Assembly (NCBI RefSeq): GCF_900069005.2
Contig: NZ_LN831279.1
Span: 1,621,453-1,685,452 of the forward strand
Source: Paenibacillus sp. GM2
Lineage (GTDB): Bacteria > Bacillota > Bacilli > Paenibacillales > Paenibacillaceae
Reading direction: 5' to 3'
Length of the DNA stretch: 64,000 bases
Notes under the pieces: model-generated
What the model saw: the letters and a program-made list of their open reading frames with translations, nothing else
What the model was told of the DNA's origin: nothing
Database searches by the model: none
Made by a program: the position numbers and the translations under genes
Shown here: positions 1 to 64,000 of the stretch, one piece after another
Position numbering within the stretch: the first letter of the stretch is position 1
How the letters are laid out: each line of letters begins with the position of its first letter

Positions 1-1
1 A

Positions 2-394
2 GGAAAGCTGTCGCTTCGCCATGAGGTGCGGGAAAAAATGACGTACCACGATTCCTGTTATCTGGGACGGTATAACGGTATTTATGAAGCGCCAAGGGAA
101 ATTCTTCGCCGGATTCCCGGGATGGAGCTGGCGGAGATGAAGCGCTCGCGTGAGAATGCGATGTGCTGCGGAGCCGGCGGCGGTCTGATGTGGATGGAGG
201 AAACGGGCGGCAAGCGAATTAATTTGGCTCGGACAGAGCAGGCCCTTGAGGTATCTCCAACGATGATCGGCAGCGGATGTCCGTATTGTCTTACGATGCT
301 GGAGGACGGAGTCAAAATGAAGGAGCTTGATGTGAGGACAAAGGATATTGCCGAGATTGTGGAGCTGTCGGTATTTGGCGGGTCCTTGGCCTAA
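2..394 (+). CDS. (Fe-S)-binding oxidoreductase, C-terminal part (FadF-like)
   Basis: The reading frame is open from base 2, so the gene begins before the window; about 130 residues are visible. They carry the C-terminal cysteine-rich (CCG) domain of the glycolate-oxidase/heterodisulfide-reductase iron-sulfur family: a first block YHDSCYLGRYN, then MCCGAGGG, then GCPYCLTMLEDG. In B. subtilis the related FadF is thought to pass electrons from electron-transfer flavoprotein to menaquinone during acyl-CoA dehydrogenation. The gene lies 88 bp upstream of fadN in the same direction, which supports a beta-oxidation role here. The specific FadF assignment rests on this context; the family is clear from the cysteine motifs. 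Confidence 0.8.
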   Translation, partial: GKLSLRHEVREKMTYHDSCYLGRYNGIYEAPREILRRIPGMELAEMKRSRENAMCCGAGGGLMWMEETGGKRINLARTEQALEVSPTMIGSGCPYCLTMLEDGVKMKELDVRTKDIAEIVELSVFGGSLA

Positions 395-482
395 CGGAAC
401 CTTAGGTTTACCCTGCGCTTGCGCATTTAAAAGATGTTAGACGGCATTTAAAGTGAATTTCATGGGTTGGAGGTAGGTGTAG

Positions 483-2879
483 ATGAATAGATCGATTTCC
501 AAAGCCGTAGTTATCGGTTCGGGCATTATGGGTTCCGGGATTGCGGCGCAGCTTGCCAATGCGGGAATTGCTTGTTCGCTGCTCGATATCGTGCCTGCGG
601 AAATGACGGAAATGGAGCAGGCCAAGGGATATTCACTTAAGGATTCGGCGGTAAGGAACCGCTTCGCTACAGCAGCTATAGCCGGTCTGCTCAAAAGAAA
701 GCCAGCGCCGCTATATGATGAAGCATTTGCGGCTCGCATCCGGCCCGGCAATCTGGAAGACCATTTGCATTGGATTCAGGATGCGGACTGGGTGATCGAG
801 GTCGTGGTAGAAAATCTGGCGGTGAAGCGGGACCTTCTCGCCAAGATGGAGCCGCATTGGAAGCCTGGCGTTCTGGTCAGCACCAATACATCAGGGATAT
901 CGATTGAGGCGATGAGTGAGGACAGATCCTTAGAGTTCCGTAAGCATTTCATGGGAACGCATTTTTTTAACCCTCCGCGGTATATGAAGCTGCTGGAGAT
1001 TATTCCCGGCCAGCACACAGAGCCTGCACATGTCGACCGGCTGCGCGAAGTTGCGGAGCGTGCTTTGGGCAAGACGGTGGTGATTGCCAAAGATACGCCT
1101 AATTTTATTGCCAACCGCATTGGCACGTACGGATTGCTGGTCACCCTGCGCGAGATGCTGCAGCGAGGATATACCGTTGAGGAGGTAGATGCTGTAACCG
1201 GTCCGGCCATGGGACGTCCGAAAAGCGCAACCTTTCGCACACTCGATTTGGTTGGCCTCGATACTTTCCTCCATGTTGCGGACAATGTGCGGGAGCATGT
1301 GCAGGATGAAAGCGAGATCGAGGTATTCACTGTGCCGGAGCCGCTTCAGCAGATGGTGAGGCAGGGCTGGCTTGGCGAGAAATCGGGTCAGGGCTTCTAT
1401 CGCAAGCTCAAAGAGCAGGGCAAGAGCCAGATTCTGGCTTTGAACCTGGAGGGCTTCACGTACGAGCCGCAGGTAAAGCCGTCCTCAGGTTCACTGCAAG
1501 CCGCAAAGGCCGCGAAAGGAAGCAAAGCGAAGCTAAAGGCGCTGCTCAGCGGAGGGGATCGTTATTCCGATCTGGCCTGGAATGTGTTGAAGCCTGTGCT
1601 GCTCTATTCCGCAGCCAAGCTCGGTGAGATCGCGGACAATATCCGCGAGATCGACGAAGCGATGAAATGGGGCTTCAATTGGGAGATGGGGCCGTTCGAG
1701 ACCTGGGATGCGATTGGCCTGGTTCCGTCTGTGAGAAGGATGGAAGCCGAGGGTCTGCAAATTCCGGGCTGGGTTAGCGAATGGATCGCAGCGGGCAACA
1801 CCTCATTTTATAAAAGAGTAGAAGGCCAGCTGTTCCATGTGCTGAGCGGAAAATACAAAGCGGTAGAACAGCCGCCGCAGATCATCTCGCTGCGTGATTT
1901 GAAGGAGCAGAAGCAAGTGCTTCGAAGCAACACTGGCGCAAGCTTGCTTGATCTGGGCGATGGCGTGGCCTGTCTGGAGTTCCATTCCCCGAACAATGCG
2001 ATCGGCGAGGATATTCTCAGCATGATTACGCAGAGCCAGGAAGAGGTCAGGAAGCGTGGTTATGCCGGATTGGTCATTGCCAATCAGGGGCGCAACTTTT
2101 GCGTCGGCGCTAATCTGATGCTTCTGCTGATGGAAGCGGAGGATGAGGAATGGGATGAGGTCGATGATATTATTGCGCTGTTCCAGAACACGATGTATCA
2201 ATTGAAATATTTTGAGAGGCCCGTCGTTGCTGCGCCGCACCGAATGACGCTTGGCGGGGGAGTTGAGGTTTGCCTGCCCGCCGATCAGGTGATCGCCGCG
2301 GCGGAGACATACTATGGCCTGGTCGAGGTTGGCGTTGGCCTGATTCCCGCCGGTGGCGGCTGCAAGGAGCTGACGCTGCGGGCGAGTATGCAGGCTTTAC
2401 CTGAGGTGGATCTGCAGCCGTATATCAATCGACTGTTCGAGACGATTGGCATGGCGAAGGTGTCAACCAGCGGACATGATGCGAAGCGTCTCGGTTATCT
2501 GAGAGCGAGCGACCGGGTGGTAGTCAACCCGGACTACGCGATTTATGAAGCGAAGCAGGCGGTGCTGCGCTTGGCCGGCTCCGGTTATGAGCCGATGCAG
2601 GAGAGTAAGCTGCGCGTTGTGGGCGCCGAAGGCAAAGCCGTACTGCAGCTTGGAGCCATCGGCATGAGGGAGAGCGGGTATATCAGCGATCATGATCTTC
2701 TGATCGCAAAGAAGCTGGCGCATGTGCTCTCTGGTGGAGATGTGCCCGCAGGTACCTGGGTCAGTGAGCGGTATATGCTCGACCTGGAGCGGGAAGCATT
2801 CCTGAGTCTGTGCGGTGAGGTAAAGACAAGGCAGCGCATGAAGCATATGCTGACGACAGGCAAACCGCTGCGGAATTAG
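483..2879 (+). CDS. fadN: 3-hydroxyacyl-CoA dehydrogenase / enoyl-CoA hydratase FadN
   Basis: Bifunctional beta-oxidation enzyme of 798 residues, close to the size of B. subtilis FadN. The N-terminal half is a 3-hydroxyacyl-CoA dehydrogenase: an NAD-binding Rossmann fold starting VVIGSGIMGSGIA (residues about 9-21), followed by the substrate-binding region with GTHFFNPPRYMKLLE and TPNFIANRIG. The C-terminal half (from about residue 480) is a crotonase-fold enoyl-CoA hydratase with FCVGANL and LGGGVEVCLPAD. It hydrates trans-2-enoyl-CoA and oxidises the 3-hydroxyacyl-CoA. The ATG follows a GGAGG about 10 bases upstream. The gene is 18 bp before fadA and surely co-transcribed with it. Confidence 0.95.
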   Translation: MNRSISKAVVIGSGIMGSGIAAQLANAGIACSLLDIVPAEMTEMEQAKGYSLKDSAVRNRFATAAIAGLLKRKPAPLYDEAFAARIRPGNLEDHLHWIQDADWVIEVVVENLAVKRDLLAKMEPHWKPGVLVSTNTSGISIEAMSEDRSLEFRKHFMGTHFFNPPRYMKLLEIIPGQHTEPAHVDRLREVAERALGKTVVIAKDTPNFIANRIGTYGLLVTLREMLQRGYTVEEVDAVTGPAMGRPKSATFRTLDLVGLDTFLHVADNVREHVQDESEIEVFTVPEPLQQMVRQGWLGEKSGQGFYRKLKEQGKSQILALNLEGFTYEPQVKPSSGSLQAAKAAKGSKAKLKALLSGGDRYSDLAWNVLKPVLLYSAAKLGEIADNIREIDEAMKWGFNWEMGPFETWDAIGLVPSVRRMEAEGLQIPGWVSEWIAAGNTSFYKRVEGQLFHVLSGKYKAVEQPPQIISLRDLKEQKQVLRSNTGASLLDLGDGVACLEFHSPNNAIGEDILSMITQSQEEVRKRGYAGLVIANQGRNFCVGANLMLLLMEAEDEEWDEVDDIIALFQNTMYQLKYFERPVVAAPHRMTLGGGVEVCLPADQVIAAAETYYGLVEVGVGLIPAGGGCKELTLRASMQALPEVDLQPYINRLFETIGMAKVSTSGHDAKRLGYLRASDRVVVNPDYAIYEAKQAVLRLAGSGYEPMQESKLRVVGAEGKAVLQLGAIGMRESGYISDHDLLIAKKLAHVLSGGDVPAGTWVSERYMLDLEREAFLSLCGEVKTRQRMKHMLTTGKPLRN

Positions 2880-2897
2880 CTGGGGAGGGAAAAGATC

Positions 2898-4079
<1,182 letters not shown>

Positions 4080-4095
4080 AGTTGCCGGGGCTGCA

Positions 4096-4330
4096 TAACG
4101 AGACAGGGCATCGCTAATTTGCTCAAAAACAGGTCTCCAAAATTCTAACGAAACGTGGTAACGCTATTCGGCCAAAAACAGGCCTCTAAAAATTCTAACG
4201 AAACGTGGTATCGCTATTTAGCGCAAATGGAGGCCTGAAGCTTGAATTTAGCTCAAATAACGATCTGTAGTTTCGTTAGATCTGAAAACGGGCTGTTTTG
4301 GCGGTAATAGCGATCTGTAGTTTCGTTAGA
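4096..4330. repeat. Dispersed ~50-bp repeat, forward copies then inverted copies (locus A)
   Basis: Forward copies begin at 4143 and 4193 (TCTAACGAAACGTGG followed by TA-CGCTATT) with a degenerate one near 4096. Inverted copies occupy 4255-4280 and 4306-4330 (AGCGATCTGTAGTTTCGTTA core). Spacing between copies in the same direction is 50-51 bp. The forward and inverted halves can pair over the shared core. The same arrangement recurs at 9957-10142 and, expanded, at 36897-37933. Confidence 0.85.
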
Positions 4331-4394
4331 GAACCGGTCGCTGGAAAACTTGACCGAGGTAACGGGCTGGGGTAGGGGGAGTGTTGCGGAATGG

Positions 4395-4910
4395 CAAAGT
4401 TACCCAAGCAACGGCCCACAGACAACGAGCTTAGGCAACAGGTGGGGGCAATGGGATCAAGGCCGTGTACCCAGGCACGGGGCCCTGGAGCAAAGTTACC
4501 CAAGCAACGACCCACAGACAACGAGCTTAGGCAACAGGTGGAGGGTAAGGGTTCAGGCTGTGTACCCAGGCACGGGGCCCTGAGGCAAAGTTACTCAAAC
4601 AACGACCCACAGACAACGAGCTTAGGCAACAGGTGGGAGAATGGGGTTCAGGCTGTGTACCCAGGCACGGGGTCCTGGAGCAAAGTTACCCAAGCAACGA
4701 CCCACAGACAACGAGCTTAGGCAACAGGTGGGAGAATGGGGTTCAGGCTGTGTACCCAGGCACGGGGCCCTGAGGCAAAGTTACCCAAGCAACGGCCCAC
4801 AGACAACGAGCTTAGGCAACAGGTGGAGGGTAACGTGTTCAGGCTGTGTACCCAGGCACGGGGCCCTGAGGCAAAGTTACTCAAGCAAAGGCCCACAGAC
4901 GAAAAACTCA
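4395..4910 (+). repeat. Tandem repeat, ~95-bp unit, five full copies plus a degenerate sixth
   Basis: Units start with CAAAGTTACCCAAGCAACG at 4395, 4491, 4586, 4681, 4776 and 4872, giving periods of 96, 95, 95, 95 and 96 bp. Each contains CCACAGACAACGAGCTTAGG, then a GGTGGGAGAATGG-like variable part, then TGTACCCAGGCACGGGG and a CCCTG block. Copies are nearly identical, implying recent expansion or ongoing homogenisation. The last copy decays after its first 30 bases. The GC-rich CAGG...CCCTG part of each unit could form a small stem. Confidence 0.93.
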
Positions 4911-5059
4911 GACGACGAACTCGGCCCCCAGGCCTCACACATCCCAGCTCACACGTCCGGGATTCAGACGTCAGGATTCATGTATGAAGAGAAGTCAAGT
5001 ATGAATAGGATTCAAGCAGGAAGAGGATGCAATGGATCAATTCAAAAGGAGAGGATCGG

Positions 5060-6844
5060 ATGAATCAGCAAGCGATGAAGAAAGTACGCGGCGGAAGCTT
5101 TGTGATCGAAGACGAGGATTTTCGGAATATAGTGACGCCGGAGGATTTCACGGAAGAGCAGCGGATGATCGCCGACATGACGAAGCAATTTGTGCAAGGG
5201 GAAATTGCCCCCCATGACGAGCAACTGGAAAGTCTGGATTATGATCTGACGGTGAAATTACTTCGCGAAGCCGGCGAATTAGGCTTGTTAGGTGCGGATG
5301 TGCCGGAGGCATACGGCGGAATGGGACTGGATAAGGTCAGCACCACGCTGATCAATGAGAAGCTGACCAAAGCGTCCTCCTTCGCGCTGTCGTTCGGAGC
5401 GCATGTTGGGATCGGGACGCTGCCGATCGTCTACTTCGGAACGGAAGACCAGAAGCAGAAGTACTTGCCAGGTCTGGCCAGCGGGGAGAAGCTCGCCGCT
5501 TATTGCTTGACGGAGCCTTCGTCGGGCTCGGATGCGCTGGGCGCCAAGGCGACGGCGCAATTATCCGAGGATGGAAGCCATTATGTGCTTAATGGCACGA
5601 AGCAGTTTATTACGAATGCCGGATTTGCCGACATCTTCATGGTCTATGCCAAGGTAGACGGCACGCAGTTCAGCACCTTTATCGTGGAACGCACGATGGA
5701 AGGCGTCAGCATCGGGCCGGAGGAGAAAAAGATGGGCATCAAGGCATCGTCCACCTGTCCGCTGATCCTCGAGGACGTCAAGGTTCCGGCAGAGAACCTG
5801 CTCTGGGAAGTGGGCAAAGGGCATCTGATCGCTTTTAATATACTGAACATCGGCCGGTTCAAATTGGCTGCAGGCTGTGTTGGGGCAGCCAAGGACGCGC
5901 TTGAGCTTGCGGCTCATTATGCGAACGAGCGGACTCAATTCGGCCAGAAGATTTCCTCGTTCCCGCTGATTGGCCGAAAGCTCGCCGATATGAACATCCG
6001 CACATATGTGCTGGAGAGTATGGTTTACCGGACGGCGGGGCTGTTTGATACCGGGCTGGCGGAAGTTGATCTTGGTGCTGCCGATGTCGGCTACCGTTCC
6101 GCCAAAGCGATCGCTGAGTATCAGCTGGAATGCTCGATCAACAAGGTGTTTGGCTCGGAGACGCTGGATTTCGTGGCTGATGAAGGGGTACAGATTCATG
6201 GGGGTTACGGGTATACCAAGGAGTACCGGATTGAACGGATTTATCGCGACTCGCGGATTAATCGTATCTTTGAGGGAACGAACGAAATTAATCGGCTGCT
6301 GATCCCCGGCACTCTGATGAAGCGGGCGCTTAAGGGTGAATTGCCGCTGCTGCAAAAAGCGATGGAGCTGCAGGCCGAGATGATGGAGCGAGTCAGTCCT
6401 CCGGAGGGAGATGGCGTTCTCGAGCAAGAGGCTCATTTGCTGAAAATGGCCAAGAGGATCTTTTTGCTTGTCGGCGCAGGTGCGGTGCAGACCTATCAAA
6501 CCAAGCTTGAGCAGGAGCAGGAGGTACTCAGCTGCCTTGCCGACATTATGATCTCGATATTTGCGATGGAGAGCGCATTGCTGCGGACGCAGAAACAGAT
6601 CAGCTCTACCTCTGAAGAGAAATCAAGACTGGCGATTTTACTGACAACGGCTTATATCCAGGATGAATTCGGGCGTGTAGAGAACTGGGCCAGAGAAGTG
6701 CTGAGTGCGATCGCTTCCGGCGATATGCTGCGGACACAGCTCTCCGTCTTGAAGAAATGGTCCAAACGAACGCCGCTCAATCTGGTGGCATTAAAGCGGG
6801 AGATTGCGGCCCAGGTGATTCAGTCGGAAGGCTACATCTCATAA
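5060..6844 (+). CDS. fadE: Acyl-CoA dehydrogenase FadE
   Basis: FAD-dependent acyl-CoA dehydrogenase that makes trans-2-enoyl-CoA, the first oxidation of beta-oxidation. An in-frame ATG exists at 5027, but ATG 5060 follows AAAGGAGAGG at the proper distance and gives 594 residues, the same length as B. subtilis FadE. Signatures include CLTEPSSGSDALG (FAD/substrate region), FITNAGFADIF, and the C-terminal IHGGYGYTKEYRIERIYRD with FEGTNEINR. A long C-terminal extension after about residue 400 is typical of this subfamily. It follows the tandem repeats and precedes the acyl-CoA ligase by 27 bp. Confidence 0.95.
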   Translation: MNQQAMKKVRGGSFVIEDEDFRNIVTPEDFTEEQRMIADMTKQFVQGEIAPHDEQLESLDYDLTVKLLREAGELGLLGADVPEAYGGMGLDKVSTTLINEKLTKASSFALSFGAHVGIGTLPIVYFGTEDQKQKYLPGLASGEKLAAYCLTEPSSGSDALGAKATAQLSEDGSHYVLNGTKQFITNAGFADIFMVYAKVDGTQFSTFIVERTMEGVSIGPEEKKMGIKASSTCPLILEDVKVPAENLLWEVGKGHLIAFNILNIGRFKLAAGCVGAAKDALELAAHYANERTQFGQKISSFPLIGRKLADMNIRTYVLESMVYRTAGLFDTGLAEVDLGAADVGYRSAKAIAEYQLECSINKVFGSETLDFVADEGVQIHGGYGYTKEYRIERIYRDSRINRIFEGTNEINRLLIPGTLMKRALKGELPLLQKAMELQAEMMERVSPPEGDGVLEQEAHLLKMAKRIFLLVGAGAVQTYQTKLEQEQEVLSCLADIMISIFAMESALLRTQKQISSTSEEKSRLAILLTTAYIQDEFGRVENWAREVLSAIASGDMLRTQLSVLKKWSKRTPLNLVALKREIAAQVIQSEGYIS

Positions 6845-6871
6845 TGACCATTTGAAACGGAGGTGGAAGGG

Positions 6872-8557
6872 ATGAAGGCAAAACCTTGGCTGCAACATTA
6901 TCCCGCCGAAGTACCACCGACCTATGATTATCCGCAGCAGCATTTGGCGCAATTTCTACTGGATTCAGCGCAGCAATATCCCGAGCAGCTGGCGCTTGAT
7001 TTCATGGGGGCAACGACAACCTACCGGGCTTTGCTGGATAAAACTTATCGCTTCGCGAACGCACTGCGCAATCTTGGCGTGCAGCAGGGAGATCGTGTAG
7101 CGATTATGCTGCCGAACTGTCCACAGGCGGTTATCGCTTATTATGGCGTGTTATTGATCGGCGGAGTGGTCGTGATGACCAATCCGCTGTACATGCCGCG
7201 TGAGCTGGAGTATCAGCTTAACGACGCCGGAGCAAAGGTTATCGTTACGCTCGACATTCTTGTGGATCGGGTGAGCAAGGCGATGGAGCAGCACCCGCTT
7301 GATTATATTCTCGTCGCCAGAGTGCAGGATGAGCTATCTTTTCCTAAAAACATGCTATATCCGTTAAAGGCCAGAAAAGATGGCACTGCGGTAAAGGTCA
7401 ACTATAACGAGCGGATTGTACCGTTTAAGGAGCTGCTCAAAAACTCGCAGCCTGTTCCTTACCTGGCCCCGATTGACACCGAGAATGAGCTGGCGCTTAT
7501 TCAGTACACCGGGGGAACGACCGGCTTCGCCAAAGGGGTTATGTTGACGCATCGCAATCTGGTCGCCAATACGATTCAGACGCAGCTGTGGTTCTATCGT
7601 TCTCGGCCCGGTAAGGAAATATATTTGGCAGCGCTTCCTTTTTTCCACGTGTTTGGGATGACGGTGCTGCTGAACCAGGCTGTCTCGCTTGGATGTACAT
7701 TAACGCTGATGCCGCGGTTTGAGATCGAGCAGGTATTGAAGGCGATTGACCGCAAGCGGCCTACTGTATTCCCCGGCGCACCAACCATGTATGTGGCGCT
7801 CATCAATCATCCGGATGTCCGCAGGTACGATTTGTCCTCGATTCAGGTCTGTATTAGCGGCGCGGCCTCGCTGCCTCAGGAAGTGCAGACCCGATTTGAG
7901 CAGTTGTCCGGCGGGAAGCTGATTGAAGGATACGGCCTGACCGAAGCCTCGCCGGTGACGCATGCGAACAATATTTGGGAGAAGCGGAAAACGGGCTCCA
8001 TCGGCATCCCGTTCCCGGATACAGAGGCAATGATCGTGAAGCCGGATACCTTGGAGGAGGTTCCGCTTGGTGAGATTGGGGAGCTGGCGGTGAAAGGGCC
8101 GCAAGTGATGAAAGGATATTGGAACAAGCCGGAAGAGACCTACAAGTGTCTGCGTGATGGATGGCTGCTTACCGGTGATCTCGGCAAAATGGATGAGGAC
8201 GGTTTCTTCTACATTCTGGACCGTCGCAAGGACATTATTATCGCAGGCGGATACAACATATACCCCCGCGAGGTTGAGGAGATTCTGTTCGAATATCCTG
8301 GTGTAGAGGAAGCGATCGTGGCCGGAATTTATGATCCTTACCGCGGAGAGACCGTGAAGGCTTATATCGTGCCGAAGAGTGGGACCCGGCTGGATGAAGC
8401 GGAGCTGAAGAAGTTCTGTAAAGAAAGGCTGGCTGCTTATAAGGTCCCGAAGGTCTATGAATTCCGGGATAGTCTGCCAAAGACAATGGCGGGCAAGGTG
8501 TTGCGCCGCAGGCTGATCGAAGAGGAGCAAGCCAAATGGAGCAACGATCAAAAATAA
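6872..8557 (+). CDS. lcfA: Long-chain fatty-acid-CoA ligase
   Basis: AMP-forming ligase that activates fatty acids to acyl-CoA for the surrounding pathway. The phosphate-binding motif YTGGTTGFAKGVM lies near residue 213, the A5-type motif GYGLTEASPV near 350, the adenylate motif GWLLTGDLG near 430, and the core lysine region LPKTMAGKVLRRRL at the C-terminus. A GTG at 6863 is in frame, but ATG 6872 sits 7 bases after GGAGGT and gives 561 residues, matching LcfA of B. subtilis. It follows fadE closely and is probably in the same transcript. Confidence 0.93.
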   Translation: MKAKPWLQHYPAEVPPTYDYPQQHLAQFLLDSAQQYPEQLALDFMGATTTYRALLDKTYRFANALRNLGVQQGDRVAIMLPNCPQAVIAYYGVLLIGGVVVMTNPLYMPRELEYQLNDAGAKVIVTLDILVDRVSKAMEQHPLDYILVARVQDELSFPKNMLYPLKARKDGTAVKVNYNERIVPFKELLKNSQPVPYLAPIDTENELALIQYTGGTTGFAKGVMLTHRNLVANTIQTQLWFYRSRPGKEIYLAALPFFHVFGMTVLLNQAVSLGCTLTLMPRFEIEQVLKAIDRKRPTVFPGAPTMYVALINHPDVRRYDLSSIQVCISGAASLPQEVQTRFEQLSGGKLIEGYGLTEASPVTHANNIWEKRKTGSIGIPFPDTEAMIVKPDTLEEVPLGEIGELAVKGPQVMKGYWNKPEETYKCLRDGWLLTGDLGKMDEDGFFYILDRRKDIIIAGGYNIYPREVEEILFEYPGVEEAIVAGIYDPYRGETVKAYIVPKSGTRLDEAELKKFCKERLAAYKVPKVYEFRDSLPKTMAGKVLRRRLIEEEQAKWSNDQK

Positions 8558-8594
8558 CGTGCAATTGTGCTGTATAGAGAAAGGAGGAGCCCGG

Positions 8595-9014
8595 GTGGAA
8601 GCGGAGGATTGTAATAAGGATGCGCAAATGCAGGAATGGGAGCGTCTGGCCAAGGGAACTTTCTGGGATTATCTCGGCTCCCAGGTGGAGACGGTTAATG
8701 AGCGGCAGGCCGTCGTTACTTTGGAAATTAAGCCGCATCATCATAATATGATTGGGATTGTCCATGGCGGTGTTCATGCTACACTGCTGGATTCTGCAAT
8801 GGGACTTCTAGCGATGGTGAACCGCCCGAATTGTAATGTCGTGACCACAAATCTGAATATGAATTATGTGGCCAAATCAAGCAGCGGCAAGATGATTGTC
8901 ACCGCCGAGTTGATCCATTCCAGTCGCACCATGATCACCGCGCATGCCTTCGCCAAAATGGATAACGGCGTGTTGTGCGCTTTCGGAACTGGAACGTTCC
9001 GGGTAAGCCAGTAG
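8595..9014 (+). CDS. PaaI-family hotdog thioesterase
   Basis: A 139-residue single hotdog-fold protein of the PaaI/YbgC acyl-CoA thioesterase type, with the family motif IVHGGVHATLLDSAMG near residues 55-70. It probably hydrolyses acyl- or aryl-CoA intermediates and so relieves CoA trapping. The frame extends upstream to a GTG at 8559, but GTG 8595 has AAGGAGG seven bases before it and is the better start. It is the last gene of the fad cluster, 37 bp after the ligase. The substrate cannot be told from the sequence. Confidence 0.85.
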   Translation: MEAEDCNKDAQMQEWERLAKGTFWDYLGSQVETVNERQAVVTLEIKPHHHNMIGIVHGGVHATLLDSAMGLLAMVNRPNCNVVTTNLNMNYVAKSSSGKMIVTAELIHSSRTMITAHAFAKMDNGVLCAFGTGTFRVSQ

Positions 9015-9223
9015 CGAAGTCGTCGTTTAAGTCGGATGGCAATTTAGGCGGTTAAGCAAGCGTGGAGCAGTGCAGAGAGATCGGTTCCTGTGCTGCTCTT
9101 TCATTTTGCTTGTTCGCGGTCATGATGTTGATTAAACTGGTAGTAATTGCTTCGAATGATAGATTAGTGGAATCAAATTGTGAGGAAGTCGTATTCATAG
9201 TTAGAAGAGAGGGGAGAGGAAAG

Positions 9224-9970
9224 ATGCGAGAACAGAGTCAACAGAATAAGAAGGCCTGGGAGCATCGGGCATATGAATTTTGGCACAAAAGGGACGGTAC
9301 CCCGCAAGAGAAAGCAAGCCAAATACTAGCCAACCCCTTAGGATGCTTAAAAAAGCACAGCCCTTATTTCAAGCAGATTGCAGGGAAAAGGATTGCCAAT
9401 CTTTGCGGATCTAACGGAAGAAAGGCGGTACCCCTCGCATTATTAGGAGCAGAAGTGACCGTGTTCGACATCTCTGAGGAAAATAGAAGATACGCTTTGG
9501 AGTTGGCCGAAGTTGCGAATACGACCATAGAATATATCGTTACAGATATCTATGAAATTGACCTGCAGAAATACGGGGGATATTTTGACCTGCTTTATTT
9601 GGAAGGCGGGATACTGCACTATTTTAGTGAGATCGATAAATTTATGTCCATTCTGTTTCGATTATTGAAGCAGGGAGGGACTTTGATTCTTAGCGACTTC
9701 CATCCTTTGCGAAAATGCATGATGAGTCAGGGGAACGTGAACTATTTTGATAGGGAGCTAAGGAGTGGCAGCGTAGCTTATAAGGAGTTTTTTGCCGAAG
9801 AGGAGCAGGCGGAGTTCCCTGATGTCTCCATTCGGTTATACAGCTTGAGTGAAATTATCAATTCCGTGCTGTCTGCGGGTTTTCGGCTGCAAAGATTCGA
9901 GGAGCATCGCGGCTGGGTGAATGAAAACCTCCCTTGGGAGTTTACGATTGTGGCAGCTAACGAAACGTAG
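9224..9970 (+). CDS. Class I SAM-dependent methyltransferase
   Basis: The best start is ATG 9224 behind AGAGGGGAGAGG, giving 248 residues; the frame is open further upstream to 9062 but without a ribosome binding site. Motif I is seen in IANLCGSNGRKAVPLALLG (residues about 57-75), followed by the acidic motif VTVFDISEENRR that binds the ribose of SAM, and motif III-like LIDLSDFHP-type sequence in TLILSDFHPL. The substrate is unknown. The stop codon (TAG, 9968-9970) lies inside the first copy of a dispersed repeat, so the last residues (ANET) are encoded by the repeat. Confidence 0.85.
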   Translation: MREQSQQNKKAWEHRAYEFWHKRDGTPQEKASQILANPLGCLKKHSPYFKQIAGKRIANLCGSNGRKAVPLALLGAEVTVFDISEENRRYALELAEVANTTIEYIVTDIYEIDLQKYGGYFDLLYLEGGILHYFSEIDKFMSILFRLLKQGGTLILSDFHPLRKCMMSQGNVNYFDRELRSGSVAYKEFFAEEEQAEFPDVSIRLYSLSEIINSVLSAGFRLQRFEEHRGWVNENLPWEFTIVAANET

Positions 9971-10142
9971 GATCGTTATTTGCGCTAAATGAAGCTGCTA
10001 AAAATTCTAACGACACAGGGTATCGCTATTAACCCCAAAAAGAGGCTTATAGCCTTCATTTACTACAGATAACGTTGCCTGGTTTCATTAGATTTAATTT
10101 ACTCTGATTTTCACAGCAATAGCGATCTGTAGTTTCGTTAGA
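9957..10142. repeat. Dispersed ~50-bp repeat, two forward and two inverted copies (locus B)
   Basis: Forward copies start near 9957 (CTAACGAAACGTAGGATCG) and 10006 (CTAACGACACAGGGTATCGC). Inverted copies lie near 10068-10092 and at 10117-10142, the last ending in AGCGATCTGTAGTTTCGTTA. The layout (two forward, about 40 bp of spacer, two inverted, ~50-bp period) is the same as at 4143-4330. The inverted copy at 10117 is identical in core to the one at 4306. It also overlaps the 3' end of the upstream methyltransferase gene. Confidence 0.85.
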
Positions 10143-10236
10143 GCCCCCACTGGAAAGCGTCGCCTCGTTTGTCCGGGCAGCATCACACCTTATGCAATTC
10201 ATGGAGGGTGATTAGGAAGGAAGAGGAGGTCTTGAG

Positions 10237-10685
10237 TTGGATATTGCAAAAGCAGAAAGATCTGATTTGCCCAGCATCCTGAAACTGCAGTATGAAGCCT
10301 ATCAGAGTGAGGCTGAGATTTATGGGGAGATGATTCCTCCGCTCAAGCAGACTATCGGCGAGTTAGAAGAGGAATTTGACGAAGGGATTATTTTAAAGGC
10401 CGTTGTTCACGAGGAAATAGTTGGTTCTGTACGGGCAAAACCCTAAGCTGAAGTCTGCTTGATAGGGAAGCTTATCGTCAAGCCTCAGTATCAGAATCAA
10501 GGAATCGGCCAAAGATTAATGCAAGCCATAGTGGAAGCCATGGTCATGTGAAGAGAATGGAGCAGTTCACCGGGTTTAAAAGTACAAGAAATCTGGCCCT
10601 GTATTACCAATTAGGGTATCGGATATATAAGCAGGAAGAGGTGAATGAGGACCTGACGATGGTGTATATGTATAAGGAGGTCTAG
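10237..10685 (+). pseudogene. GNAT N-acetyltransferase, disrupted
   Basis: The N-terminal 69 residues (TTG start after GAGGAGG) run to a TAA at 10444 in a position where a glutamate codon is expected; the same frame then continues with IGKLIVKPQYQNQGIGQRL, which contains the acetyl-CoA-binding Q-x-x-G-x-G loop of GNATs. That frame ends in TGA at 10549, and the C-terminal part (MEQFTGFKSTRNLALYYQ and on to TAG 10685) resumes in another frame. So one nonsense change and one small deletion have inactivated the gene. All sections are colinear with a GNAT of about 150 residues. It is probably recent decay, since the remaining sequence is intact. Confidence 0.88.
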
Positions 10686-10695
10686 ACGGAGAGCG

Positions 10696-11016
10696 ATGAA
10701 GAAAATGGTTATATGGGTTATGGTCTTTATAGTGCTGACCGGATGCCATCAAGGTGCTTCTCAATTTCAGGGGGAAGGCTATATTCTGGAAGTGACTGAT
10801 CAACACATTTTAGTCATTGAGAAGGAGTTCCCCGGCAAGAGCTGGAAGGATATGATGGATGAATATACCGGTGACGCCATTTGGCTTGGTACGAAGAAGA
10901 AGGGCTTGAAGCCAGGCCAGAAGATTCAATATCAGGTTAAGGGTGGGATCGACGAGTCTTACCCTGCGCAGGCCGAAGCAAAAAATATCAAGATTATAAA
11001 AGAGGGAAAAGAATGA
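10696..11016 (+). CDS. Small lipoprotein with DUF3221-like domain
   Basis: 106 residues with a lipoprotein signal peptide: a charged start, a hydrophobic stretch and lipobox VLTGC, cleavage before Cys16. The mature part (GEGYILEVTDQHILVIEK ... TKKKGLKPGQKIQYQVKGGIDES) resembles DUF3221, a small extracellular fold found in Bacillus proteins such as YobA. The function is unknown. Its stop codon overlaps the start of the next gene (ATGA at 11013), so the two are translationally coupled. Confidence 0.75.
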   Translation: MKKMVIWVMVFIVLTGCHQGASQFQGEGYILEVTDQHILVIEKEFPGKSWKDMMDEYTGDAIWLGTKKKGLKPGQKIQYQVKGGIDESYPAQAEAKNIKIIKEGKE

Positions 11017-11534
11017 ACGACGCAGTCCGGATTAACAAATTGTCAACTATAGAAGAAGCGCATATGCTGAATGCGGAGTTTGCTGAACGTTATCCTTGGT
11101 ACACGGAGGGAGAGTATTACTTCAATTGTCTCGAAGAGAATCGGCAAGGACAGCGGATCACATTAATAGCTTATTATAAGGAATGCTTGGCCGGTTGCTG
11201 TCATTTGCTGTATGCATCGAAGTACCCCTATTTTCGCGACAATCAAATCCCCGAGATCAATGATCTGAACGTTTTTCCGGAGTATAGAAGAAAGAAAATG
11301 GCCAGCCGCTTGTTTGATGAATTGGAGCGGATCGCCAGCGAGACCTCAAAGCACATCGGGTTGGGTGTTGGGTTATATAAAGATTACGGAAATGCGCAGC
11401 GAATGTACATGTCCCGTGGTTATATTGCGGACGGAAATGGCCTAACCTATGAGAATGTTCCTGTTATACCCGGAAAGTCCGTCGTTGTGGATGATGAACT
11501 ATTAATTTATCTGGTTAAGGATCTGCAAAAGTGA
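11013..11534 (+). CDS. GNAT family N-acetyltransferase
   Basis: 173-residue acetyltransferase of the GNAT fold. The acetyl-CoA-binding motif A is VFPEYRRKKMASRLFDELE (about residues 88-106), and the C-terminal motif B region has the typical YGNAQRMYMSRGY. The acceptor substrate cannot be predicted. The ATG overlaps the stop of the preceding lipoprotein gene, suggesting joint expression. The separate dead GNAT just upstream (10237-10685) is only distantly similar. Confidence 0.85.
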   Translation: MNDAVRINKLSTIEEAHMLNAEFAERYPWYTEGEYYFNCLEENRQGQRITLIAYYKECLAGCCHLLYASKYPYFRDNQIPEINDLNVFPEYRRKKMASRLFDELERIASETSKHIGLGVGLYKDYGNAQRMYMSRGYIADGNGLTYENVPVIPGKSVVVDDELLIYLVKDLQK

Positions 11535-11597
11535 CTTATCAGCAGAGAAGTATGTTCCAAGCTTTGGCCCATTCCTTGCCAAATTAGGAGGTAGTAT

Positions 11598-12020
11598 ATG
11601 AAGCCTAGAATTACTGTCATTACATTAGGTGTAGACGATCTGGATAGAGCACTGCAGTTTTATCGCGATGGACTTGGTTTGCCCACGGAAGGCATTATAG
11701 GCACTGAATTTGAGCACGGTGCGGTTGCTTTCTTCGAATTACATGCCGGCTTACGGCTTGCGATTTGGAAGCGTGCAGACATTGCCTATGATACGAAGCT
11801 AAATCTAGCCAAGCCTAGTCCCACTGAATTCACGCTTGGTCATAATGTAGGCTCAAGAGAAGAAGTGGATCTGATTATGGAGCAAGCTCAGCAAGCGGGG
11901 GCAACGATAACTGTGCAAGCCCACGATACCTTTTGGGGAGGTTATTCGGGTTATTTTCAAGATCCAGACGGTCATTTATGGGAAGTGGTATGGAATCCGG
12001 AGTGGGAATTCGCGCAGTAA
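11598..12020 (+). CDS. VOC family (glyoxalase/bleomycin-resistance) protein
   Basis: 140-residue vicinal-oxygen-chelate protein made of two beta-alpha-beta-beta-beta modules. It begins with ITVITLGVDDLDRALQFYRDGLG and ends with the second module GYSGYFQDPDGHLWEVVWNP. Such proteins act as lyases, dioxygenases or drug-binding proteins; this one belongs to the short uncharacterised branch and its substrate is unknown. The ATG follows AGGAGG. It stands 63 bp after the GNAT gene and may share its promoter. Confidence 0.85.
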   Translation: MKPRITVITLGVDDLDRALQFYRDGLGLPTEGIIGTEFEHGAVAFFELHAGLRLAIWKRADIAYDTKLNLAKPSPTEFTLGHNVGSREEVDLIMEQAQQAGATITVQAHDTFWGGYSGYFQDPDGHLWEVVWNPEWEFAQ

Positions 12021-12083
12021 GGGATGAGCTATTGAAATGGGGGAGACTCCGTAAGTGAGAAAACCCTCCGAAAGGATGTAAGC

Positions 12084-12596
12084 ATGAAGAAAATACTTGT
12101 TTTTGCTGCTGCACTGATCGTTATTCTAGCGATAATCGCCTATTCCTATTATTACTATTATACTCTTTCACCTTCAATGACAGCGAGTGATATTCAAATG
12201 AAGGCAAGCATTAAGCCTTATGATACGGATTACTATCTAATCGAGCTTGATGTCGAAAGAATCCAGGATGAACCAGCCCGTCACTTTATTGCCCCAATAG
12301 CAGAAGGACTTAGCAATATTAATTTCATCTCTGAAGATGGCCTGTATACTCCTGGTACTATTAGTACTTCGTTTGAAGCCGAGCACATATTGAGAAATCA
12401 GGTGGATGAAGGGTTAGGAATGGATCTTATGGGGTTTGCCATTCCTAACCAGCAAGGGAAATATAAATTTAAGTTTACAATGCAAAAAATAGACAGGTTA
12501 ACTGAACTGAAAAGCCTTAATCTATACTATGTGCATGTGGAAAAGAAGCTGGGCAAAGATTTGAGCTGGGTTAAGACTATTACACTGCAACAATGA
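12084..12596 (+). CDS. Membrane-anchored protein of unknown function
   Basis: 170 residues, with an N-terminal hydrophobic segment (about residues 4-20) followed by a tyrosine-rich run (YSYYYYYT) and a polar, probably extracytoplasmic domain rich in beta-strand-like sequence. No family was recognised. The start is ATG preceded by AAAGGA. It ends 18 bp before a strong hairpin at 12615-12641 shared with the convergent methyltransferase. Confidence 0.6.
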   Translation: MKKILVFAAALIVILAIIAYSYYYYYTLSPSMTASDIQMKASIKPYDTDYYLIELDVERIQDEPARHFIAPIAEGLSNINFISEDGLYTPGTISTSFEAEHILRNQVDEGLGMDLMGFAIPNQQGKYKFKFTMQKIDRLTELKSLNLYYVHVEKKLGKDLSWVKTITLQQ

Positions 12597-12614
12597 GTGA
12601 GGAAGCGCAAGAAA

Positions 12615-12641
12615 AAGTCCTGGATCATCTATCCAGGACTT
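12615..12641. terminator. Intrinsic terminator between convergent genes
   Basis: Perfect hairpin AAGTCCTGGAT - CATCT - ATCCAGGACTT. On the minus strand it is followed by a T-run (complement of GAAAAA), so it best serves the methyltransferase at 12650-13408; it can also stop readthrough from the plus strand. Confidence 0.85.
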
Positions 12642-12649
12642 CAACCGCT

Positions 12650-13408
12650 TTATTTTCGAACTGCTTCAAATGTAAATGACTGAGTGCTATGCGTCGGGTT
12701 CTGGTTGTACACATAATCGGCCGAGCATACAATGTTTGTAAAGCCGATATGTTCCAACACCAGCTTGAATTCTTCAATTCCGTACCAGTGCAGCGCAAAC
12801 CGCTGCAGCTCGGATTGGATAAGCTTCCCTTCGCGCCACTTCTCATACTTCAGGTAGGAGACCGTGATATTATGGAGCAGATTCACTTCAACCAGCTTAT
12901 CCTCCAAAGTAATCGCATCGCCGGATGGGAGAGCGTAGGTGGAAGTCGTAATCTTTCCTGCTTCAATCGTCTCGGGTAGGATCAAGTCGATGATGATTCG
13001 TCCCCCAGGAACAAGATGATCATAGAAGCATTGCAGAGCATTAAGCGAGTCTTGACGCTCTTCAACCAGGCAAAAGGACCCCGTGGGAATGATGATCGCT
13101 TCATACTGATGAGGCAGTGAGAAGCTTTGCAGCTTTTCCTCATACAGTACAGGATTCAGACCTCTCTCTTCACAGCGTTTACGGCAAGATGCCAACATTT
13201 CAGGAGAATAATCGATTCCATCCACCAGCAGTCCAGCCTGTAACAGCGGGATGAGCATACGACCGGAGCCGACAGCTGCTTCCAGGATTCTTCCTTTACA
13301 GGATTTGAGTCTGTCCAGGTAGTATTCGATATCGCCACCGATGGATTGCCCGACAGGCTTAGTAAGGTCATACACTTCCGTACAAAGATTACTATAATAA
13401 CTGAACAT
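12650..13408 (-). CDS. Class I SAM-dependent methyltransferase
   Basis: 252 residues. Motif I is ILEAAVGSGRMLIPLLQAG (about 40-58), followed by the acidic VDGIDYSPEMLASCRKR and motif III GGRIIIDLILPE. The overall sequence is like stand-alone small-molecule methyltransferases of Bacillales; the substrate is unknown. The gene is transcribed toward the shared terminator at 12615-12641 and diverges from the kinase gene at 13646 across about 240 bp that must hold both promoters. Confidence 0.85.
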   Translation of the reverse strand: MFSYYSNLCTEVYDLTKPVGQSIGGDIEYYLDRLKSCKGRILEAAVGSGRMLIPLLQAGLLVDGIDYSPEMLASCRKRCEERGLNPVLYEEKLQSFSLPHQYEAIIIPTGSFCLVEERQDSLNALQCFYDHLVPGGRIIIDLILPETIEAGKITTSTYALPSGDAITLEDKLVEVNLLHNITVSYLKYEKWREGKLIQSELQRFALHWYGIEEFKLVLEHIGFTNIVCSADYVYNQNPTHSTQSFTFEAVRK

Positions 13409-13645
13409 TTCTTGTTCTCCTCCGTTTTATGGATACGGAAGATAGGATTTGTAATATGGGTTAACCGATATTAAGCCTTCCGTACCTCTAATTTAGTGGT
13501 GAGTTGGAAAGAGCTGACTGTCATTTAAATCGCCTACTTTCATTGATATTACCCCAAATGTTACCATAGAATAGGTTTCCGGGCAATGATATCAGAGATG
13601 GCGAATAATGAGGCATTATAAAATACTTATAGTAAGGAATTTCAT

Positions 13646-14164
13646 ATGAAGATCATGATTATAGGAGCAAATGGGTCAGGAAAGTCTACCTTTGCACGCA
13701 AGCTTGGAGAAATCTTGAACGTCCCTGTTCATCATTTGGATTATTACTTCTGGAAGCCGAGATGGCAGGAGACCCCGCCGGAAGAGTGGAATGAGTTCAT
13801 TAACCATTTGGTGCAAGAAGATCAGTGGATCATCGATGGCTATTATGGGAGAACGCTGGATATTCGCTTGGAGGCAGCGGATGTCATCTTCTTCATGGAT
13901 CTTTCCCCCTGGGTCACCACTTACCGAGTGATCAAGAGGAGAATACAATATCATGGCAAATCCAGGCCCGATTTAAATGAAGGTTGTCCGGAGTCCATCG
14001 ACTGGCCATTTATCAAATACAGCTGGAATTTCAGGCGAGATAAAAGGCCGGCAGTGATGGAGAAGCTGCAGAGATATTCGACAGGTAAAAGGGTGATTAT
14101 TGTGAAAAACTCCCGGCAGGTTGAATTCTTATTACATGAAATAAGAAATAAATGGAAGGATTGA
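13646..14164 (+). CDS. P-loop nucleotide kinase, DNA topology modulation (FlaR-like) family
   Basis: 172 residues with Walker A GANGSGKSTFA (about 7-17) and the family's conserved HHLDYYFWKPRW and WIIDGYYGRT. Proteins of this type are adenylate-kinase-like and are annotated as topology modulation proteins after FlaR; their true substrates are unknown. The C-terminus has RRDKRPAVMEKL, matching the lid/recognition part of the family. A small membrane-protein gene follows 5 bp after the stop. Confidence 0.82.
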   Translation: MKIMIIGANGSGKSTFARKLGEILNVPVHHLDYYFWKPRWQETPPEEWNEFINHLVQEDQWIIDGYYGRTLDIRLEAADVIFFMDLSPWVTTYRVIKRRIQYHGKSRPDLNEGCPESIDWPFIKYSWNFRRDKRPAVMEKLQRYSTGKRVIIVKNSRQVEFLLHEIRNKWKD

Positions 14165-14169
14165 CTTGA

Positions 14170-14445
14170 ATGCTGTATTTTGAACGGACTAATAAAATGG
14201 CCAATCTTTGCTTCGTCTGCTTTGCTTTGTTTTTCATATTGATGGTGATTCTTTTTATGACCAGCCACTTCTCGGAAATTATAAAATACAATTTTACCAA
14301 TGATTTAAGAGGGTCCATTTATACGGTAATCTGCTCTGTGATCTCCATATTCTCATTAATCCTGGGGATCATATTGAAGATGATAACTAGAGAAGCGAAT
14401 GAGGAAATGAAGCTGCTTGAGAAACGGTTAAAGGGGACTAACTAG
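14170..14445 (+). CDS. Small two-segment membrane protein
   Basis: 91 residues with two hydrophobic segments (about 13-31 and 48-69) and a charged C-terminal helix (EANEEMKLLEKRL). No family was recognised. It begins 5 bp after the kinase stop codon with no clear ribosome binding site, so it is probably translated by coupling. Confidence that it is real comes from the clean membrane topology and tight spacing. Confidence 0.55.
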   Translation: MLYFERTNKMANLCFVCFALFFILMVILFMTSHFSEIIKYNFTNDLRGSIYTVICSVISIFSLILGIILKMITREANEEMKLLEKRLKGTN

Positions 14446-14491
14446 AATTTGAAAAGAATCTTGAAAGAAAAAGTTCTGGAGGAGGATGAAA

Positions 14492-14779
14492 ATGAAATCA
14501 AAAAAGTATTTCTTGCTCGCTGCCATGTTGCTTGCTCTCATGGTACTTCTGTCAGGATGTGTGCCTGGAGATGGAACGTATAGCGCACAAAATCAGGCGG
14601 GTTTCTTCTGGGGAATCTGGCATGGCTGGGTCGCCCCGATCTCTCTGGTCATCGGCTTGTTCAACCATGACATTCGGATTTATGAGATCAATAATTCGGG
14701 ATGGTGGTATGACCTGGGGTACTACTTGGCTGTTATTAGCGGTTTTGGCGGGATCTCCTTATTTCGCAAGAAAAAGTGA
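14492..14779 (+). CDS. Small lipoprotein-like membrane protein
   Basis: 95 residues if started at ATG 14492, six bases after GGAGGAGG; an ATG at 14486 touches the ribosome binding site and is less likely. It has a signal peptide with lipobox LLSGC (Cys about residue 23), then an aromatic middle (FFWGIWHGW and GWWYDLGYYLA) and a second hydrophobic stretch ending in FRKKK. This layout matches a widespread, uncharacterised Bacillota family. The function is unknown. Confidence 0.65.
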   Translation: MKSKKYFLLAAMLLALMVLLSGCVPGDGTYSAQNQAGFFWGIWHGWVAPISLVIGLFNHDIRIYEINNSGWWYDLGYYLAVISGFGGISLFRKKK

Positions 14780-14849
14780 GCGTGAACCCGCGAAGCCTAT
14801 TATGATCTAACGAAAGTTAGGTCCATATCATAAAATGCATATTGTATGA

Positions 14850-14894
14850 AAATCCCCTCAAATACTGCCTGTTGAGCAGCTTCTGAGGGGATTT
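14850..14894 (-). terminator. Intrinsic terminator of the diadenylate cyclase gene
   Basis: Arms AAATCCCCTCA (14850-14860) and TGAGGGGATTT (14884-14894) pair perfectly around a 23-base loop. Read on the minus strand the stem is followed by TTTTCAT. It lies just beyond the stop of the gene at 14900-15322. Confidence 0.75.
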
Positions 14895-14899
14895 GACGT

Positions 14900-15322
14900 T
14901 CAGGATTCAAAGGGCGATACATTGACCGGGTGCAGCACTCCGCTTATTGCAAAGGAGGCTTGTCCGGTTTCCTCGGATACGATGAGGACCAGAGCATCAC
15001 AGCGCTCGGTCAAGCCGATCGCCGCGCGATGTCTTGTGCCCAATTTCTTGTCGGTGACATGGATGCTCGATAAGGGCAGAATATTGGCGGCGGATACGAC
15101 GGTATCGGAGCGAATCAGAACGGCCCCGTCATGAAGCGGATTCCCCGGATAGAAGATCGATTCGAGCAAGGCATGAGTTAACGTTCCTCCAATCGGGATA
15201 TTGGATGAAAAGAGCGATTCCAGCGAATCTTTTCGTTCCACAACGATGAGCGCTCCGTGCTTGCGTTCGGATAAATTCCGCAGACAGATCGTTAAGTGGC
15301 GGTATAGGGCGAGAGGTAACAT
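14900..15322 (-). CDS. Stand-alone diadenylate cyclase (DAC) domain protein
   Basis: 140 residues that are almost entirely a DisA_N/DAC domain, the enzyme that joins two ATP to cyclic di-AMP. Both catalytic motifs are present: DGA in PLHDGAVLIRSD (about residue 82) and RHRAA in KLGTRHRAAIG (about 99). The ATG has GAGG eight bases upstream, and the frame is closed by TGA eleven codons before it, so no longer N-terminus is possible on this sequence. B. subtilis CdaS, the sporulation enzyme, has an extra N-terminal helical autoinhibitory region and CdaA has membrane helices; both are missing here. It resembles the CdaS-type domain most. Confidence 0.85.
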   Translation of the reverse strand: MLPLALYRHLTICLRNLSERKHGALIVVERKDSLESLFSSNIPIGGTLTHALLESIFYPGNPLHDGAVLIRSDTVVSAANILPLSSIHVTDKKLGTRHRAAIGLTERCDALVLIVSEETGQASFAISGVLHPVNVSPFES

Positions 15323-15523
15323 TTCGAAACCTCGATTCTGAGAAATGACACATCATTAGTCGTTACTTTCCCCAAAAGCAGGTCGCATATCCGACTATAT
15401 GTAAAACCTAACTAAATTTAATTTTTATTATATTATCCATATGAGATCCTTCGTGTTAGCATATGAATACAGCAGCGCGATTGGGGAAAGGCGAACTTCA
15501 TAACAAGATGGCAGGTGATGCTC

Positions 15524-16270
15524 ATGAAGCGGCAAGGAGGGAAGTCCGCGATTTGGTACGGAATGGCTCTTGTCATTTTGATGCTTATGCTGACAGGCTG
15601 CGAGACCAGGCTCTACTCCTTGTTATCTGATAGGGAGCTACAAGCAACCCAAGGGGAGAGCGAAGAAATGAACAAGTTGAACCGTGATTTATGGCAAGCT
15701 GTAATAGAAGGCGATCAGGAAACCGTGAAGAAACGGCTAGCTGAGGGAGCTGATATCGATGCAACAGATCGGGAAGGTCGTACGGCGGCTATGATTGCGG
15801 TGCATACCGATCAACTTGAAATGTTTGAGCTTCTCATTAAGCAAGGAGCAAATTTGAATATTCGGGACAATCGGCTCGATAATCCGCTGCTCCATTCGGG
15901 TGCGGAAGGGAAGATGGATTTCCTGAAAGCAGCCATCGCTGCGGGAGCCGATACGACGATGACAAATCGATTTGGCGGGACAGCGCTCATACCGGCAGCG
16001 GATCGCGGGCATGTCGAGATCGTGCGTGAACTTCTCGCCAATTCGGATGTTGATGTGAATCACGTCAACAATCTCGGCTGGACCGCTTTACTGGAAGCTA
16101 TCCTTCTTGGCGATGGCGGCAAGGAGCATCAACAGATCGTAGATCTGCTGATCGCGGGTGGAGCCGATGTGAATCTGGCCGACAACCAAGGAGTGACACC
16201 GTTGCAGCATGCCAAGAACCGTGGATACCGTGAGATGATGGCCGCTTTAACAAACGCGGGCGCTTCTTAA
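15524..16270 (+). CDS. Ankyrin-repeat lipoprotein
   Basis: 248 residues starting from ATG 15524 (AGGTG seven bases upstream; GTG 15515 and ATG 15518 are alternatives). A lipoprotein signal ends in MLTGC. The mature protein contains at least four or five ankyrin repeats with typical cores: DLWQAVIEGDQETVKKRLAE, GADIDATDREGRTAAMIAV, GGTALIPAADRGHVEIVREL, GADVNLADNQGVTPLQHA. Ankyrin repeats bind proteins; the partner is unknown. It would be anchored on the outer face of the membrane. Confidence 0.88.
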   Translation: MKRQGGKSAIWYGMALVILMLMLTGCETRLYSLLSDRELQATQGESEEMNKLNRDLWQAVIEGDQETVKKRLAEGADIDATDREGRTAAMIAVHTDQLEMFELLIKQGANLNIRDNRLDNPLLHSGAEGKMDFLKAAIAAGADTTMTNRFGGTALIPAADRGHVEIVRELLANSDVDVNHVNNLGWTALLEAILLGDGGKEHQQIVDLLIAGGADVNLADNQGVTPLQHAKNRGYREMMAALTNAGAS

Positions 16271-16333
16271 TCCAATCCCTTCCAAATAACAAAAAATAGT
16301 GATGCAGCAACGATTAGAACAGTAATCTACTAC

Positions 16334-16374
16334 GGCGATCTATCCGCTTGATGCAGCGGGGGATCGTCTTTTTT
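16334..16374 (+). terminator. Intrinsic terminator
   Basis: Imperfect stem GGCGATC ... GATCGTC with an inner CCGC/GCGG stem, followed by TTTTTT. It lies 64 bp after the ankyrin lipoprotein gene and insulates the next gene. Confidence 0.7.
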
Positions 16375-16473
16375 CGGCTGACTTGCAGGGGATAAATGAA
16401 TATAATGGAAAGGTATTGATTGGAAGATGATTGATATGCCGGGCAGAAGGAGGAAAAGTTAGGAGGTGCACGA

Positions 16474-16974
16474 TTGAAGTATATTAGAGCGCAAGGCATT
16501 GAGGAACAGGAATATTATTATTTCGAAGTAGATGATGAAATGATCGCTTATCGGCAAGTGACCCTCATGAATGATTGTTATAAGCTGTCTATCGCTCCCG
16601 AGTTCTATCTGGCGGAAGGGGAGATTGAATGTTTCGAGGGGGATGAAGATATTTCTCAGGAGCAGTTCAATGAAATTTGGGACAAGGCGGTTGCCTCTTA
16701 TAGAGTGGGCTGGGAGCAGGTCAAGCTGGATTATGCCCCCGGTACCCTTGTTAACGGTATTATTAGAATGTTCTATCCCCAAGGAGTGATAATACAGCTA
16801 AGCGATAGGGCCTATGCAGTGGCGGATTCTGAAGAGCTCAGAACCCATACGAGACCGGAGCTGATGTATCCAGGTTATTTGGTACAGGGGGTTATTGCAG
16901 GCTATGATAACAACAATCTCTGGCTCGTGCTGGAGCATTGTACGGTATCTGACGAGGGAGTGATAGAACGCTAG
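16474..16974 (+). CDS. Uncharacterised protein, possible S1-like C-terminal domain
   Basis: 166 residues from a TTG start with GGAGGTG in front. The acidic N-terminal half is unrecognised. The C-terminal half (from about residue 88: PGTLVNGIIRMFYPQGVIIQL ... PGYLVQGVIAGYDNNNLWLVL, shown in parts) has two G-x-V-x-G-x-I strands that look like an OB/S1-type barrel; this is pattern inference only. It precedes the DUF4261 gene by 71 bp and is probably co-transcribed. Confidence 0.6.
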   Translation: MKYIRAQGIEEQEYYYFEVDDEMIAYRQVTLMNDCYKLSIAPEFYLAEGEIECFEGDEDISQEQFNEIWDKAVASYRVGWEQVKLDYAPGTLVNGIIRMFYPQGVIIQLSDRAYAVADSEELRTHTRPELMYPGYLVQGVIAGYDNNNLWLVLEHCTVSDEGVIER

Positions 16975-17045
16975 GCTGCAAGATCATGGACGTAGAGCAG
17001 ATTAGTCCAATACGTAAAAGACAAGGGGATAAGGGGCTGAACGAG

Positions 17046-17954
17046 ATGAATGAGATATTGAATGAAGAGGACGATTTTGGCTTCGCACGTATCTATGCTG
17101 TTGAACTGAAATACAAGCAGGAGCCGAAGCTGGATCGGGATTTACTATATAAGAAAATGGAGCTTTATACAGGCAGGACAAGCATGCCGGAAGCGGAAAA
17201 ATCCGCGGCTGAGGAGCTTGCCGTGTGGGAGGCTAATGAGGAATATGAGGGCATGCTGCTGCATTTTTTCCATCTGAACTATAGGCTTCAATATACGGAA
17301 GGAGAGCTGCCGGCCCAGACCAACCTGATGAATATCGAGCATCGCCCGGCCGAGGAGTACAACACAGCGCTGCAGCAGTCCTGGCATTGGCAGGAAGCCG
17401 CTGAAACCTTGGAGCAATGCAATCATACTTTGTTATTGGTAGACATGATGGCTGCAGGTTTAGAGCCTCAATCACGGCTGCAGCTGTTTAGCGGTGCGCT
17501 TCGTGCGGTTCTGGAGGCCTGCCCTTGTGACGCGATATATTTCCGTGAAAGCGATAAGCTGCTTGAGCCTAACGAATATCTGTCTGCTGTAGAGCAAGGC
17601 AATTTATTATACGGTGCGTTAAATATTCGGTTCTATAATGTAGAGGGAACCGGAAGCGGAAGAGCGGAGGGACTTATGGATTCGGTGGGGCTGGCTGCGC
17701 TTGGGATTCCCGATGTGCAGTGTCATTATTTTGATCTGGAGCCCAATGAGGTTGCTGAGCATCTGGGGAATATCGCTTATTATCTATATAATCAGGGCGA
17801 TATCATTAAGGACGGAGAGACGATTGGGATTAGCGAAGAAATGCGCTGGCGGTGCGAGCATCAATACTCCCTGGTAGAACCTCGCCGTGTCGTGATCGAT
17901 CTGGATCCTGGAGAGCCTAATTATGCCGGGAAACAGGGCAGCGAAGAGAACTGA
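17046..17954 (+). CDS. DUF4261 domain-containing protein
   Basis: 302 residues from ATG 17046 (AAGGGG nine bases upstream); an in-frame ATG at 16986 would add 20 residues but has no ribosome binding site. The N-terminal part begins FARIYAVELKYKQEPKLD, and the C-terminal part has MDSVGLAALGIPDVQCHY and NIAYYLYNQGDIIKDGETI, which match the DUF4261 pattern. The domain has no known activity. It forms a pair with the gene at 16474. Confidence 0.65.
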   Translation: MNEILNEEDDFGFARIYAVELKYKQEPKLDRDLLYKKMELYTGRTSMPEAEKSAAEELAVWEANEEYEGMLLHFFHLNYRLQYTEGELPAQTNLMNIEHRPAEEYNTALQQSWHWQEAAETLEQCNHTLLLVDMMAAGLEPQSRLQLFSGALRAVLEACPCDAIYFRESDKLLEPNEYLSAVEQGNLLYGALNIRFYNVEGTGSGRAEGLMDSVGLAALGIPDVQCHYFDLEPNEVAEHLGNIAYYLYNQGDIIKDGETIGISEEMRWRCEHQYSLVEPRRVVIDLDPGEPNYAGKQGSEEN

Positions 17955-18066
17955 TTGTTTAGCTTGAATGAAAACGTTTTTTTATATAAACTAGATATGA
18001 TTACTGTGTGGGAGCGCGTTCACGGACAAGCTCTCTGATATCGATAGATTAGGGGAGGAGTTACTG

Positions 18067-19050
18067 ATGAAATACCGGCAGTTGGGCAATACCGATTTGA
18101 AGGTCAGTGAAGTAAGCTTCGGAACCTGGGGCATCGGTGGAGACTGGGGAAGCTCCGACGATACGGATGCTCTCCGCGGGTTGGAGACAGCGATGGAGCA
18201 AGGAGTCAACTTCTTTGATACCGCAGACGTATACGGCGGCGGACATGCTGAGGAACTGCTAGCCAAAGCGACAAAGGGCAAAGAGGATGAGATTCATATT
18301 GCGACGAAATTTTGCCGTGCTGGCGATATTCATGATTTGAATACTTATTCAGAGGTATCGATCCGCGACTTCTGTGAGAATAGTCTGAAGCGGCTGCAGC
18401 GGGAGCGGATTGATCTCTATCAAATTCACTGCCCTCCGTTTGCGATTCTTAAAGATGGACGAGTCTTTGAAGTGTTGGACAAGCTTAAAGCGGAAGGCAA
18501 AATCAGACATTATGGCGTCAGTGTAGAGACGGTTGAAGAAGGGCTCTATTGTGTGGGTGTTCCCGGCGTGTCGGCCTTGCAGGTGATCTTTAATCTTTTC
18601 CGTCAAAAACCAGCCGAAGAGTTGTTCCCGGCGGCCTGCAAGGCCGGAGTGGGGCTGCTTGTCCGCCTTCCGCTTGCAAGCGGATTGTTGACTGGAAAAT
18701 TCAAGGCAGACACGACATTTAGCTCCAACGACCATCGCAATTTCAACGCTAATGGCGAGGCTTTTAATGTTGGTGAGACCTTTGCCGGCTTGCCGTTCGC
18801 CAAAGGGGTAGAGCTTGCCAATGGCTTGTCCTGGATCGCTGAAGGACGGGAGGATATGGCCCGGGCTTCCATGCGCTGGATTCTTGACCACGAAGAAGTC
18901 AGCTGCGTGATTCCTGGCTTCAAGAATGTGAAGCAGGTTGAAGATAACTTGGGCACGTTGAATGTACCGTCCTTCAGCCCGGAGGAACTGGAACGGCTGC
19001 GCATGTATTACGAGAACGAAGTAGCCGCGCATATCCGCGGAGTGTATTAA
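18067..19050 (+). CDS. Aldo/keto reductase
   Basis: 327-residue NADPH-dependent oxidoreductase of the AKR superfamily (TIM barrel). Catalytic residues are visible: Asp in FFDTADVYGGGHAEELLAK with the general acid Tyr, Lys in IHIATKFC, and His in DLYQIHCPP. The C-terminal cofactor region is CVIPGFKNVKQVEDNL. The substrate is not predictable. The ATG follows AGGGGAGGAG and a rho-independent terminator follows the stop. Confidence 0.9.
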   Translation: MKYRQLGNTDLKVSEVSFGTWGIGGDWGSSDDTDALRGLETAMEQGVNFFDTADVYGGGHAEELLAKATKGKEDEIHIATKFCRAGDIHDLNTYSEVSIRDFCENSLKRLQRERIDLYQIHCPPFAILKDGRVFEVLDKLKAEGKIRHYGVSVETVEEGLYCVGVPGVSALQVIFNLFRQKPAEELFPAACKAGVGLLVRLPLASGLLTGKFKADTTFSSNDHRNFNANGEAFNVGETFAGLPFAKGVELANGLSWIAEGREDMARASMRWILDHEEVSCVIPGFKNVKQVEDNLGTLNVPSFSPEELERLRMYYENEVAAHIRGVY

Positions 19051-19063
19051 TAAATAGTTTGAT

Positions 19064-19101
19064 AAGGCCGTATCCTAGCGATGAAGGATACGGCCTTTTT
19101 T
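19064..19101 (+). terminator. Intrinsic terminator after the aldo/keto reductase
   Basis: AAGGCCGTATCCT (19064-19076) pairs with AGGATACGGCCTT (19085-19097) and is followed by T-residues to 19101. A strong, simple terminator directly upstream of the next promoter. Confidence 0.92.
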
Positions 19102-19106
19102 GGAAG

Positions 19107-19165
19107 TTGACATGAAACCTGAAGGTTTCATATAATTCTAATTAGAAACCAAACAGTTTCCTAAT
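19107..19165 (+). promoter_or_regulatory. Promoter with two operator palindromes (ArsR-type autoregulation)
   Basis: A consensus -35 TTGACA (19107-19112) and -10 TATAAT (19131-19136) are separated by 18 bp. The spacer is exactly a palindrome, TGAAACC-TGAA-GGTTTCA (19113-19130). A second imperfect palindrome (ATTAGAAAC ... GTTTCCTAAT, 19141-19165) covers the expected transcription start. Both share GAAAC/GTTTC half-sites. The downstream operon encodes an ArsR repressor, so autorepression by blocking RNA polymerase is the likely meaning. Confidence 0.8.
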
Positions 19166-19188
19166 TCGAAAGGAGTTTTACACTTTAT

Positions 19189-19614
19189 ATGGACAACAAT
19201 ATGGATCAAAAATTGCCGGATATTCGCCATTCCGTTTTGGTAAATGCCCCGATCAGCAAAGTATGGAGCGCTGTCTCTACAGCAGACGGTCTGTCTGCCT
19301 GGTTCATGCCAAATGATCTTGAAGCGGTCGTCGGGCATGAATTCCAATTAAATGCGGGGCCGTTTGGACTTTCCCCCTGCAAGGTGACTTTAGTAGAGGA
19401 GCCGAACCGTCTCTCCTTCAATTGGGGCAAGGATTGGACATTAACTTTTGAATTGTCGGACAGAGGTGAGCAGACGGAAGTAACGGTCATTCATAGCGGC
19501 TGGAGTGCGGACCAGGTGACTGAATTCGGACAGCCGCATACCGTGATTCGCGGCAATATGGACGGGGGCTGGAGCGGTCTGGTTCTCAAGCTGAAATCGC
19601 ATCTTGAGGCCTAA
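19189..19614 (+). CDS. SRPBCC/AHSA1-type protein
   Basis: 141 residues with the START/Bet v 1-like fold of the AHSA1 family: an N-terminal strand RHSVLVNAPISKVWSAVS, the WFMPNDLEA segment and the C-terminal GGWSGLVLKLKSHLE helix. These proteins have a hydrophobic ligand cavity; the ligand is unknown. Paired AHSA1 and ArsR genes are common in Firmicutes and usually form an autoregulated operon. Its stop overlaps the ArsR start (TAATG). Confidence 0.85.
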   Translation: MDNNMDQKLPDIRHSVLVNAPISKVWSAVSTADGLSAWFMPNDLEAVVGHEFQLNAGPFGLSPCKVTLVEEPNRLSFNWGKDWTLTFELSDRGEQTEVTVIHSGWSADQVTEFGQPHTVIRGNMDGGWSGLVLKLKSHLEA

Positions 19615-19952
19615 TGATGGAAGCGGCCAGGAATAAGCAGGATGTCTTTCAGGCTGTTGCTGATCCGACTCGACGCGAATTACTTAGCATCTTGGGGGAT
19701 CAGGAACTGCCCTTGAAAGAATTGACCGGGCATTTTGCGATGAGCCGTACCGCTGTCTCCAAGCATCTGCATGTTTTGGCAGATGCGGGACTGGTTCAGG
19801 AACGGAAGGTTGGCCGAGAGACACGCTATCGCCTGAATACAGACCCGCTATTTGAATTGAAGCGTTGGCTATCGTACTTCGACCGCTTCTGGGATAATAA
19901 GCTGTCGCAATTGAAATATTATGTAGAATCAGACGCGAATGACGATCAATAA
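19614..19952 (+). CDS. ArsR-family (SdpR-like) transcriptional regulator
   Basis: 112-residue winged-helix repressor. It begins with the family hallmark FQAVADPTRRELLSIL and has the recognition helix in MSRTAVSKHLHVLADAGLV followed by the wing KVGRETRYRL. No cysteine metal site is present, as in the SdpR/YceK branch that does not sense metals. Overlap with the AHSA1 gene implies one transcript. The likely target is the palindromic promoter at 19107-19165. Confidence 0.9.
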   Translation: MMEAARNKQDVFQAVADPTRRELLSILGDQELPLKELTGHFAMSRTAVSKHLHVLADAGLVQERKVGRETRYRLNTDPLFELKRWLSYFDRFWDNKLSQLKYYVESDANDDQ

Positions 19953-19972
19953 TGGGTTCGATATAGGGAGTT

Positions 19973-20006
19973 AAGCCCCGTCGTTTTTTGAAGCGACGGG
20001 GCTTTT
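19973..20006 (+). terminator. Intrinsic terminator of the AHSA1-arsR operon
   Basis: AAGCCCCGTCG (19973-19983) pairs with CGACGGGGCTT (19994-20004) around TTTTTTGAAG, followed by TT. GC-rich stem right after arsR. Confidence 0.85.
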
Positions 20007-20033
20007 ACATGTTTTTCCTGAAAATAACTTCCA

Positions 20034-20077
20034 TTGACAACGAATAGTTGTTTATCATATAGTTGTTATGACAATTA
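20034..20077 (+). promoter_or_regulatory. Promoter and MarR-type operator of the marR-MFS operon
   Basis: -35 TTGACA (20034-20039) and -10 TATAGT (20058-20063) with an 18-bp spacer. Inverted repeats overlap it: ACAAC-gaata-GTTGT (20037-20051) and TAGTTGT-TATG-ACAATTA (about 20060-20077, one mismatch). Such TTGT/ACAA palindromes across the promoter are typical of MarR autoregulation; binding itself is inferred. Confidence 0.65.
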
Positions 20078-20102
20078 AATGATGGGATATGAGGTGACCG
20101 GA

Positions 20103-20558
20103 ATGCCAACTAAAGCGGGGCAGGAGAATACTCCTACCTTAGGTTTCACGATGGGGGTGACTTATCGCAAATTGTCGATGTACTTGCAGCATCGCTTGAA
20201 GCCCTTCGATCTCACTCCGGAGCAGTGGTCGGTATTGCTTGAAGTAGATAGTGCTGAAGGGCTGATACAGAAGGAGATCGCCGAACGGACCAGCAAGGAT
20301 CACCCTACAACGACACGTATTCTGGATCAACTGGAGAGCAAGGGGCTTGTTTACCGGCAAAAGGGCAAGCAGGATCGCCGTTCCTATCTGGTGTTCAGCA
20401 CAGAGAAGGCGAAGCCAATGATTGAAGCCGGCAAAGGCTATGAACAAGAAATGAAAAATGAGCTTCTGGAATGTGTCACTGAACAGGAGTACGAAGTGAT
20501 GATGGAGCTTCTTCATCGTATTGATCGTCACTTCAGCGGGGTGAACAAGGATTTTTAA
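20103..20558 (+). CDS. MarR-family transcriptional regulator
   Basis: 151 residues starting from ATG 20103, six bases after GAGGTG; ATG 20079 is in frame but lies in the operator and has no ribosome binding site. Winged-helix core: LTPEQWSVLLEVDSAEG, recognition helix IAERTSKDHPTTTRILDQLE, wing GLVYRQKGKQDRRSYLV. It probably represses the transporter gene that follows 20 bp downstream and responds to a small molecule. Confidence 0.9.
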   Translation: MPTKAGQENTPTLGFTMGVTYRKLSMYLQHRLKPFDLTPEQWSVLLEVDSAEGLIQKEIAERTSKDHPTTTRILDQLESKGLVYRQKGKQDRRSYLVFSTEKAKPMIEAGKGYEQEMKNELLECVTEQEYEVMMELLHRIDRHFSGVNKDF

Positions 20559-20578
20559 ATAGAGAAAGTGGGAGAGAT

Positions 20579-21796
20579 ATGTTACTGGAAGACCAGGAAC
20601 GATTGTGGACGAAATCCTTTATTTCGTTAACGATTTGTTCTTTTTTGATGTTTTTGAATTTGCAGATGTTGTTGTCTACTTTTCCGGCATACGTAAAAAA
20701 TGAATTTCATGCTGGTGATTTTCAGGTCAGCCTGGTAACCAGCGTATTCGCTGCATCAGCGATTATGGCGAGATTTCTGACCGCCGGGCTTATCAAAAGC
20801 GTGCCGCGCGATAAGCTGCTCTATGTTGGACTCATTATCGCAACGATAGCGACCGGCATATACTCGCTGGCTGAAAGTGTTGGCGGCTTACTGACGATGC
20901 GCGTGGGCTTTGGTCTGGGCTTTGGGATATCCAGCACGATATTGCCCACCCTGGCGTCGCAGATCATCCCGGTCAGTCGTATGGGCGAGGGGATCGGGTA
21001 TTTTGGTTTATCAAGCAGCTTGGCTATGTCATTTGGGCCAATGGTAGGTTTGAACGTGATGAGTGCATACGGATTTAGCAGGCTAACGATCGTCGCTACA
21101 CTTACCGTCATCTTGATCCTGCCGATTTTGCTGTTCTCCCGTGCAATAGCAAAACCGTCCGCGTACGGCCAGAAAAAGACGGCGAAGCAGTCCGGCGACA
21201 ATCATGTCAAGCCGAAGTTCAATCATAAAATGTGGTTCCCCGCTCTGCTGAATGCAATTCTCTGCATTACCTATAGCGGGCTGCTTGGATTCATCGCGTT
21301 ATTCGGCCAGTTTATTCATCTGGAACAGGTCGGTTTGTTCTTCTTGTTTAACGTGATTACCATCGTAATTGTCCGCCCGATATCCGGTCGGCTCTTTGAC
21401 CGAAGAGGACATGCCGCAGTTCTCATTCCGGCAGCGATTTTTGTAGTGGCTAGTATGGTGGTATTGTCCTATACAAGATCATTGCCGCTATTGATCGTAT
21501 CCGCTCTGTTATACGGGCTTGGCTTCGGCGCGATTCAACCGACGCTTCAGGCTTGGATGATCCGCACCTCAACGCCGGAGCAATATGGAACAGCCAACAG
21601 TATGTTCTATAATTCAACGGATTTCGGGGTCGCCATCGGCTCGATTATTCTCGGCCTAATCGCTTCATTTAGCAATTATTCCGTAATGTACCGCTATTCA
21701 GCCGGGTTTATGGTCTTGTTCCTATTGCTGTACTGCGCGGTTCAGTTTGGACTAAGATCGAAGAAACGCGTGCAGTCGGCAAACATAGAAGGTTAA
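20579..21796 (+). CDS. MFS transporter
   Basis: 405-residue major facilitator with about twelve hydrophobic segments and the loop motif RFLTAGLIKSVPRDKLL after TM2, plus GRLFDRRGHAAVL after TM8. It belongs to the DHA1-like drug/metabolite efflux branch (similar to Bacillus YwoG/YfhI types). It follows marR by 20 bp, suggesting an inducible efflux operon. The substrate is unknown. Confidence 0.88.
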   Translation: MLLEDQERLWTKSFISLTICSFLMFLNLQMLLSTFPAYVKNEFHAGDFQVSLVTSVFAASAIMARFLTAGLIKSVPRDKLLYVGLIIATIATGIYSLAESVGGLLTMRVGFGLGFGISSTILPTLASQIIPVSRMGEGIGYFGLSSSLAMSFGPMVGLNVMSAYGFSRLTIVATLTVILILPILLFSRAIAKPSAYGQKKTAKQSGDNHVKPKFNHKMWFPALLNAILCITYSGLLGFIALFGQFIHLEQVGLFFLFNVITIVIVRPISGRLFDRRGHAAVLIPAAIFVVASMVVLSYTRSLPLLIVSALLYGLGFGAIQPTLQAWMIRTSTPEQYGTANSMFYNSTDFGVAIGSIILGLIASFSNYSVMYRYSAGFMVLFLLLYCAVQFGLRSKKRVQSANIEG

Positions 21797-21845
21797 GGCT
21801 AACATTGAAGGCTCCCATCCACTTTGCTATATTTAAGGAGCCACG

Positions 21846-21902
21846 ATGAAGATTCTAATCATCGTATTACTTCAATTAGGGAGCGATTCAAAGACAGGAT
21901 GA
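21846..21902 (+). CDS. 18-codon upstream reading frame coupled to the hydrolase
   Basis: ATG 21846 stands behind a strong TAAGGAG and encodes a short hydrophobic peptide, MKILIIVLLQLGSDSKTG. Its stop TGA (21900-21902) overlaps the ATG of the hydrolase (21899) as ATGA. It could be a leader that delivers ribosomes to the hydrolase start, which has no good ribosome binding site of its own. Alternatively it is the original start of the hydrolase separated by a frameshift. Both readings are inference. Confidence 0.5.
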   Translation: MKILIIVLLQLGSDSKTG

Positions 21903-22843
21903 CTATCGTAATTGTAGCCATAATTGTACTCTTGTTGATCCTATTTACGATCACAAGCTTCTACTTCTATCGTGTCGCCATTGCGCGAACGGTGAAGGAA
22001 TTCCTGAACGATAGCCCGGATTTGCAGCCAAGCGATCTATCAGAAGCGGCCAAAGAGTTCCTGAATGAGGATCGGGAATGGTGGAAGAATCAGAGCTTCG
22101 AGGTCTGGACAATGGATTCGCACGACGGGATTCACCTTCATGCTTATTATTTGGCAGCTCGCGAGCATTCAAACAAGACGGCGATCATCGCACATGGCTA
22201 TTCCGGGAGTGCGATGGAGATGAGCGGCTTTGCCAAGCTATACTATGAGCGGCTGGGCTACAATGTCCTGCTTCCGGATGGACGAGCGCATGGTCAAAGC
22301 GGGGGCCACTATATCGGCTTTGGCTGGCCGGAGCGCAAGGATTATCTGAAATGGATTCAGCGTGCTATCGACGTAAATGGAGCGAATACCCAGCTCGTCC
22401 TGCATGGTGTATCGATGGGTGGGGCCACGGTGATGATGACGAGCGGGGAGAAGCTGCCCGCTAATGTGAAGGCGATTGTGGAGGATTGCGGTTATACGTC
22501 GGTGAAGGACGAATTAACTTTTCAGTTGAAGCGGATGTATCATCTGCCAGCCTTCCCGATCCTGCACGCCACCAGCCTGTTAACGAAGCTGCGGGCCGGA
22601 TACTTCTTCGGAGAGGCGTCAGCCTTGAAGCAAGTAAGGAAGTCGCAGACTCCCACACTGTTCATTCATGGCGATAATGACACGTTTGTTCCAACCGGGA
22701 TGGTACATACCGTTTATGAGAACAGCCCGGTGGAGAAAGAGCTGTACATCGTGCCGGGGGCGGGGCATGCTGAAGCATACCGCGTCAATTCGGAGCAATA
22801 TGAGCAAGTTGTGGTCCGTTTTATCGGGCGTTTTGTGAAGTGA
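21899..22843 (+). CDS. Membrane-anchored alpha/beta hydrolase
   Basis: 314 residues from ATG 21899. One N-terminal transmembrane segment (about residues 3-22) is followed by an alpha/beta hydrolase domain with oxyanion HGYSG, nucleophile GVSMGG (Ser about 184), acid HGDNDTFVP and catalytic His in GAGHAEAY. It resembles the YqkD-type hydrolases of Bacillus. A TTG at 21824 in the same frame is less likely. It lies in the marR-MFS operon direction and ends just before a strong terminator. Confidence 0.87.
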   Translation: MTIVIVAIIVLLLILFTITSFYFYRVAIARTVKEFLNDSPDLQPSDLSEAAKEFLNEDREWWKNQSFEVWTMDSHDGIHLHAYYLAAREHSNKTAIIAHGYSGSAMEMSGFAKLYYERLGYNVLLPDGRAHGQSGGHYIGFGWPERKDYLKWIQRAIDVNGANTQLVLHGVSMGGATVMMTSGEKLPANVKAIVEDCGYTSVKDELTFQLKRMYHLPAFPILHATSLLTKLRAGYFFGEASALKQVRKSQTPTLFIHGDNDTFVPTGMVHTVYENSPVEKELYIVPGAGHAEAYRVNSEQYEQVVVRFIGRFVK

Positions 22844-22852
22844 CACCTGCTC

Positions 22853-22888
22853 AGGCTCAGGTCCATCATTGAGGACCTGAGCCTTTTT
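22853..22888. terminator. Intrinsic terminator between hydrolase and AraC remnant
   Basis: GGCTCAGGTCC (22854-22864) pairs with GGACCTGAGCC (22873-22883), followed by TTTTT. It serves the plus-strand operon. The AraC remnant on the minus strand ends within its loop. Confidence 0.92.
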
Positions 22889-23412
22889 GCATGGAAATAG
22901 GTTTAACCGGATTTGGAGCTTTATGGGGTTCCCTTTGCCCATTGCGATATTGTAACGGTGTAACGCCGACCGTTTTCTTGAAAACCTTAGCGAAATAATT
23001 CTGATATTCAAAGCCAACAGCAATCGCTATATCGTAAACGGATTTCGGTGTATGCGTCAATAAACGTCTGCTTTCCTTAATGCGGATCTGGTTCAGATGC
23101 TCTATAAATGACATCCCGGTTTCTTTATGAATGTGGTCTGATACATAGGAAGGGTGCTTGCCGATTTTATCGGCGATCTCTTGCAAGGTCAGTTTCTCGA
23201 AGAAATGGGTATGCATATAGCGAATCGCGTTTTTAACCAAAACGGAGTAGTCCTTGTTGGAGAGTTCTTTAATGCTGGAGGTGAACGTCAAGTACATCTC
23301 CCGAATTAATCGCGTCAGCTCGGCGCTGGAACGGGCGTTCTCCACCTGACGGATATATTGATCGGCGAGTGATTTTGCATATTCGCTGTCCATCCCGCGG
23401 ATCTCGGCTAGA
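22866..23412 (-). pseudogene. AraC-family regulator, 5'-truncated remnant
   Basis: About 180 residues that include an intact C-terminal AraC DNA-binding domain (LTLQEIADKIGKHPSYVSDH and SVYDIAIAVGFEYQNYFAKVFK) and a short part of the preceding helical region (YAKSLADQYIRQVENARSS). Full-length relatives have roughly 200 or more residues in front of this. Upstream, the frame runs straight into the antisense of the transporter remnant, so the N-terminus and promoter are lost. An open frame continues to 23465, but that part is chance coding. A short DNA-binding fragment might still be made, but no ribosome binding site supports it. Confidence 0.75.
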
Positions 23413-23874
23413 TGGGGAAAGAAAAAGACATACATCGCCGGTGGCTTGATCGGGATTCTGGGCAATCTATTGTTCTATTTCGGACAGGCAGATCAAATCG
23501 CCTATTTGTTCATAGTAAACGCTGTATGCATGTTTAGCATCGGTTTCAGCCTGGTGCTGGTCGCCTCCATGCAAGCCGATACCATCGAATACGCCCAGTG
23601 GAAGACGGGAAAAAGATCCGAGAGCATCGTTACCTCTGTGGGTACTTTTACCGCCAAGGTAAGCACAGCGATTGCCGGTGCGGCGGCCGGCTACGGATTA
23701 ACCCTCTTCGGGTATGTGCCGAATGGATTGCAATCCGCGTCTACCTTGCAGGGGATCAACCTGATGATGTCTATCTTCCCTTTAATCGGCATTTGCCTAA
23801 GCTTAATTATCATTTCTTTTTATACTTTGACGGAAAAGAAGTATGCGGAAATCGTGGCCGATTTGCACGGATAA
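23413..23874 (+). pseudogene. GPH-family sugar:cation symporter, 5'-truncated remnant
   Basis: Only the C-terminal third of a glycoside-pentoside-hexuronide transporter remains: GKKKTYIAGGLIGILGNL, then SMQADTIEYAQWKTGKRSES and four hydrophobic segments ending in TEKKYAEIVADL. Family members have about 450 residues. The 5' end joins, at about 23400, the 5'-truncated AraC gene on the other strand. The two genes were probably divergent neighbours of a sugar-utilisation locus whose shared middle was deleted. Confidence 0.8.
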
Positions 23875-23908
23875 AGGCTTCATACAGAGGGGTTCAGCCT
23901 GTGCCCTT

Positions 23909-24553
23909 TTACCCCTGAGATAGGTGGTTTGCAGGGTCTATCTCGGATTTGCCGGGAGTCGCCCAGATCAGATAAATCATTCCTCCCATATGCCGCTCCA
24001 TCCGTTCGATTTGCAGACCGGAGCCTTTGACCATTTGAATGATGTCGCGATTCCAGTGGCAGCCGGATATTTGGTGAGCGATGGGATTGACCACGCGCTG
24101 GGCTGACCGCAGGATGATATTGCCTCCAAGCCCGTGTTCCATCAGGCGGATCTGTCCGCCAGGCCGGCACCAGCGCTTCAGATTGCGAAGAACCTGCACC
24201 GGATCGTCATAGCCGCATAAGGAGAGGGTCGATACAATGGCATCGAAGGATTGCTCAGGCAGCTGCAATTTTTCGATGTCGCTCTCGATGAAATGAACCT
24301 GCATTTGCAGCTCATCTGCGATTCCGGCGGCGCGTCTAAGCATCATTGGGCTGAAGTCGGCCGCGGTCAGATGAATGCGAGCCCTATCATAATACGGAAA
24401 GTTAGCCCCTGTTCCAACGGCGATCTCCAGCACGTCTCCATGGATATTCTCAATAATCTGCTGCCGCCATTCTTTAAGCATCCGTTTGCGCGTATGTTCC
24501 TCATATAATACCGACTGTTTATCAAATTTCCGAATCAGTTTCTGCTTATCCAT
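23909..24553 (-). CDS. Class I SAM-dependent methyltransferase (UbiE/PmtA-like)
   Basis: 214 residues. Motif I is VLEIAVGTGANFPYY (about 41-55), motif II region LTAADFSPMMLRRA, and IVSTLSLCGYDDPVQVL plus GGQIRLMEHG match the UbiE/phosphatidylethanolamine methyltransferase-like group. The substrate may be a lipid or quinone but is not determined. It starts 5 bp after the tetR stop codon and is co-transcribed with it. Confidence 0.85.
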   Translation of the reverse strand: MDKQKLIRKFDKQSVLYEEHTRKRMLKEWRQQIIENIHGDVLEIAVGTGANFPYYDRARIHLTAADFSPMMLRRAAGIADELQMQVHFIESDIEKLQLPEQSFDAIVSTLSLCGYDDPVQVLRNLKRWCRPGGQIRLMEHGLGGNIILRSAQRVVNPIAHQISGCHWNRDIIQMVKGSGLQIERMERHMGGMIYLIWATPGKSEIDPANHLSQG

Positions 24554-24558
24554 GACGG

Positions 24559-25191
24559 TTACCCCCGATCAGCAGCTTGCTTGGAGTCTTTAATCACACC
24601 TGCGGCATAAAGCGGACCGCGGGCGGACAGCTTGAACATAATTGCCGCGATTTCCCGCGGCGATTCCTGGCGCCCTTGCATCAGCCATTCCTGAATAATA
24701 CCGAAGTGTGCCGAGGCAATATAAGAGACCAGATAATTCGTTGGCACCAGCGTATTTTCTTTACGGATGAACGGAACCACATTTTTCTCAAACAAATGCT
24801 CGGACATCATTTTTCTAAGCAGTGCATGAAAGGAAGGATCTCCCTTGGGCCCAAGAATCGTCTTCAGGAAGTCGGCATGCTCGCCTAAATATTCAAAGAC
24901 GCTCACAATTTGCGGCATAATTTGCTCGATATCGATCAGGTCATTCAGAACGGCTGGCTGTATCGTACTTAAGATCCCGATTAGGCCTTCGATCAGTTGT
25001 TGCTCGCTTTGCTCCAGAAGATCATATTTATCTCGGTAATGCAAATAGAAGGTCCCCCGATTTATCTCCGCCCGGGTCGTAATATCCTTCACGGTCAGCG
25101 CATCAAAGCCTTTCTCCTCGATTAAATCGGTGAATGCGGTGCGAATCATGGCTTTGGTCCGGATAACCCGCTGATCTCTTGATGATTCCAT
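24559..25191 (-). CDS. TetR-family transcriptional regulator
   Basis: 210 residues. N-terminal HTH: AMIRTAFTDLIEEKGFDALT with recognition helix AEINRGTFYLHYRDKYDLLE. The C-terminal ligand domain resembles the TetR_C branch common next to ABC-2 exporters. It is divergent from the ABC exporter genes at 25349-27123 across 157 bp with an inverted repeat (25285-25316), so it probably represses them. Confidence 0.88.
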   Translation of the reverse strand: MESSRDQRVIRTKAMIRTAFTDLIEEKGFDALTVKDITTRAEINRGTFYLHYRDKYDLLEQSEQQLIEGLIGILSTIQPAVLNDLIDIEQIMPQIVSVFEYLGEHADFLKTILGPKGDPSFHALLRKMMSEHLFEKNVVPFIRKENTLVPTNYLVSYIASAHFGIIQEWLMQGRQESPREIAAIMFKLSARGPLYAAGVIKDSKQAADRG

Positions 25192-25284
25192 CTATCATTC
25201 CTCCAGTTTCCAATCAACATGTATTCAAAACTGCCGGATAATGATCACTTCCGGGAATTCTGTTTATTGTAGTTGAAATATGCA

Positions 25285-25316
25285 TTGATTATAATTAAAT
25301 CGCAGAAGATAATCAA
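25285..25316. promoter_or_regulatory. Candidate TetR operator
   Basis: Perfect inverted arms TTGATTAT (25285-25292) and ATAATCAA (25309-25316) separated by 16 bp lie between the divergent tetR and ABC exporter genes, 33 bp before the ABC start. The assignment to TetR is based on position. Confidence 0.5.
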
Positions 25317-25348
25317 CGCAGTGTTCATTTATTTAGGAGGCGGAAAAG

Positions 25349-26074
25349 ATGGAGGCTACCGTCAAAGTACAGCAGGTTAGCAAGAGCTTCGGCTCCAAAA
25401 CCGTACTGAACAAAGTGGATCTTCAAATGGAAAAGGGGCAAATATACGGGCTGATCGGCCCTTCGGGCGCAGGCAAGACAACGCTAGTCAAAATGATGGT
25501 GGGTATGGAATTGTCGGATGAAGGGGAAGTTCGAGTGCTAGAGACGCGCATGCCTAGTCTGTCCATGCTTCAGCAGATCGGTTATATGGCGCAATCGGAT
25601 GCTTTATATGGTGAGCTTACAGCGGAGGAGAATCTGAGGTTTTTCGCTTCCATGTTCAAAATGAACCGGGCTGAACAGAAGCAGCGGATCGCCTATGCAG
25701 CGGATCTGGTAGGCCTGGCGGATGAATTAGGGAGAAAAGTGGCCGTCTATTCCGGGGGGATGAAGCGCAGATTGTCGCTGGCGATTGCATTGCTGCATGA
25801 TCCTTCCGTGCTGATCCTGGATGAGCCAACAGTGGGCATTGATCCGGAATTAAGGCAGTCGATCTGGAAGGAGCTTGTCCGCCTGAAAACCTCTGAACAT
25901 AAGACAATCATTGTAACGACGCATGTGATGGATGAAGCGGATAAATGTGATCAGCTGGCGATGGTGCGTGAGGGAACGATACTGGCCAAGGGTACGCCAG
26001 AGCAGCTGAAGCAGCAGTACGATGCGGCGAACTTGGAGGAAGTATTCTTGCGGGCAGGGGGCGGTACGGTATGA
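25349..26074 (+). CDS. ABC transporter ATP-binding protein (ABC-2 type exporter)
   Basis: 241-residue ATPase with Walker A GPSGAGKTTLVK, Q-loop YMAQSDALYGEL, signature YSGGMKRRLSLA, Walker B VLILDEPTVGID and H-loop TTHVMDEA. It pairs with the permease that overlaps its 3' end (ATGA at 26071) to form a drug or lipid exporter. The ATG follows AGGAGG. Confidence 0.94.
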   Translation: MEATVKVQQVSKSFGSKTVLNKVDLQMEKGQIYGLIGPSGAGKTTLVKMMVGMELSDEGEVRVLETRMPSLSMLQQIGYMAQSDALYGELTAEENLRFFASMFKMNRAEQKQRIAYAADLVGLADELGRKVAVYSGGMKRRLSLAIALLHDPSVLILDEPTVGIDPELRQSIWKELVRLKTSEHKTIIVTTHVMDEADKCDQLAMVREGTILAKGTPEQLKQQYDAANLEEVFLRAGGGTV

Positions 26075-27123
26075 GAATCAAGGCGCTGATCAGAAGAATC
26101 TGCGAACAGATGCTGCGGGACAAGCGAACGTTGGCCTTGTTGTTCTTGGCTCCGCTGCTTGTCTTGTCGCTAATGCATTATTTGTTCAATCACACAGGCA
26201 ATGCCGCTGACGCTACCATTGGCGCGGTTGGTCTTCCTTCGCAATGGACTACGGTGCTCGAGCAGCAGGGGCTTGAGATGACGATCTATGATACAGCGGA
26301 TCGGGATACCTTAGTCGAGGATAAGCTGGATGCGATCCTTGAAATGCAAAATGGACGAATTCATCTGATTCTCGAAAATAGCGATCCTTCTCAATCGAAA
26401 GCGCTGCAGATGAAGATCGGGCAGGTAACGGAAGCTCTTACCGCAGCGGCCCAGCAAGATGGAGCAGCTCCGGCAGCCAAGCCGGAACTTACGGTAGAGT
26501 ATGTATACGGCAGTGCGGATACAACCTTCTTTGATACGCTCAGTCCTATCCTGATCGGATTTTTTGTCTTCTTCTTCGTGTTCTTAATTTCCGGAATCGG
26601 TCTCCTGCGGGAACGAACGACAGGAACTTTGGAACGATTAATGTCCACTCCGGTGCGAAGGGGAGAAGTAATTACCGGCTATTTGGCAGGCTACGGAATC
26701 TTTGCTTTTGTCCAAACGGTGATTGTCGTCTTATATTCAACCCTGGTTCTTGACATGAATATGACCGGATCGATCTGGTATGTGCTGTTGACCAACCTGC
26801 TGCTGGCTTTTGTGGCCTTGTCGCTGGGGATTCTGCTATCCACCTTCGCTGCCTCGGAGTTCCAAATGGTACAATTCATCCCGCTCGTCATCATTCCGCA
26901 GATTTTCTTTGCCGGTATTTTTCCGTTGGAGCATATGGATGCCTGGGTGCAGGTGCTCGCTAGAATTATGCCGCTATATTACGGAGCTGATGCTTTGAAG
27001 AGCGTGATGTACAAAGGTTTGGGATTCGCAGACATTGCCGTGGATTTAGCGGTATTGGTGCTGTTCGCAGCTTTGTTTATTATTCTAAATATTGTAGCTT
27101 TGAAAAAATACCGCAAGCTGTAG
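26071..27123 (+). CDS. ABC-2 type permease
   Basis: 350 residues: one N-terminal membrane segment, a large extracytoplasmic loop (about residues 45-160), then five segments from IGFFVFFFVFLISGIGLLRE onward, including ERTTGTLERLMSTPVRRGE, the typical coupling-helix motif of the YhgE/DrrB-type ABC-2 permeases. The product acts with the overlapping ATPase. The substrate is unknown. Confidence 0.92.
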   Translation: MRIKALIRRICEQMLRDKRTLALLFLAPLLVLSLMHYLFNHTGNAADATIGAVGLPSQWTTVLEQQGLEMTIYDTADRDTLVEDKLDAILEMQNGRIHLILENSDPSQSKALQMKIGQVTEALTAAAQQDGAAPAAKPELTVEYVYGSADTTFFDTLSPILIGFFVFFFVFLISGIGLLRERTTGTLERLMSTPVRRGEVITGYLAGYGIFAFVQTVIVVLYSTLVLDMNMTGSIWYVLLTNLLLAFVALSLGILLSTFAASEFQMVQFIPLVIIPQIFFAGIFPLEHMDAWVQVLARIMPLYYGADALKSVMYKGLGFADIAVDLAVLVLFAALFIILNIVALKKYRKL

Positions 27124-27236
27124 GCTTTATTGGCCAGCTGGCATTCAAATCTATGGCATCTGTTTGTGGATATTTTACGGGACTTCGGCAACAATAATGG
27201 CGAAAATGCCGAATCAGACCAAGGAGGAAATATCTC

Positions 27237-27677
27237 ATGCCTTTAGTACCATATGAACCGTTCCGCCATTTGGATAATATACGCCGCGAGATGGATCAAT
27301 TTTTCACTCATGATTTCCCGTCTATGAAGGGGATGCCACAGCATTTCGGCCAGATGAATGTGGACGTGTATGAGAATGACGATGAAGTCATTGCCGCGTG
27401 CGACATTCCGGGATTGGAGCAGAAAGAGGATGTCACGATTGAAGTGGATCGGAACGTTCTGTCCATCAGCGGTTCTGTGAACAAGACGAATGAGGTCAAG
27501 GAGGAGCATATGCATCGGCGGGAACGTTATTCCGGGCGGTTCCACCGTCTGGTTACACTGCCGGCTAATGTAACCCCTGAGCATGTCAAAGCCACCTACA
27601 AGAACGGTGTATTGGAAGTGCGGATGCGCAAAATTGATGGCGATCATCGAAAAAAGGTCGATGTAGAGTTCCATTAA
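27237..27677 (+). CDS. Hsp20/alpha-crystallin small heat-shock protein
   Basis: 146 residues. The alpha-crystallin domain runs from about residue 40 (VDVYENDDEVIAACDIPG) to the end, with the conserved beta-hairpin tail YKNGVLEVRMRK. The protein is an ATP-independent holdase forming oligomers. The ATG follows AAGGAGG. No CIRCE element or other heat-shock operator was seen upstream. Confidence 0.92.
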   Translation: MPLVPYEPFRHLDNIRREMDQFFTHDFPSMKGMPQHFGQMNVDVYENDDEVIAACDIPGLEQKEDVTIEVDRNVLSISGSVNKTNEVKEEHMHRRERYSGRFHRLVTLPANVTPEHVKATYKNGVLEVRMRKIDGDHRKKVDVEFH

Positions 27678-27706
27678 AACTGGTTATCAAAAAGATTGTA
27701 ACGTAT

Positions 27707-27750
27707 AAAAAACGGGTACTTGCCGGATGAACCGGGAGTACCCGTTTTTT
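27707..27750. terminator. Bidirectional intrinsic terminator
   Basis: AAAAACGGGTACT (27708-27720) pairs with AGTACCCGTTTTTT (27737-27750). A-run on one side and T-run on the other make it work for both hsp20 and the convergent MFS gene. Confidence 0.92.
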
Positions 27751-27775
27751 ATGCTCTGTTTTGCTGCACTATGGT

Positions 27776-28936
27776 TTATGAAGCGGCTTCTTCGGATTTA
27801 TTTCGGCCGTATTTGAGGTAGAGGACGATACCGAACAGCATTCCGATTAGCGACAGCACGGAAATCGTCAGGTACATGGTATGACCGCCTAAAGCCTGGT
27901 ACAGCGCCCCACCGGCGAAGGAGGCGATAATGCCGGAAACGCCGAAGAAGAGCAAGGCCAATACGGTCTGGCCTGTCGCCCTCCATTCTACAGGCACGAT
28001 CCTGTATAGATATTGAATCGCAGCGGTGTAGAATATCGGGAATGTGAATATCTGCAGCAGCTGGATATACGCGAGCCAATTCGGGTCCTTGATCCAGGCG
28101 GAGATGAAGAAGCGAATAAAGTAGAACGCCCCAGCTATAGCGATGAGGGCCAGTTCCTTATTTTTGCGCAGCCACCAGAAGCTCAAAGAGAAGACCAGAA
28201 TTTCGCTTCCCGCCGCCAGGAACCATGCCAGCCCAAGCAGGTCGGGTTTGCCGCCGAGGTCTTTAATGTACAGCCCCAGATAGGTATCATTCATCCGGGC
28301 TGGGATGGAGCTTATAAACACTAAAATAAGGAAGAGAAGAGTCTCCTTGTTGCTCAGGAAATTTTTCAGGCTCTTGATCGTCAGCGGCTTGCCCGACACC
28401 GGAGCATCCGGCATCAAAAAGGCAACAACCAGGCTGATCAGTCCAAGCGCTGCGAATGTGATGCCCAGGCTGCGCGAACCGTATTCCGTCATCAGAAAGC
28501 CTGCAGCGAGCGACATCACCGCATAGCCTAATGCACCATAGGTTCGCAATGAACCGTAGCTGATTCCTTCGGATTCGGCCACTCGGAAATTCAAGCTCTC
28601 CGTCAACGGGTCGATCGGCATCAAAAAGAAATAGGTCAGCATGACGAATAACAGGATCAGGGGATAATGGTCTGTACTGTATAGGGAATAGCCTGTTACC
28701 GTACAGCAGATTACAAGCAGCAGCAGGACTTTGCGGATGGTGCGCAGCCGGTCGCTGATCATGCCCCATAACGGTTGGGCTATCAGGGTAATAAAGCCGC
28801 CGATGCCGACAATGGTGCCAATCTGCGTCTCGCTCAGCCCCCGGTCGCTGAAATAGAGGGGCAGAAACGGGATGAACATGGACAATAGAGCAAAAAAGAG
28901 AAAATTAAATGATTTCACGGTGTAAGCAGATTTCAT
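27776..28936 (-). CDS. MFS transporter, LacY/HcaT-like
   Basis: 386 residues from the ATG at 28936, which follows AGGATAGGAT; the frame extends to 28993 without a ribosome binding site. Twelve hydrophobic segments; MFS_1_like features are FLPLYFSDRGLSETQIGTI, MISDRLRTIRKVLL, and the PVEWRATGQTV loop. The family includes nucleoside, sugar and phenylpropionate permeases. The substrate is unknown. Confidence 0.88.
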   Translation of the reverse strand: MKSAYTVKSFNFLFFALLSMFIPFLPLYFSDRGLSETQIGTIVGIGGFITLIAQPLWGMISDRLRTIRKVLLLLVICCTVTGYSLYSTDHYPLILLFVMLTYFFLMPIDPLTESLNFRVAESEGISYGSLRTYGALGYAVMSLAAGFLMTEYGSRSLGITFAALGLISLVVAFLMPDAPVSGKPLTIKSLKNFLSNKETLLFLILVFISSIPARMNDTYLGLYIKDLGGKPDLLGLAWFLAAGSEILVFSLSFWWLRKNKELALIAIAGAFYFIRFFISAWIKDPNWLAYIQLLQIFTFPIFYTAAIQYLYRIVPVEWRATGQTVLALLFFGVSGIIASFAGGALYQALGGHTMYLTISVLSLIGMLFGIVLYLKYGRNKSEEAAS

Positions 28937-29203
28937 GAGTTTTATCCTATCCTTTTGAGGTCTGTTTGATATCTGTGCCACTCTTTGATCCACAATTCCG
29001 GGCCGATGATATTATGCTCAGTTTATTATACAGGCGGCATCTGTTCAATAGAAGTTTTCCTGAACCGGGAGCCAAAGCGCTATATGAATTGTAATAGGAT
29101 CGTTTAGGAAGAGGCGATATAATGGTAATGATTGGCTGTGTTATTTAAGTTTTATACATTTTGATGGGTTAGGCTGCTCGCGCCCATGAGGAGAGAAGAA
29201 CGG

Positions 29204-30649
29204 ATGCAAATGACGAACAGATCATTAACGAGAACTACGCCGGAACAATTGGGGATTGCGGCGAAGCAAGTCATTGCTTTTCTGGATGATGTGGGGAAGC
29301 ATAAGAGCGAGCTGCACAGCTTCATGCTGCTGCGGCATGGCCAGGTCGCTGCAGAGGGCTGGTGGGCCCCCTATGCGCCGGAGCTGCCTCACATGTTATT
29401 CTCATTGAGTAAAAGCTTCACTTCGACAGCGATAGGTATGGCCGTTCACGAAGGCATTATAACGTTGGATGACGCGGTGGTTTCATTTTTCCCCGATGAT
29501 CTTCCGGGGGATGTCCCTGAACATCTCGGCGCGATGCAAATCCGCCATCTGCTAATGATGGGGACAGGTCATGACGAGGATACGATGGATGCTCTGATTG
29601 CCGCCGAGGACGGCCATTGGGTCAGAGCTTTTCTTGAACTGCCTGTGCCGCATGAGCCGGGGACTCATTTTCTGTATAATACCGGGGCTACCTATATGCT
29701 GTCTGCAATTTTGCAGAAGGCCTCGGGACAAAGTCTGATGGATTACTTAACCCCCCGGTTGTTCAAACCGCTTGGTATTGAGAATCCGACATGGGATACT
29801 TGCCCGCGCGGGATAAATACGGGGGGTTACGGACTGAACATTACGACAGAGGATATCGCCAAGCTCGGTCAATTATATTTGCAGAGGGGGCTCTGGAACG
29901 GGGTACGAATCATGGATGAGGAGTGGGTCCATGAGGCGACCCGCAAGCAGATTTCCAATGGCGACGGTGGTGACAGCGACTGGGCGCAAGGCTACGGATA
30001 TCAATTCTGGCGCTGCCGTCATGGAATCTATCGGGGAGATGGCGCCTTTGGCCAGTTCTGTATAGTCATGCCGGAGCAAGATGCTGTTATCGCGATCACA
30101 TCAGGTACAGGCGATATGCAGGCCATAATGAACAGCGTCTGGGGTCATCTGCTGCCGGGCTTTCTGCCTGAGCCGATCGCGGAAGATGAGAGCTCGGTCG
30201 CGCTGGGTGAATGCCTTGCCAAGCTGCATCTTGAGGTTCCAAAGCTCGGAAGCAAGTCAATGCTGGAGGCTCAAGTTAGTGGAACAAGATATGAAATCGA
30301 ACAGGACCGGACCGAGGAAGCTCCGTTCCCATTAAAGAATCTGTGTATCAAATTCGACAAAGATAGGGCACGACTGGATTTTAAGCTGGAAAGTGAAGAT
30401 AGCATCACGTTGGGACGGGAGCATTGGCTAACCGAATCCACGGTAACTATAGAGGGGAAGGATACTCGCACCGCAGGCAGCTTCACTTGGAAATCGCAAG
30501 ACGAGCTTATATTAACGCTGCAGGCGATAGAGACTCCTTTCTGTATTACGCTGGAGCTGCACTTTGTCGATGCTGCCGTAACGATTCATTCGAGCTATAA
30601 TGTCGGCTGGGATAAGGTTGTTACAGTACATGGAAAAGCGGTTAATTAA
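29204..30649 (+). CDS. Serine hydrolase, class C beta-lactamase-related
   Basis: 481 residues from ATG 29204 (GAGGAGAG eight bases upstream; ATG 29186 overlaps this site). The catalytic SxxK is in FSLSKSFTSTAIG (about residue 72), with the second motif YNTGATYML and downstream GDGAFGQFCIVMP. The C-terminal 150 residues form a separate beta-rich domain. No signal peptide is present, so it acts inside the cell, probably as an esterase or peptidase and not a penicillin-resistance enzyme. Confidence 0.88.
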   Translation: MQMTNRSLTRTTPEQLGIAAKQVIAFLDDVGKHKSELHSFMLLRHGQVAAEGWWAPYAPELPHMLFSLSKSFTSTAIGMAVHEGIITLDDAVVSFFPDDLPGDVPEHLGAMQIRHLLMMGTGHDEDTMDALIAAEDGHWVRAFLELPVPHEPGTHFLYNTGATYMLSAILQKASGQSLMDYLTPRLFKPLGIENPTWDTCPRGINTGGYGLNITTEDIAKLGQLYLQRGLWNGVRIMDEEWVHEATRKQISNGDGGDSDWAQGYGYQFWRCRHGIYRGDGAFGQFCIVMPEQDAVIAITSGTGDMQAIMNSVWGHLLPGFLPEPIAEDESSVALGECLAKLHLEVPKLGSKSMLEAQVSGTRYEIEQDRTEEAPFPLKNLCIKFDKDRARLDFKLESEDSITLGREHWLTESTVTIEGKDTRTAGSFTWKSQDELILTLQAIETPFCITLELHFVDAAVTIHSSYNVGWDKVVTVHGKAVN

Positions 30650-30729
30650 TTTACATGCGAGCCTGCTGGAAGCCGCTATGGCTTCTGGCTGGTTCGAGAA
30701 TTATGGGAAATATTGCAATTCCCCTAGAC

Positions 30730-31182
30730 CTACTTTACATAACCCCCGTGAAAGAGAAGGCTGAATATGACCTTGCCTTGATAAATGATTTGCTCCTCGC
30801 CGTTGAACTTTCCGAGATCACCGTTCCAGCGGCATACATACTTAAAAGAAGCACTGGAATAGTGTGCAGATCCGCGAAAAGGAGCTTCCGGACTGACCTG
30901 TTTCAAGGCTGCAAATAAAAACTCGGGAAAACCTTCTATAAGGGTTATGGTCGCTCCGAAATAATTCATAGCCCATACGGCGCTGCCGTCTTTCCACACG
31001 ACCTCTTGGCCCGCAAAATCAAGCTCACCTACATAACTGTCCAAATATGGATAATTGTCGTTAACATAAGGATAATCCTTGGCGCCTAATCTGGAAGGTT
31101 CAGCTTGGGTGTCTCCGCCAGCGGCGCAGGTGTTTTGTTTGGCCTCCACGAGAAAGCTTCTAAGCTCTGTCTCAAACGGCAT
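30730..31182 (-). CDS. DUF5680 domain-containing protein
   Basis: 150 residues made up of a DUF5680 domain: YPYLDSYVGELDFAGQEVVW, VWAMNYFGATI and a cysteine- and tryptophan-containing C-terminus. In other proteins this domain follows an XRE HTH; here it stands alone. The function is unknown. It diverges from the TerB-type gene at 31320 across a region holding a LexA-like palindrome. Confidence 0.75.
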   Translation of the reverse strand: MPFETELRSFLVEAKQNTCAAGGDTQAEPSRLGAKDYPYVNDNYPYLDSYVGELDFAGQEVVWKDGSAVWAMNYFGATITLIEGFPEFLFAALKQVSPEAPFRGSAHYSSASFKYVCRWNGDLGKFNGEEQIIYQGKVIFSLLFHGGYVK

Positions 31183-31225
31183 TATACTCTCGCCTTTCTA
31201 GCAAATTTTTTTTATACTAGTCTAT

Positions 31226-31239
31226 AGAACATGTGTTCT
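31226..31239. promoter_or_regulatory. LexA (DinR)-like palindrome
   Basis: Perfect 14-bp palindrome AGAACATGTGTTCT with the GAAC-N4-GTTC core of the Firmicute SOS box (consensus CGAACnnnnGTTCG). It lies 81 bp upstream of the TerB-type gene. A -10-like TATGAT (31257-31262) would put the box over the -35 region, a position expected for repression. The outer base differs from the consensus on both sides. Confidence 0.6.
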
Positions 31240-31319
31240 AGCATCAATAAAAATGTTATGATCATATCAGAGAGTTTTGAGACGAGAATAAAAATGGGAT
31301 GAATGGTGATGGGAGTTCC

Positions 31320-32885
31320 ATGAATGCATATAACAAATCGCTGGACTTTGTAGAGATCGATATAAGTGAAGCACAAGAGCAGAGCGGCTCATTGCAGGAA
31401 ATGAGCATACCTGAGCGGAAGGATCGCCCTGTTCAAGGGTCCTCTCTGCCTATGCAAGGGCTTGCGAGAGAACGCAGATTTGTGAGGCAAGCCAGGGAAT
31501 GGGAGCGGCGGGAAGGAGAGCCGTCTCTGTATATTCCGTTTATGAGCTATTGGCCTACCTTCGAGCAGATGGATGAAGCACAGCAGAGCTGGTATTTTTA
31601 CTGGCGCAGCGAGTTGAGGCAGGGACGTTATCCGTTTACCGATCTATCCTATATTTTTGTCTATCTATATGAACTGATTCACGGTGTTGGCTGGGAGGAG
31701 CCGCAACAAGGCTATCATCAGCTTATGGCATTATGGAACGCTTACCAATCGATGTACCCGAAGCTGAGTAATTACATAGCGGAATGGGTTTGTGATTTTG
31801 CACTGCTGCATAAGCTGGACCTGCCCTTGATGGATATTATCATGCGATCCACTAGTGCGAAAGCCGGGGAGCTCTACGATCTGGAATTAAAAAGAATTCT
31901 GGAGAACGAGCCTTCCAGGCTGCGGTTGGAGCATATTTTGGCGTTCTCGGATTATGACCTGCAGCGCAGTAAGTTTTACGTAACCGGAGGTCGGGCGCTT
32001 ATGGAGGAATATATGCCGAAGGTGGTGGCGCTGGTCGATTCTTATTTGCGGAAAACCAATGGCAAAAATCTGATCGATACGTTTTATAAAGGAAATGGAA
32101 AGACGGTCGAGCGGTATTTGTTCCGCAGTGCGGTATATGATGCCGAGTTATATGGGCGTACGCTGCCGCTGCGTATTTTCCAATTGCGGAAATGCCCGCC
32201 GCTCCGTTATTACATCACTCAACTGATCCGCTGTACGGAAAATAAATTGCGCGAGCTTCAACACTTCAAAGGGCGGCTGCGTGGTGTTTCTCTAATGAAG
32301 GAGACCCAGATGCTGGTCGAGCGCTTTCTGGAGAAGGAATATACAGAAGCGATCAAGCCTGCCGGACCTGTGATCTCTATAGATCCCGAACGGCTGGCCA
32401 CGCTGCAGAAGGATAGTGAAGAAGTGCGGAGCCTGCTGACCGTCGAGGATGAACGGATGGTGGAGGATGCGGCGCAGGATATGGAGCTTGTAACGGAAGC
32501 AGGGCCGGAGCTGCAGGAACAGGTAGAGGCACAGGTAGAGATGCGGGATGGGGATGGCCCATCCTATACCGATTCGGATCAGGAGATCGTCCGGGATACT
32601 TCCGGCCTGGATGAAGATTGGCTGCTGTTTGCAGGACAGCTGGGACAGGCTCATCTCGAAGCTTTATTTGCGCTGCAAGAGACAAGCGGCCGACTGTACG
32701 AAATTGCCGAGAAATACGGGACCATGCCTGCGCTGCTGCTCGATGAAATCAACGAGCTTGCGATGGAGACGATCGGAGATTTGTTGGTGGATGGCGAATC
32801 AATCGCTGAAGATTATATAGATTATTTTGCACGGCTGAGGCGTGTTCAAAAAAGGTCGGTTTTCAGCACCGGAAAGGTTGAATGA
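31320..32885 (+). CDS. TerB-N/TerB-C domain-type protein
   Basis: 521 residues from ATG 31320 (GGGAG upstream; ATG 31299 is possible). After a charged N-terminal 35 residues, the region about 40-240 (EWERREGEPSLYIPFMSY, QQSWYFYWRSELRQGRYP, LSYIFVYLYELIHGVGW) matches the TerB-N domain. A helical, acidic middle leads to a C-terminal helical domain (about 430-510: EDWLLFAGQLGQAHLEALF ... LLLDEINELAMETIGD) like TerB-C. Such proteins belong to Ter-linked systems proposed to act in stress response and DNA processing. The gene leads the cassette with the ATPase and helicase, 170 bp upstream of the ATPase. Confidence 0.8.
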   Translation: MNAYNKSLDFVEIDISEAQEQSGSLQEMSIPERKDRPVQGSSLPMQGLARERRFVRQAREWERREGEPSLYIPFMSYWPTFEQMDEAQQSWYFYWRSELRQGRYPFTDLSYIFVYLYELIHGVGWEEPQQGYHQLMALWNAYQSMYPKLSNYIAEWVCDFALLHKLDLPLMDIIMRSTSAKAGELYDLELKRILENEPSRLRLEHILAFSDYDLQRSKFYVTGGRALMEEYMPKVVALVDSYLRKTNGKNLIDTFYKGNGKTVERYLFRSAVYDAELYGRTLPLRIFQLRKCPPLRYYITQLIRCTENKLRELQHFKGRLRGVSLMKETQMLVERFLEKEYTEAIKPAGPVISIDPERLATLQKDSEEVRSLLTVEDERMVEDAAQDMELVTEAGPELQEQVEAQVEMRDGDGPSYTDSDQEIVRDTSGLDEDWLLFAGQLGQAHLEALFALQETSGRLYEIAEKYGTMPALLLDEINELAMETIGDLLVDGESIAEDYIDYFARLRRVQKRSVFSTGKVE

Positions 32886-32894
32886 AGTCAGGGA

Positions 32895-33020
32895 CTGAGG
32901 AGCGGAGCGTACATAGTTTGTACAAGAGCACCGGAAGGCCCGGCTGAATTTAAGATTCGATGCTGCGTAACTTCTTGATTCGCTTCGTGATCATAAGCAG
33001 ACTTTTTGAACTACCTCGAT
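32895..33020 (+). other. Intergenic element with a GTACA/TGTAC palindrome and CTTTTTGAAC motif
   Basis: Between the TerB-type gene and the ATPase gene lies GTACA-tagtt-TGTAC (32909-32923), a CACCGG/CCGG stretch, and then GCAGACTTTTTGAACTACC (32997-33015). Similar CTTTTTGAAC-ACC stretches stand upstream of cysJ (about 57445-57466) and, more degenerate, before cysI (about 59450-59500). It may be a shared leader element; the function is unknown. Confidence 0.45.
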
Positions 33021-33055
33021 TAGGAATTAGGACGAAATGGACGAGGTGAAGTGGA

Positions 33056-34399
33056 ATGATGGAACCAAACATAGCCGATATCAAAATCCCGAGGCGGCTG
33101 ACAACCGCGCTGATAAATTCATTCACTGCGGGTGTGGTGCCTAGAATCGGCTTAGAGCATATCGCGGTGGGGCGGAAGGCTGAAGTCGAGGCTATTTTGC
33201 GCGACATGGACAATATCAGTGCTGGCGGAGCGGCCATGCGATTGATTACCGGGCGCTATGGCAGCGGCAAGAGCTTCCTGCTGCAAACGATCCGCAATTA
33301 TGCGCTCGACCGCGATTTCGTGACGGCTGACGCCGATCTGTCGCCCGAACGCCGTCTGGTCGGTACAAAAGGACAAGGCCTGGCCACCTACCGTGAGCTG
33401 ATGACGCATCTGTCAACACGTACTCGGCCGGACGGTGGGGCGCTGGAGGCCGTCCTGCAGAAGTGGATTACGACGATACAGCAGGAGGCCATGAAGGACG
33501 AAGGCTTGCGTCCCGGTGACCCGGCATTAACCGTGGCCGTCGAGCAGCGGATTTTCACGGTTGCGGCGCAAATGCAAAATCTGGTGCATGGCTTTGATTT
33601 CGCCCGCGTATTGGCGGCTTATTGGAACGGCCATAAGCTTGGAGAAGACGGGCAGAAGCAGGCAGCGCTGCGTTGGCTGCGCGGCGAATTCCCGACCAGG
33701 ACCGAAGCGCGAAAAGAGCTGGATGTGAGCGTCATTATCGATGATGACAACTGGTATGACTATATCAAGCTGTGGTCGGAATTTGTAGCGGCGATCGGAT
33801 ATCAAGGTCTGCTGCTATTTATCGACGAAGGCGTTAATTTATATAAAATTTCCAACAGCATCGCTCGCACAAGCAATTATGAAAAGCTGTTGACTATGTT
33901 TAACGACACGATGCAGGGCAAAACGGAGCATCTCGGCATTTTTCTGGGCGGTACGCCGCAGTTTGTCGAGGATGAACGGCGCGGTCTGTTCAGCTATGAA
34001 GCGCTGCGCTCCCGCCTGGTGGAAGGCCGCTTTGCGAGGGCGGGCTACCGCAACTATACCGGCCCGATCCTTAAACTGGAGATGCTCTCGCATGAAGAGA
34101 TTTTGATTTTGCTGCAGAAGCTGCGGCAGATCCATGGTTTGCATTTTGCTTATACCCCAATTTTAACAGATGCGGATCTCATTCAATTTATGGAGATGGC
34201 TGTCGGCAGAATGGGGGCGGACGAGCTGCTAACCCCACGTGAGGTAGTACGTGATTTTATGGATTTACTGCATACCTTGCATCAGAATCCGGAGGTTTCG
34301 TTCAGTCAGCTGCTGGGTGAGCGAAGGGCGGAACATACGACGGAGGCAGGGGAGTCACAGGACGAATTGGATGATTTTCTGGCGGAGTTCGAATTATGA
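33056..34399 (+). CDS. ATP-binding protein, DUF2791/BrxD-like
   Basis: 447-residue AAA-type P-loop ATPase. Walker A is ITGRYGSGKSFLLQTI (about 65-80), Walker B GLLLFIDEGVNL (about 248-260), and there is an extended C-terminal part ending in acidic DDFLAEFEL. The organisation matches DUF2791, called BrxD when found in type 2 BREX systems. GAGGTG precedes the ATG by 7 bases. The stop overlaps the helicase start (ATGA, 34396), so ATPase and helicase are made together and probably form a complex. No BREX methylase or PglZ is near. Confidence 0.87.
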   Translation: MMEPNIADIKIPRRLTTALINSFTAGVVPRIGLEHIAVGRKAEVEAILRDMDNISAGGAAMRLITGRYGSGKSFLLQTIRNYALDRDFVTADADLSPERRLVGTKGQGLATYRELMTHLSTRTRPDGGALEAVLQKWITTIQQEAMKDEGLRPGDPALTVAVEQRIFTVAAQMQNLVHGFDFARVLAAYWNGHKLGEDGQKQAALRWLRGEFPTRTEARKELDVSVIIDDDNWYDYIKLWSEFVAAIGYQGLLLFIDEGVNLYKISNSIARTSNYEKLLTMFNDTMQGKTEHLGIFLGGTPQFVEDERRGLFSYEALRSRLVEGRFARAGYRNYTGPILKLEMLSHEEILILLQKLRQIHGLHFAYTPILTDADLIQFMEMAVGRMGADELLTPREVVRDFMDLLHTLHQNPEVSFSQLLGERRAEHTTEAGESQDELDDFLAEFEL

Positions 34400-36612
34400 G
34401 CGGCGAAGCCAATCAGCTGTTTTATCGCTTGGCGCCATTTATTCAGGAATTTATTTACCGAAAAAGATGGGAGACGCTTCGTCCGGCCCAGGTTGAGGCG
34501 CTTAAAATTTGCATGGATACGCCGAACCATATGCTGATTGCCGCGGGAACGGCGTCGGGGAAGACGGAAGCGGCTTTTTTTCCGGCTTTGACCGAACTGC
34601 ATGAGCGTCCGTCCGCGTCCGTAGGTATTTTGTATGTCGGCCCCTTGAAGGCGCTCATTAATGACCAGTACGAACGGATCAAAGAGCTGCTACGGGATGG
34701 CAATATTCCCGCCTGGCATTGGCACGGCGATGTCTCGCAGATAGAGAAGAGCAAGCTGATGCGTAATCCGTCCGGTGTGCTGCAGATCACGCCGGAATCG
34801 CTGGAAGGGCTGCTGATGAATCGGCCCAATGCAATCCCCGCCTTGTTCCATGATCTCAGATATATCATTATCGACGAGGTTCATGCCTTTATGGGCGTGG
34901 ATCGGGGCATCCAGGTGCTGAGCCAGATCGCGCGGATCGAGAGAATGGCAAGCTGCTCGCCAAGACGTGTCGGCTTATCCGCAACGCTAAGTGACTATGA
35001 AGCAGCGAAGGCCTGGCTTGGTGCGGGCAGCAATCAGCCGGTTGACGCAGTCTCCGTGCCTGGCGGACGCAAGCTGCGGCTGCGGGTGGAGCATTTCTCG
35101 TTCCCGGATGCACGGGACGAGGAGCAGGCCGAGCATTTGCAAAATGCCCGCAAGGCCTATTACAGCTTCATCTACGACAGTACCCATTTGAAAAAAACGT
35201 TAGTATTCACCAATAGCCGTTCCGATGCGGAATTGACGACGCTGGAGCTGCGCAGGCTTGCCGCTCACCGCCATCAGCCCGATGTGTTCTACGTGCATCA
35301 CGGCAGCATCTCCGCCATGCTGCGCGAGGAAGCGGAGGCGGCGCTGAAGGATAAGCCCGGCCCGGCGGTTGCCGCCGCAACCGTGACGCTGGAGCTGGGG
35401 ATCGACCTGGGAGAGCTGGAACGAGTCGTACAGCTGGGCGCTCCTTATAGCGCCTCCAGCTTTGTGCAGCGGCTGGGCCGATCCGGGAGGCGCGGAGACG
35501 CGGCCTCCGAGATGCTGTTCGTCTGTCCGGAGGAGGAGGACGAAGATGCGATGCTGCCGGCGCGTATGCCTTGGATGCTGCTGCGGGCGATTGCAGTTAT
35601 CGAGCTTTATGTCCGCGACCGCTGGGTGGAGCCGCTGGATATTCGGCAAATGCCGATCGGTCTTCTCTACCACCAGACGATGAGTATATTGAAGAGTAAA
35701 GGGGAAGCGACGCCGGTCGAACTGGCCTCCGATGTGCTGTCGCTGCCATCCTTTAGCCGGATCTCCCCGGATACGTACAAAGTGTTCCTGAATTACTTGC
35801 TGCAGACGGATCATATTCAGTGGACCGAGCAGCAGACTTTGATTATCGGCCTTACGGGTGAGAAGATCGTGAACAACTTCCGTTTCTACGCCGTGTTCAA
35901 GGATGACGAGGAACATGCGGTATATAACGGAACAGAGGAAATTGGCTCGATTACGACCGTGCCGCCGCCTGGATACTGCTTCTCACTGGCAGGCAAGCTG
36001 TGGAAGGTCACCGAGGTGGACACCAAGCATAAGGCGGTGTACGTCAAAGAGGCCTTAGGCAAAGTGGATACCTTGTGGCTAGGGGCCGGCGGGGATATTC
36101 ATACTTTGGTTCTAAGGAAAATGCGTGAGGTGCTGGCGGATAATACGATCTATCCGTATCTTTCGCCGCAAGCCGTCAACCGGCTTGAGCGGGCTCGCCG
36201 TCTGGCGAAGGAGAGCGGACTGCTGAGATCCGCCGTCATTCCGGCTGGCGGCGACTCGTTATTTATTTTGCCATGGGTTGGCAGCAAGCAGTTCCGCACG
36301 CTGGAGCGGCTGCTCAAAAATAACCTCTCCCAGCGCCTGTCGCTCCGTTCCATCGTGCCGATGGAGCCGTATTATTTCGTGGTGGCCGGCCAAGCGGACA
36401 GTCAGGCGCTATTGGAGCAGATCCTGCTCGAATGTGGTTCTTGCGCAGATCCATCCATGTTGCTCGGGCCTGATGAAGCGCCATATTTAGGCAAGTATGA
36501 CGAGTTTGTCGCACCGGAGCTGGTGCGTCAGGCTTTTGCTGTCGACGGACTGGATGTTGAAGGGCTAAGAGCTGGACTTGAGCTTCACCACCATCAGGGA
36601 GGCTGGAAGTGA
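34396..36612 (+). CDS. DEAD/DEAH-box helicase, Lhr/BrxHI-like
   Basis: 738-residue superfamily 2 helicase. Motif I is IAAGTASGKTEAAFFP (about 48-63), motif II YIIIDEVHAFMG, motif III GLSATLSD, motif IV-like LVFTNSRSDAE, motif V TLELGIDLGELERVV and motif VI SSFVQRLGRSGRRGD. The C-terminal 300 residues resemble the accessory region of short Lhr-type helicases such as BrxHI. It is coupled to the DUF2791 ATPase by a 4-base overlap. Likely it unwinds or translocates on nucleic acid under control of the two partners; substrate and direction are unknown. Confidence 0.88.
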   Translation: MSGEANQLFYRLAPFIQEFIYRKRWETLRPAQVEALKICMDTPNHMLIAAGTASGKTEAAFFPALTELHERPSASVGILYVGPLKALINDQYERIKELLRDGNIPAWHWHGDVSQIEKSKLMRNPSGVLQITPESLEGLLMNRPNAIPALFHDLRYIIIDEVHAFMGVDRGIQVLSQIARIERMASCSPRRVGLSATLSDYEAAKAWLGAGSNQPVDAVSVPGGRKLRLRVEHFSFPDARDEEQAEHLQNARKAYYSFIYDSTHLKKTLVFTNSRSDAELTTLELRRLAAHRHQPDVFYVHHGSISAMLREEAEAALKDKPGPAVAAATVTLELGIDLGELERVVQLGAPYSASSFVQRLGRSGRRGDAASEMLFVCPEEEDEDAMLPARMPWMLLRAIAVIELYVRDRWVEPLDIRQMPIGLLYHQTMSILKSKGEATPVELASDVLSLPSFSRISPDTYKVFLNYLLQTDHIQWTEQQTLIIGLTGEKIVNNFRFYAVFKDDEEHAVYNGTEEIGSITTVPPPGYCFSLAGKLWKVTEVDTKHKAVYVKEALGKVDTLWLGAGGDIHTLVLRKMREVLADNTIYPYLSPQAVNRLERARRLAKESGLLRSAVIPAGGDSLFILPWVGSKQFRTLERLLKNNLSQRLSLRSIVPMEPYYFVVAGQADSQALLEQILLECGSCADPSMLLGPDEAPYLGKYDEFVAPELVRQAFAVDGLDVEGLRAGLELHHHQGGWK

Positions 36613-36635
36613 AATTCATAATAAGGGGATAGGAT

Positions 36636-36767
36636 ATGAAACTGGAAAGACTGATTTCCATGGCCTACATGCTCCTGAATCATGAGATTTTATCAGCTTC
36701 GGCACTCGCGGAGAAGTATAATGTATCCCAGCGGACCATTTACCGAGATATTGTCCAGTTTGGTTAG
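36636..36767 (+). pseudogene. HTH_11 (YafY/WYL-type) regulator, truncated after the HTH
   Basis: ATG 36636 follows AAGGGGATAGG, 23 bp after the helicase stop. It encodes 43 residues: LERLISMAYMLLNHEILSAS, then ALAEKYNVSQRTIYRDI, a complete HTH of the YafY/WYL regulator class. At that point the sequence switches into the repeat array (from about 36755) and stops. Intact relatives continue for about 250 residues with a ligand-sensing WYL domain. The missing part is not found in the window. Confidence 0.8.
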
Positions 36768-37960
36768 GACCCGATAAATCTGCGGTTTCGCGACCGACTC
36801 TGCTATTTCTGCGTTGCTGATTGAAACCAATATACGAAACCTGACTTAACTCTATTGCTCGGACAGTTCCGTAAGCGCAGGTGTGTAACCTATTATTCTA
36901 ACGAAACTGGGACACGCTATTTGGGCAAAATTGAGACGTAAAAGAATCTAACGAAACTACAGAACGCTATTTGGCTAAAATAAGGCCAAAACATAGCAAT
37001 TTGGGCCGAATAACGATACCCAGTTTCGTTAGAATTCGAAGCAAGGTAAATATAGCCCAATAGCGATACAGAGTTTCGTTAGAGTGTGAAGCAGGGGCGA
37101 TATAGCCAAATAGCGATCTCCGGTTACGCTAGTTAGGATGTATAGCGGGATAAATTTAGCAAATAGTTACTTTAGAGTGTGACGCAAGGCTAATATAGCT
37201 AAATAACGATACCTAGTTTCGTTAGAGTGGTAGCAAGGCAAGTATAGTCCAGTTTCGTTAGGACCCGATGAAGCTGCGGTTTCGCGACCGACTCTGCTAT
37301 TTCTGCGTTGCTGATTGAAACCAATATACGAAACCTGATTCCTCCCTAGGTTCTAACTCTATTGCTCGGACAGTTCCGTAAGCGCAGGTGTGTAACCTAT
37401 TGCGCTAACGAAACTGGGACACGTTATTTGGGCAAAATTGAGATGTAAAAAAATCTAACGAAACTACAGATCGCTATTTGGCCAAAACAAGGCCCAAACA
37501 TAGCAATTTGGGCCGAATAACGATACACAGTTTCGTTAGAATTCGAAGCAAGGTAAATATGGCCGAATAGCGATACAGAGTTTCGTTAGAGTGTGAAGCA
37601 GGGGCGATATAGTCCAATAGGGGTTCCCGATTCCGCTAGTTAGGTTGCGAAGCAGTGCTAATATAGCCCAATAGCGATACAGAGTTTCGTTAGAGTGTGA
37701 AGCAGGGGCGATATAGTCGAATAGGGGTTCCCGGTTCCGCTAGTTAGGTTGCGAAACAGTGCTAGTATAGCCGAATAGCGATACACAGTTTCATTAGAGT
37801 CTGGAGCAGGGGCGATATAGTCCAATAGGAGTCTCCGGTTACATTAGTTAGGATGTACAGCAGGGGCAAATTTAGCAATTTGTTACGTTAGAGTGTGACG
37901 CAAGGCTAAATAACAATACCTGGTTTCGTTAGAGCATGTAGCAGCGCTAATTAGCCCTGT
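36755..37960. repeat. Large array of the dispersed 50-bp repeat with a 494-bp tandem duplication (locus C)
   Basis: Two forward copies (36897, 36947) are followed by inverted ones (37009, 37059 and degenerate ones near 37109, 37160, 37201). The block starting CCAGTTTGGTTAGGACCCGA at 36755 recurs at 37249 (offset 494), again with two forward copies (about 37403, 37453) and then inverted copies at 37516, 37566, 37670, 37775 and 37910, alternating with variants whose core is GGTTCCCGATTCCGCTAG. A weak third version of the block's left end is seen near 37980-38050. Nothing coding was found in the 1.45 kb between the helicase and the AraC gene except the HTH stump. Confidence 0.88.
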
Positions 37961-38046
37961 TTTTGTTAGGGCTGGACGAGGCGGTGGCTGCGTTGGACTC
38001 TGCTATTTCTGCTTTGCTGCTGAATGCAATTGCAATCGGCATACGA

Positions 38047-38080
38047 AGCCTGATACTCCTTGGTATCAGGCTTTTCCTTT
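38047..38080 (+). terminator. Plus-strand intrinsic terminator at the right edge of the repeat array
   Basis: AGCCTGATAC (38047-38056) pairs with GTATCAGGCT (38063-38072), followed by TTTCCTTTTTT. The T-run is on the plus strand, so it ends rightward transcription from the repeat region. It overlaps the last codons of the AraC gene on the minus strand. Confidence 0.75.
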
Positions 38081-38959
38081 TTTGCGGAATTGGTAGGGAG
38101 AGATGTCTTTGTATTGTCTGAACTGCTGAATGAAGTAGCTGGAGCTTGAGAAGCCAACCTCCAGGGCGATCTCGGTCATGCTCTGATCCGTTGTCAGCAG
38201 GAGCTTCTCAGCTTCGGTAATACGGATATAGTTCAAATAGTTTGTGAAAGTCTTGCCCATGATCGCCTTGAATCTTCGGGAGAAATAGCTGTAGCTCATA
38301 TTGCACAGACGGGCTGCGGTTTGCGCATTAATATCGCTTTTATAGTTATAGTCGATATATTCGAACACCTTCTGCAGCATTTGATAGTCGCTGTCATTCA
38401 AGGAATTCGCCACTTCCCAGTTCCAATGCTGCTGTTGACGAGGCTGCCGCAGAAACCACAGGAAGACGCGGCAAATCAGCGTACGGACGGCAAGCTCAAA
38501 GCCAAAGCTTTTGGCACTGAATTCATGGTAGATCTCCCAGATCATGTCCGGGATTGGCGTATCTCTAATCTCGGAAGCCGTGAAGACGCGCTGATTGCTA
38601 GACTCAGCCAGGGTGAACGGCAGAATATATTTTGATTCTAAAAATGTCCGGGAAGTCGAGTACAGAATCTCCGGATCAAATTTGACAACGATATAGGAGA
38701 GCTCATGATCCAGAGAATAAATCGAATGCGTCTCATGGGAATGAATCAGGATGAGGTCGCCCTCACTGAGGACATAGGCTTCGCCTCCTGAATAGACCTT
38801 GGCCGTCCCGGATAGCAAATATAAGATTTCAATATACAGATGCCAGTGAGATGGCACAATGCAGCGCGGCTCTTTGCCGTAATGGATCATACTCTCATAA
38901 GGATAGTGGATCGACCCGTCCTGGGTCCGGTTGGATTCAAAATAGGGCTCGTTCATCAT
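38066..38959 (-). CDS. AraC-family regulator with cupin sensor domain
   Basis: 297 residues. The N-terminal cupin (about 25-110) has PSHWHLYIEILYLLSGTAKV and LSEGDLILIHSHETHSIY; the C-terminal pair of HTHs has NAQTAARLCNMSYSYFSRRF and MTEIALEVGFSSSSYFIQQF. Regulators of this kind sense sugars. It is divergent from the isomerase/oxidoreductase genes at 39115-41096 and probably activates them. Confidence 0.92.
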   Translation of the reverse strand: MMNEPYFESNRTQDGSIHYPYESMIHYGKEPRCIVPSHWHLYIEILYLLSGTAKVYSGGEAYVLSEGDLILIHSHETHSIYSLDHELSYIVVKFDPEILYSTSRTFLESKYILPFTLAESSNQRVFTASEIRDTPIPDMIWEIYHEFSAKSFGFELAVRTLICRVFLWFLRQPRQQQHWNWEVANSLNDSDYQMLQKVFEYIDYNYKSDINAQTAARLCNMSYSYFSRRFKAIMGKTFTNYLNYIRITEAEKLLLTTDQSMTEIALEVGFSSSSYFIQQFRQYKDISPYQFRKKGKA

Positions 38960-39114
38960 CTCATCACCTCAACCTCAGTTGCCCCGTATGCAAAAAATAA
39001 CCTTTGCGGCACCAAGAACAAATATTTGATATTTTTAAGTAGCTTCATTGTATTACTTCTTCTATGATTTTGGTATCTTTACCTTACCTAAGGATTGGGA
39101 AGGGGACATGAAAT

Positions 39115-39861
39115 ATGGAAAATATTGCGTTGCAACTTTATTCTATTAAAGAACTGACAGGTGAAGATTTTCTTGGCACCTTAAAAAAAGTAGCGGAGAT
39201 TGGCTACGACGGGGTTGAGTTTGCCGGATATTTCGGCACATCAGCGGAGCAGCTTAGGAAGTCGCTGGATGAATACGGGCTGCGAGCGGCTGGAAGTCAT
39301 ATCGGCATGCCTGATCTAACCGACAGACTGGAAGAGATGATGGATTATTCGCTTGCCATCGGCAGCCCCTATATCATCTGCCCGGGCCTACCTGAAGAGC
39401 TGCGTGAGAACGCGGATAGCTATAAGCGGGCTGCTGAGAGGTTTGATCGCATTGGCGAACGCTGCAAAGAGCAGGGGCTCCGCTTTGGCTATCACAATCA
39501 CGGCATTGAATTCCAGAAGCATGACGGGTTGACAGGCCTCGAGCTGCTGGCCCAACATACCTCGCCTGAGCATCTGTTCTTTGAACTGGATACATACTGG
39601 GCAGAATATGCCGGGTTCCGCGCTGCGGACTGGATAGAATCGTTTGCAGACCGCTGCCGAATTCTCCATATCAAGGACATGAAGAGCAAGCAGGATCAGC
39701 GCAATACGGAGATCGGCACAGGCATTCTCGATTTCGAGACCATAACGGCAGCCGGCAAGCATTTTGGCATCGAATGGTACACTGTCGAACAGGAGGAATA
39801 CGAGATTCCACAGCTGGAATCGATCGAAGCCAGCCTCCGCTATCTGCGACAAATATTATAA
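39115..39861 (+). CDS. Sugar phosphate isomerase/epimerase (xylose isomerase-like TIM barrel)
   Basis: 248-residue AP_endonuc_2-family TIM barrel. Features include IGYDGVEFAGYFG, GYHNHGIEFQ (metal-binding His and Glu), FELDTYWAEYAG, RILHIKDMKS and GIEWYTVEQEEYE, the usual metal and substrate positions of the family. It probably isomerises or dehydrates a sugar, cyclitol or keto-sugar made by the neighbouring oxidoreductase. Confidence 0.9.
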   Translation: MENIALQLYSIKELTGEDFLGTLKKVAEIGYDGVEFAGYFGTSAEQLRKSLDEYGLRAAGSHIGMPDLTDRLEEMMDYSLAIGSPYIICPGLPEELRENADSYKRAAERFDRIGERCKEQGLRFGYHNHGIEFQKHDGLTGLELLAQHTSPEHLFFELDTYWAEYAGFRAADWIESFADRCRILHIKDMKSKQDQRNTEIGTGILDFETITAAGKHFGIEWYTVEQEEYEIPQLESIEASLRYLRQIL

Positions 39862-40010
39862 ATAATCCTCGATTACGGGATCGCTGATCAGACTGAGCCC
39901 AACGTCAATCCGTTGGGTTCGGCGAACAGCGAGAGGTCATACGCTGCGACTATTACTTAAAATTGTGAAATAGAATATTTTAAAGAAGGAATGCAGGAGG
40001 AGAAGACCAC

Positions 40011-41096
40011 ATGAGCAGAACGATCAAAATTGGCATCATCGGTAGCGGGGGAATCGCGGGTGTGCATGCACGTACCTACAAGGATATCGAGGATGTCGAA
40101 ATTGTAGGAGTGGCGGATATTTTTCCGGGACGGGCGGATCATTTTATTAACAATTGGGGTCTGCAACAGGCTGTAGGATTCGATGACCATCACAAACTGC
40201 TGGAGCTGGACTTGGATGGGGTCAGTATATGTACGCCTAATGCCGCACACTACCTAACGACACTGGATGCGCTGCATGCCGGCAAGCATGTGATGGTCGA
40301 GAAGCCGATGTCGGTCACACTGGAGGAAGCGATAGGCATGGTTCAGGCTTCCAAAGAAGCTGACAAAATGCTTAATATCGGCTTCCAACCCCGATACGAT
40401 CCGAACATGGGTCTTATCAAGGAGCTTGTGCAGAGCGGACAGCTTGGCAAAGTGTACTACATGGAGACCGGTGGAGGACGCCGCCGCGGCATGCCGGGAG
40501 GAACCTTCATTCGTCAGGAGATTTCCGGCGCGGGCGCGATGGCTGATATCGGCTGCTATTCGCTCGATTTCGCCTTGAACACATTGGGATACCCTAAGCC
40601 GTTGACTGTATCGGCGTATACGTCGAATCACTTCGGCACCAATCCCAAATATCATCCGGAGGCAGACCGGTTTGATGTCGAGGATTTCGGGGTAGCGATG
40701 ATTCGCTTTGAGAATGATCTCGTGCTTAATTTCAAGACCTCCTGGGCGATGCATATGGATTCGCTCGGAGCGACGATGTTCCTTGGCACGGACGCTGGTC
40801 TCAAGGTGCTGCCTAAGAGCCAGGGGCCTTGGGGCGGCGTATGGGATGGCCATGTTGGTGCGGTATCCCTGTTCCATGACATTCAGGGGCATCATACGGA
40901 AAGCGCTATTCCTTTGATTGAACATGAGATCGATGTCTTCGCTGAGAAAATCAGGGATTTTGTGCGTGCGCTTCGCGAAGGCGGGCCAGCACCGATTCCG
41001 GGAGAACAAATTGTTCGCAATCAGGCCATTCTGGACGGCATTTTGTGCTCATCACAGACAGGACGCGAAGTTGTGATCGACATACCGGATTTCTAA
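40011..41096 (+). CDS. Gfo/Idh/MocA-family oxidoreductase
   Basis: 361 residues. NAD(P)-binding fold: [19 protein letters not shown]; the conserved EKP lysine in [11 protein letters not shown] (about 98) and substrate-side [13 protein letters not shown] with catalytic residues. Members oxidise sugars, inositols or their derivatives. It follows the TIM-barrel gene by 150 bp in the same direction, forming a small sugar-derivative pathway under the divergent AraC regulator. Confidence 0.92.
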
Positions 41097-41206
41097 TCGT
41101 TATAGCAATATGGGACGAAGTGTTTGTCGTGAAGTTATCTTTTTTATCCAAATGGGACATCCTGTGGAAGGAAGCGAAAACATCTACAGGAGGAAGAATC
41201 CGCACT

Positions 41207-41743
41207 ATGAAAAAACAACTCATCTGCCTGAGCATCCTTGGTTCTCTGATGTTCGGAGTTGCACCTATGAATTCGGCTTGGGCCAAATCAGAGGAACTGC
41301 AAATCAAGACAGTGATCATCGATTCCAAAGGCGCAGAGATAGGCACAGCCGTGTTGACGCAAAAAGCAGACGCCGTCCATATCCATATCGAAGCTAAAAA
41401 TCTCCCGCCGGGAGAACACGGCATCCATTTCCATGAGACGGGAAAATGCGATCCACCGGACTTTACGTCGGCCGGGGCCCATTTCAACCCGGAAGGGAAG
41501 CAGCATGGATTCAAAAATCCGAAGGGATATCATGCGGGCGACCTGCTTAACATTACAGTCAAGGCAGATGGAACGGTTAACACCGATTTGGAGAGCAAGA
41601 CGGTGACGCTTAAGAAGGGTTCCCCAAATTCTTTGCTGAAGCCTGGCGGCACTTCGCTTATGATTCATGAAAAAGCCGATGACTACGTTACCGATCCGTC
41701 CGGCAATTCCGGAGCACGGATTGCTTGCTCAGTGATTCGTTAG
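41207..41743 (+). CDS. sodC: Secreted Cu/Zn superoxide dismutase-like protein
   Basis: 178 residues from ATG 41207 (AGGAGG upstream; the frame is open to 41045 but that part is not SodC-like). A signal peptide ends in NSAWA. The mature domain holds the copper and zinc ligands: [10 protein letters not shown] (two His), AGAHFNP, KQHGF, GYHAGDL and [10 protein letters not shown], plus the arginine in SGARIACSV. All expected ligand histidines are present, in contrast to B. subtilis YojM, which is reported to lack a copper ligand, so activity is plausible. It would protect against extracellular superoxide. Confidence 0.88.
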
Positions 41744-41769
41744 TGGAACAAGGACTTTAACACGACCTC

Positions 41770-41802
41770 AGCAGCTGAACCTATGGTTTGGCTGCTTTTT
41801 TG
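41770..41802 (+). terminator. Intrinsic terminator after sodC
   Basis: AGCAGC-tg-AACC-tat-GGTT-tg-GCTGCT (41770-41796) followed by TTTTT. The nested stem is well formed. Confidence 0.85.
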
Positions 41803-42016
41803 CTGCATGCCAGAAGACTTAATAGCAATTTACAATTCCAATAATAGGTAAAAATGCTCATATCTGTTCCGTTCTGCTTGCTTTATACTTGAAGGGACAA
41901 CCCGTGTTTAATCGGCATCAAAAAGCCTGTTAGGAAGGGAGGATAGAGATCCTTCAGCTGACAAGCGTGGACCCGCAAACATAAGAATCAACCGAAAATA
42001 AAAAGGAGTGATTCGT

Positions 42017-43831
42017 ATGTCTAGCAGTATCCGCAATATTCATTCGTTGTTCTATAAGCTGGGATTATGCCTTCTGGTCCTGGTTCTTGGCTTATCTTTT
42101 ACAGAGACTATGGCAATGGCCTCGCCTGTGACACTAAGTCCGATCGGTGACTCTTATGTGCATCAAGGCAACTCCTCCTCCAATTATGGAGCCTCTACAT
42201 CTTTGTATGTCAAGAATGATACGGCGAGCTCTCGCCAAGCCTTCCTGAAATTTAATCTCTCCGGAATTTCAAATGTAACGAGCGCAAAGCTCAGAATTTA
42301 CGGAAGCTCATCATACAATACGGTTCTATCCGCCTATCAGACTGCTGATAACTGGAATGAATCGACGATCACCTGGAACAATAAGCCGGTCCAGGGAAGC
42401 TTGGCCGGCAGCGTTCCGATGAATACGACCGCAGTCTATTATGAATTAGATGTGACCGGCTATGTAGCGGCAGAAGCGGCCGGAGACGGCATTGTCTCCT
42501 TCATGCTTCAAGAAAGCGCAGGCAAGTACACGACACTGAACAGCAGGGAGAAGGGCGTGAATGGGCCGGAGCTTATCATTAGTGGCAGCAGCACTCATCC
42601 TGGCGGTAATGAGCAGCCTCCTGCAGCCCCAACGCATGTTACTGGTGTTGCGACTTCAGGTACGCAGATCCAATTAAGCTGGAGCCCGGCCGAGGCCAGC
42701 GGCGGAGTTGCGGGGTATGAAGTATTTCGCAATGGGAATTTGGCAGCGGATACAGCGGGGGTCTTTTTTCTGGATAGCGCGTTGGATTCGGATACGTTGT
42801 ACAGCTACTACGTTATAGCCAGAGACAGCGCGGGCAACCGTTCAGCGCCCAGTAGCACGGTGATGGTTAGAACGCTGGCTGATTCAGGCTCGACTCCGGT
42901 CTGTAGCAGCGCGCTGAACAGCGCTGTTGCTATTCAGAATGCCATGCGGACGGCCATGCCCGGCGACATTATTGCGATTGCTCCAGGCACCTACACAGGA
43001 GTAAAGGCGACAAGCGGGGATCCCGGAGGCCAAGGATTATTCTATTCCGGTCAAAATGGCACGGAAGCCGCACCGATCCTGCTGACGAGCTGTGATCCGG
43101 ACAACCCGGCTGTACTAAAAGGAACAAGCGTGAACGACGGGTCCTACGGCATCCATTTAACCGGAGATTATTGGCAAATCCGCAATATGGAAATCGATAC
43201 GGCACAAAAGGGGATCGTGATTGATCACGGCAACAATAATCTGCTTCATGGCCTGAAAATACATCAGATCGGTGACGAGGGGGTTCATTTTCGCGATGGC
43301 AGCTCGTATAACAGGTTGGAGTATTCCACGATCTATAATACGGGTAAATATCAGCCGGGTTATGGGGAAGGGGCTTATGTCGGCTCGGATTCCAGCTCCA
43401 ATTATGAACATCTGGTGTACGACAATGTAATCAGCCATACGATATTTGATGGCGGGATCACAGCGGAGCATATCGATATCAAGGAAGGGGCAAGTGGAAC
43501 GATTGTTGAGTATTGCACTTTTAATGGCACGGGCATCAGCGGAGCGAATAGCGCGGATAGCTTCATTGATGTCAAAGGTGTAAATACGATCGTTCGCTAT
43601 AATCAGGGCTATCGCAACGGCAATGCCAATATTACGGATGCATTCCAGGTTCGGACGCATGGAACGGCGTATCCGACCGGGCAGAATAATTCTTTTGACC
43701 ATAACACGGTTCATCTTGATGATTCAGCGGGTTATGTCGTGTATGCTACCGGTGCGGCTGCGGGAACGACAGCCCATGATGATGTGCGGATTGGCGGCGG
43801 CAACCTGTATAACAACAACGTCAACAAGTGA
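42017..43831 (+). CDS. Secreted CBM96/DNRLRE - fibronectin III - parallel beta-helix protein
   Basis: 604 residues from ATG 42017 behind AAAAGGAG (GTG 42008 is inside that site). Signal peptide, cleavage near MAMASP. Residues about 35-190 are a DNRLRE/CBM96-type carbohydrate-binding domain (SYVHQGNSSSNYGASTSLYV, ...). Residues about 195-285 are a fibronectin III domain (APTHVTGVATSGTQIQLSWS). The remainder is a right-handed parallel beta-helix with repeated N-x-I/L-x-G turns, such as NNNLLHGLKIHQIGDEGVHF. Such helices belong to polysaccharide lyases (pectate or alginate type), but no catalytic residue can be assigned with certainty. It probably binds and attacks plant or microbial polysaccharide. 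Confidence 0.82.
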   Translation: MSSSIRNIHSLFYKLGLCLLVLVLGLSFTETMAMASPVTLSPIGDSYVHQGNSSSNYGASTSLYVKNDTASSRQAFLKFNLSGISNVTSAKLRIYGSSSYNTVLSAYQTADNWNESTITWNNKPVQGSLAGSVPMNTTAVYYELDVTGYVAAEAAGDGIVSFMLQESAGKYTTLNSREKGVNGPELIISGSSTHPGGNEQPPAAPTHVTGVATSGTQIQLSWSPAEASGGVAGYEVFRNGNLAADTAGVFFLDSALDSDTLYSYYVIARDSAGNRSAPSSTVMVRTLADSGSTPVCSSALNSAVAIQNAMRTAMPGDIIAIAPGTYTGVKATSGDPGGQGLFYSGQNGTEAAPILLTSCDPDNPAVLKGTSVNDGSYGIHLTGDYWQIRNMEIDTAQKGIVIDHGNNNLLHGLKIHQIGDEGVHFRDGSSYNRLEYSTIYNTGKYQPGYGEGAYVGSDSSSNYEHLVYDNVISHTIFDGGITAEHIDIKEGASGTIVEYCTFNGTGISGANSADSFIDVKGVNTIVRYNQGYRNGNANITDAFQVRTHGTAYPTGQNNSFDHNTVHLDDSAGYVVYATGAAAGTTAHDDVRIGGGNLYNNNVNK

Positions 43832-43856
43832 TCTATGGATGGCTACCAGAATGAGA

Positions 43857-43889
43857 AAATCCGCCCAGCTTCTTCGCTGTAGCGGATTT
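43857..43889. terminator. Weak hairpin after the beta-helix gene
   Basis: AAATCCGC (43857-43864) pairs with GCGGATTT (43882-43889). It lies between convergent genes but has no long T-run, so termination is only possible. Confidence 0.4.
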
Positions 43890-43905
43890 CACGTCAAGCT
43901 GTTGA

Positions 43906-44082
43906 TTATTCCTGATCCGTATCGGTAAATGCAGCCGGTTTTGCGACCCATTCATCCGCTTCAGGCTCAATATCGACGCCTTGTTTCATTTTTTGCTTCT
44001 CCTGTAATGAGTCGCCGGAAGGGTCCATTTTATTGCGAAGCTTCGCTTCATCCCGGGAATGATCTTGATTGTGGCTTGTCAT
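43906..44082 (-). CDS. Small hydrophilic protein of unknown function
   Basis: 58 residues from an ATG with AGGAGG seven bases upstream; the frame extends to 44103 without signal. It is highly charged (SHNQDHSRDEAKLRNKMD and EPEADEWVAK) with no hydrophobic core and is probably unstructured. It resembles small conserved Paenibacillus proteins, but no family name can be given. Confidence 0.6.
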   Translation of the reverse strand: MTSHNQDHSRDEAKLRNKMDPSGDSLQEKQKMKQGVDIEPEADEWVAKPAAFTDTDQE

Positions 44083-44268
44083 AGGCTGGTTCCTCCTGTA
44101 CATGCATCATGCATAGATTTTGTGAATTCGAATCTGGTTTATTATTTTCAATAAATGTAATATTATACAAGCATGAGACATCCTTGCTTCAGACATAACA
44201 CATCTTCCATGTTGTAGTTCAGTCGGCACAAGCGGCATATGAATCACACAATTAAAGGAGGAATAGCG

Positions 44269-46032
44269 ATGTTTCAGACAAGGACGAGGGGTAACACCCG
44301 GACAAAGCTCGATGTTCATGCACGATCTGCAGCAGCAGCCACAGCTTCAACAACAGGGTCCAGTCCAAAACGGAGTAAAAGGTACAAGATGCTTGTCAGT
44401 CTGGTCATTGCCATCTTGTTGGCAGGGGCGGGATCGGTGGCGCCTACGCAAAGCAGCTATGCAGCAGGGGAGAAGAAGCCTTTTCCACAACAGGTAAGCT
44501 ATCCTGGCATTATCAAACCGGACCATGTCACCCAGAATGCGATGAATCAATCGGTTGCCCAGTACTATGACTATTGGAAAGGCAAGTATTTGAAGAATAA
44601 CCTCAGCTCACTGCCTGGCGGTTATTATGTCAAAGGTGAAATCACCGGAAATCCGGGCGGCTTCACAGCCTTAGGCTCTTCAGAGGGACAAGGGTATGGG
44701 ATGATCATTACCGCGCTAATGGCCGGACATGATCCGGACGCGCAGACGATCTATAACGGATTGTTCAAGACAGCTCGGGCTTATAAGAGTTCGATCAATC
44801 CGAATTTGATGGGCTGGGTCGTTGCCGACAACAAAAATGCCCAAGGACATTTTGATTCAGCAACCGATGGGGATCTGGATATTGCTTATTCTCTGATTCT
44901 TGCGCATGAGCAGTGGGGATCGGACGGTATGATCAATTACTTGCAAGAAGCGAAGCAGATGATTACCAACGGTATTAAGGCCAGTTATGTAACGACGAAC
45001 AATCGGCTGAACCTGGGCGACTGGGATGCCAAGAATGCGCTTAATACAAGGCCTTCCGACTGGATGCTCAGCCATCTGAGAGCTTTCTATGAGGTGACTC
45101 AGGATCCGGTATGGATTCAACTGATTGATAATCTCTATTCTGTATATCATGATTTCAGCAATACTTACTCTCCTACGACAGGTTTAATCTCGGATTTTGT
45201 CGTCAACAACCCACCTAAGCCTGCACCTGAATGGTATCTCGATGAATTCAAAGAGACCAATATTTATTATTATAACGCCAGCCGCGTTCCGCTTAGAATC
45301 GTCATGGATTATGCAATGTATGGAGACCCGCGCAGTAAAGCGATCTCTGATAAGCTGACGGGCTGGATCAAAGGCAAGACCAACAATACTCCTTCGAAAA
45401 TAAAAAATGGCTACAAGCTGAATGGAGCAGAGGTTGGGGACTATGCGACAGCGGTATTTGTGTCTCCTTTTATCTCCGCAGCGACGGCGGATAGCAGCAA
45501 CCAGGCCTGGGTTAATGCCGGCTGGGACTGGATGAAGAATAAGAAGGAGGATTACTTTAGCGACAGCTATAACCTTCTTAATATGCTGTACATCTCCGGC
45601 AACTGGTGGAAGCCTGGCCTAGCCGAGCAGCCAGCTCTGCCGAATCTGGCTCTGAACGCAGCAGCCGCAGCCAGCTCCATTGAAGGCATCAGCTTTGAAG
45701 CGGAGCGGGCCGTGGATGGCAATTTGCAATCCAGATGGGCCAGCAGCGAAGGCAGCGACCCGCAGTGGATCTACGTTGACCTAGGTGCTGTAAAAGCGCT
45801 GGGTAGTGTAAAACTGCATTGGGAAGAGGCTTATGCGGTCAAATTTAAAATTCAAGTCTCCAACGACGGTTCGAATTGGACGGACGTATATACCGAGACG
45901 AATGGCAGCGGGGGAGTACAGGATATTCCTCTGAACAATGTGTCGGCCAGATATGTAAAGATGTATGGAACCGAGCGGGGAACTCCTTATGGTTATTCGC
46001 TGTATGAATTTGAAGTCTACCCGCCGAATTGA
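44269..46032 (+). CDS. GH8 chitosanase/endoglucanase with C-terminal discoidin (F5/8C) domain
   Basis: 587 residues from ATG 44269 (AAAGGAGG upstream). About 40 basic and Ala/Ser-rich residues precede the hydrophobic signal stretch VSLVIAILLAGAGSVAP, an unusually long export signal. The GH8 (alpha/alpha)6 domain spans about 65-450, with the proton-donor Glu in GSSEGQGYGM, the conserved DGDLDIAYSL and the WYLDEFKET region. The C-terminal 125 residues are a discoidin/CBM32-type module (AVDGNLQSRWASS, IYVDLGAVKALGSVKL). It cleaves beta-1,4-linked chitosan, glucan or lichenan; GH8 members of this subgroup in Bacillaceae often do both. Confidence 0.88.
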   Translation: MFQTRTRGNTRTKLDVHARSAAAATASTTGSSPKRSKRYKMLVSLVIAILLAGAGSVAPTQSSYAAGEKKPFPQQVSYPGIIKPDHVTQNAMNQSVAQYYDYWKGKYLKNNLSSLPGGYYVKGEITGNPGGFTALGSSEGQGYGMIITALMAGHDPDAQTIYNGLFKTARAYKSSINPNLMGWVVADNKNAQGHFDSATDGDLDIAYSLILAHEQWGSDGMINYLQEAKQMITNGIKASYVTTNNRLNLGDWDAKNALNTRPSDWMLSHLRAFYEVTQDPVWIQLIDNLYSVYHDFSNTYSPTTGLISDFVVNNPPKPAPEWYLDEFKETNIYYYNASRVPLRIVMDYAMYGDPRSKAISDKLTGWIKGKTNNTPSKIKNGYKLNGAEVGDYATAVFVSPFISAATADSSNQAWVNAGWDWMKNKKEDYFSDSYNLLNMLYISGNWWKPGLAEQPALPNLALNAAAAASSIEGISFEAERAVDGNLQSRWASSEGSDPQWIYVDLGAVKALGSVKLHWEEAYAVKFKIQVSNDGSNWTDVYTETNGSGGVQDIPLNNVSARYVKMYGTERGTPYGYSLYEFEVYPPN

Positions 46033-46161
46033 AGTAATCATGAATGAACTAACGAACGGTAAAATCATTTTGGCGGATAGCGGATAAGAGTGATTCAATC
46101 GGTGTAAACATTTAATTAACGTAATAATAGTTATGTAAACTTATATATTCTCTGCACAAAA

Positions 46162-46201
46162 AAGAGCAGGCCCGGATACATACTCAACCAGGCTTGCTCT
46201 T
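46162..46201 (-). terminator. Intrinsic terminator of the Snf2-type gene
   Basis: AAGAGCA (46162-46168) pairs with TGCTCTT (46195-46201), with an inner GCC/GGC pair. Read on the minus strand the stem is followed by TTTTTTGTGC. Confidence 0.75.
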
Positions 46202-46213
46202 GCTAAATTAGCA

Positions 46214-49200
46214 TCATATCATCAATATCTCACGGATCTCCTGCTCAGACATGCTGGATATGGATTGTTGTCCAGGCTGGATGATCTCGTCGATCAAATC
46301 CTTTTTCTTCTGTTGCAGTTCATACATTTTCTCCTCAACGGTTCCCTCGGTCAAGAGACGAATAATTTGCACGACTTTGGTCTGCCCGATACGATGGGCC
46401 CGGTCCGCAGCTTGCTGCTCAACAGCCGGATTCCACCATAAGTCATACAGAATGACAGTATCCGCTCCGGTGAGGTTAAGCCCCGTACCGCCCGCTTTCA
46501 GAGAGATCAGGAAGATGTCTTTCTCTCCTTCATTAAATCTGTCGCAGAGATCAATCCGTTCGGAAGCAGGAGTTTGCCCATCCAGATAGAAATAAGGAAT
46601 ACCGCCATATCCAAGTTCTCGTCCGATAAGCCCCAGCATTTGCGTAAATTGCGAGAAGATTAGCATTCGCTTCCCGGAGCTAAGGCATTCGTCAACAATC
46701 TCGAAGAGCTGATCAAACTTGGCCGACCTGCCTTCATATTCCTCAATAAATAAGGAAGGATGACAGCATAATTGACGCAGCCGGGTAAGCCCGGCCAAAA
46801 TGCGAATCTTATTCTGCTGGAAGCTGTCTTCGTTAAGATGCTTCAGCGTCTCCTGCTGAAGCTGAGCGAGATAAGCCGCATACAGCTTCTTCTGTTCTGG
46901 CAACAGCTCTGAAGCTTGCACCGATTCAATCTTATCCGGCAGCTCGCTTAGAACGTCTGTCTTCAAGCGGCGCAGCAGGAATGGCTTGATCCGATTGGCG
47001 ATGCTCTCCCGCGACAGATCATTAAAGGTCTGTCGATCCCGGAACAGGGCGGGGAAGACGGCATCGAAGATCGACCAAAGCTCCTCAAGCGAATTTTCGA
47101 TAGGTGTTCCGGTTAATGCAAATTTATGCTTCGCTTGCAGCGCTTTGACGGCATGCGCCGTCTGTGTCGTATGATTCTTGAAGTTCTGCGCTTCATCCAG
47201 AATCAAGGTATGGTAAGGCTGTTCGGAATATTGTTCAATATCTCTGCGCAGCAGTGGATAAGAGGTAATGATAATATCGAATCCATCCTGCTCCTGCAGC
47301 TGACGAATTCGTTCGCTCTTACCTCCATCAATGATCATGCTCCGTATTTCCGGTGCAAATTTGCGCAGTTCATTCCGCCAGTTGTAGACGAGAGAAGCGG
47401 GGGCCACAATAATCGCCGGCAGCTTCTGCTCGCGGATTTCCGGCAGCACTGAGACCAGGAAGGTGATGCTTTGCAGCGTCTTGCCCAGCCCCATATCGTC
47501 GGCCAGAATACCGCCAGAGCGATAGGTGGCGAGCGTCTTCAGCCACTGATATCCAAAGACCTGGTAATCGCGGAGTACCGGAGCAAGACTCGGGGGCAGC
47601 GCGAACTCCAAATTGTCGGGATTCTTCAAATTCGACAGAAGACGGCGCAGTGACTTCTCCGGTTTTAATAGCTCCGTATAACGCTGTTCATCCAGAAGAT
47701 GGAATGAACTGGCTAGCGGCACCCGGAATCCATCACCATTTTCGTTGAACTGGAATTTTCCTGAATCCTGAACGAACTGAGTCATGTGCTTGAACTTCTC
47801 GTCTGACAACGGCATGAGGGAACCACTTGGCAGCTTGTAGTATTTACGTTTGACCTCGATCGCCTCGATTAGCTCGCGGATTTCATTGTCGGAAATGCCA
47901 TTCAATTCGAATTTGAATTCAAGCCAATCTGTACGCTCATCCCAAATCGCGGAGATTCTCGGCGGGATCGCTGGACGCTCGATCCTCAACTTAACAGCCG
48001 TTGTGGCAAAGATATCAACGAACTGCTCCAGCCTCGGCACCATATAGTAGAGAAAATCAAACTCCGCATTCTCATCATCCAGGAAGAAGCCACTCTCCGT
48101 TCGTACGAAAGAACTCTCATCCATCAGCTCAAGGATTCGCCGCTCCTGGTCTTCGTCACGAATGAGGATGAGGTCGCTGCCGCGCTGCAGATCCTTATCT
48201 TCAAGCGGGTTAATAACTACGTCCCCGTATTGGAATTCCACCCCCGCCAGCAGCCGGTTCTTCAAACGGTCCAGATACAATCTGGCCTGCAGCGGCTTAC
48301 GTATAATCCGATCTGTGATGGAATCATCAATCTTCACTTCACCCAGCTTCATCAATCCCGGCAGAGCTTTCTCGATAAACAGGGACATCTGCTCGGCGCT
48401 AACGCCGACCCTGGCCTTGCGATAGACCCGCAGCAGCTTCTTAAGCTCATGGAGCTGTGAGCATTGCTGCGGATCAAGAGTAATCAGCTCGTTATAGATT
48501 AGCGCCATATTATAGGAATCGAGAATCGTGATCTCATCCAGACCTTCGACCTCAAAAGAACAGGAATCATCCTCATCAGAATGCCTGATCGCGTATTGGA
48601 TCGGCAGGGGCCTGCTTGATTCGAAAAATCCTTTGTATAATATGCCATTCGCCTCGAGCTTGACGGAAGGGCAGGAGCGGAGCAGTACGAGCAGCTCGTT
48701 CCAGGCGAAAGGAGGTATGACCAGACCGCGCTCCTCGGGATACCCGGAACGAAGATGATTATGATCAGCCATCTCATGTATTAAATGCTCGTTCCGCTGG
48801 ATCTCTATCAGCTTCTGTACAATCGCGGAAGCCTCAGCAGGGAAGCTGTGGAGCTGTGAATCATAGGTGAAATTAGGCGTAAAAGCATATTTGCCGCCAA
48901 GATCAATTTGCTCCAGAAGCTGCTTAATATTTTTTACAATATATAGACGTTTCGTTCCCAGCTTCATTTCCATCGAGAAGATCTGCTTCTCATATCCGTA
49001 CGAATCCAACTTTAATATAAATTCAGTATCAAGGGGCTCTCTGGCATCGAAGTAGGACCCGGTCCGTGTCAGTCGGGTCTTGCTTTTGCCGAACAGTCCC
49101 GTAATATCGCGCATCAGCCGCGTATCCTGGGCCGTGCTGCGATGCGGTGTTTGTCGTCGTGTATCTCGTCTTAATGGGGCAGCCCGATTAGCGCCCATCT

Positions 49201-49531
49201 GATCCGCAGCCAAATCGCGTCGGCCAGACGATCGTCCAGTATCGTTCTGTATTTTATAGGCGCCAATCATCACAGCAGCGATATGCGGACAATAATTGCC
49301 GCTTGCAGCAAAAGCTGGGCAACTACAATCCGCGGTCAGCGCACCGTCCGAATGGATCGCTAAATTCACCTCATACTCATCCGTTCCCGATACAATGGCC
49401 GCATAGGTTTGTTGCTCCGTATTCCGGAGCGTATAGGAAACCTTGCCTGCCTCATAATAAGTCTGACCTGCCTCATAAGCCGCCTTGCCGCAGAACATAT
49501 GTATCGCAGTCTGAGTTAATAAATGTCGCAT
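46214..49531 (-). CDS. Snf2-family DNA-dependent ATPase with SWIM zinc finger
   Basis: 1105 residues. N-terminal SWIM zinc finger (about residues 68-85: CSCPAFAASGNYCPHIAA). The middle, about 200-600, is the bacterial SNF2-associated region. The motor has Walker A DDMGLGKTLQSI (about 657), IIVAPASLVYNWRNEL, DEAQ in LILDEAQNFKN, LTGTPIENSLEELWS, and motif V/VI in LISLKAGGTGLNLTGAD and QQAADRAHRIGQTK. It translocates on double-stranded DNA and probably remodels nucleoprotein complexes or stalled RNA polymerase. B. subtilis YwqA is a comparable protein. Confidence 0.93.
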   Translation of the reverse strand: MRHLLTQTAIHMFCGKAAYEAGQTYYEAGKVSYTLRNTEQQTYAAIVSGTDEYEVNLAIHSDGALTADCSCPAFAASGNYCPHIAAVMIGAYKIQNDTGRSSGRRDLAADQMGANRAAPLRRDTRRQTPHRSTAQDTRLMRDITGLFGKSKTRLTRTGSYFDAREPLDTEFILKLDSYGYEKQIFSMEMKLGTKRLYIVKNIKQLLEQIDLGGKYAFTPNFTYDSQLHSFPAEASAIVQKLIEIQRNEHLIHEMADHNHLRSGYPEERGLVIPPFAWNELLVLLRSCPSVKLEANGILYKGFFESSRPLPIQYAIRHSDEDDSCSFEVEGLDEITILDSYNMALIYNELITLDPQQCSQLHELKKLLRVYRKARVGVSAEQMSLFIEKALPGLMKLGEVKIDDSITDRIIRKPLQARLYLDRLKNRLLAGVEFQYGDVVINPLEDKDLQRGSDLILIRDEDQERRILELMDESSFVRTESGFFLDDENAEFDFLYYMVPRLEQFVDIFATTAVKLRIERPAIPPRISAIWDERTDWLEFKFELNGISDNEIRELIEAIEVKRKYYKLPSGSLMPLSDEKFKHMTQFVQDSGKFQFNENGDGFRVPLASSFHLLDEQRYTELLKPEKSLRRLLSNLKNPDNLEFALPPSLAPVLRDYQVFGYQWLKTLATYRSGGILADDMGLGKTLQSITFLVSVLPEIREQKLPAIIVAPASLVYNWRNELRKFAPEIRSMIIDGGKSERIRQLQEQDGFDIIITSYPLLRRDIEQYSEQPYHTLILDEAQNFKNHTTQTAHAVKALQAKHKFALTGTPIENSLEELWSIFDAVFPALFRDRQTFNDLSRESIANRIKPFLLRRLKTDVLSELPDKIESVQASELLPEQKKLYAAYLAQLQQETLKHLNEDSFQQNKIRILAGLTRLRQLCCHPSLFIEEYEGRSAKFDQLFEIVDECLSSGKRMLIFSQFTQMLGLIGRELGYGGIPYFYLDGQTPASERIDLCDRFNEGEKDIFLISLKAGGTGLNLTGADTVILYDLWWNPAVEQQAADRAHRIGQTKVVQIIRLLTEGTVEEKMYELQQKKKDLIDEIIQPGQQSISSMSEQEIREILMI

Positions 49532-49621
49532 CGCTTTACATCATCCTCTTACACGATCTATCACATTAATGATAAACAAGTTCCTCTATAAAATAAAGCA
49601 AGGCCGGCACCACGGCGGGTG

Positions 49622-49960
49622 TCAGCCTTTTGGGGATTTGAATTCAACAATCGGTTTAATGACCTGCATGATTAACTTTATCTTCTCCGGTGGACAATCT
49701 TCCAGCATTTCTATAATTTCATTACGCAAATAGTCATTGGATAGCTTATTGGTACCGCTCAGAATATACTCTGGAGATTCTTCAAGCACTACGCATAATT
49801 GAGATAGCCTGTCCAGATTAATCGGTGTTTTACCACGCTCAATTTTGCTTATGTATGCGTTGGAGACATCCAGCTTCTCAGCCAGCATTTCCTGTGTAAT
49901 TCCTTGTTCTTCCCGGGCTTGTTTAATGCGTCTGCCAATCAGGGAATAATCGAAGCTCAT
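49622..49960 (-). CDS. XRE-family transcriptional regulator
   Basis: 112 residues if started at the ATG at 49960 (AGGTG six bases before it; the upstream GTG and ATG lie in the ribosome binding site). HTH: IGRRIKQAREEQGITQEMLA and KLDVSNAYISKIERGKTPIN. The C-terminal helical part may dimerise. It is divergent from the gene at 50128 across 167 bp that includes a 12-bp palindrome, suggesting shared control. Confidence 0.88.
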   Translation of the reverse strand: MSFDYSLIGRRIKQAREEQGITQEMLAEKLDVSNAYISKIERGKTPINLDRLSQLCVVLEESPEYILSGTNKLSNDYLRNEIIEMLEDCPPEKIKLIMQVIKPIVEFKSPKG

Positions 49961-50016
49961 GTTCATCACCTACAAGGATTGTAGCAACCTAAGTTGATCT
50001 ATAACATGCATATGAG

Positions 50017-50028
50017 GTTCAATTGAAC
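50017..50028. promoter_or_regulatory. Palindrome GTTCAATTGAAC between divergent XRE and TPR-like genes
   Basis: Perfect 12-bp palindrome, flanked by AG and TT, roughly in the middle of the divergent region. It is a plausible operator for the XRE regulator next to it. A second weaker AACCTAAGTT palindrome lies at 49986-49996. Confidence 0.5.
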
Positions 50029-50127
50029 TTATGGGTTAAAAATAGTAATATAAAGGTAATTGATCTTTATATATTTATATTCTCCCAATTCATTATATTT
50101 ATGTTAGCCATTCGAAGGAGACATCCC

Positions 50128-51231
50128 ATGGTAACTGATCGCGGAATCTCTTCAGGAGAGGAACGGGCCATGCCGTATCAAGAGTTATTCGAGAAGGCGG
50201 AGTCGCTGTTTGCCAACGGCATGTGGCAACCTGCAACCGAATTATATGAGAAAATAATAAGCATGAGTGATGATGATAGAATAGTGACGGATGAGGTCGT
50301 CATGAGCTATTTCCGGATCTTTTACATGACTAGCGAGACACAGTCCGGCAATTCGGAGGAAATGCTGCGGTTCATTCCATTTCGTCATCGCCTGCGCGAT
50401 GAGTATGTCCTGGAAGGGCTCTACCTGCTTGCACGAAGCTATGCGGTGCTTGATCGCTGGGACGAAGCTCGGCAATATATCGCCGAAATGCTAACGCGGG
50501 CGGAGTCATTGCAGAGGAAGCTGAACGGGCATCGGTTCCGGCGCAGGCTGCCTTTTAGACGCTCCTTGGCGAACTACTATGGACATGCTCTGTTGATGAT
50601 GTCTGAAGGGTACGAGTTCGAAGGAGCATACGCCGAAGCTAGGGAATATCTCGAACGCTGCTTCGTTTTACCGCAAATTCATGATGCTTTGCCAGAAGAC
50701 AAACTGGAAGCGGAGCGCTTTTCTTTGTTGGCCCAGGGGAGGCTATTGGGACTAGAGGTTAAGAACGGCCATTTGGAACGGCTTCCGCAGCTCGTGGACT
50801 TGATGAATGAGTATCCGCTATTAAGAGTAGAAGGCTTAACCGCCTCGTTAATGGCGGCTAATAAATATAAATTTTCCTTCGATCCCGACTTGAAGGATTT
50901 GCTATATCGATTCGCTGATTCTTACCCGGCGTTCTCGCTAAGCGGTGAGAATCAGATTAGAGATCGCGATCGGTATAGTAGAATGTATTACCAATGTGCG
51001 GTATATTGGCTGAACGAAGGAGAGCATACCCAGGGGGCGCTGCAATTGCTGCGCAGCATTAAGCTAAGCTTATACCTCAAGAATCAGCATCAGCTGCTGG
51101 CCAGCCTCATGTTATATGAGAAGCATCTCCCACATATTCCGGAGACGATAAGTGCCGATATTATGAAGTTATGCGAGGAGCGAGCCAAAGAGGTTAAGGT
51201 GCGCTTCCCTTGGAAGCAAATGCTCTTATAA
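50128..51231 (+). CDS. TPR-like helical-repeat protein
   Basis: 367 residues from ATG 50128, which has AAGGAG in front; the frame is open back to 50023 but that part includes a chance hydrophobic stretch. The sequence is all-helical with TPR-like units (LFEKAESLFANGMWQPATEL YEK, split; LLARSYAVLDRWDEARQYIA; YEFEGAYAEAREYLERCFV). It resembles the helical-repeat C-terminal domains found behind XRE HTHs in quorum-type regulators. It may be the partner of the divergent XRE protein. Confidence 0.65.
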   Translation: MVTDRGISSGEERAMPYQELFEKAESLFANGMWQPATELYEKIISMSDDDRIVTDEVVMSYFRIFYMTSETQSGNSEEMLRFIPFRHRLRDEYVLEGLYLLARSYAVLDRWDEARQYIAEMLTRAESLQRKLNGHRFRRRLPFRRSLANYYGHALLMMSEGYEFEGAYAEAREYLERCFVLPQIHDALPEDKLEAERFSLLAQGRLLGLEVKNGHLERLPQLVDLMNEYPLLRVEGLTASLMAANKYKFSFDPDLKDLLYRFADSYPAFSLSGENQIRDRDRYSRMYYQCAVYWLNEGEHTQGALQLLRSIKLSLYLKNQHQLLASLMLYEKHLPHIPETISADIMKLCEERAKEVKVRFPWKQMLL

Positions 51232-51346
51232 ATTCGTTTAAACCGTGCCAATCGTTCCTCTATTGACCACAAGCCCTCTATGCTGACCGTCTGCCTGTTG
51301 GCATGTGCACATATAGAACTTTTATTATGGGAATTACAAAATAGAT

Positions 51347-51377
51347 GTTGACCTTCACGTTGCGTAAAGGTGTAGAT
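51347..51377 (+). promoter_or_regulatory. MerR-type promoter with 19-bp spacer
   Basis: -35 TTGACC (51347-51352) and -10 TAGATT (51372-51377) are 19 bp apart. The spacer holds the near-perfect palindrome ACCTTCACG-TTG-CGTAAAGGT (51350-51370). A stretched spacer with a central palindrome is the classic arrangement that MerR activators unwind; TipA/Mta-type sites have a similar CTTCACG/CGTGAAG core. Confidence 0.85.
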
Positions 51378-51400
51378 TGAACTTGTCAGGAGGGATACAG

Positions 51401-52165
51401 ATGGAATACACCATTCAGAAGCTGGGTCAGCTTGCCGGAATCAGTACGAGGACATTGCGCTATTATGATGAGATTGACCTTCTTAAGCCGGCAAGAATCA
51501 ACTCATCGGGGTATCGGATTTACGGGCCAGCCGAGGTTAACCTGCTGCAGCAAATTTTATTTTTTCGCGAGCTCGGATTACCGTTGGATCATATCAAACA
51601 GGTGATTGCGGACCCGTCCTTTGACCGGATTGCAGCGCTGAAGCAGCATCGCAGACAGCTCCTTGACCGCAAACGGCAGCTAGACCTGCTGATTGCGAAT
51701 GTAGATCATACGATATCCGAAGCGGAAGGGAGAATAACAATGTCGGATCAAGAGAAATTTACCGGATTCAAAGAACAGCTAATCGCTGAGAATGAGCGGC
51801 AATATGGGACCGAAATACGGGAAAAGTACGGGGCTGATACGATCGATAAAGCAAACGGTAAGCTGCGAAATATGACTGCTGAACAATATGAGCGAGTGAC
51901 GGCGCTTGCCGATGAAGTGATCGCGGCTTTGCTGGAGGCATACAAGACAGGGGATCCGGCAGGGGAGAAGGCTCAGCGCGCTGCCGAGCTGCACAAAGAG
52001 TGGCTGACCTTTTACTGGGACACCTACAACAAAGAGGCCCATGCCGGCCTGGCCCAAATGTATGTCGAGGACGAGCGATTCCGTGACTATTATGACAAGC
52101 ATCAGACCGGGCTGGCCCAATTCCTGCGCGATGCCATTCATGTGTATATTAATGGAACTTTATAG
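51401..52165 (+). CDS. MerR-family regulator with TipAS antibiotic-recognition domain
   Basis: 254 residues from ATG 51401 (AGGAGG upstream; the frame extends to 51377). N-terminal MerR HTH: YTIQKLGQLAGISTRTLRYY, then a coiled-coil dimerisation helix (about 75-110). The C-terminal TipAS domain (about 120-250) has the helical core seen in HKEWLTFYWDTYNKEAHAGL and FRDYYDKHQTGLAQF. TipAS proteins bind thiopeptides or other amphipathic drugs and activate efflux; no transporter gene is adjacent, so at least autoactivation from the 51347 promoter is expected. Confidence 0.92.
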   Translation: MEYTIQKLGQLAGISTRTLRYYDEIDLLKPARINSSGYRIYGPAEVNLLQQILFFRELGLPLDHIKQVIADPSFDRIAALKQHRRQLLDRKRQLDLLIANVDHTISEAEGRITMSDQEKFTGFKEQLIAENERQYGTEIREKYGADTIDKANGKLRNMTAEQYERVTALADEVIAALLEAYKTGDPAGEKAQRAAELHKEWLTFYWDTYNKEAHAGLAQMYVEDERFRDYYDKHQTGLAQFLRDAIHVYINGTL

Positions 52166-52242
52166 TAGGAATATTGTCCGCTTTGAGACAAGTAGGTTAT
52201 GATGGGGAGAGTGAACATAACCCTTGATCGAGGTGGAATAGA

Positions 52243-53628
52243 TTGAAGAAGGTTGCGGTAATTGGTGGAGGAATTACAGGATTGTCCACGGCTTATTATT
52301 TGCACAAAATCATCCGGGAACGGAAGCTTGCTGCGGAGATTGTACTGATTGAAGCGGATGAACGGTTGGGCGGGAAGATCCATACAGTGAAGCGGGACGG
52401 CTTTATTATGGAGGTTGGGGCCGACTCGCTCGTCGCCCGCAAGCGGAATGTAGATCCGCTGATCGATGAGCTGGGATTGCGGGAAGAAGTCGTCTATAAC
52501 GCTACGGGTAAATCCTATCTGCATGCGGACGGTAAGCTGAAGTTAATACCCGAGGACGCGGTCTTCGGCATCCCGCTCAGTCTCCAGGCTCTGGCTGAGA
52601 GCGGACTGATCTCGGCAGAGGGCAAGGTGGAGGCGCTCAAAGATTTCTACACGACGAATGAGACGTTCACGAAGAATGATTCGATCGGACTGTTCCTGGA
52701 AGCTTTTCTTGGCAAAGAGATCGTCGAGAAGCAAATTGCTCCGGTATTATCAGGGGTCTACTCCGGCAAGCTGAATGAATTAACGATTGCTTCCACGCTG
52801 CCTTACCTGTTGGATTACAAAAATCAACACGGCAGTATTATGAAGGGACTTGCGGAGAATCGCCAGACCTTCAAATCGCAAGGGGAGAAGAAGTTTCTAT
52901 CCTTTGCAGGCGGCACCTCAGCGATTATTGAGCGGATGGAGCAGGCCCTGTCAGAGATCGAGTGGATAAAAGGCTGCAAAGTCAGCCGTGTAATACAAGA
53001 CGGTAAGTTATACACGCTGGATTTGCAGGACGGACGCAGCTTGGTGTCGGATAGCGTGGTTCTGAGTGTACCGCATCAAGCAGCTCAATCGATGCTTGCC
53101 AATGAAAATCTGAACGAAGACTTCGCTGAATTGATCGGCAGTTCCCTGATCAGTGTATATATGGGCTTTGACGTAAGCGATGAATTGCTTCCGGAGAACG
53201 GAACGGGCTTCATCGTTGCCGACAGCAGCGGCCTGAAATGCCAGGCATCTACCTGGACCAGTCGGAAATGGAGCCACACATCGACAAATCATCAGCTGCT
53301 GGTTCGCTTGTTCTATAAAAGCTCAGGCCCGCACTATGAACGGTTGCAAGGCTTATCTGAGGAGGAAATGCTGCAGGAAGCGATGTGCGATCTGCAGCAG
53401 AGCATCGGTCAGCTGCCGCCGCCAACAACCTATGCAATTACGCGGTGGACGGATGCTATGCCCAACTATCACTTGCGGCATCATGAGGTCGTCCAATCGC
53501 TGGAGCGTAAAGTTGCCCAGCAGTATCCCGGCCTGTTCCTGGCGGGCTGCTCATATTACGGCGTAGGGATCCCGGATTGCATCGCCAACGGCGAAGCGAC
53601 CGCTGCACGAGTAGCTGAGCTGCTATAG
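52243..53628 (+). CDS. hemY: Coproporphyrinogen III oxidase (protoporphyrinogen oxidase HemY type)
   Basis: 461-residue FAD enzyme of the haem pathway, from a TTG start with GAGGTGG upstream. The dinucleotide-binding motif VIGGGITGLSTAYYLH (residues 5-20) opens the protein, followed by ERLGGKIHTV; the C-terminal FAD site is FLAGCSYYGVGIPDCIANG. In Firmicutes this enzyme oxidises coproporphyrinogen III to coproporphyrin III. hemE and hemH are not next to it, so it is a separate unit here. hemY is the older symbol; cgoX is used now. Confidence 0.92.
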   Translation: MKKVAVIGGGITGLSTAYYLHKIIRERKLAAEIVLIEADERLGGKIHTVKRDGFIMEVGADSLVARKRNVDPLIDELGLREEVVYNATGKSYLHADGKLKLIPEDAVFGIPLSLQALAESGLISAEGKVEALKDFYTTNETFTKNDSIGLFLEAFLGKEIVEKQIAPVLSGVYSGKLNELTIASTLPYLLDYKNQHGSIMKGLAENRQTFKSQGEKKFLSFAGGTSAIIERMEQALSEIEWIKGCKVSRVIQDGKLYTLDLQDGRSLVSDSVVLSVPHQAAQSMLANENLNEDFAELIGSSLISVYMGFDVSDELLPENGTGFIVADSSGLKCQASTWTSRKWSHTSTNHQLLVRLFYKSSGPHYERLQGLSEEEMLQEAMCDLQQSIGQLPPPTTYAITRWTDAMPNYHLRHHEVVQSLERKVAQQYPGLFLAGCSYYGVGIPDCIANGEATAARVAELL

Positions 53629-53668
53629 TGTTGACTATCCCACCTGCACATGATAAAGTTTCAAAAAA

Positions 53669-53920
53669 GCAATGACCAAGACAAGTGTTCCGTAGTTCGC
53701 GGTGCAGAGAGAGAATCCCGCAGGCTGAGAGGATTCTTCCGACGAAGGAGCGCTTCCCGACTTGCGAGCTGTAACGGGATAACCGTTACCGGGGTTCGGC
53801 CGTTATCCGAAGAAGAGGACAATGACAGGTAAGCAGGCTTTTTGAACGACCGCTTAGCATCATTGTTGAAATAGGGTGGTAACACGACACATTCGTCCCT
53901 AACGAATGTGTCTTTTTGTT
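53669..53920 (+). promoter_or_regulatory. T-box riboswitch leader of proS (tRNA-Pro sensing)
   Basis: The conserved T-box sequence AGGGTGGTAACACG (53873-53886) is present; TGGT can pair with an uncharged tRNA end. A perfect terminator follows: GACACATTCGT (53886-53896) / ACGAATGTGTC (53902-53912) and a T-rich tract. Upstream hairpins include GTAACGG-gataa-CCGTTAC (53771-53789). In the expected Stem I specifier position is TTCCCGACTTG (about 53754-53764), allowing a CCC or CCG proline codon. Uncharged tRNA-Pro should favour antitermination and proS expression. Confidence 0.93.
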
Positions 53921-53944
53921 TTTTATAACAAGGAGGTTGTTACA

Positions 53945-55651
53945 ATGCGACAGAGCACTTTGCTGCTGAACACGTTACGAGAATCGCCTGCGGAAGCGGA
54001 GACGGCGAGTCATGAATGGCTGCTGAGAGGCGGATTTATTCGGCAACTGGCCGCAGGGATCTACACCTATCTGCCGCTGGGCCGACGAGTATTGCGCAAG
54101 ATAGAGGGGATGATTCGTGAGGAGATGGAGCTGATCGGAGTCCAGGAAATACTGATGCCGGCGCTCCAGCCTGCCGATCTCTGGAAGGAGTCAGGACGAT
54201 ATGATGTATATGGTCCCGAGTTGATGCGTCTATCTGACCGCAATGAACGGGAGTTCGTTCTCGGACCCACGCATGAGGAAGTTATTACGGCTTTGGTGCG
54301 GGATGAGATGAACTCCTATCGCAAACTGCCGGTTACGCTGTACCAGATTCAGACCAAATTCAGAGATGAGCGTCGTCCAAGATTCGGATTGCTGCGCGGA
54401 CGGGAATTTGTGATGAAGGATGCCTATTCTTTTGACACAGATTGGGAGGGATTAGATCGTTCCTATCGGAAAATGTATGGGGCCTATGAGCGCATCTTTG
54501 AGCGTATGGAGCTGAATTGCAGAGCTGTGGAGGCAGATGCGGGAGCGATTGGCGGAGAAGGGGAGACCCATGAATTTATGGCCTTGGCCGATATCGGCGA
54601 GGATACGATTGCATCCTGTACTTGCTGTGATTACGCAGCAAATTTAGAAGCTGCTGTTGGCCGAGACGGAGCTGCCCCCGTCGTGACTTCGGCCGAAGTG
54701 CCACCGCGCGAGAAAATCCTTACTCCAGGCATCCGCACCATTGACGAACTCGCCGCCGGCCTGCAGGTAAAAGCTCAGCAAATTATCAAGACGCTTGTTT
54801 ATAAGGCGGATCAACAAAGGGTCGCTGTAGTCGTCCGAGGTGATCACCAGGTCAATGAACTTAAGGTGATGAAGTATTTAAACAGCGTGAGTCTCGAAAT
54901 TGTCGATCCGGGTGCCTTACAGGAGCTTGGGCTGGCGCCTGCCGGTTCCATTGGCCCTTGCGGACTCCAAATCCCTGTGCTGGTGGATCAGGAGGTGGCC
55001 AGTATGGGGGAAGGGATAGCAGGGGGGAATGAAGCCGGTGTTCACGAAATTCATGTGCGTCCCGGACGGGATTTCAAGCTGGAGCAGGTTGGCGACTTCC
55101 GCAGCGTAACAGAGGGGGATCGTTGCCTGAATTGCCAGCAGGGGCGGCTGCAATTTTCGCGCGGGATAGAGCTGGGGCATATTTTTAAGCTCGGCACGAA
55201 ATACAGCGAGAAGCTGCAAGCTCATTATTTGAACAGCTCCGGCCAAAAGCAACCGATGATTATGGGCTGCTACGGTATTGGAATATCGCGGCTGCTCTCC
55301 GCGATCGCTGAACAAGGCCATGATGATCGGGGAATGATCTGGCCTATGCCTGTTGCTCCATTCCAAGTCCATCTGATTCTAATCTCCAGCAAGAATGAAC
55401 AGCAGGTTCAAACTGCGGACAAACTTTATGCGGAGCTGGTGCAGCATAGGATTGAAGTGTTGTATGACGACAGGAATGAAAGTGCAGGCGTTAAATTTAA
55501 GGACTCAGACCTGATTGGCATTCCGCTGCGGATTACTGTAGGCAAGAACGCTGAGCAGGGGGAAGTCGAGTTAGCTGTTCGCAAGAATGGACACCGTGAG
55601 TTTGTCTCCATCGATGAGGTTGTTAATCAGGTTAAGGCGCAGGTTTTTTAA
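53945..55651 (+). CDS. proS: Prolyl-tRNA synthetase
   Basis: 568-residue class II synthetase from ATG 53945 (AAGGAGG upstream; the open frame begins within the leader terminator). Class II motif 1 is in RRVLRKIEGMIREEM; motif 2 in TKFRDERRPRFGLLRGREF; motif 3 in CYGIGISRLLSAIAEQ. Between motifs 2 and 3 is the bacterial-type editing insertion (about 225-385, with QVKAQQIIKTLVYKA and VVRGDHQVNELKV) that removes mischarged Ala-tRNA-Pro. It is under T-box control. Confidence 0.96.
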   Translation: MRQSTLLLNTLRESPAEAETASHEWLLRGGFIRQLAAGIYTYLPLGRRVLRKIEGMIREEMELIGVQEILMPALQPADLWKESGRYDVYGPELMRLSDRNEREFVLGPTHEEVITALVRDEMNSYRKLPVTLYQIQTKFRDERRPRFGLLRGREFVMKDAYSFDTDWEGLDRSYRKMYGAYERIFERMELNCRAVEADAGAIGGEGETHEFMALADIGEDTIASCTCCDYAANLEAAVGRDGAAPVVTSAEVPPREKILTPGIRTIDELAAGLQVKAQQIIKTLVYKADQQRVAVVVRGDHQVNELKVMKYLNSVSLEIVDPGALQELGLAPAGSIGPCGLQIPVLVDQEVASMGEGIAGGNEAGVHEIHVRPGRDFKLEQVGDFRSVTEGDRCLNCQQGRLQFSRGIELGHIFKLGTKYSEKLQAHYLNSSGQKQPMIMGCYGIGISRLLSAIAEQGHDDRGMIWPMPVAPFQVHLILISSKNEQQVQTADKLYAELVQHRIEVLYDDRNESAGVKFKDSDLIGIPLRITVGKNAEQGEVELAVRKNGHREFVSIDEVVNQVKAQVF

Positions 55652-55663
55652 TGTAAAAGGGGC

Positions 55664-55700
55664 CGTCATAAAAGTCGGGAATCGATTTTTATGACGACCC
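55664..55700 (+). terminator. Intrinsic terminator after proS
   Basis: CGTCATAAAA (55664-55673) pairs with TTTTATGACG (55687-55696). The 3' side has a short T-rich stretch (ACCCTTATTT). The next 250 bp up to the aminopeptidase stop contain no other recognised feature. Confidence 0.65.
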
Positions 55701-55948
55701 TTATTTGACATGCCTCACTTGCTGTTGCCCGGCGCCCCGGACAAAAGTGTCCGTTAGCCAGGCAAAGTAGTTAGTTTGTTTTTTGCTCTAATGGTCACTT
55801 TTGACCGCTTGAGCGGTGGGATTAAGCAGTTTTGCATCTTCGTGTTATACCTTTTTAGAGACAGTCCCTATAGTGAACGATTCTATATTCCTATGTTACA
55901 GAGATGTGGCTCCATTCCCCGGGTCTAACCTACGGCATGGCTTACGGC

Positions 55949-57178
55949 TTAGGCCCAATTTCCTTTGCGGAATACCGGTTCAAGCGTGCCGTCAGGAAGC
56001 TCGCCGTCAATGTCCAGCTCAGCGCAGCCAACCATGAAATCTACATGGGTCAGGCTCACGTTAGCCCCTCGTTCCAGCAGCTGTTCCTTGCTCAGTTTGG
56101 TTCCCCCCTCAATATTGACCGGATAGGCACTGCCCAGAGCAAAATGACAGGATGCATTCTCATCGACTCCGGTGTTATAGAACACCCGGTTCATTCGCGA
56201 GATCGGGGAATCATGCGGAACGAGCGCGACTTCGCCAAGATGGGTGGCGCCTTCGTCGGTCTCCAGCAGTTTGGCCAGATGCTCACGGCCGGATTTGGCA
56301 TCGAAGCGGGTCACTTTTCCGTTCTCAAATGTCAGCTCGATTCCTTCGATCAGCTGGCCGTTCAAATTGAGCGGAAGCGTACTGCGAACCTTCCCATTTA
56401 CGCCTGTACGATGCGGCATGGTATAGATCTCCTCGGTCGGCATATTAGCGACAAAATAAGTGCCGGAAGCATTTACGTCCCCTCCGCCAAGCCACTTATA
56501 GCCTTCCGGCAGCTCAACGCGCAGATCGGTACCCGGTGCCCGGTAATGCAAGCTGCGGTAGCGCTTGTTGTTCATGAACTCCTGACGTTCTTTGAGCTGC
56601 TTGATATGTTCCTGCCAAGCCAGAACCGGATCACCGTCACCAACCCGATTTATGGCAAAGACCGCCTTCCACATCGCCTCGATTCGTTGTTCTTCCGGAA
56701 GATCGGCAAATACCTTGTCGGCCCAAGCGCGGGTTGGGGCTTTGATCAGCGACCAGCTGATGATATTGTTGCGTGTATATTGGCTGAATTTCTCACGGGC
56801 AATGGCCGCTGCTTTCACCGCGGTAGATACTCGCCAGCTATCAACTCCATGAAGCAGCTCCGGGTCAGGCACTTTAATATGCAGCAGAGCGCCACCCGCT
56901 TCCGCAAACTGCTCCATTTTGTCGGCTTCCCACTTCGGGTAGAAGCTGAAGGAGCCCTCTGACGCCTTTTCATATCTAATTCGCGAGATCATCTCGTCGA
57001 TCCACTCCACCTGGACAAGCTTAGCTCCAGCCTCATAGGCCTTGCCGACGATCTGACGCGTCAAGTCTACCGTTTCTATCGGGGCTTGTACGATCAGCAG
57101 CTGTCCCGGCTGAATATTAACGCCTACCTTTACTACCAGCTCAGCGTATTTTTCTAATAATTGATTGAAGTTATCCAC
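55949..57178 (-). CDS. M29-family aminopeptidase
   Basis: 409 residues from a GTG start with AGGAGG eight bases upstream. A thermophilic-type (AmpS/PepS) metalloaminopeptidase with two metal ions: conserved blocks FENGKVTRFDAKSG (with E-L-T-F before), LGEVALVPHDSP, GVDENASCHFALG and SLTHVDFMVGC provide the Glu, His and Asp ligands. It is cytoplasmic and trims N-terminal residues from peptides. A long plus-strand frame over it is only its antisense. Confidence 0.93.
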   Translation of the reverse strand: MDNFNQLLEKYAELVVKVGVNIQPGQLLIVQAPIETVDLTRQIVGKAYEAGAKLVQVEWIDEMISRIRYEKASEGSFSFYPKWEADKMEQFAEAGGALLHIKVPDPELLHGVDSWRVSTAVKAAAIAREKFSQYTRNNIISWSLIKAPTRAWADKVFADLPEEQRIEAMWKAVFAINRVGDGDPVLAWQEHIKQLKERQEFMNNKRYRSLHYRAPGTDLRVELPEGYKWLGGGDVNASGTYFVANMPTEEIYTMPHRTGVNGKVRSTLPLNLNGQLIEGIELTFENGKVTRFDAKSGREHLAKLLETDEGATHLGEVALVPHDSPISRMNRVFYNTGVDENASCHFALGSAYPVNIEGGTKLSKEQLLERGANVSLTHVDFMVGCAELDIDGELPDGTLEPVFRKGNWA

Positions 57179-57302
57179 TGCTTATTCCTCCTTGGACTCG
57201 CTTGTCTTCAGTACAATTGTACACCAAGCCCTCTAAAAGGACCCGATCTCCATTATAACGCAATCTTCCGGGATGAGGTTATATAAGGAGGGCCGGCTGA
57301 CT

Positions 57303-57321
57303 TTATCAATATTATTGATAA
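57303..57321. promoter_or_regulatory. Palindrome upstream of cysJ, candidate operator
   Basis: TTATCAATA-T-TATTGATAA, a perfect 19-bp palindrome, lies about 190 bp before the cysJ start. A -35-like TTGACC (57342-57347) with TAATTT at 17 bp follows. In B. subtilis cysJI is activated by the LysR-type CysL; this site could be its equivalent, by position only. The rest of the 317-bp gap up to the cysJ start carries the CTTTTTGAAC leader motif (57445-57466). Confidence 0.5.
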
Positions 57322-57495
57322 ATACCATAAGATCATTCTAATTGACCTCATATCCATGCTATGTTAATTTCAGTTTATACAATTCTGATATAAATACTTG
57401 GAATTTAAAATGTGTGTTCAAGCAGATCGTTTTTGTCTAGAGCGGGCTTTTTGAACAACCTTCTTAAAATGTGCACGTTGGACGGGGTGAAGATA

Positions 57496-59400
57496 TTGGT
57501 CTTGCAAGTTACGAATAGTCCTTTTAATGAAGAGCAGGTTGATCTGCTAAATCGTTTGTTACCGGGCCTGAACGATTCACAGCGGGTGTGGCTGAGCGGT
57601 TATCTCACGGCACTGCTGGGAACTGCCGCAGTAGAAGCGGCTCCAATAGCCTCAGCGGCAGCTGGTCAGACAGCAACTGTAAGTACGGCGGATTTTGCGA
57701 TGCTTACGGCAAGTGAGCCTTCTTCAGCAGTGCAGGCGGGGGCTCCGGCATCCAAAGAAGTGACGGTGTTATACGGCAGTCAAACTGGTAATGCGAAAGG
57801 GCTGGCGCAGCAGCTGTCAAGCAGACTGGAGGGAGAAGGCTTCCAGGTAACGACGGTCTCGATGGGAGATTTGAAGCCCAACCAGTTGAAGAAGATGGAG
57901 AGACTTCTGCTCCTGGTCAGTACGCATGGGGAAGGCGAGCCGCCGGATGCAGCGATCTCATTTTACGAGTTCCTGCACAGCAAACGGGCTCCAAAGCTCG
58001 AAGGGCTGGAGTTTTCAGTACTGGCGCTGGGTGATACGTCCTATGAATTTTTCTGTCAAACAGGCAAGGATTTTGATCAACGTCTGGAGGAGCTTGGCGG
58101 CAAGCGAATCGTTGAACGGGCGGATTGCGATGTCGACTTTGATGAGGCAGCGGCGGAATGGATGAATCAAGTTCTGGCTGCGCTAAATGCAGGGCACGCG
58201 ACGACCGCGGGGGGTGCTGTCCACGTCAGCACGTCTCAGATTGCGGGAGATCAGACCGGCGGAAACTCCTCCGCATACTCCCGTACAAATCCTTTTCAGG
58301 CTGAGATCCTTGAAAATCTGAACCTCAACGGACGCGGCTCAAAACGCGAGACACGGCATATTGAGTTATCGTTGGAAGGCTCAGGTTTGCAGTATCAACC
58401 AGGCGATTGCCTGGCTATTTACCCGGAGAATCATCCACAGCTCGTTACGGATATCCTGGAAGCGATGGGCTGGTCGGGTCAGGAAACCGTGACGATCAAC
58501 AAGAACGGCGAGCAGAGGTCGGTTGGCGATGCTCTGTTGACCCATTATGAAATTACAGTATTAACGAAACCGTTGTTAACCCAGGCCGCGGCCTTAACCG
58601 GGAATGCCCGGTTGCAAGAGCTAGTACAGCCTGGGCATGAGGCGGAGCTGAAATCGTATCTGAACGGGCGCGACTTGCTGGATCTGATACAGGATTTCTC
58701 GTTAAAAGGGCATTCGGCGCAGGAAATTACAGCTCTTTTACGAAAAATACCCCCCCGCCAGTATTCGATCTCCAGCAGTCCAACCGCCTATCCGGAGGAG
58801 GTTCATATTACGGTACGTACGGTGAACTATGAGAGCTATGGCCGGGAACGGTACGGCGTCTGCTCAACGCAGCTGGCACAGCGTGCAGAGGTAGGCGAGC
58901 ACCTGCCGGTATACATTCAGCAAAACGATCAATTCCGGCTTCCGGAGCATCCGGATACACCGATTATTATGATCGGCCCTGGCACCGGCGTAGCTCCGTT
59001 CAGAGCGTTCCTGGGAGAACGGGAAGAGACGGGGGCAACCGGAAAATCATGGCTTTTCTATGGGAATCAGCATTTCACGACTGATTTCCTCTATCAGATT
59101 GAATGGCAGCGCTGGCTGAAGGACGGCGTCCTCACCCGGATGGATGTAGCCTTCTCCCGGGATACGACCGAGAAGGTGTACGTACAGCATCGTATGCTGG
59201 AGCACAGCCGCGAGCTGTTCGCCTGGCTGGAAGAGGGGGCCGTTGTTTACGTCTGTGGAGATGAGAAAAGAATGGCTCATGACGTTCAGGCGACGCTGCT
59301 TCAAATCATTGAACGTGAGGGAGTCTTGAATGCAGAGCAGGCTGGGCAATATTTGGCCGGGATGCAGCAGGAGAAGCGTTACTTAAGAGATGTGTACTAA
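57496..59400 (+). CDS. cysJ: Assimilatory sulfite reductase (NADPH) flavoprotein subunit
   Basis: 634 residues when started at TTG 57496 (GGGGTGA five bases upstream); this aligns with the start of B. subtilis CysJ. The open frame reaches 57412, and TTG 57502 is also possible. FMN/flavodoxin domain VLYGSQTGNAKGLAQQL and VSTHGEGEPPD (about 90-235), then FAD-binding RQYSISSSPTAYPEEVH and GPGTGVAPFRAF, and the NADPH part VYVCGDEKRMAHDV with the terminal RYLRDVY. It passes electrons from NADPH through FAD and FMN to CysI. Confidence 0.93.
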   Translation: MVLQVTNSPFNEEQVDLLNRLLPGLNDSQRVWLSGYLTALLGTAAVEAAPIASAAAGQTATVSTADFAMLTASEPSSAVQAGAPASKEVTVLYGSQTGNAKGLAQQLSSRLEGEGFQVTTVSMGDLKPNQLKKMERLLLLVSTHGEGEPPDAAISFYEFLHSKRAPKLEGLEFSVLALGDTSYEFFCQTGKDFDQRLEELGGKRIVERADCDVDFDEAAAEWMNQVLAALNAGHATTAGGAVHVSTSQIAGDQTGGNSSAYSRTNPFQAEILENLNLNGRGSKRETRHIELSLEGSGLQYQPGDCLAIYPENHPQLVTDILEAMGWSGQETVTINKNGEQRSVGDALLTHYEITVLTKPLLTQAAALTGNARLQELVQPGHEAELKSYLNGRDLLDLIQDFSLKGHSAQEITALLRKIPPRQYSISSSPTAYPEEVHITVRTVNYESYGRERYGVCSTQLAQRAEVGEHLPVYIQQNDQFRLPEHPDTPIIMIGPGTGVAPFRAFLGEREETGATGKSWLFYGNQHFTTDFLYQIEWQRWLKDGVLTRMDVAFSRDTTEKVYVQHRMLEHSRELFAWLEEGAVVYVCGDEKRMAHDVQATLLQIIEREGVLNAEQAGQYLAGMQQEKRYLRDVY

Positions 59401-59517
59401 AAGAGTATTGTAGAGGGCCCAAAAGTCCGCTTTCAGCAGCGAAGCTTGTACTTCAAGCATGCGTTTTTCAAGTGGACTTATGGACTACCCCTAAGGCTTG
59501 CGAAAGGAGAATGGCCG

Positions 59518-61242
59518 ATGTCAGACAATAACTTACTATCGCCGAACAGTGCGCCGCATAGCGATGTGGAGGATATTAAGCGCAGCAGCAAATATTTGCG
59601 CGGCAATCTGCGGGAGACGCTGGAGGATCGCATTACCGCGTCCATCCCGGAGGATGATAACCGATTAATGAAGTTTCACGGCAGCTATATGCAGGATGAC
59701 CGTGATTTGCGCAATGAGCGTAATAAGCAGAAGCTGGAGCCGGCTTATCAATTTATGCTTCGCGTCCGCGCTGCGGGTGGAGTTGTGACACCGGATCAAT
59801 GGCTGATGATGGATTCCTTGTCCGATCGCTACGGAAATGGCACGATTCGCTTAACGACGCGGCAATCCTTCCAATTGCACGGGCTCTTGAAATGGAATTT
59901 GAAGCAGACGATCAAGGAGGTCAATGATTCCTTATTAACGACGATTGCTGCCTGTGGAGACGTAAACCGCAACGTAATGTGCAACCCGAATCCGTACCAG
60001 TCGGAGATTCATGAGCAGGTCTATGCCTGGGCCAGCGAGCTGAGCAGGCATCTTGAGCCAAGAACGCTCGCCTACCATGAGATTTGGCTGGACGGGGAGA
60101 AGGTGGAGGGGACGCCGAGCAAGGAGCAAGAACAGGAGCCGATTTATGGCGCGGTCTATTTGCCGCGGAAATTCAAAATCGGCGTTGCTGTTCCACCTTC
60201 CAATGATGTAGATGTCTATTCACAGGATCTTGGCCTTATCGCGATCGTGGAGAATGGCAAGCTGCAGGGCTTCAACATAACGGTTGGCGGAGGCATGGGC
60301 ATGACCCACGGAGATACCCATACTTATCCGCAGGTAGGGCAGTTGATTGGCTTTTGCCGACCGGAGCAGGTTGTGGACCTGGCGGAGAAGACGGTAACGA
60401 TTCAACGCGATTATGGTGATCGTGCGGTGCGCAAGCATGCCCGCTTCAAATACACGATCGATGATCGCGGTATCGATTGGTTCATCGAAGAATTGACAAA
60501 GCGGCTCGGCTGGAGTCTGGAGGATGCACGCCCGTACCATTTTGAGCATAACGGCGACCGTTATGGCTGGGTGAAGGGCAGCGACGGCAAATGGCATTAT
60601 ACATTATTTATTCAGAATGGACGTATTAAGGATGAGGAAGGCTACTTGCTTAAAACCGGTCTTAAGGAGATTGCCAAAATCCATCAGGGGGATTTCCGCT
60701 TGACCGCGAACCAGAACCTGGTGATTGGCAGGGTGTCCAGTCATAAGAAGAAAAAGATTAACGAGCTCATCCAGCAGCACGGATTATCCGATGGGGCTAA
60801 CTACACAGCCTTGCGCAGAAATTCGATGGCTTGCGTCGCTTTTCCGACCTGCGGTCTGGCGATGGCTGAATCAGAGCGTTACCTGCCTTCCTTGCTGGAT
60901 AAGATCGAGCCGATGCTGCAGGAGGTGGGGCTGGTGGAGGAGGACATCGTCATCCGCATGACCGGATGCCCGAACGGCTGCGCCAGACCGGCATTAGCCG
61001 AGATTGCCTTCATCGGCAAAGCGCCTGGCAAATACAATATGTATTTGGGCGGCGGCTTCGCCGGTGACCGCTTAAGCAAGCTGTTCAAGGAAAATATCGG
61101 CGAAGCGGAAATTTTGGATTCACTTTCGCCGATCCTCAAGCACTTTGCAGCAGATAGACGGACAGGGGAGCACTTTGGCGATTTCGTCATCCGCAGCGGC
61201 TACGTCAAGGAAGTTCGCTCCGGCCTTGATTTTCATGCATAA
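59518..61242 (+). CDS. cysI: Assimilatory sulfite reductase hemoprotein subunit
   Basis: 574 residues from ATG 59518 (AAAGGAG upstream; the open frame reaches 59446). Siroheme/[4Fe-4S] enzyme reducing sulfite to sulfide with six electrons from CysJ. The four cluster cysteines are in [15 protein letters not shown] and [10 protein letters not shown] (about 445-500). Ferredoxin-like halves are seen in [18 protein letters not shown] and [13 protein letters not shown]. It follows cysJ by 117 bp with a degenerate CTTTTTGAAC-type motif in the gap. Confidence 0.96.
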
Positions 61243-61258
61243 ATGATTACAAGTAAGG

Positions 61259-61290
61259 CAGCAGCTCCGGCTTCAAGCGGGGCTGCTGTT
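61259..61290 (+). terminator. Hairpin after cysI
   Basis: CAGCAGC-t-CCG pairs with CGG-g-GCTGCTG (61259-61287), followed by TTCTT. Moderate terminator for cysJI. Confidence 0.6.
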
Positions 61291-61381
61291 CTTCGTACAG
61301 GGAAGATATGTCCCATGACGATCTGATGGATGGATTCAGGCTGACGGAGTATAGACCATCCGAAAATGTGATTGATCTGAC

Positions 61382-61431
61382 TTGTCAAGAGAAAAAAAGT
61401 AGGTTATATTACATATAATTAGATAATCTAA
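61382..61431 (+). promoter_or_regulatory. Promoter and operator 1 of the MarR/ABC unit
   Basis: -35 TTGTCA (61382-61387) and -10 TATATT (61405-61410), spacer 17 bp. Just downstream, over the transcription start, is the perfect palindrome TTAGATAATCTAA (61419-61431), flanked by ATATAA and CTATAT. The same 13-mer recurs at 62029-62041. Confidence 0.8.
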
Positions 61432-61453
61432 CTATATGGGCAAGGAGGTGTGC

Positions 61454-62011
61454 ATGATGAATAGAAAGCCGGCCAAAGAATACACAACAGAGCAGCATTT
61501 GCCTAAACTGGGAATAGATCCGTATTTGAAGCTTATGGAGCGTACTGCCTCATCCGAGACGGATCAGAACGCGGCTCATTTGGGATTGGTCATGCTGTGG
61601 CTGGGGGATAACGTACTCGACCTAGTGGATGAAGACTTATCTGCTTTTGATATCACCGAGAGCAAGCTCGATCTGTTAATGTTATTATCGCTTCACGCGG
61701 ATAAAGAGTTGGTTACACCATCATCAATTGCGGATCGGCTCGGCATACGCCGCTCCTCAGTGACGTCATTGCTGATCTGGCTGGAGCAGAGGAATTGGAT
61801 TATCCGCGAGCCCTATGCCAAGGACGGCCGCATGACCCATGTCCGCATCAGCCCGGAAGGCAGATCGCTGCTGCAGCGAGTATTGCCTAACTTCTGGTCG
61901 ACCTGCGCATCTATGGTAGAGGAATTAACTAAAGAAGAGCAGGAGGTGTTGAGAAGCGTCCTGGCCAAGTTAAATAAAAATATCGAAAATCGGCTGGGGG
62001 CAGGAAGATAA
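61454..62011 (+). CDS. MarR-family transcriptional regulator
   Basis: 185 residues from ATG 61454 (or 61457), behind AAGGAGGTG; ATG 61436 is in the operator region. Winged helix: LLSLHADKELVTPSSIADRL, recognition helix RRSSVTSLLIWLEQRNW, wing REPYAKDGRMTHVRI. The N-terminal 50 residues form an extra helix pair. Identical palindromes in front of this gene and before the ABC exporter suggest that it represses both. Confidence 0.9.
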   Translation: MMNRKPAKEYTTEQHLPKLGIDPYLKLMERTASSETDQNAAHLGLVMLWLGDNVLDLVDEDLSAFDITESKLDLLMLLSLHADKELVTPSSIADRLGIRRSSVTSLLIWLEQRNWIIREPYAKDGRMTHVRISPEGRSLLQRVLPNFWSTCASMVEELTKEEQEVLRSVLAKLNKNIENRLGAGR

Positions 62012-62028
62012 TTTTTTTGAACATATAG

Positions 62029-62041
62029 TTAGATAATCTAA
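62029..62041 (+). promoter_or_regulatory. Operator 2, promoter of the ABC exporter
   Basis: Second copy of the palindrome TTAGATAATCTAA. It sits between a -35-like TTGAAC (62017-62022) and a -10-like TAATTA (62039-62044), so a bound repressor would block the promoter. Confidence 0.78.
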
Positions 62042-62115
62042 TTACATGAAATACGATCCAGTTAATCTTAATCAACTATTTACGCTTATATTGAAATGAA
62101 AGTACGTGATCAAAC

Positions 62116-63921
62116 ATGAGACGAACACAAGGTTCCATGCATCAACAGAAAGCGCGTACACCTCATTGGGTTACGCTGCGCATGATGGTGAAGGAGATGT
62201 TCATGCACACCAGGTCACAATGGAGCCTGCTGATGCTTGGCGCTATTTCTGTTATTGCCATCTCCGTGCTAGAATTTATGATTCCACAGCTAACCAAGAA
62301 CATTATTGATCAGATTATACCTGCTAAGAGGTATAACGCATTGTTGGAAACGGGAGGGCTTATTGTGTTGGCAGGCTTGCTGCTGGGGGCGTTTAATTTC
62401 GGCAGCAGTTACGTGATGACGCTTGTTAGTCAGAGAGCTATCCTCCAATTGCGGAACAAGCTGTATAAGCACACCCTAAGTTTGGATTTGACGTTTTTCG
62501 ACCGCAATCGTACAGGCGACTTAATGGCAAGGTTAACGGGGGATGTCAATCAACTGCAAGAGCTGGTTTCCGCTGACAGTCTTTCTATCCTCGCAGACAT
62601 GATTACTTTTATTGCGATTGTCGGCTACTTGTTTTATACCGATTGGAAGCTGGCGCTGCTGACTTTAATTACTTTGCCTTTTCTATTCATTACATCGCGA
62701 TTTTTCAGTCTGCGCATTAAAAGAGCCTATCGAACAGTCCGGCAAATATCTGCGGAATTAAATAACTCACTTCAAGATACATTGTCAGGCATTCGTATGG
62801 TCAAGTCATTTGCAAGTGAGGATAAGGAAGCCATGGAGTTCGCAAAATGGAGTGAGCAGCACCGGGCAGCCATCGTAGCGGCGTCTCGCTTATCAGCCAT
62901 CTTCGCGCCTATAATCAACTGGTTTAACCTTATAGGCATGACCGTAGTACTCCTGTTTGGAGCATGGCAGATCATGCACAACCGTATGACTGTAGGTGAG
63001 ATTGTCGCTTACTTGGCCTACTTGCGCCTGCTGCAAGCGCCCATCCGTTCCTTCAGCCGATTAATAACCAAGCTACAGCAATCTGCAGCCGCCTTCGAGC
63101 GGATTCAAGAAGTGCTGGAGGTTGTCCCAAGGGTTTGCGATAAGGAAGATGCGATAGTACTCCCTCCTGTTCAGGGGGATATTGTGTTCGATGATGTAGG
63201 GTTTGCTTATGAGGAGGGAAGACCGATTCTGCAGAACTTCCACTTGCGGCTGCGGCGTAATCAGACGACTGCGCTGGTTGGCTCATCAGGCTCAGGCAAA
63301 TCAACGATTGCTTCTCTGATTGCCCGTCTGTACGACGTTCAACGAGGCGATATCTATATTGACGGATATCCGTTAACGGATGTGACGATGAAATCACTGC
63401 GTCAGCAAATGGGGATTGTGTCGCAGGAAGTCATTCTATTGAACGGAACAATTCGTGAAAATATTGCATACGGCAAGCCGGAAGCAACAGCCGAGGAAAT
63501 TCAGGCGGCGGCAGTCGCTGCGAACGCGCATGAATTTATTGCTGAATTTCCTCAAGGGTATGAGACGCCCGTTGGGGAAAGAGGGGTCAAGCTCTCAGGC
63601 GGGCAAAAGCAAAGGCTGTCCATGGCCAGAGCCTTCTTGACCAATCCACGTATCCTTATTCTGGACGAAGCTACGGCGTCCCTTGATACGGAGTCGGAAC
63701 AGCATATCCAGCGTGCGTTATCCTTGCTTCTGCCAGGGCGGACCTGTCTGGTGATTGCCCATCGGCTTTCGACAATTCAAAGCGCAGATCAGATCGTTGT
63801 CCTGGAGCACGGACAGATCATAGAGCTGGGGAATCATGAGACACTGCTGCGGCAAAAGGGAAGATACAAGGCGCTGTATGAGATGCAATTTCCGGCAAAA
63901 TCTGTCTATGAACTATATTAA
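62116..63921 (+). CDS. ABC exporter (MsbA/LmrA-type half transporter)
   Basis: 601 residues. Six membrane segments (about 35-330) with coupling-helix TFFDRNRTGDLMARLTGDVN, then the ATPase: Walker A VGSSGSGKSTIASL (about 393), Q-loop GIVSQEVILL, signature KLSGGQKQRLSMARA, Walker B ILILDEATASLD and H-loop VIAHRLSTI. The ATG has no good ribosome binding site; ATG 62203, with AAGGAG before it, is an alternative that drops 29 residues. It probably exports drugs or lipids as a homodimer and is under MarR control. Confidence 0.92.
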   Translation: MRRTQGSMHQQKARTPHWVTLRMMVKEMFMHTRSQWSLLMLGAISVIAISVLEFMIPQLTKNIIDQIIPAKRYNALLETGGLIVLAGLLLGAFNFGSSYVMTLVSQRAILQLRNKLYKHTLSLDLTFFDRNRTGDLMARLTGDVNQLQELVSADSLSILADMITFIAIVGYLFYTDWKLALLTLITLPFLFITSRFFSLRIKRAYRTVRQISAELNNSLQDTLSGIRMVKSFASEDKEAMEFAKWSEQHRAAIVAASRLSAIFAPIINWFNLIGMTVVLLFGAWQIMHNRMTVGEIVAYLAYLRLLQAPIRSFSRLITKLQQSAAAFERIQEVLEVVPRVCDKEDAIVLPPVQGDIVFDDVGFAYEEGRPILQNFHLRLRRNQTTALVGSSGSGKSTIASLIARLYDVQRGDIYIDGYPLTDVTMKSLRQQMGIVSQEVILLNGTIRENIAYGKPEATAEEIQAAAVAANAHEFIAEFPQGYETPVGERGVKLSGGQKQRLSMARAFLTNPRILILDEATASLDTESEQHIQRALSLLLPGRTCLVIAHRLSTIQSADQIVVLEHGQIIELGNHETLLRQKGRYKALYEMQFPAKSVYELY

Positions 63922-63935
63922 ATTAGAGGTGTGCA

Positions 63936-64000
63936 ATGATTAAACAAACTAATAGAGCAAGAAACTATTCACTCATGACCGTCATTCTATGCTGGTCCGG
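63936..64000 (+). CDS. Start of a further gene, probably a membrane transporter (cut by window end)
   Basis: ATG 63936 follows AGAGGTG and encodes 21 residues, MIKQTNRARNYSLMTVILCW and on, that look like the cytoplasmic start and first membrane segment of an MFS-type protein. Only 65 bp are visible, so the family is a guess. It lies 15 bp after the ABC exporter gene and is probably in the same operon. Confidence 0.5.
   Translation, partial: MIKQTNRARNYSLMTVILCWS

Follow-up and report, generated by a model that had tools for sequence, protein, structure and literature searches.

A probable Shango anti-phage operon with a candidate LexA box in Paenibacillus sp. GM2

Three adjacent genes of Paenibacillus sp. 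GM2 raise the question of whether a TerB-type protein, a BrxD-like ATPase and an Lhr-like helicase make up a new machine, a displaced pair of BREX genes with a neighbor, or a defense system that already has a name. The genes lie within a window of 64,000 nucleotides, the whole stretch of DNA that was analyzed, as three open reading frames on the plus strand spanning 31299–36612. The first, sngA (31299–32885), encodes a TerB_N/TerB_C protein of 528 amino acids, the second, sngB (33056–34399), a BrxD-like AAA+ ATPase of 447 amino acids, and the third, sngC (34396–36612), an Lhr/BrxHI-like SF2 helicase of 738 amino acids; sng is the gene prefix of Shango (PMC12278908, PMC10221251). All three frames are open, and the arrangement that a first-pass annotation had described, three genes in one direction with the last two overlapping by ATGA, is confirmed. 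The range given there, 31226–36767, holds the trio, but its end overshoots sngC into a 43-codon stub (36636–36767) that is a neighbor and not a part of the system. By eye, this stub is the start of an HTH regulator, and at the sister locus L047 an open frame of 311 amino acids with a nearly identical start occupies its place. A 1.2-kb cluster of a 50/54-nt repeat containing AGTTTCGTTAGA also lies immediately 3' of sngC; with one mismatch allowed, the window holds 19 matches versus 0.21 expected, at 36749–37950, 4144–4330, 10131 and 14806.

Pfam profiles uphold the earlier domain calls in all three genes. SngA matches TerB_N (4.8e-38) and TerB_C (2.1e-14), both over the cut-off, and the TerB assignment thus survives profile searches; PF05099 (TerB), the family that a review gives for Shango, has no match in SngA at E<=1 in Pfam. 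SngB matches BrxC_BrxD (7.8e-164) and carries GRYGSGKS at position 66 and LLLFIDE at 252, whereas SngC matches DEAD (2.6e-26) and Helicase_C (2.7e-14) and carries AGTASGKT at 50, DEVH at 160, SAT at 195 and QRLGRSGRR at 358. The Walker and helicase motifs said to be intact are present in SngB and SngC.

The PADLOC profiles for Shango fit each product over 86–99% of the profile length: SngA at 1.8e-107 (profile residues 73–526 of 528), SngB at 3.5e-206 and 683.5 bits (4–439 of 439) and SngC at 3.6e-242 and 804.2 bits (5–714 of 720). The three genes sit side by side in the same orientation, TerB protein first, then ATPase and helicase, which is the Shango arrangement. From these matches, the GM2 trio is very likely a Shango anti-phage operon, a member of a known system, and what had been called a machine of unknown activity has a name and an experimental record. 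A novel machine was considered and ruled out, since named profiles fit all three proteins; the defense role proposed earlier was right as to the kind of system. It is highly improbable that sngB and sngC are instead a BrxD–BrxHI remnant of a type 2 BREX system beside an unrelated TerB gene, as the Pfam BrxC_BrxD match and the match of SngC to BrxHI (6.8e-124) establish the kinship suggested at first but the SngB and SngC profiles lead the second-best BrxD (155.6 bits) and BrxHI (412.7 bits) by 528 and 392 bits, SngB fails the NCBIfam BrxD model (157.9 bits versus a cut-off of 350), the TerB gene accompanies sngB and sngC at 72 of the 80 best loci, even in metagenome-assembled genomes (MAGs) of archaea and Bacteroidales, and the GM2 genome lacks a proper PglZ. 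The best PglZ match there, a single one, scores 22.4 bits, below the 25-bit cut-off, which bears out the PglZ part of the reported absence of BREX core genes. SngC likewise fails NCBIfam NF007284, which we take to be the full-length Lhr model (121.9 bits versus a cut-off of 1496). Elsewhere in the genome, a weak BrxC_BrxD match of 27.9 bits (L002, G000:C13:265022-265183) lies within an open frame of 1707 amino acids. BrxD/BrxHI-like pairs outside BREX thus need not be a new machine; here, the pair belongs to Shango.

Shango is said to have been first reported by Millman et al. in 2022. It is described as an anti-phage system of three genes whose products have TerB, helicase and ATPase domains; in Pseudomonas aeruginosa PA14 the order is TerB protein, ATPase, helicase, and moving the PA14 genes into PAO1 lowered the plating of several phages (PMC10250203). 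A more direct link comes from S. faviae SCSIO W1865, for which Shango is listed on plasmid 4 with SngB at 2522–3829 (PMC10221251). With GM2 SngB as query, tblastn matches the S. faviae record NZ_CP116427.1 at 2528–3826 (44.6% identity over 98%); from species and coordinates, we infer that this record is the published plasmid, and the agreement of the coordinates ties GM2 SngB directly to Shango. Literature searches found no paper on TerB, DUF2791 and a helicase together, nothing relevant on Shango in Paenibacillus and, for Shango with LexA, a single paper on S. aureus.

The trio behaves as a unit well beyond GM2. An alignment scan with SngB across 84,980 species, one genome per species, gave at least 573 confirmed relatives, and the best 80 of these, which were kept, extend from Paenibacillus to Desulfosporosinus and to Jettenia, Bacteroidales and Methanosarcina MAGs. 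At 72 of these 80 loci sngA, sngB and sngC are recognizable, in order and on one strand (some as fragments, as in L229 and L230), and the 4-bp sngB/sngC overlap is kept in 68 of the 72, a conservation of order and overlap that lies far beyond what chance would give. The other eight (L181, L198, L218, L220, L222, L223, L225 and L247) miss one or two genes in the open-reading-frame pick; tblastn finds SngB in all of them, and contig ends or picking errors account for some of the gaps. Two loci carry two tandem SngC-like helicase genes after sngB (L231:6351-10827 and L242:9305-13871).

The GM2 copy itself has been altered. The sister genome G011 has a 4-bp overlap between sngA and sngB, whereas in GM2 a dispersed repeat of 194 bp (32832–33025), with no counterpart in G011, is inserted at the junction, abolishing the overlap and changing the SngA tail from about residue 512. 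The repeat (32886–33020) has at least 65 matches in the GM2 genome, its own copy included (40 of 175 candidates were scored), and in places its copies form tandem units about 184 bp apart. One could suppose that the operon has been going out of use since the repeat parted sngA from sngB, and a related copy, in G031, is indeed broken. We regard this as quite unlikely, since the three frames are open, the insert shows no terminator-like site, and the new tail has a pLDDT below 50 over residues 517–528 of the AlphaFold model and is therefore probably not structured. The dN/dS values between GM2 and G011 are also low (SngA 0.165, SngB 0.071, SngC 0.050), and purifying selection on the trio between GM2 and this one sister genome is strong. 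That the GM2 operon should work, as the first-pass annotation held, is plausible. SngB DNA occurs once in the GM2 genome.

In GM2's genus, SngB was found in 32 of 40 genomes, SngA in 33 and SngC, at E<1e-120, in 32; the SngC model matches all 40, as other helicases match it too. Each of the 32 has a single SngB locus, if the two G031 fragments are taken as a single broken copy and a second match of 20 bits in G011 is set aside. SngA stands alone in G028, at a contig end, and seven genomes have neither SngA nor SngB. By comparison, a strong PglZ match (E<1e-50) occurs in 5 of the 40 genomes and one over the cut-off in 15. An even draw across the family gave SngB in 92 of 197 genomes (two of them weak) and 10 of 19 genera, and 42 of 299 genomes across the class were positive at E<=1e-80, 27 of them from GM2's family. 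Judged by these matches, Shango is frequent in several genera of Paenibacillaceae and has a patchy distribution elsewhere.

Mobile elements carry related genes as well. An SngB-like protein, judged by SngB alone at E<=1e-60, was found in 678 of 72,556 plasmid records, of which 539 were typed conjugative, mainly from Klebsiella and Salmonella; two of the 15 SngB-like plasmid matches listed are from Paenibacillus. Plasmid-borne Shango or SngB-like genes in this genus are seen in P. cellulositrophicus (L187, an 897-kb plasmid record) and on a P. peoriae plasmid (H2). Among 50,697 phage records there was no SngB at E<=1e-10.

The surroundings of the operon differ with distance from GM2. PADLOC scans at 1e-20 took in neighbors of at least 120 amino acids. 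The 117 scanned at 17 loci outside Paenibacillaceae gave matches to 63 defense families, a count of families for which the list gives no number of proteins; the 25 families listed include a type I methyltransferase, GajB, type IV restriction and a reverse-transcriptase system. Within Paenibacillaceae, the 144 neighbors scanned at 14 of 63 loci (17 were listed, with L221, L224 and L227 left out) gave matches to four families: WYL (two models), mad3 and PDC-S07. The ten genes beside the GM2 trio gave two matches, which we read as generic ABC-ATPase and methyltransferase similarity. Sampled Paenibacillaceae neighbors are thus rarely defense genes, and many defense families surround the more distant loci. 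Searching for the same neighborhood across genomes, as the first-pass annotation had proposed, recovers the trio, with many defense families around distant loci and few defense genes beside the sampled Paenibacillaceae loci. That annotation had also held that core conservation at one locus in every Paenibacillus, with no link to defense genes, would count against its reading. This describes the data by half: SngB is frequent and has few defense neighbors, yet it is not universal and its site varies between clades.

A FastTree phylogeny of SngB and SngC (50 genomes), set against one of RpoB (60 genomes), with supports not examined, divides the Shango of the genus into two diverged groups. Lineage 1 comprises 22 genomes in the tree plus G023, in which sngC is split, and tracks RpoB (Mantel r 0.65, 0/2000 permutations). 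Lineage 2, to which GM2 belongs, comprises eight genomes in the tree plus G031, in which sngB is broken; taken as a whole it conflicts with the RpoB tree, although its internal distances correlate with those of RpoB (r 0.89, 3/2000). Combined SngB and SngC of GM2 are 89.2% identical to those of G210, from another genus, and 76.4% to those of G003, from the same genus, whereas for RpoB the order is reversed (93.9% and 95.8%, respectively), which indicates that the GM2 lineage has moved horizontally. None of the 40 genus genomes holds both lineages. This exclusion has a p of 8.9e-5 by genome and 0.009 by five assumed events, the lineages having been defined on the tree before their overlap was tested.

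Lineage 1 may possibly have a partner gene. A pentapeptide-repeat gene lies 3' of sngC at 19 of 41 loci (L071:6404-7051 and 18 others), 19 of the 23 lineage-1 loci having it, at a gap of −53 to 887 nt and sometimes with another gene between; the gene is also recorded at L167:9333-9977. In G016 it stands with no sngABC beside it, still preceded by a LexA-like box. A 55-nt segment just ahead of it shares 87% identity with the sequence ahead of sngA in G025, as would be expected after a loss of sngABC from this site; G016 carries a lineage-2 copy at another site. As a fourth part of the GM2 system the gene was rejected, being found at 19 of 41 loci and nowhere in the window.

Upstream of sngA, 60 nt 5' of the gene, is a candidate LexA (SOS) operator, GAACATGTGTTC (31227–31238), which fits GAACRNRYGTTC, the consensus of the Gram-positive LexA operator. 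Exact fits to this pattern precede 7 of 78 named sngA genes versus 4 of 836 other genes at the same loci (p 6e-6), a p-value that, like the others here, overstates independence, as many of the boxed sequences are related; the cases counted as separate are the GM2 group, the macerans group, lineage 1 and several single species. With one mismatch allowed, the fractions are 30 of 76 and 17 of 830. Accepting [GT] at the ninth base, a relaxation chosen after lineage 1 had been viewed, gives 17 of 76 versus 5 of 830, as well as 28 of 31 further genus loci that have no control set of their own. All 23 lineage-1 loci contain CGAAC-N4-TTTCG, a CGAACAARYTTTCG-like box in which 3 of 14 positions vary, whereas just 4 of 60 flanking positions are invariant; the block was picked by a pattern that fixes its outer letters, and the weight rests on its presence at 23 of 23 loci. 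The box is absent from six loci of other genera and from the 16 distant loci scanned.

Across the GM2 genome, the strict pattern is no commoner than its control (28 matches versus 29) and occurs at 24 places. One exact box lies between lexA (LexA_DNA_bind, 8.2e-28) and a divergent LysM gene, which is presumably yneA-like. Promoter and terminator scans gave no clear excess over shuffles (9 versus 6.9 and 7 versus 7.0, respectively). On the strength of the box, the Paenibacillus Shango operon is somewhat more likely than not to be under LexA repression and to be switched on by DNA damage.

These observations allow a wider and more tentative reading, which we consider possible: that Paenibacillus Shango belongs to the SOS regulon as a LexA-repressed, single-locus and near-universal guard, induced by damage, in which a foreign version replaces rather than duplicates the resident one, and which perhaps also takes part in repair. 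If so, Shango would be triggered by damage and act against replicating foreign DNA instead of being constantly armed. A stronger form, in which the Paenibacillaceae operon is a quasi-core module for DNA-damage response or repair and phage defense is secondary, seems unlikely to us. The high occurrence of SngB relative to strong PglZ, the single locus per genome, the agreement of lineage 1 with RpoB, the LexA-like boxes, the scarcity of defense genes among sampled neighbors and the strong purifying selection against one sister all speak for it. However, seven genus genomes lack both SngA and SngB, SngB is matched in fewer than half of the genomes drawn from the family, decayed copies exist, and lineage 2 conflicts with the RpoB tree even though its own distances correlate with it. 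Defense systems can also be SOS-controlled. The reading that we prefer thus stays with Shango as an anti-phage operon.

How the proteins might work can be approached from their models. The mechanism of Shango is listed as unknown in a 2026 review (PMC12926258). By sequence, neither SngA (best E 0.36) nor SngB (best E 0.17) has a solved relative, whereas SngC matches SF2 helicases, Lhr first; the SngC AlphaFold model (pLDDT 83.8) likewise has Lhr (5v9x) as its best match in the PDB. The SngA model (pLDDT 83.4, pTM 0.62) is mainly helical over residues 52–380, followed by a region of low confidence and a possible winged helix from about 439; Foldseek returned no match for it at E<=0.001, and a second look gave middling scores. 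Thirteen named SngA proteins exceed 800 amino acids, with about 280–870 residues ahead of the matched part. Examples are L239:4397-6877, with a TM2 domain, and L240:4307-7984 and L223:3527-7828, with no Pfam family in the extension. These long and varied N-terminal parts suggest that SngA is the component that varies in what is sensed or where the system is placed.

BrxD is described as a AAA+ ATPase of the ORC-Cdc6 type and a possible loader of BrxHI, in a paper whose main text contains neither the word Shango nor TerB (PMC12839542). From that proposal and from homology, SngB, as an ORC/Cdc6-type ATPase, could load or activate the Lhr-type helicase SngC on foreign or damaged DNA, and SngA, with its mainly helical TerB_N part and possible winged-helix TerB_C end, could serve as an adaptor that recognizes the target or joins the parts; we offer this as a working model that falls somewhat short of an even chance. 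Among the profile matches listed for SngABC there is no separate nuclease domain, only the helicase parts of Cas3, Hef and others, which makes it likelier that phage DNA would be remodeled or blocked, or handed to host nucleases, than cut directly. A nuclease within SngA or SngC was also considered and set aside, with none among the matches listed and Lhr as the best fold match of SngC.

The value of the locus lies less in its label, which is that of a known system, than in its high and exclusive occurrence and its candidate operator, which make it worth following. A LexA-like operator would link Shango with DNA damage and offer a simple induction test, and two mutually exclusive lineages in one genus provide natural pairs of gain, loss and replacement in which cost and protection can be compared.

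Several known systems resemble the trio in part. Lhr of M. smegmatis (PDB 5v9x) is the top fold match of SngC (E 7.7e-29, TM 0.69 by query), but the identity is 20% and SngC shares its operon with genes for an ATPase and a TerB protein. The BrxD–BrxHI dyad of type 2 BREX is a linked pair of a homologous AAA+ ATPase and SF2 helicase (PMC12839542), whereas GM2 lacks a proper PglZ, has SngA in front and scores far lower with the BrxD and BrxHI profiles. SngC has been grouped with BrxHI, DruE and DpdJ in a possible defense clade, and Hachiman (HamAB), a helicase-based defense of DNA integrity, offers a model for the DNA sensing that SngC might use (PMC12278908); HamA, however, is a nuclease, unlike anything seen as a separate domain in the SngABC profile scans. 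The closest likeness is to Shango of PA14 and E. coli, which combines a TerB-type protein, an ATPase and a DEAD/DEAH helicase, and whose PA14 gene order the GM2 trio shares. What sets the GM2 operon apart from these is that it is common in its genus, lies outside defense islands at the sampled loci and has a LexA-like box before sngA.
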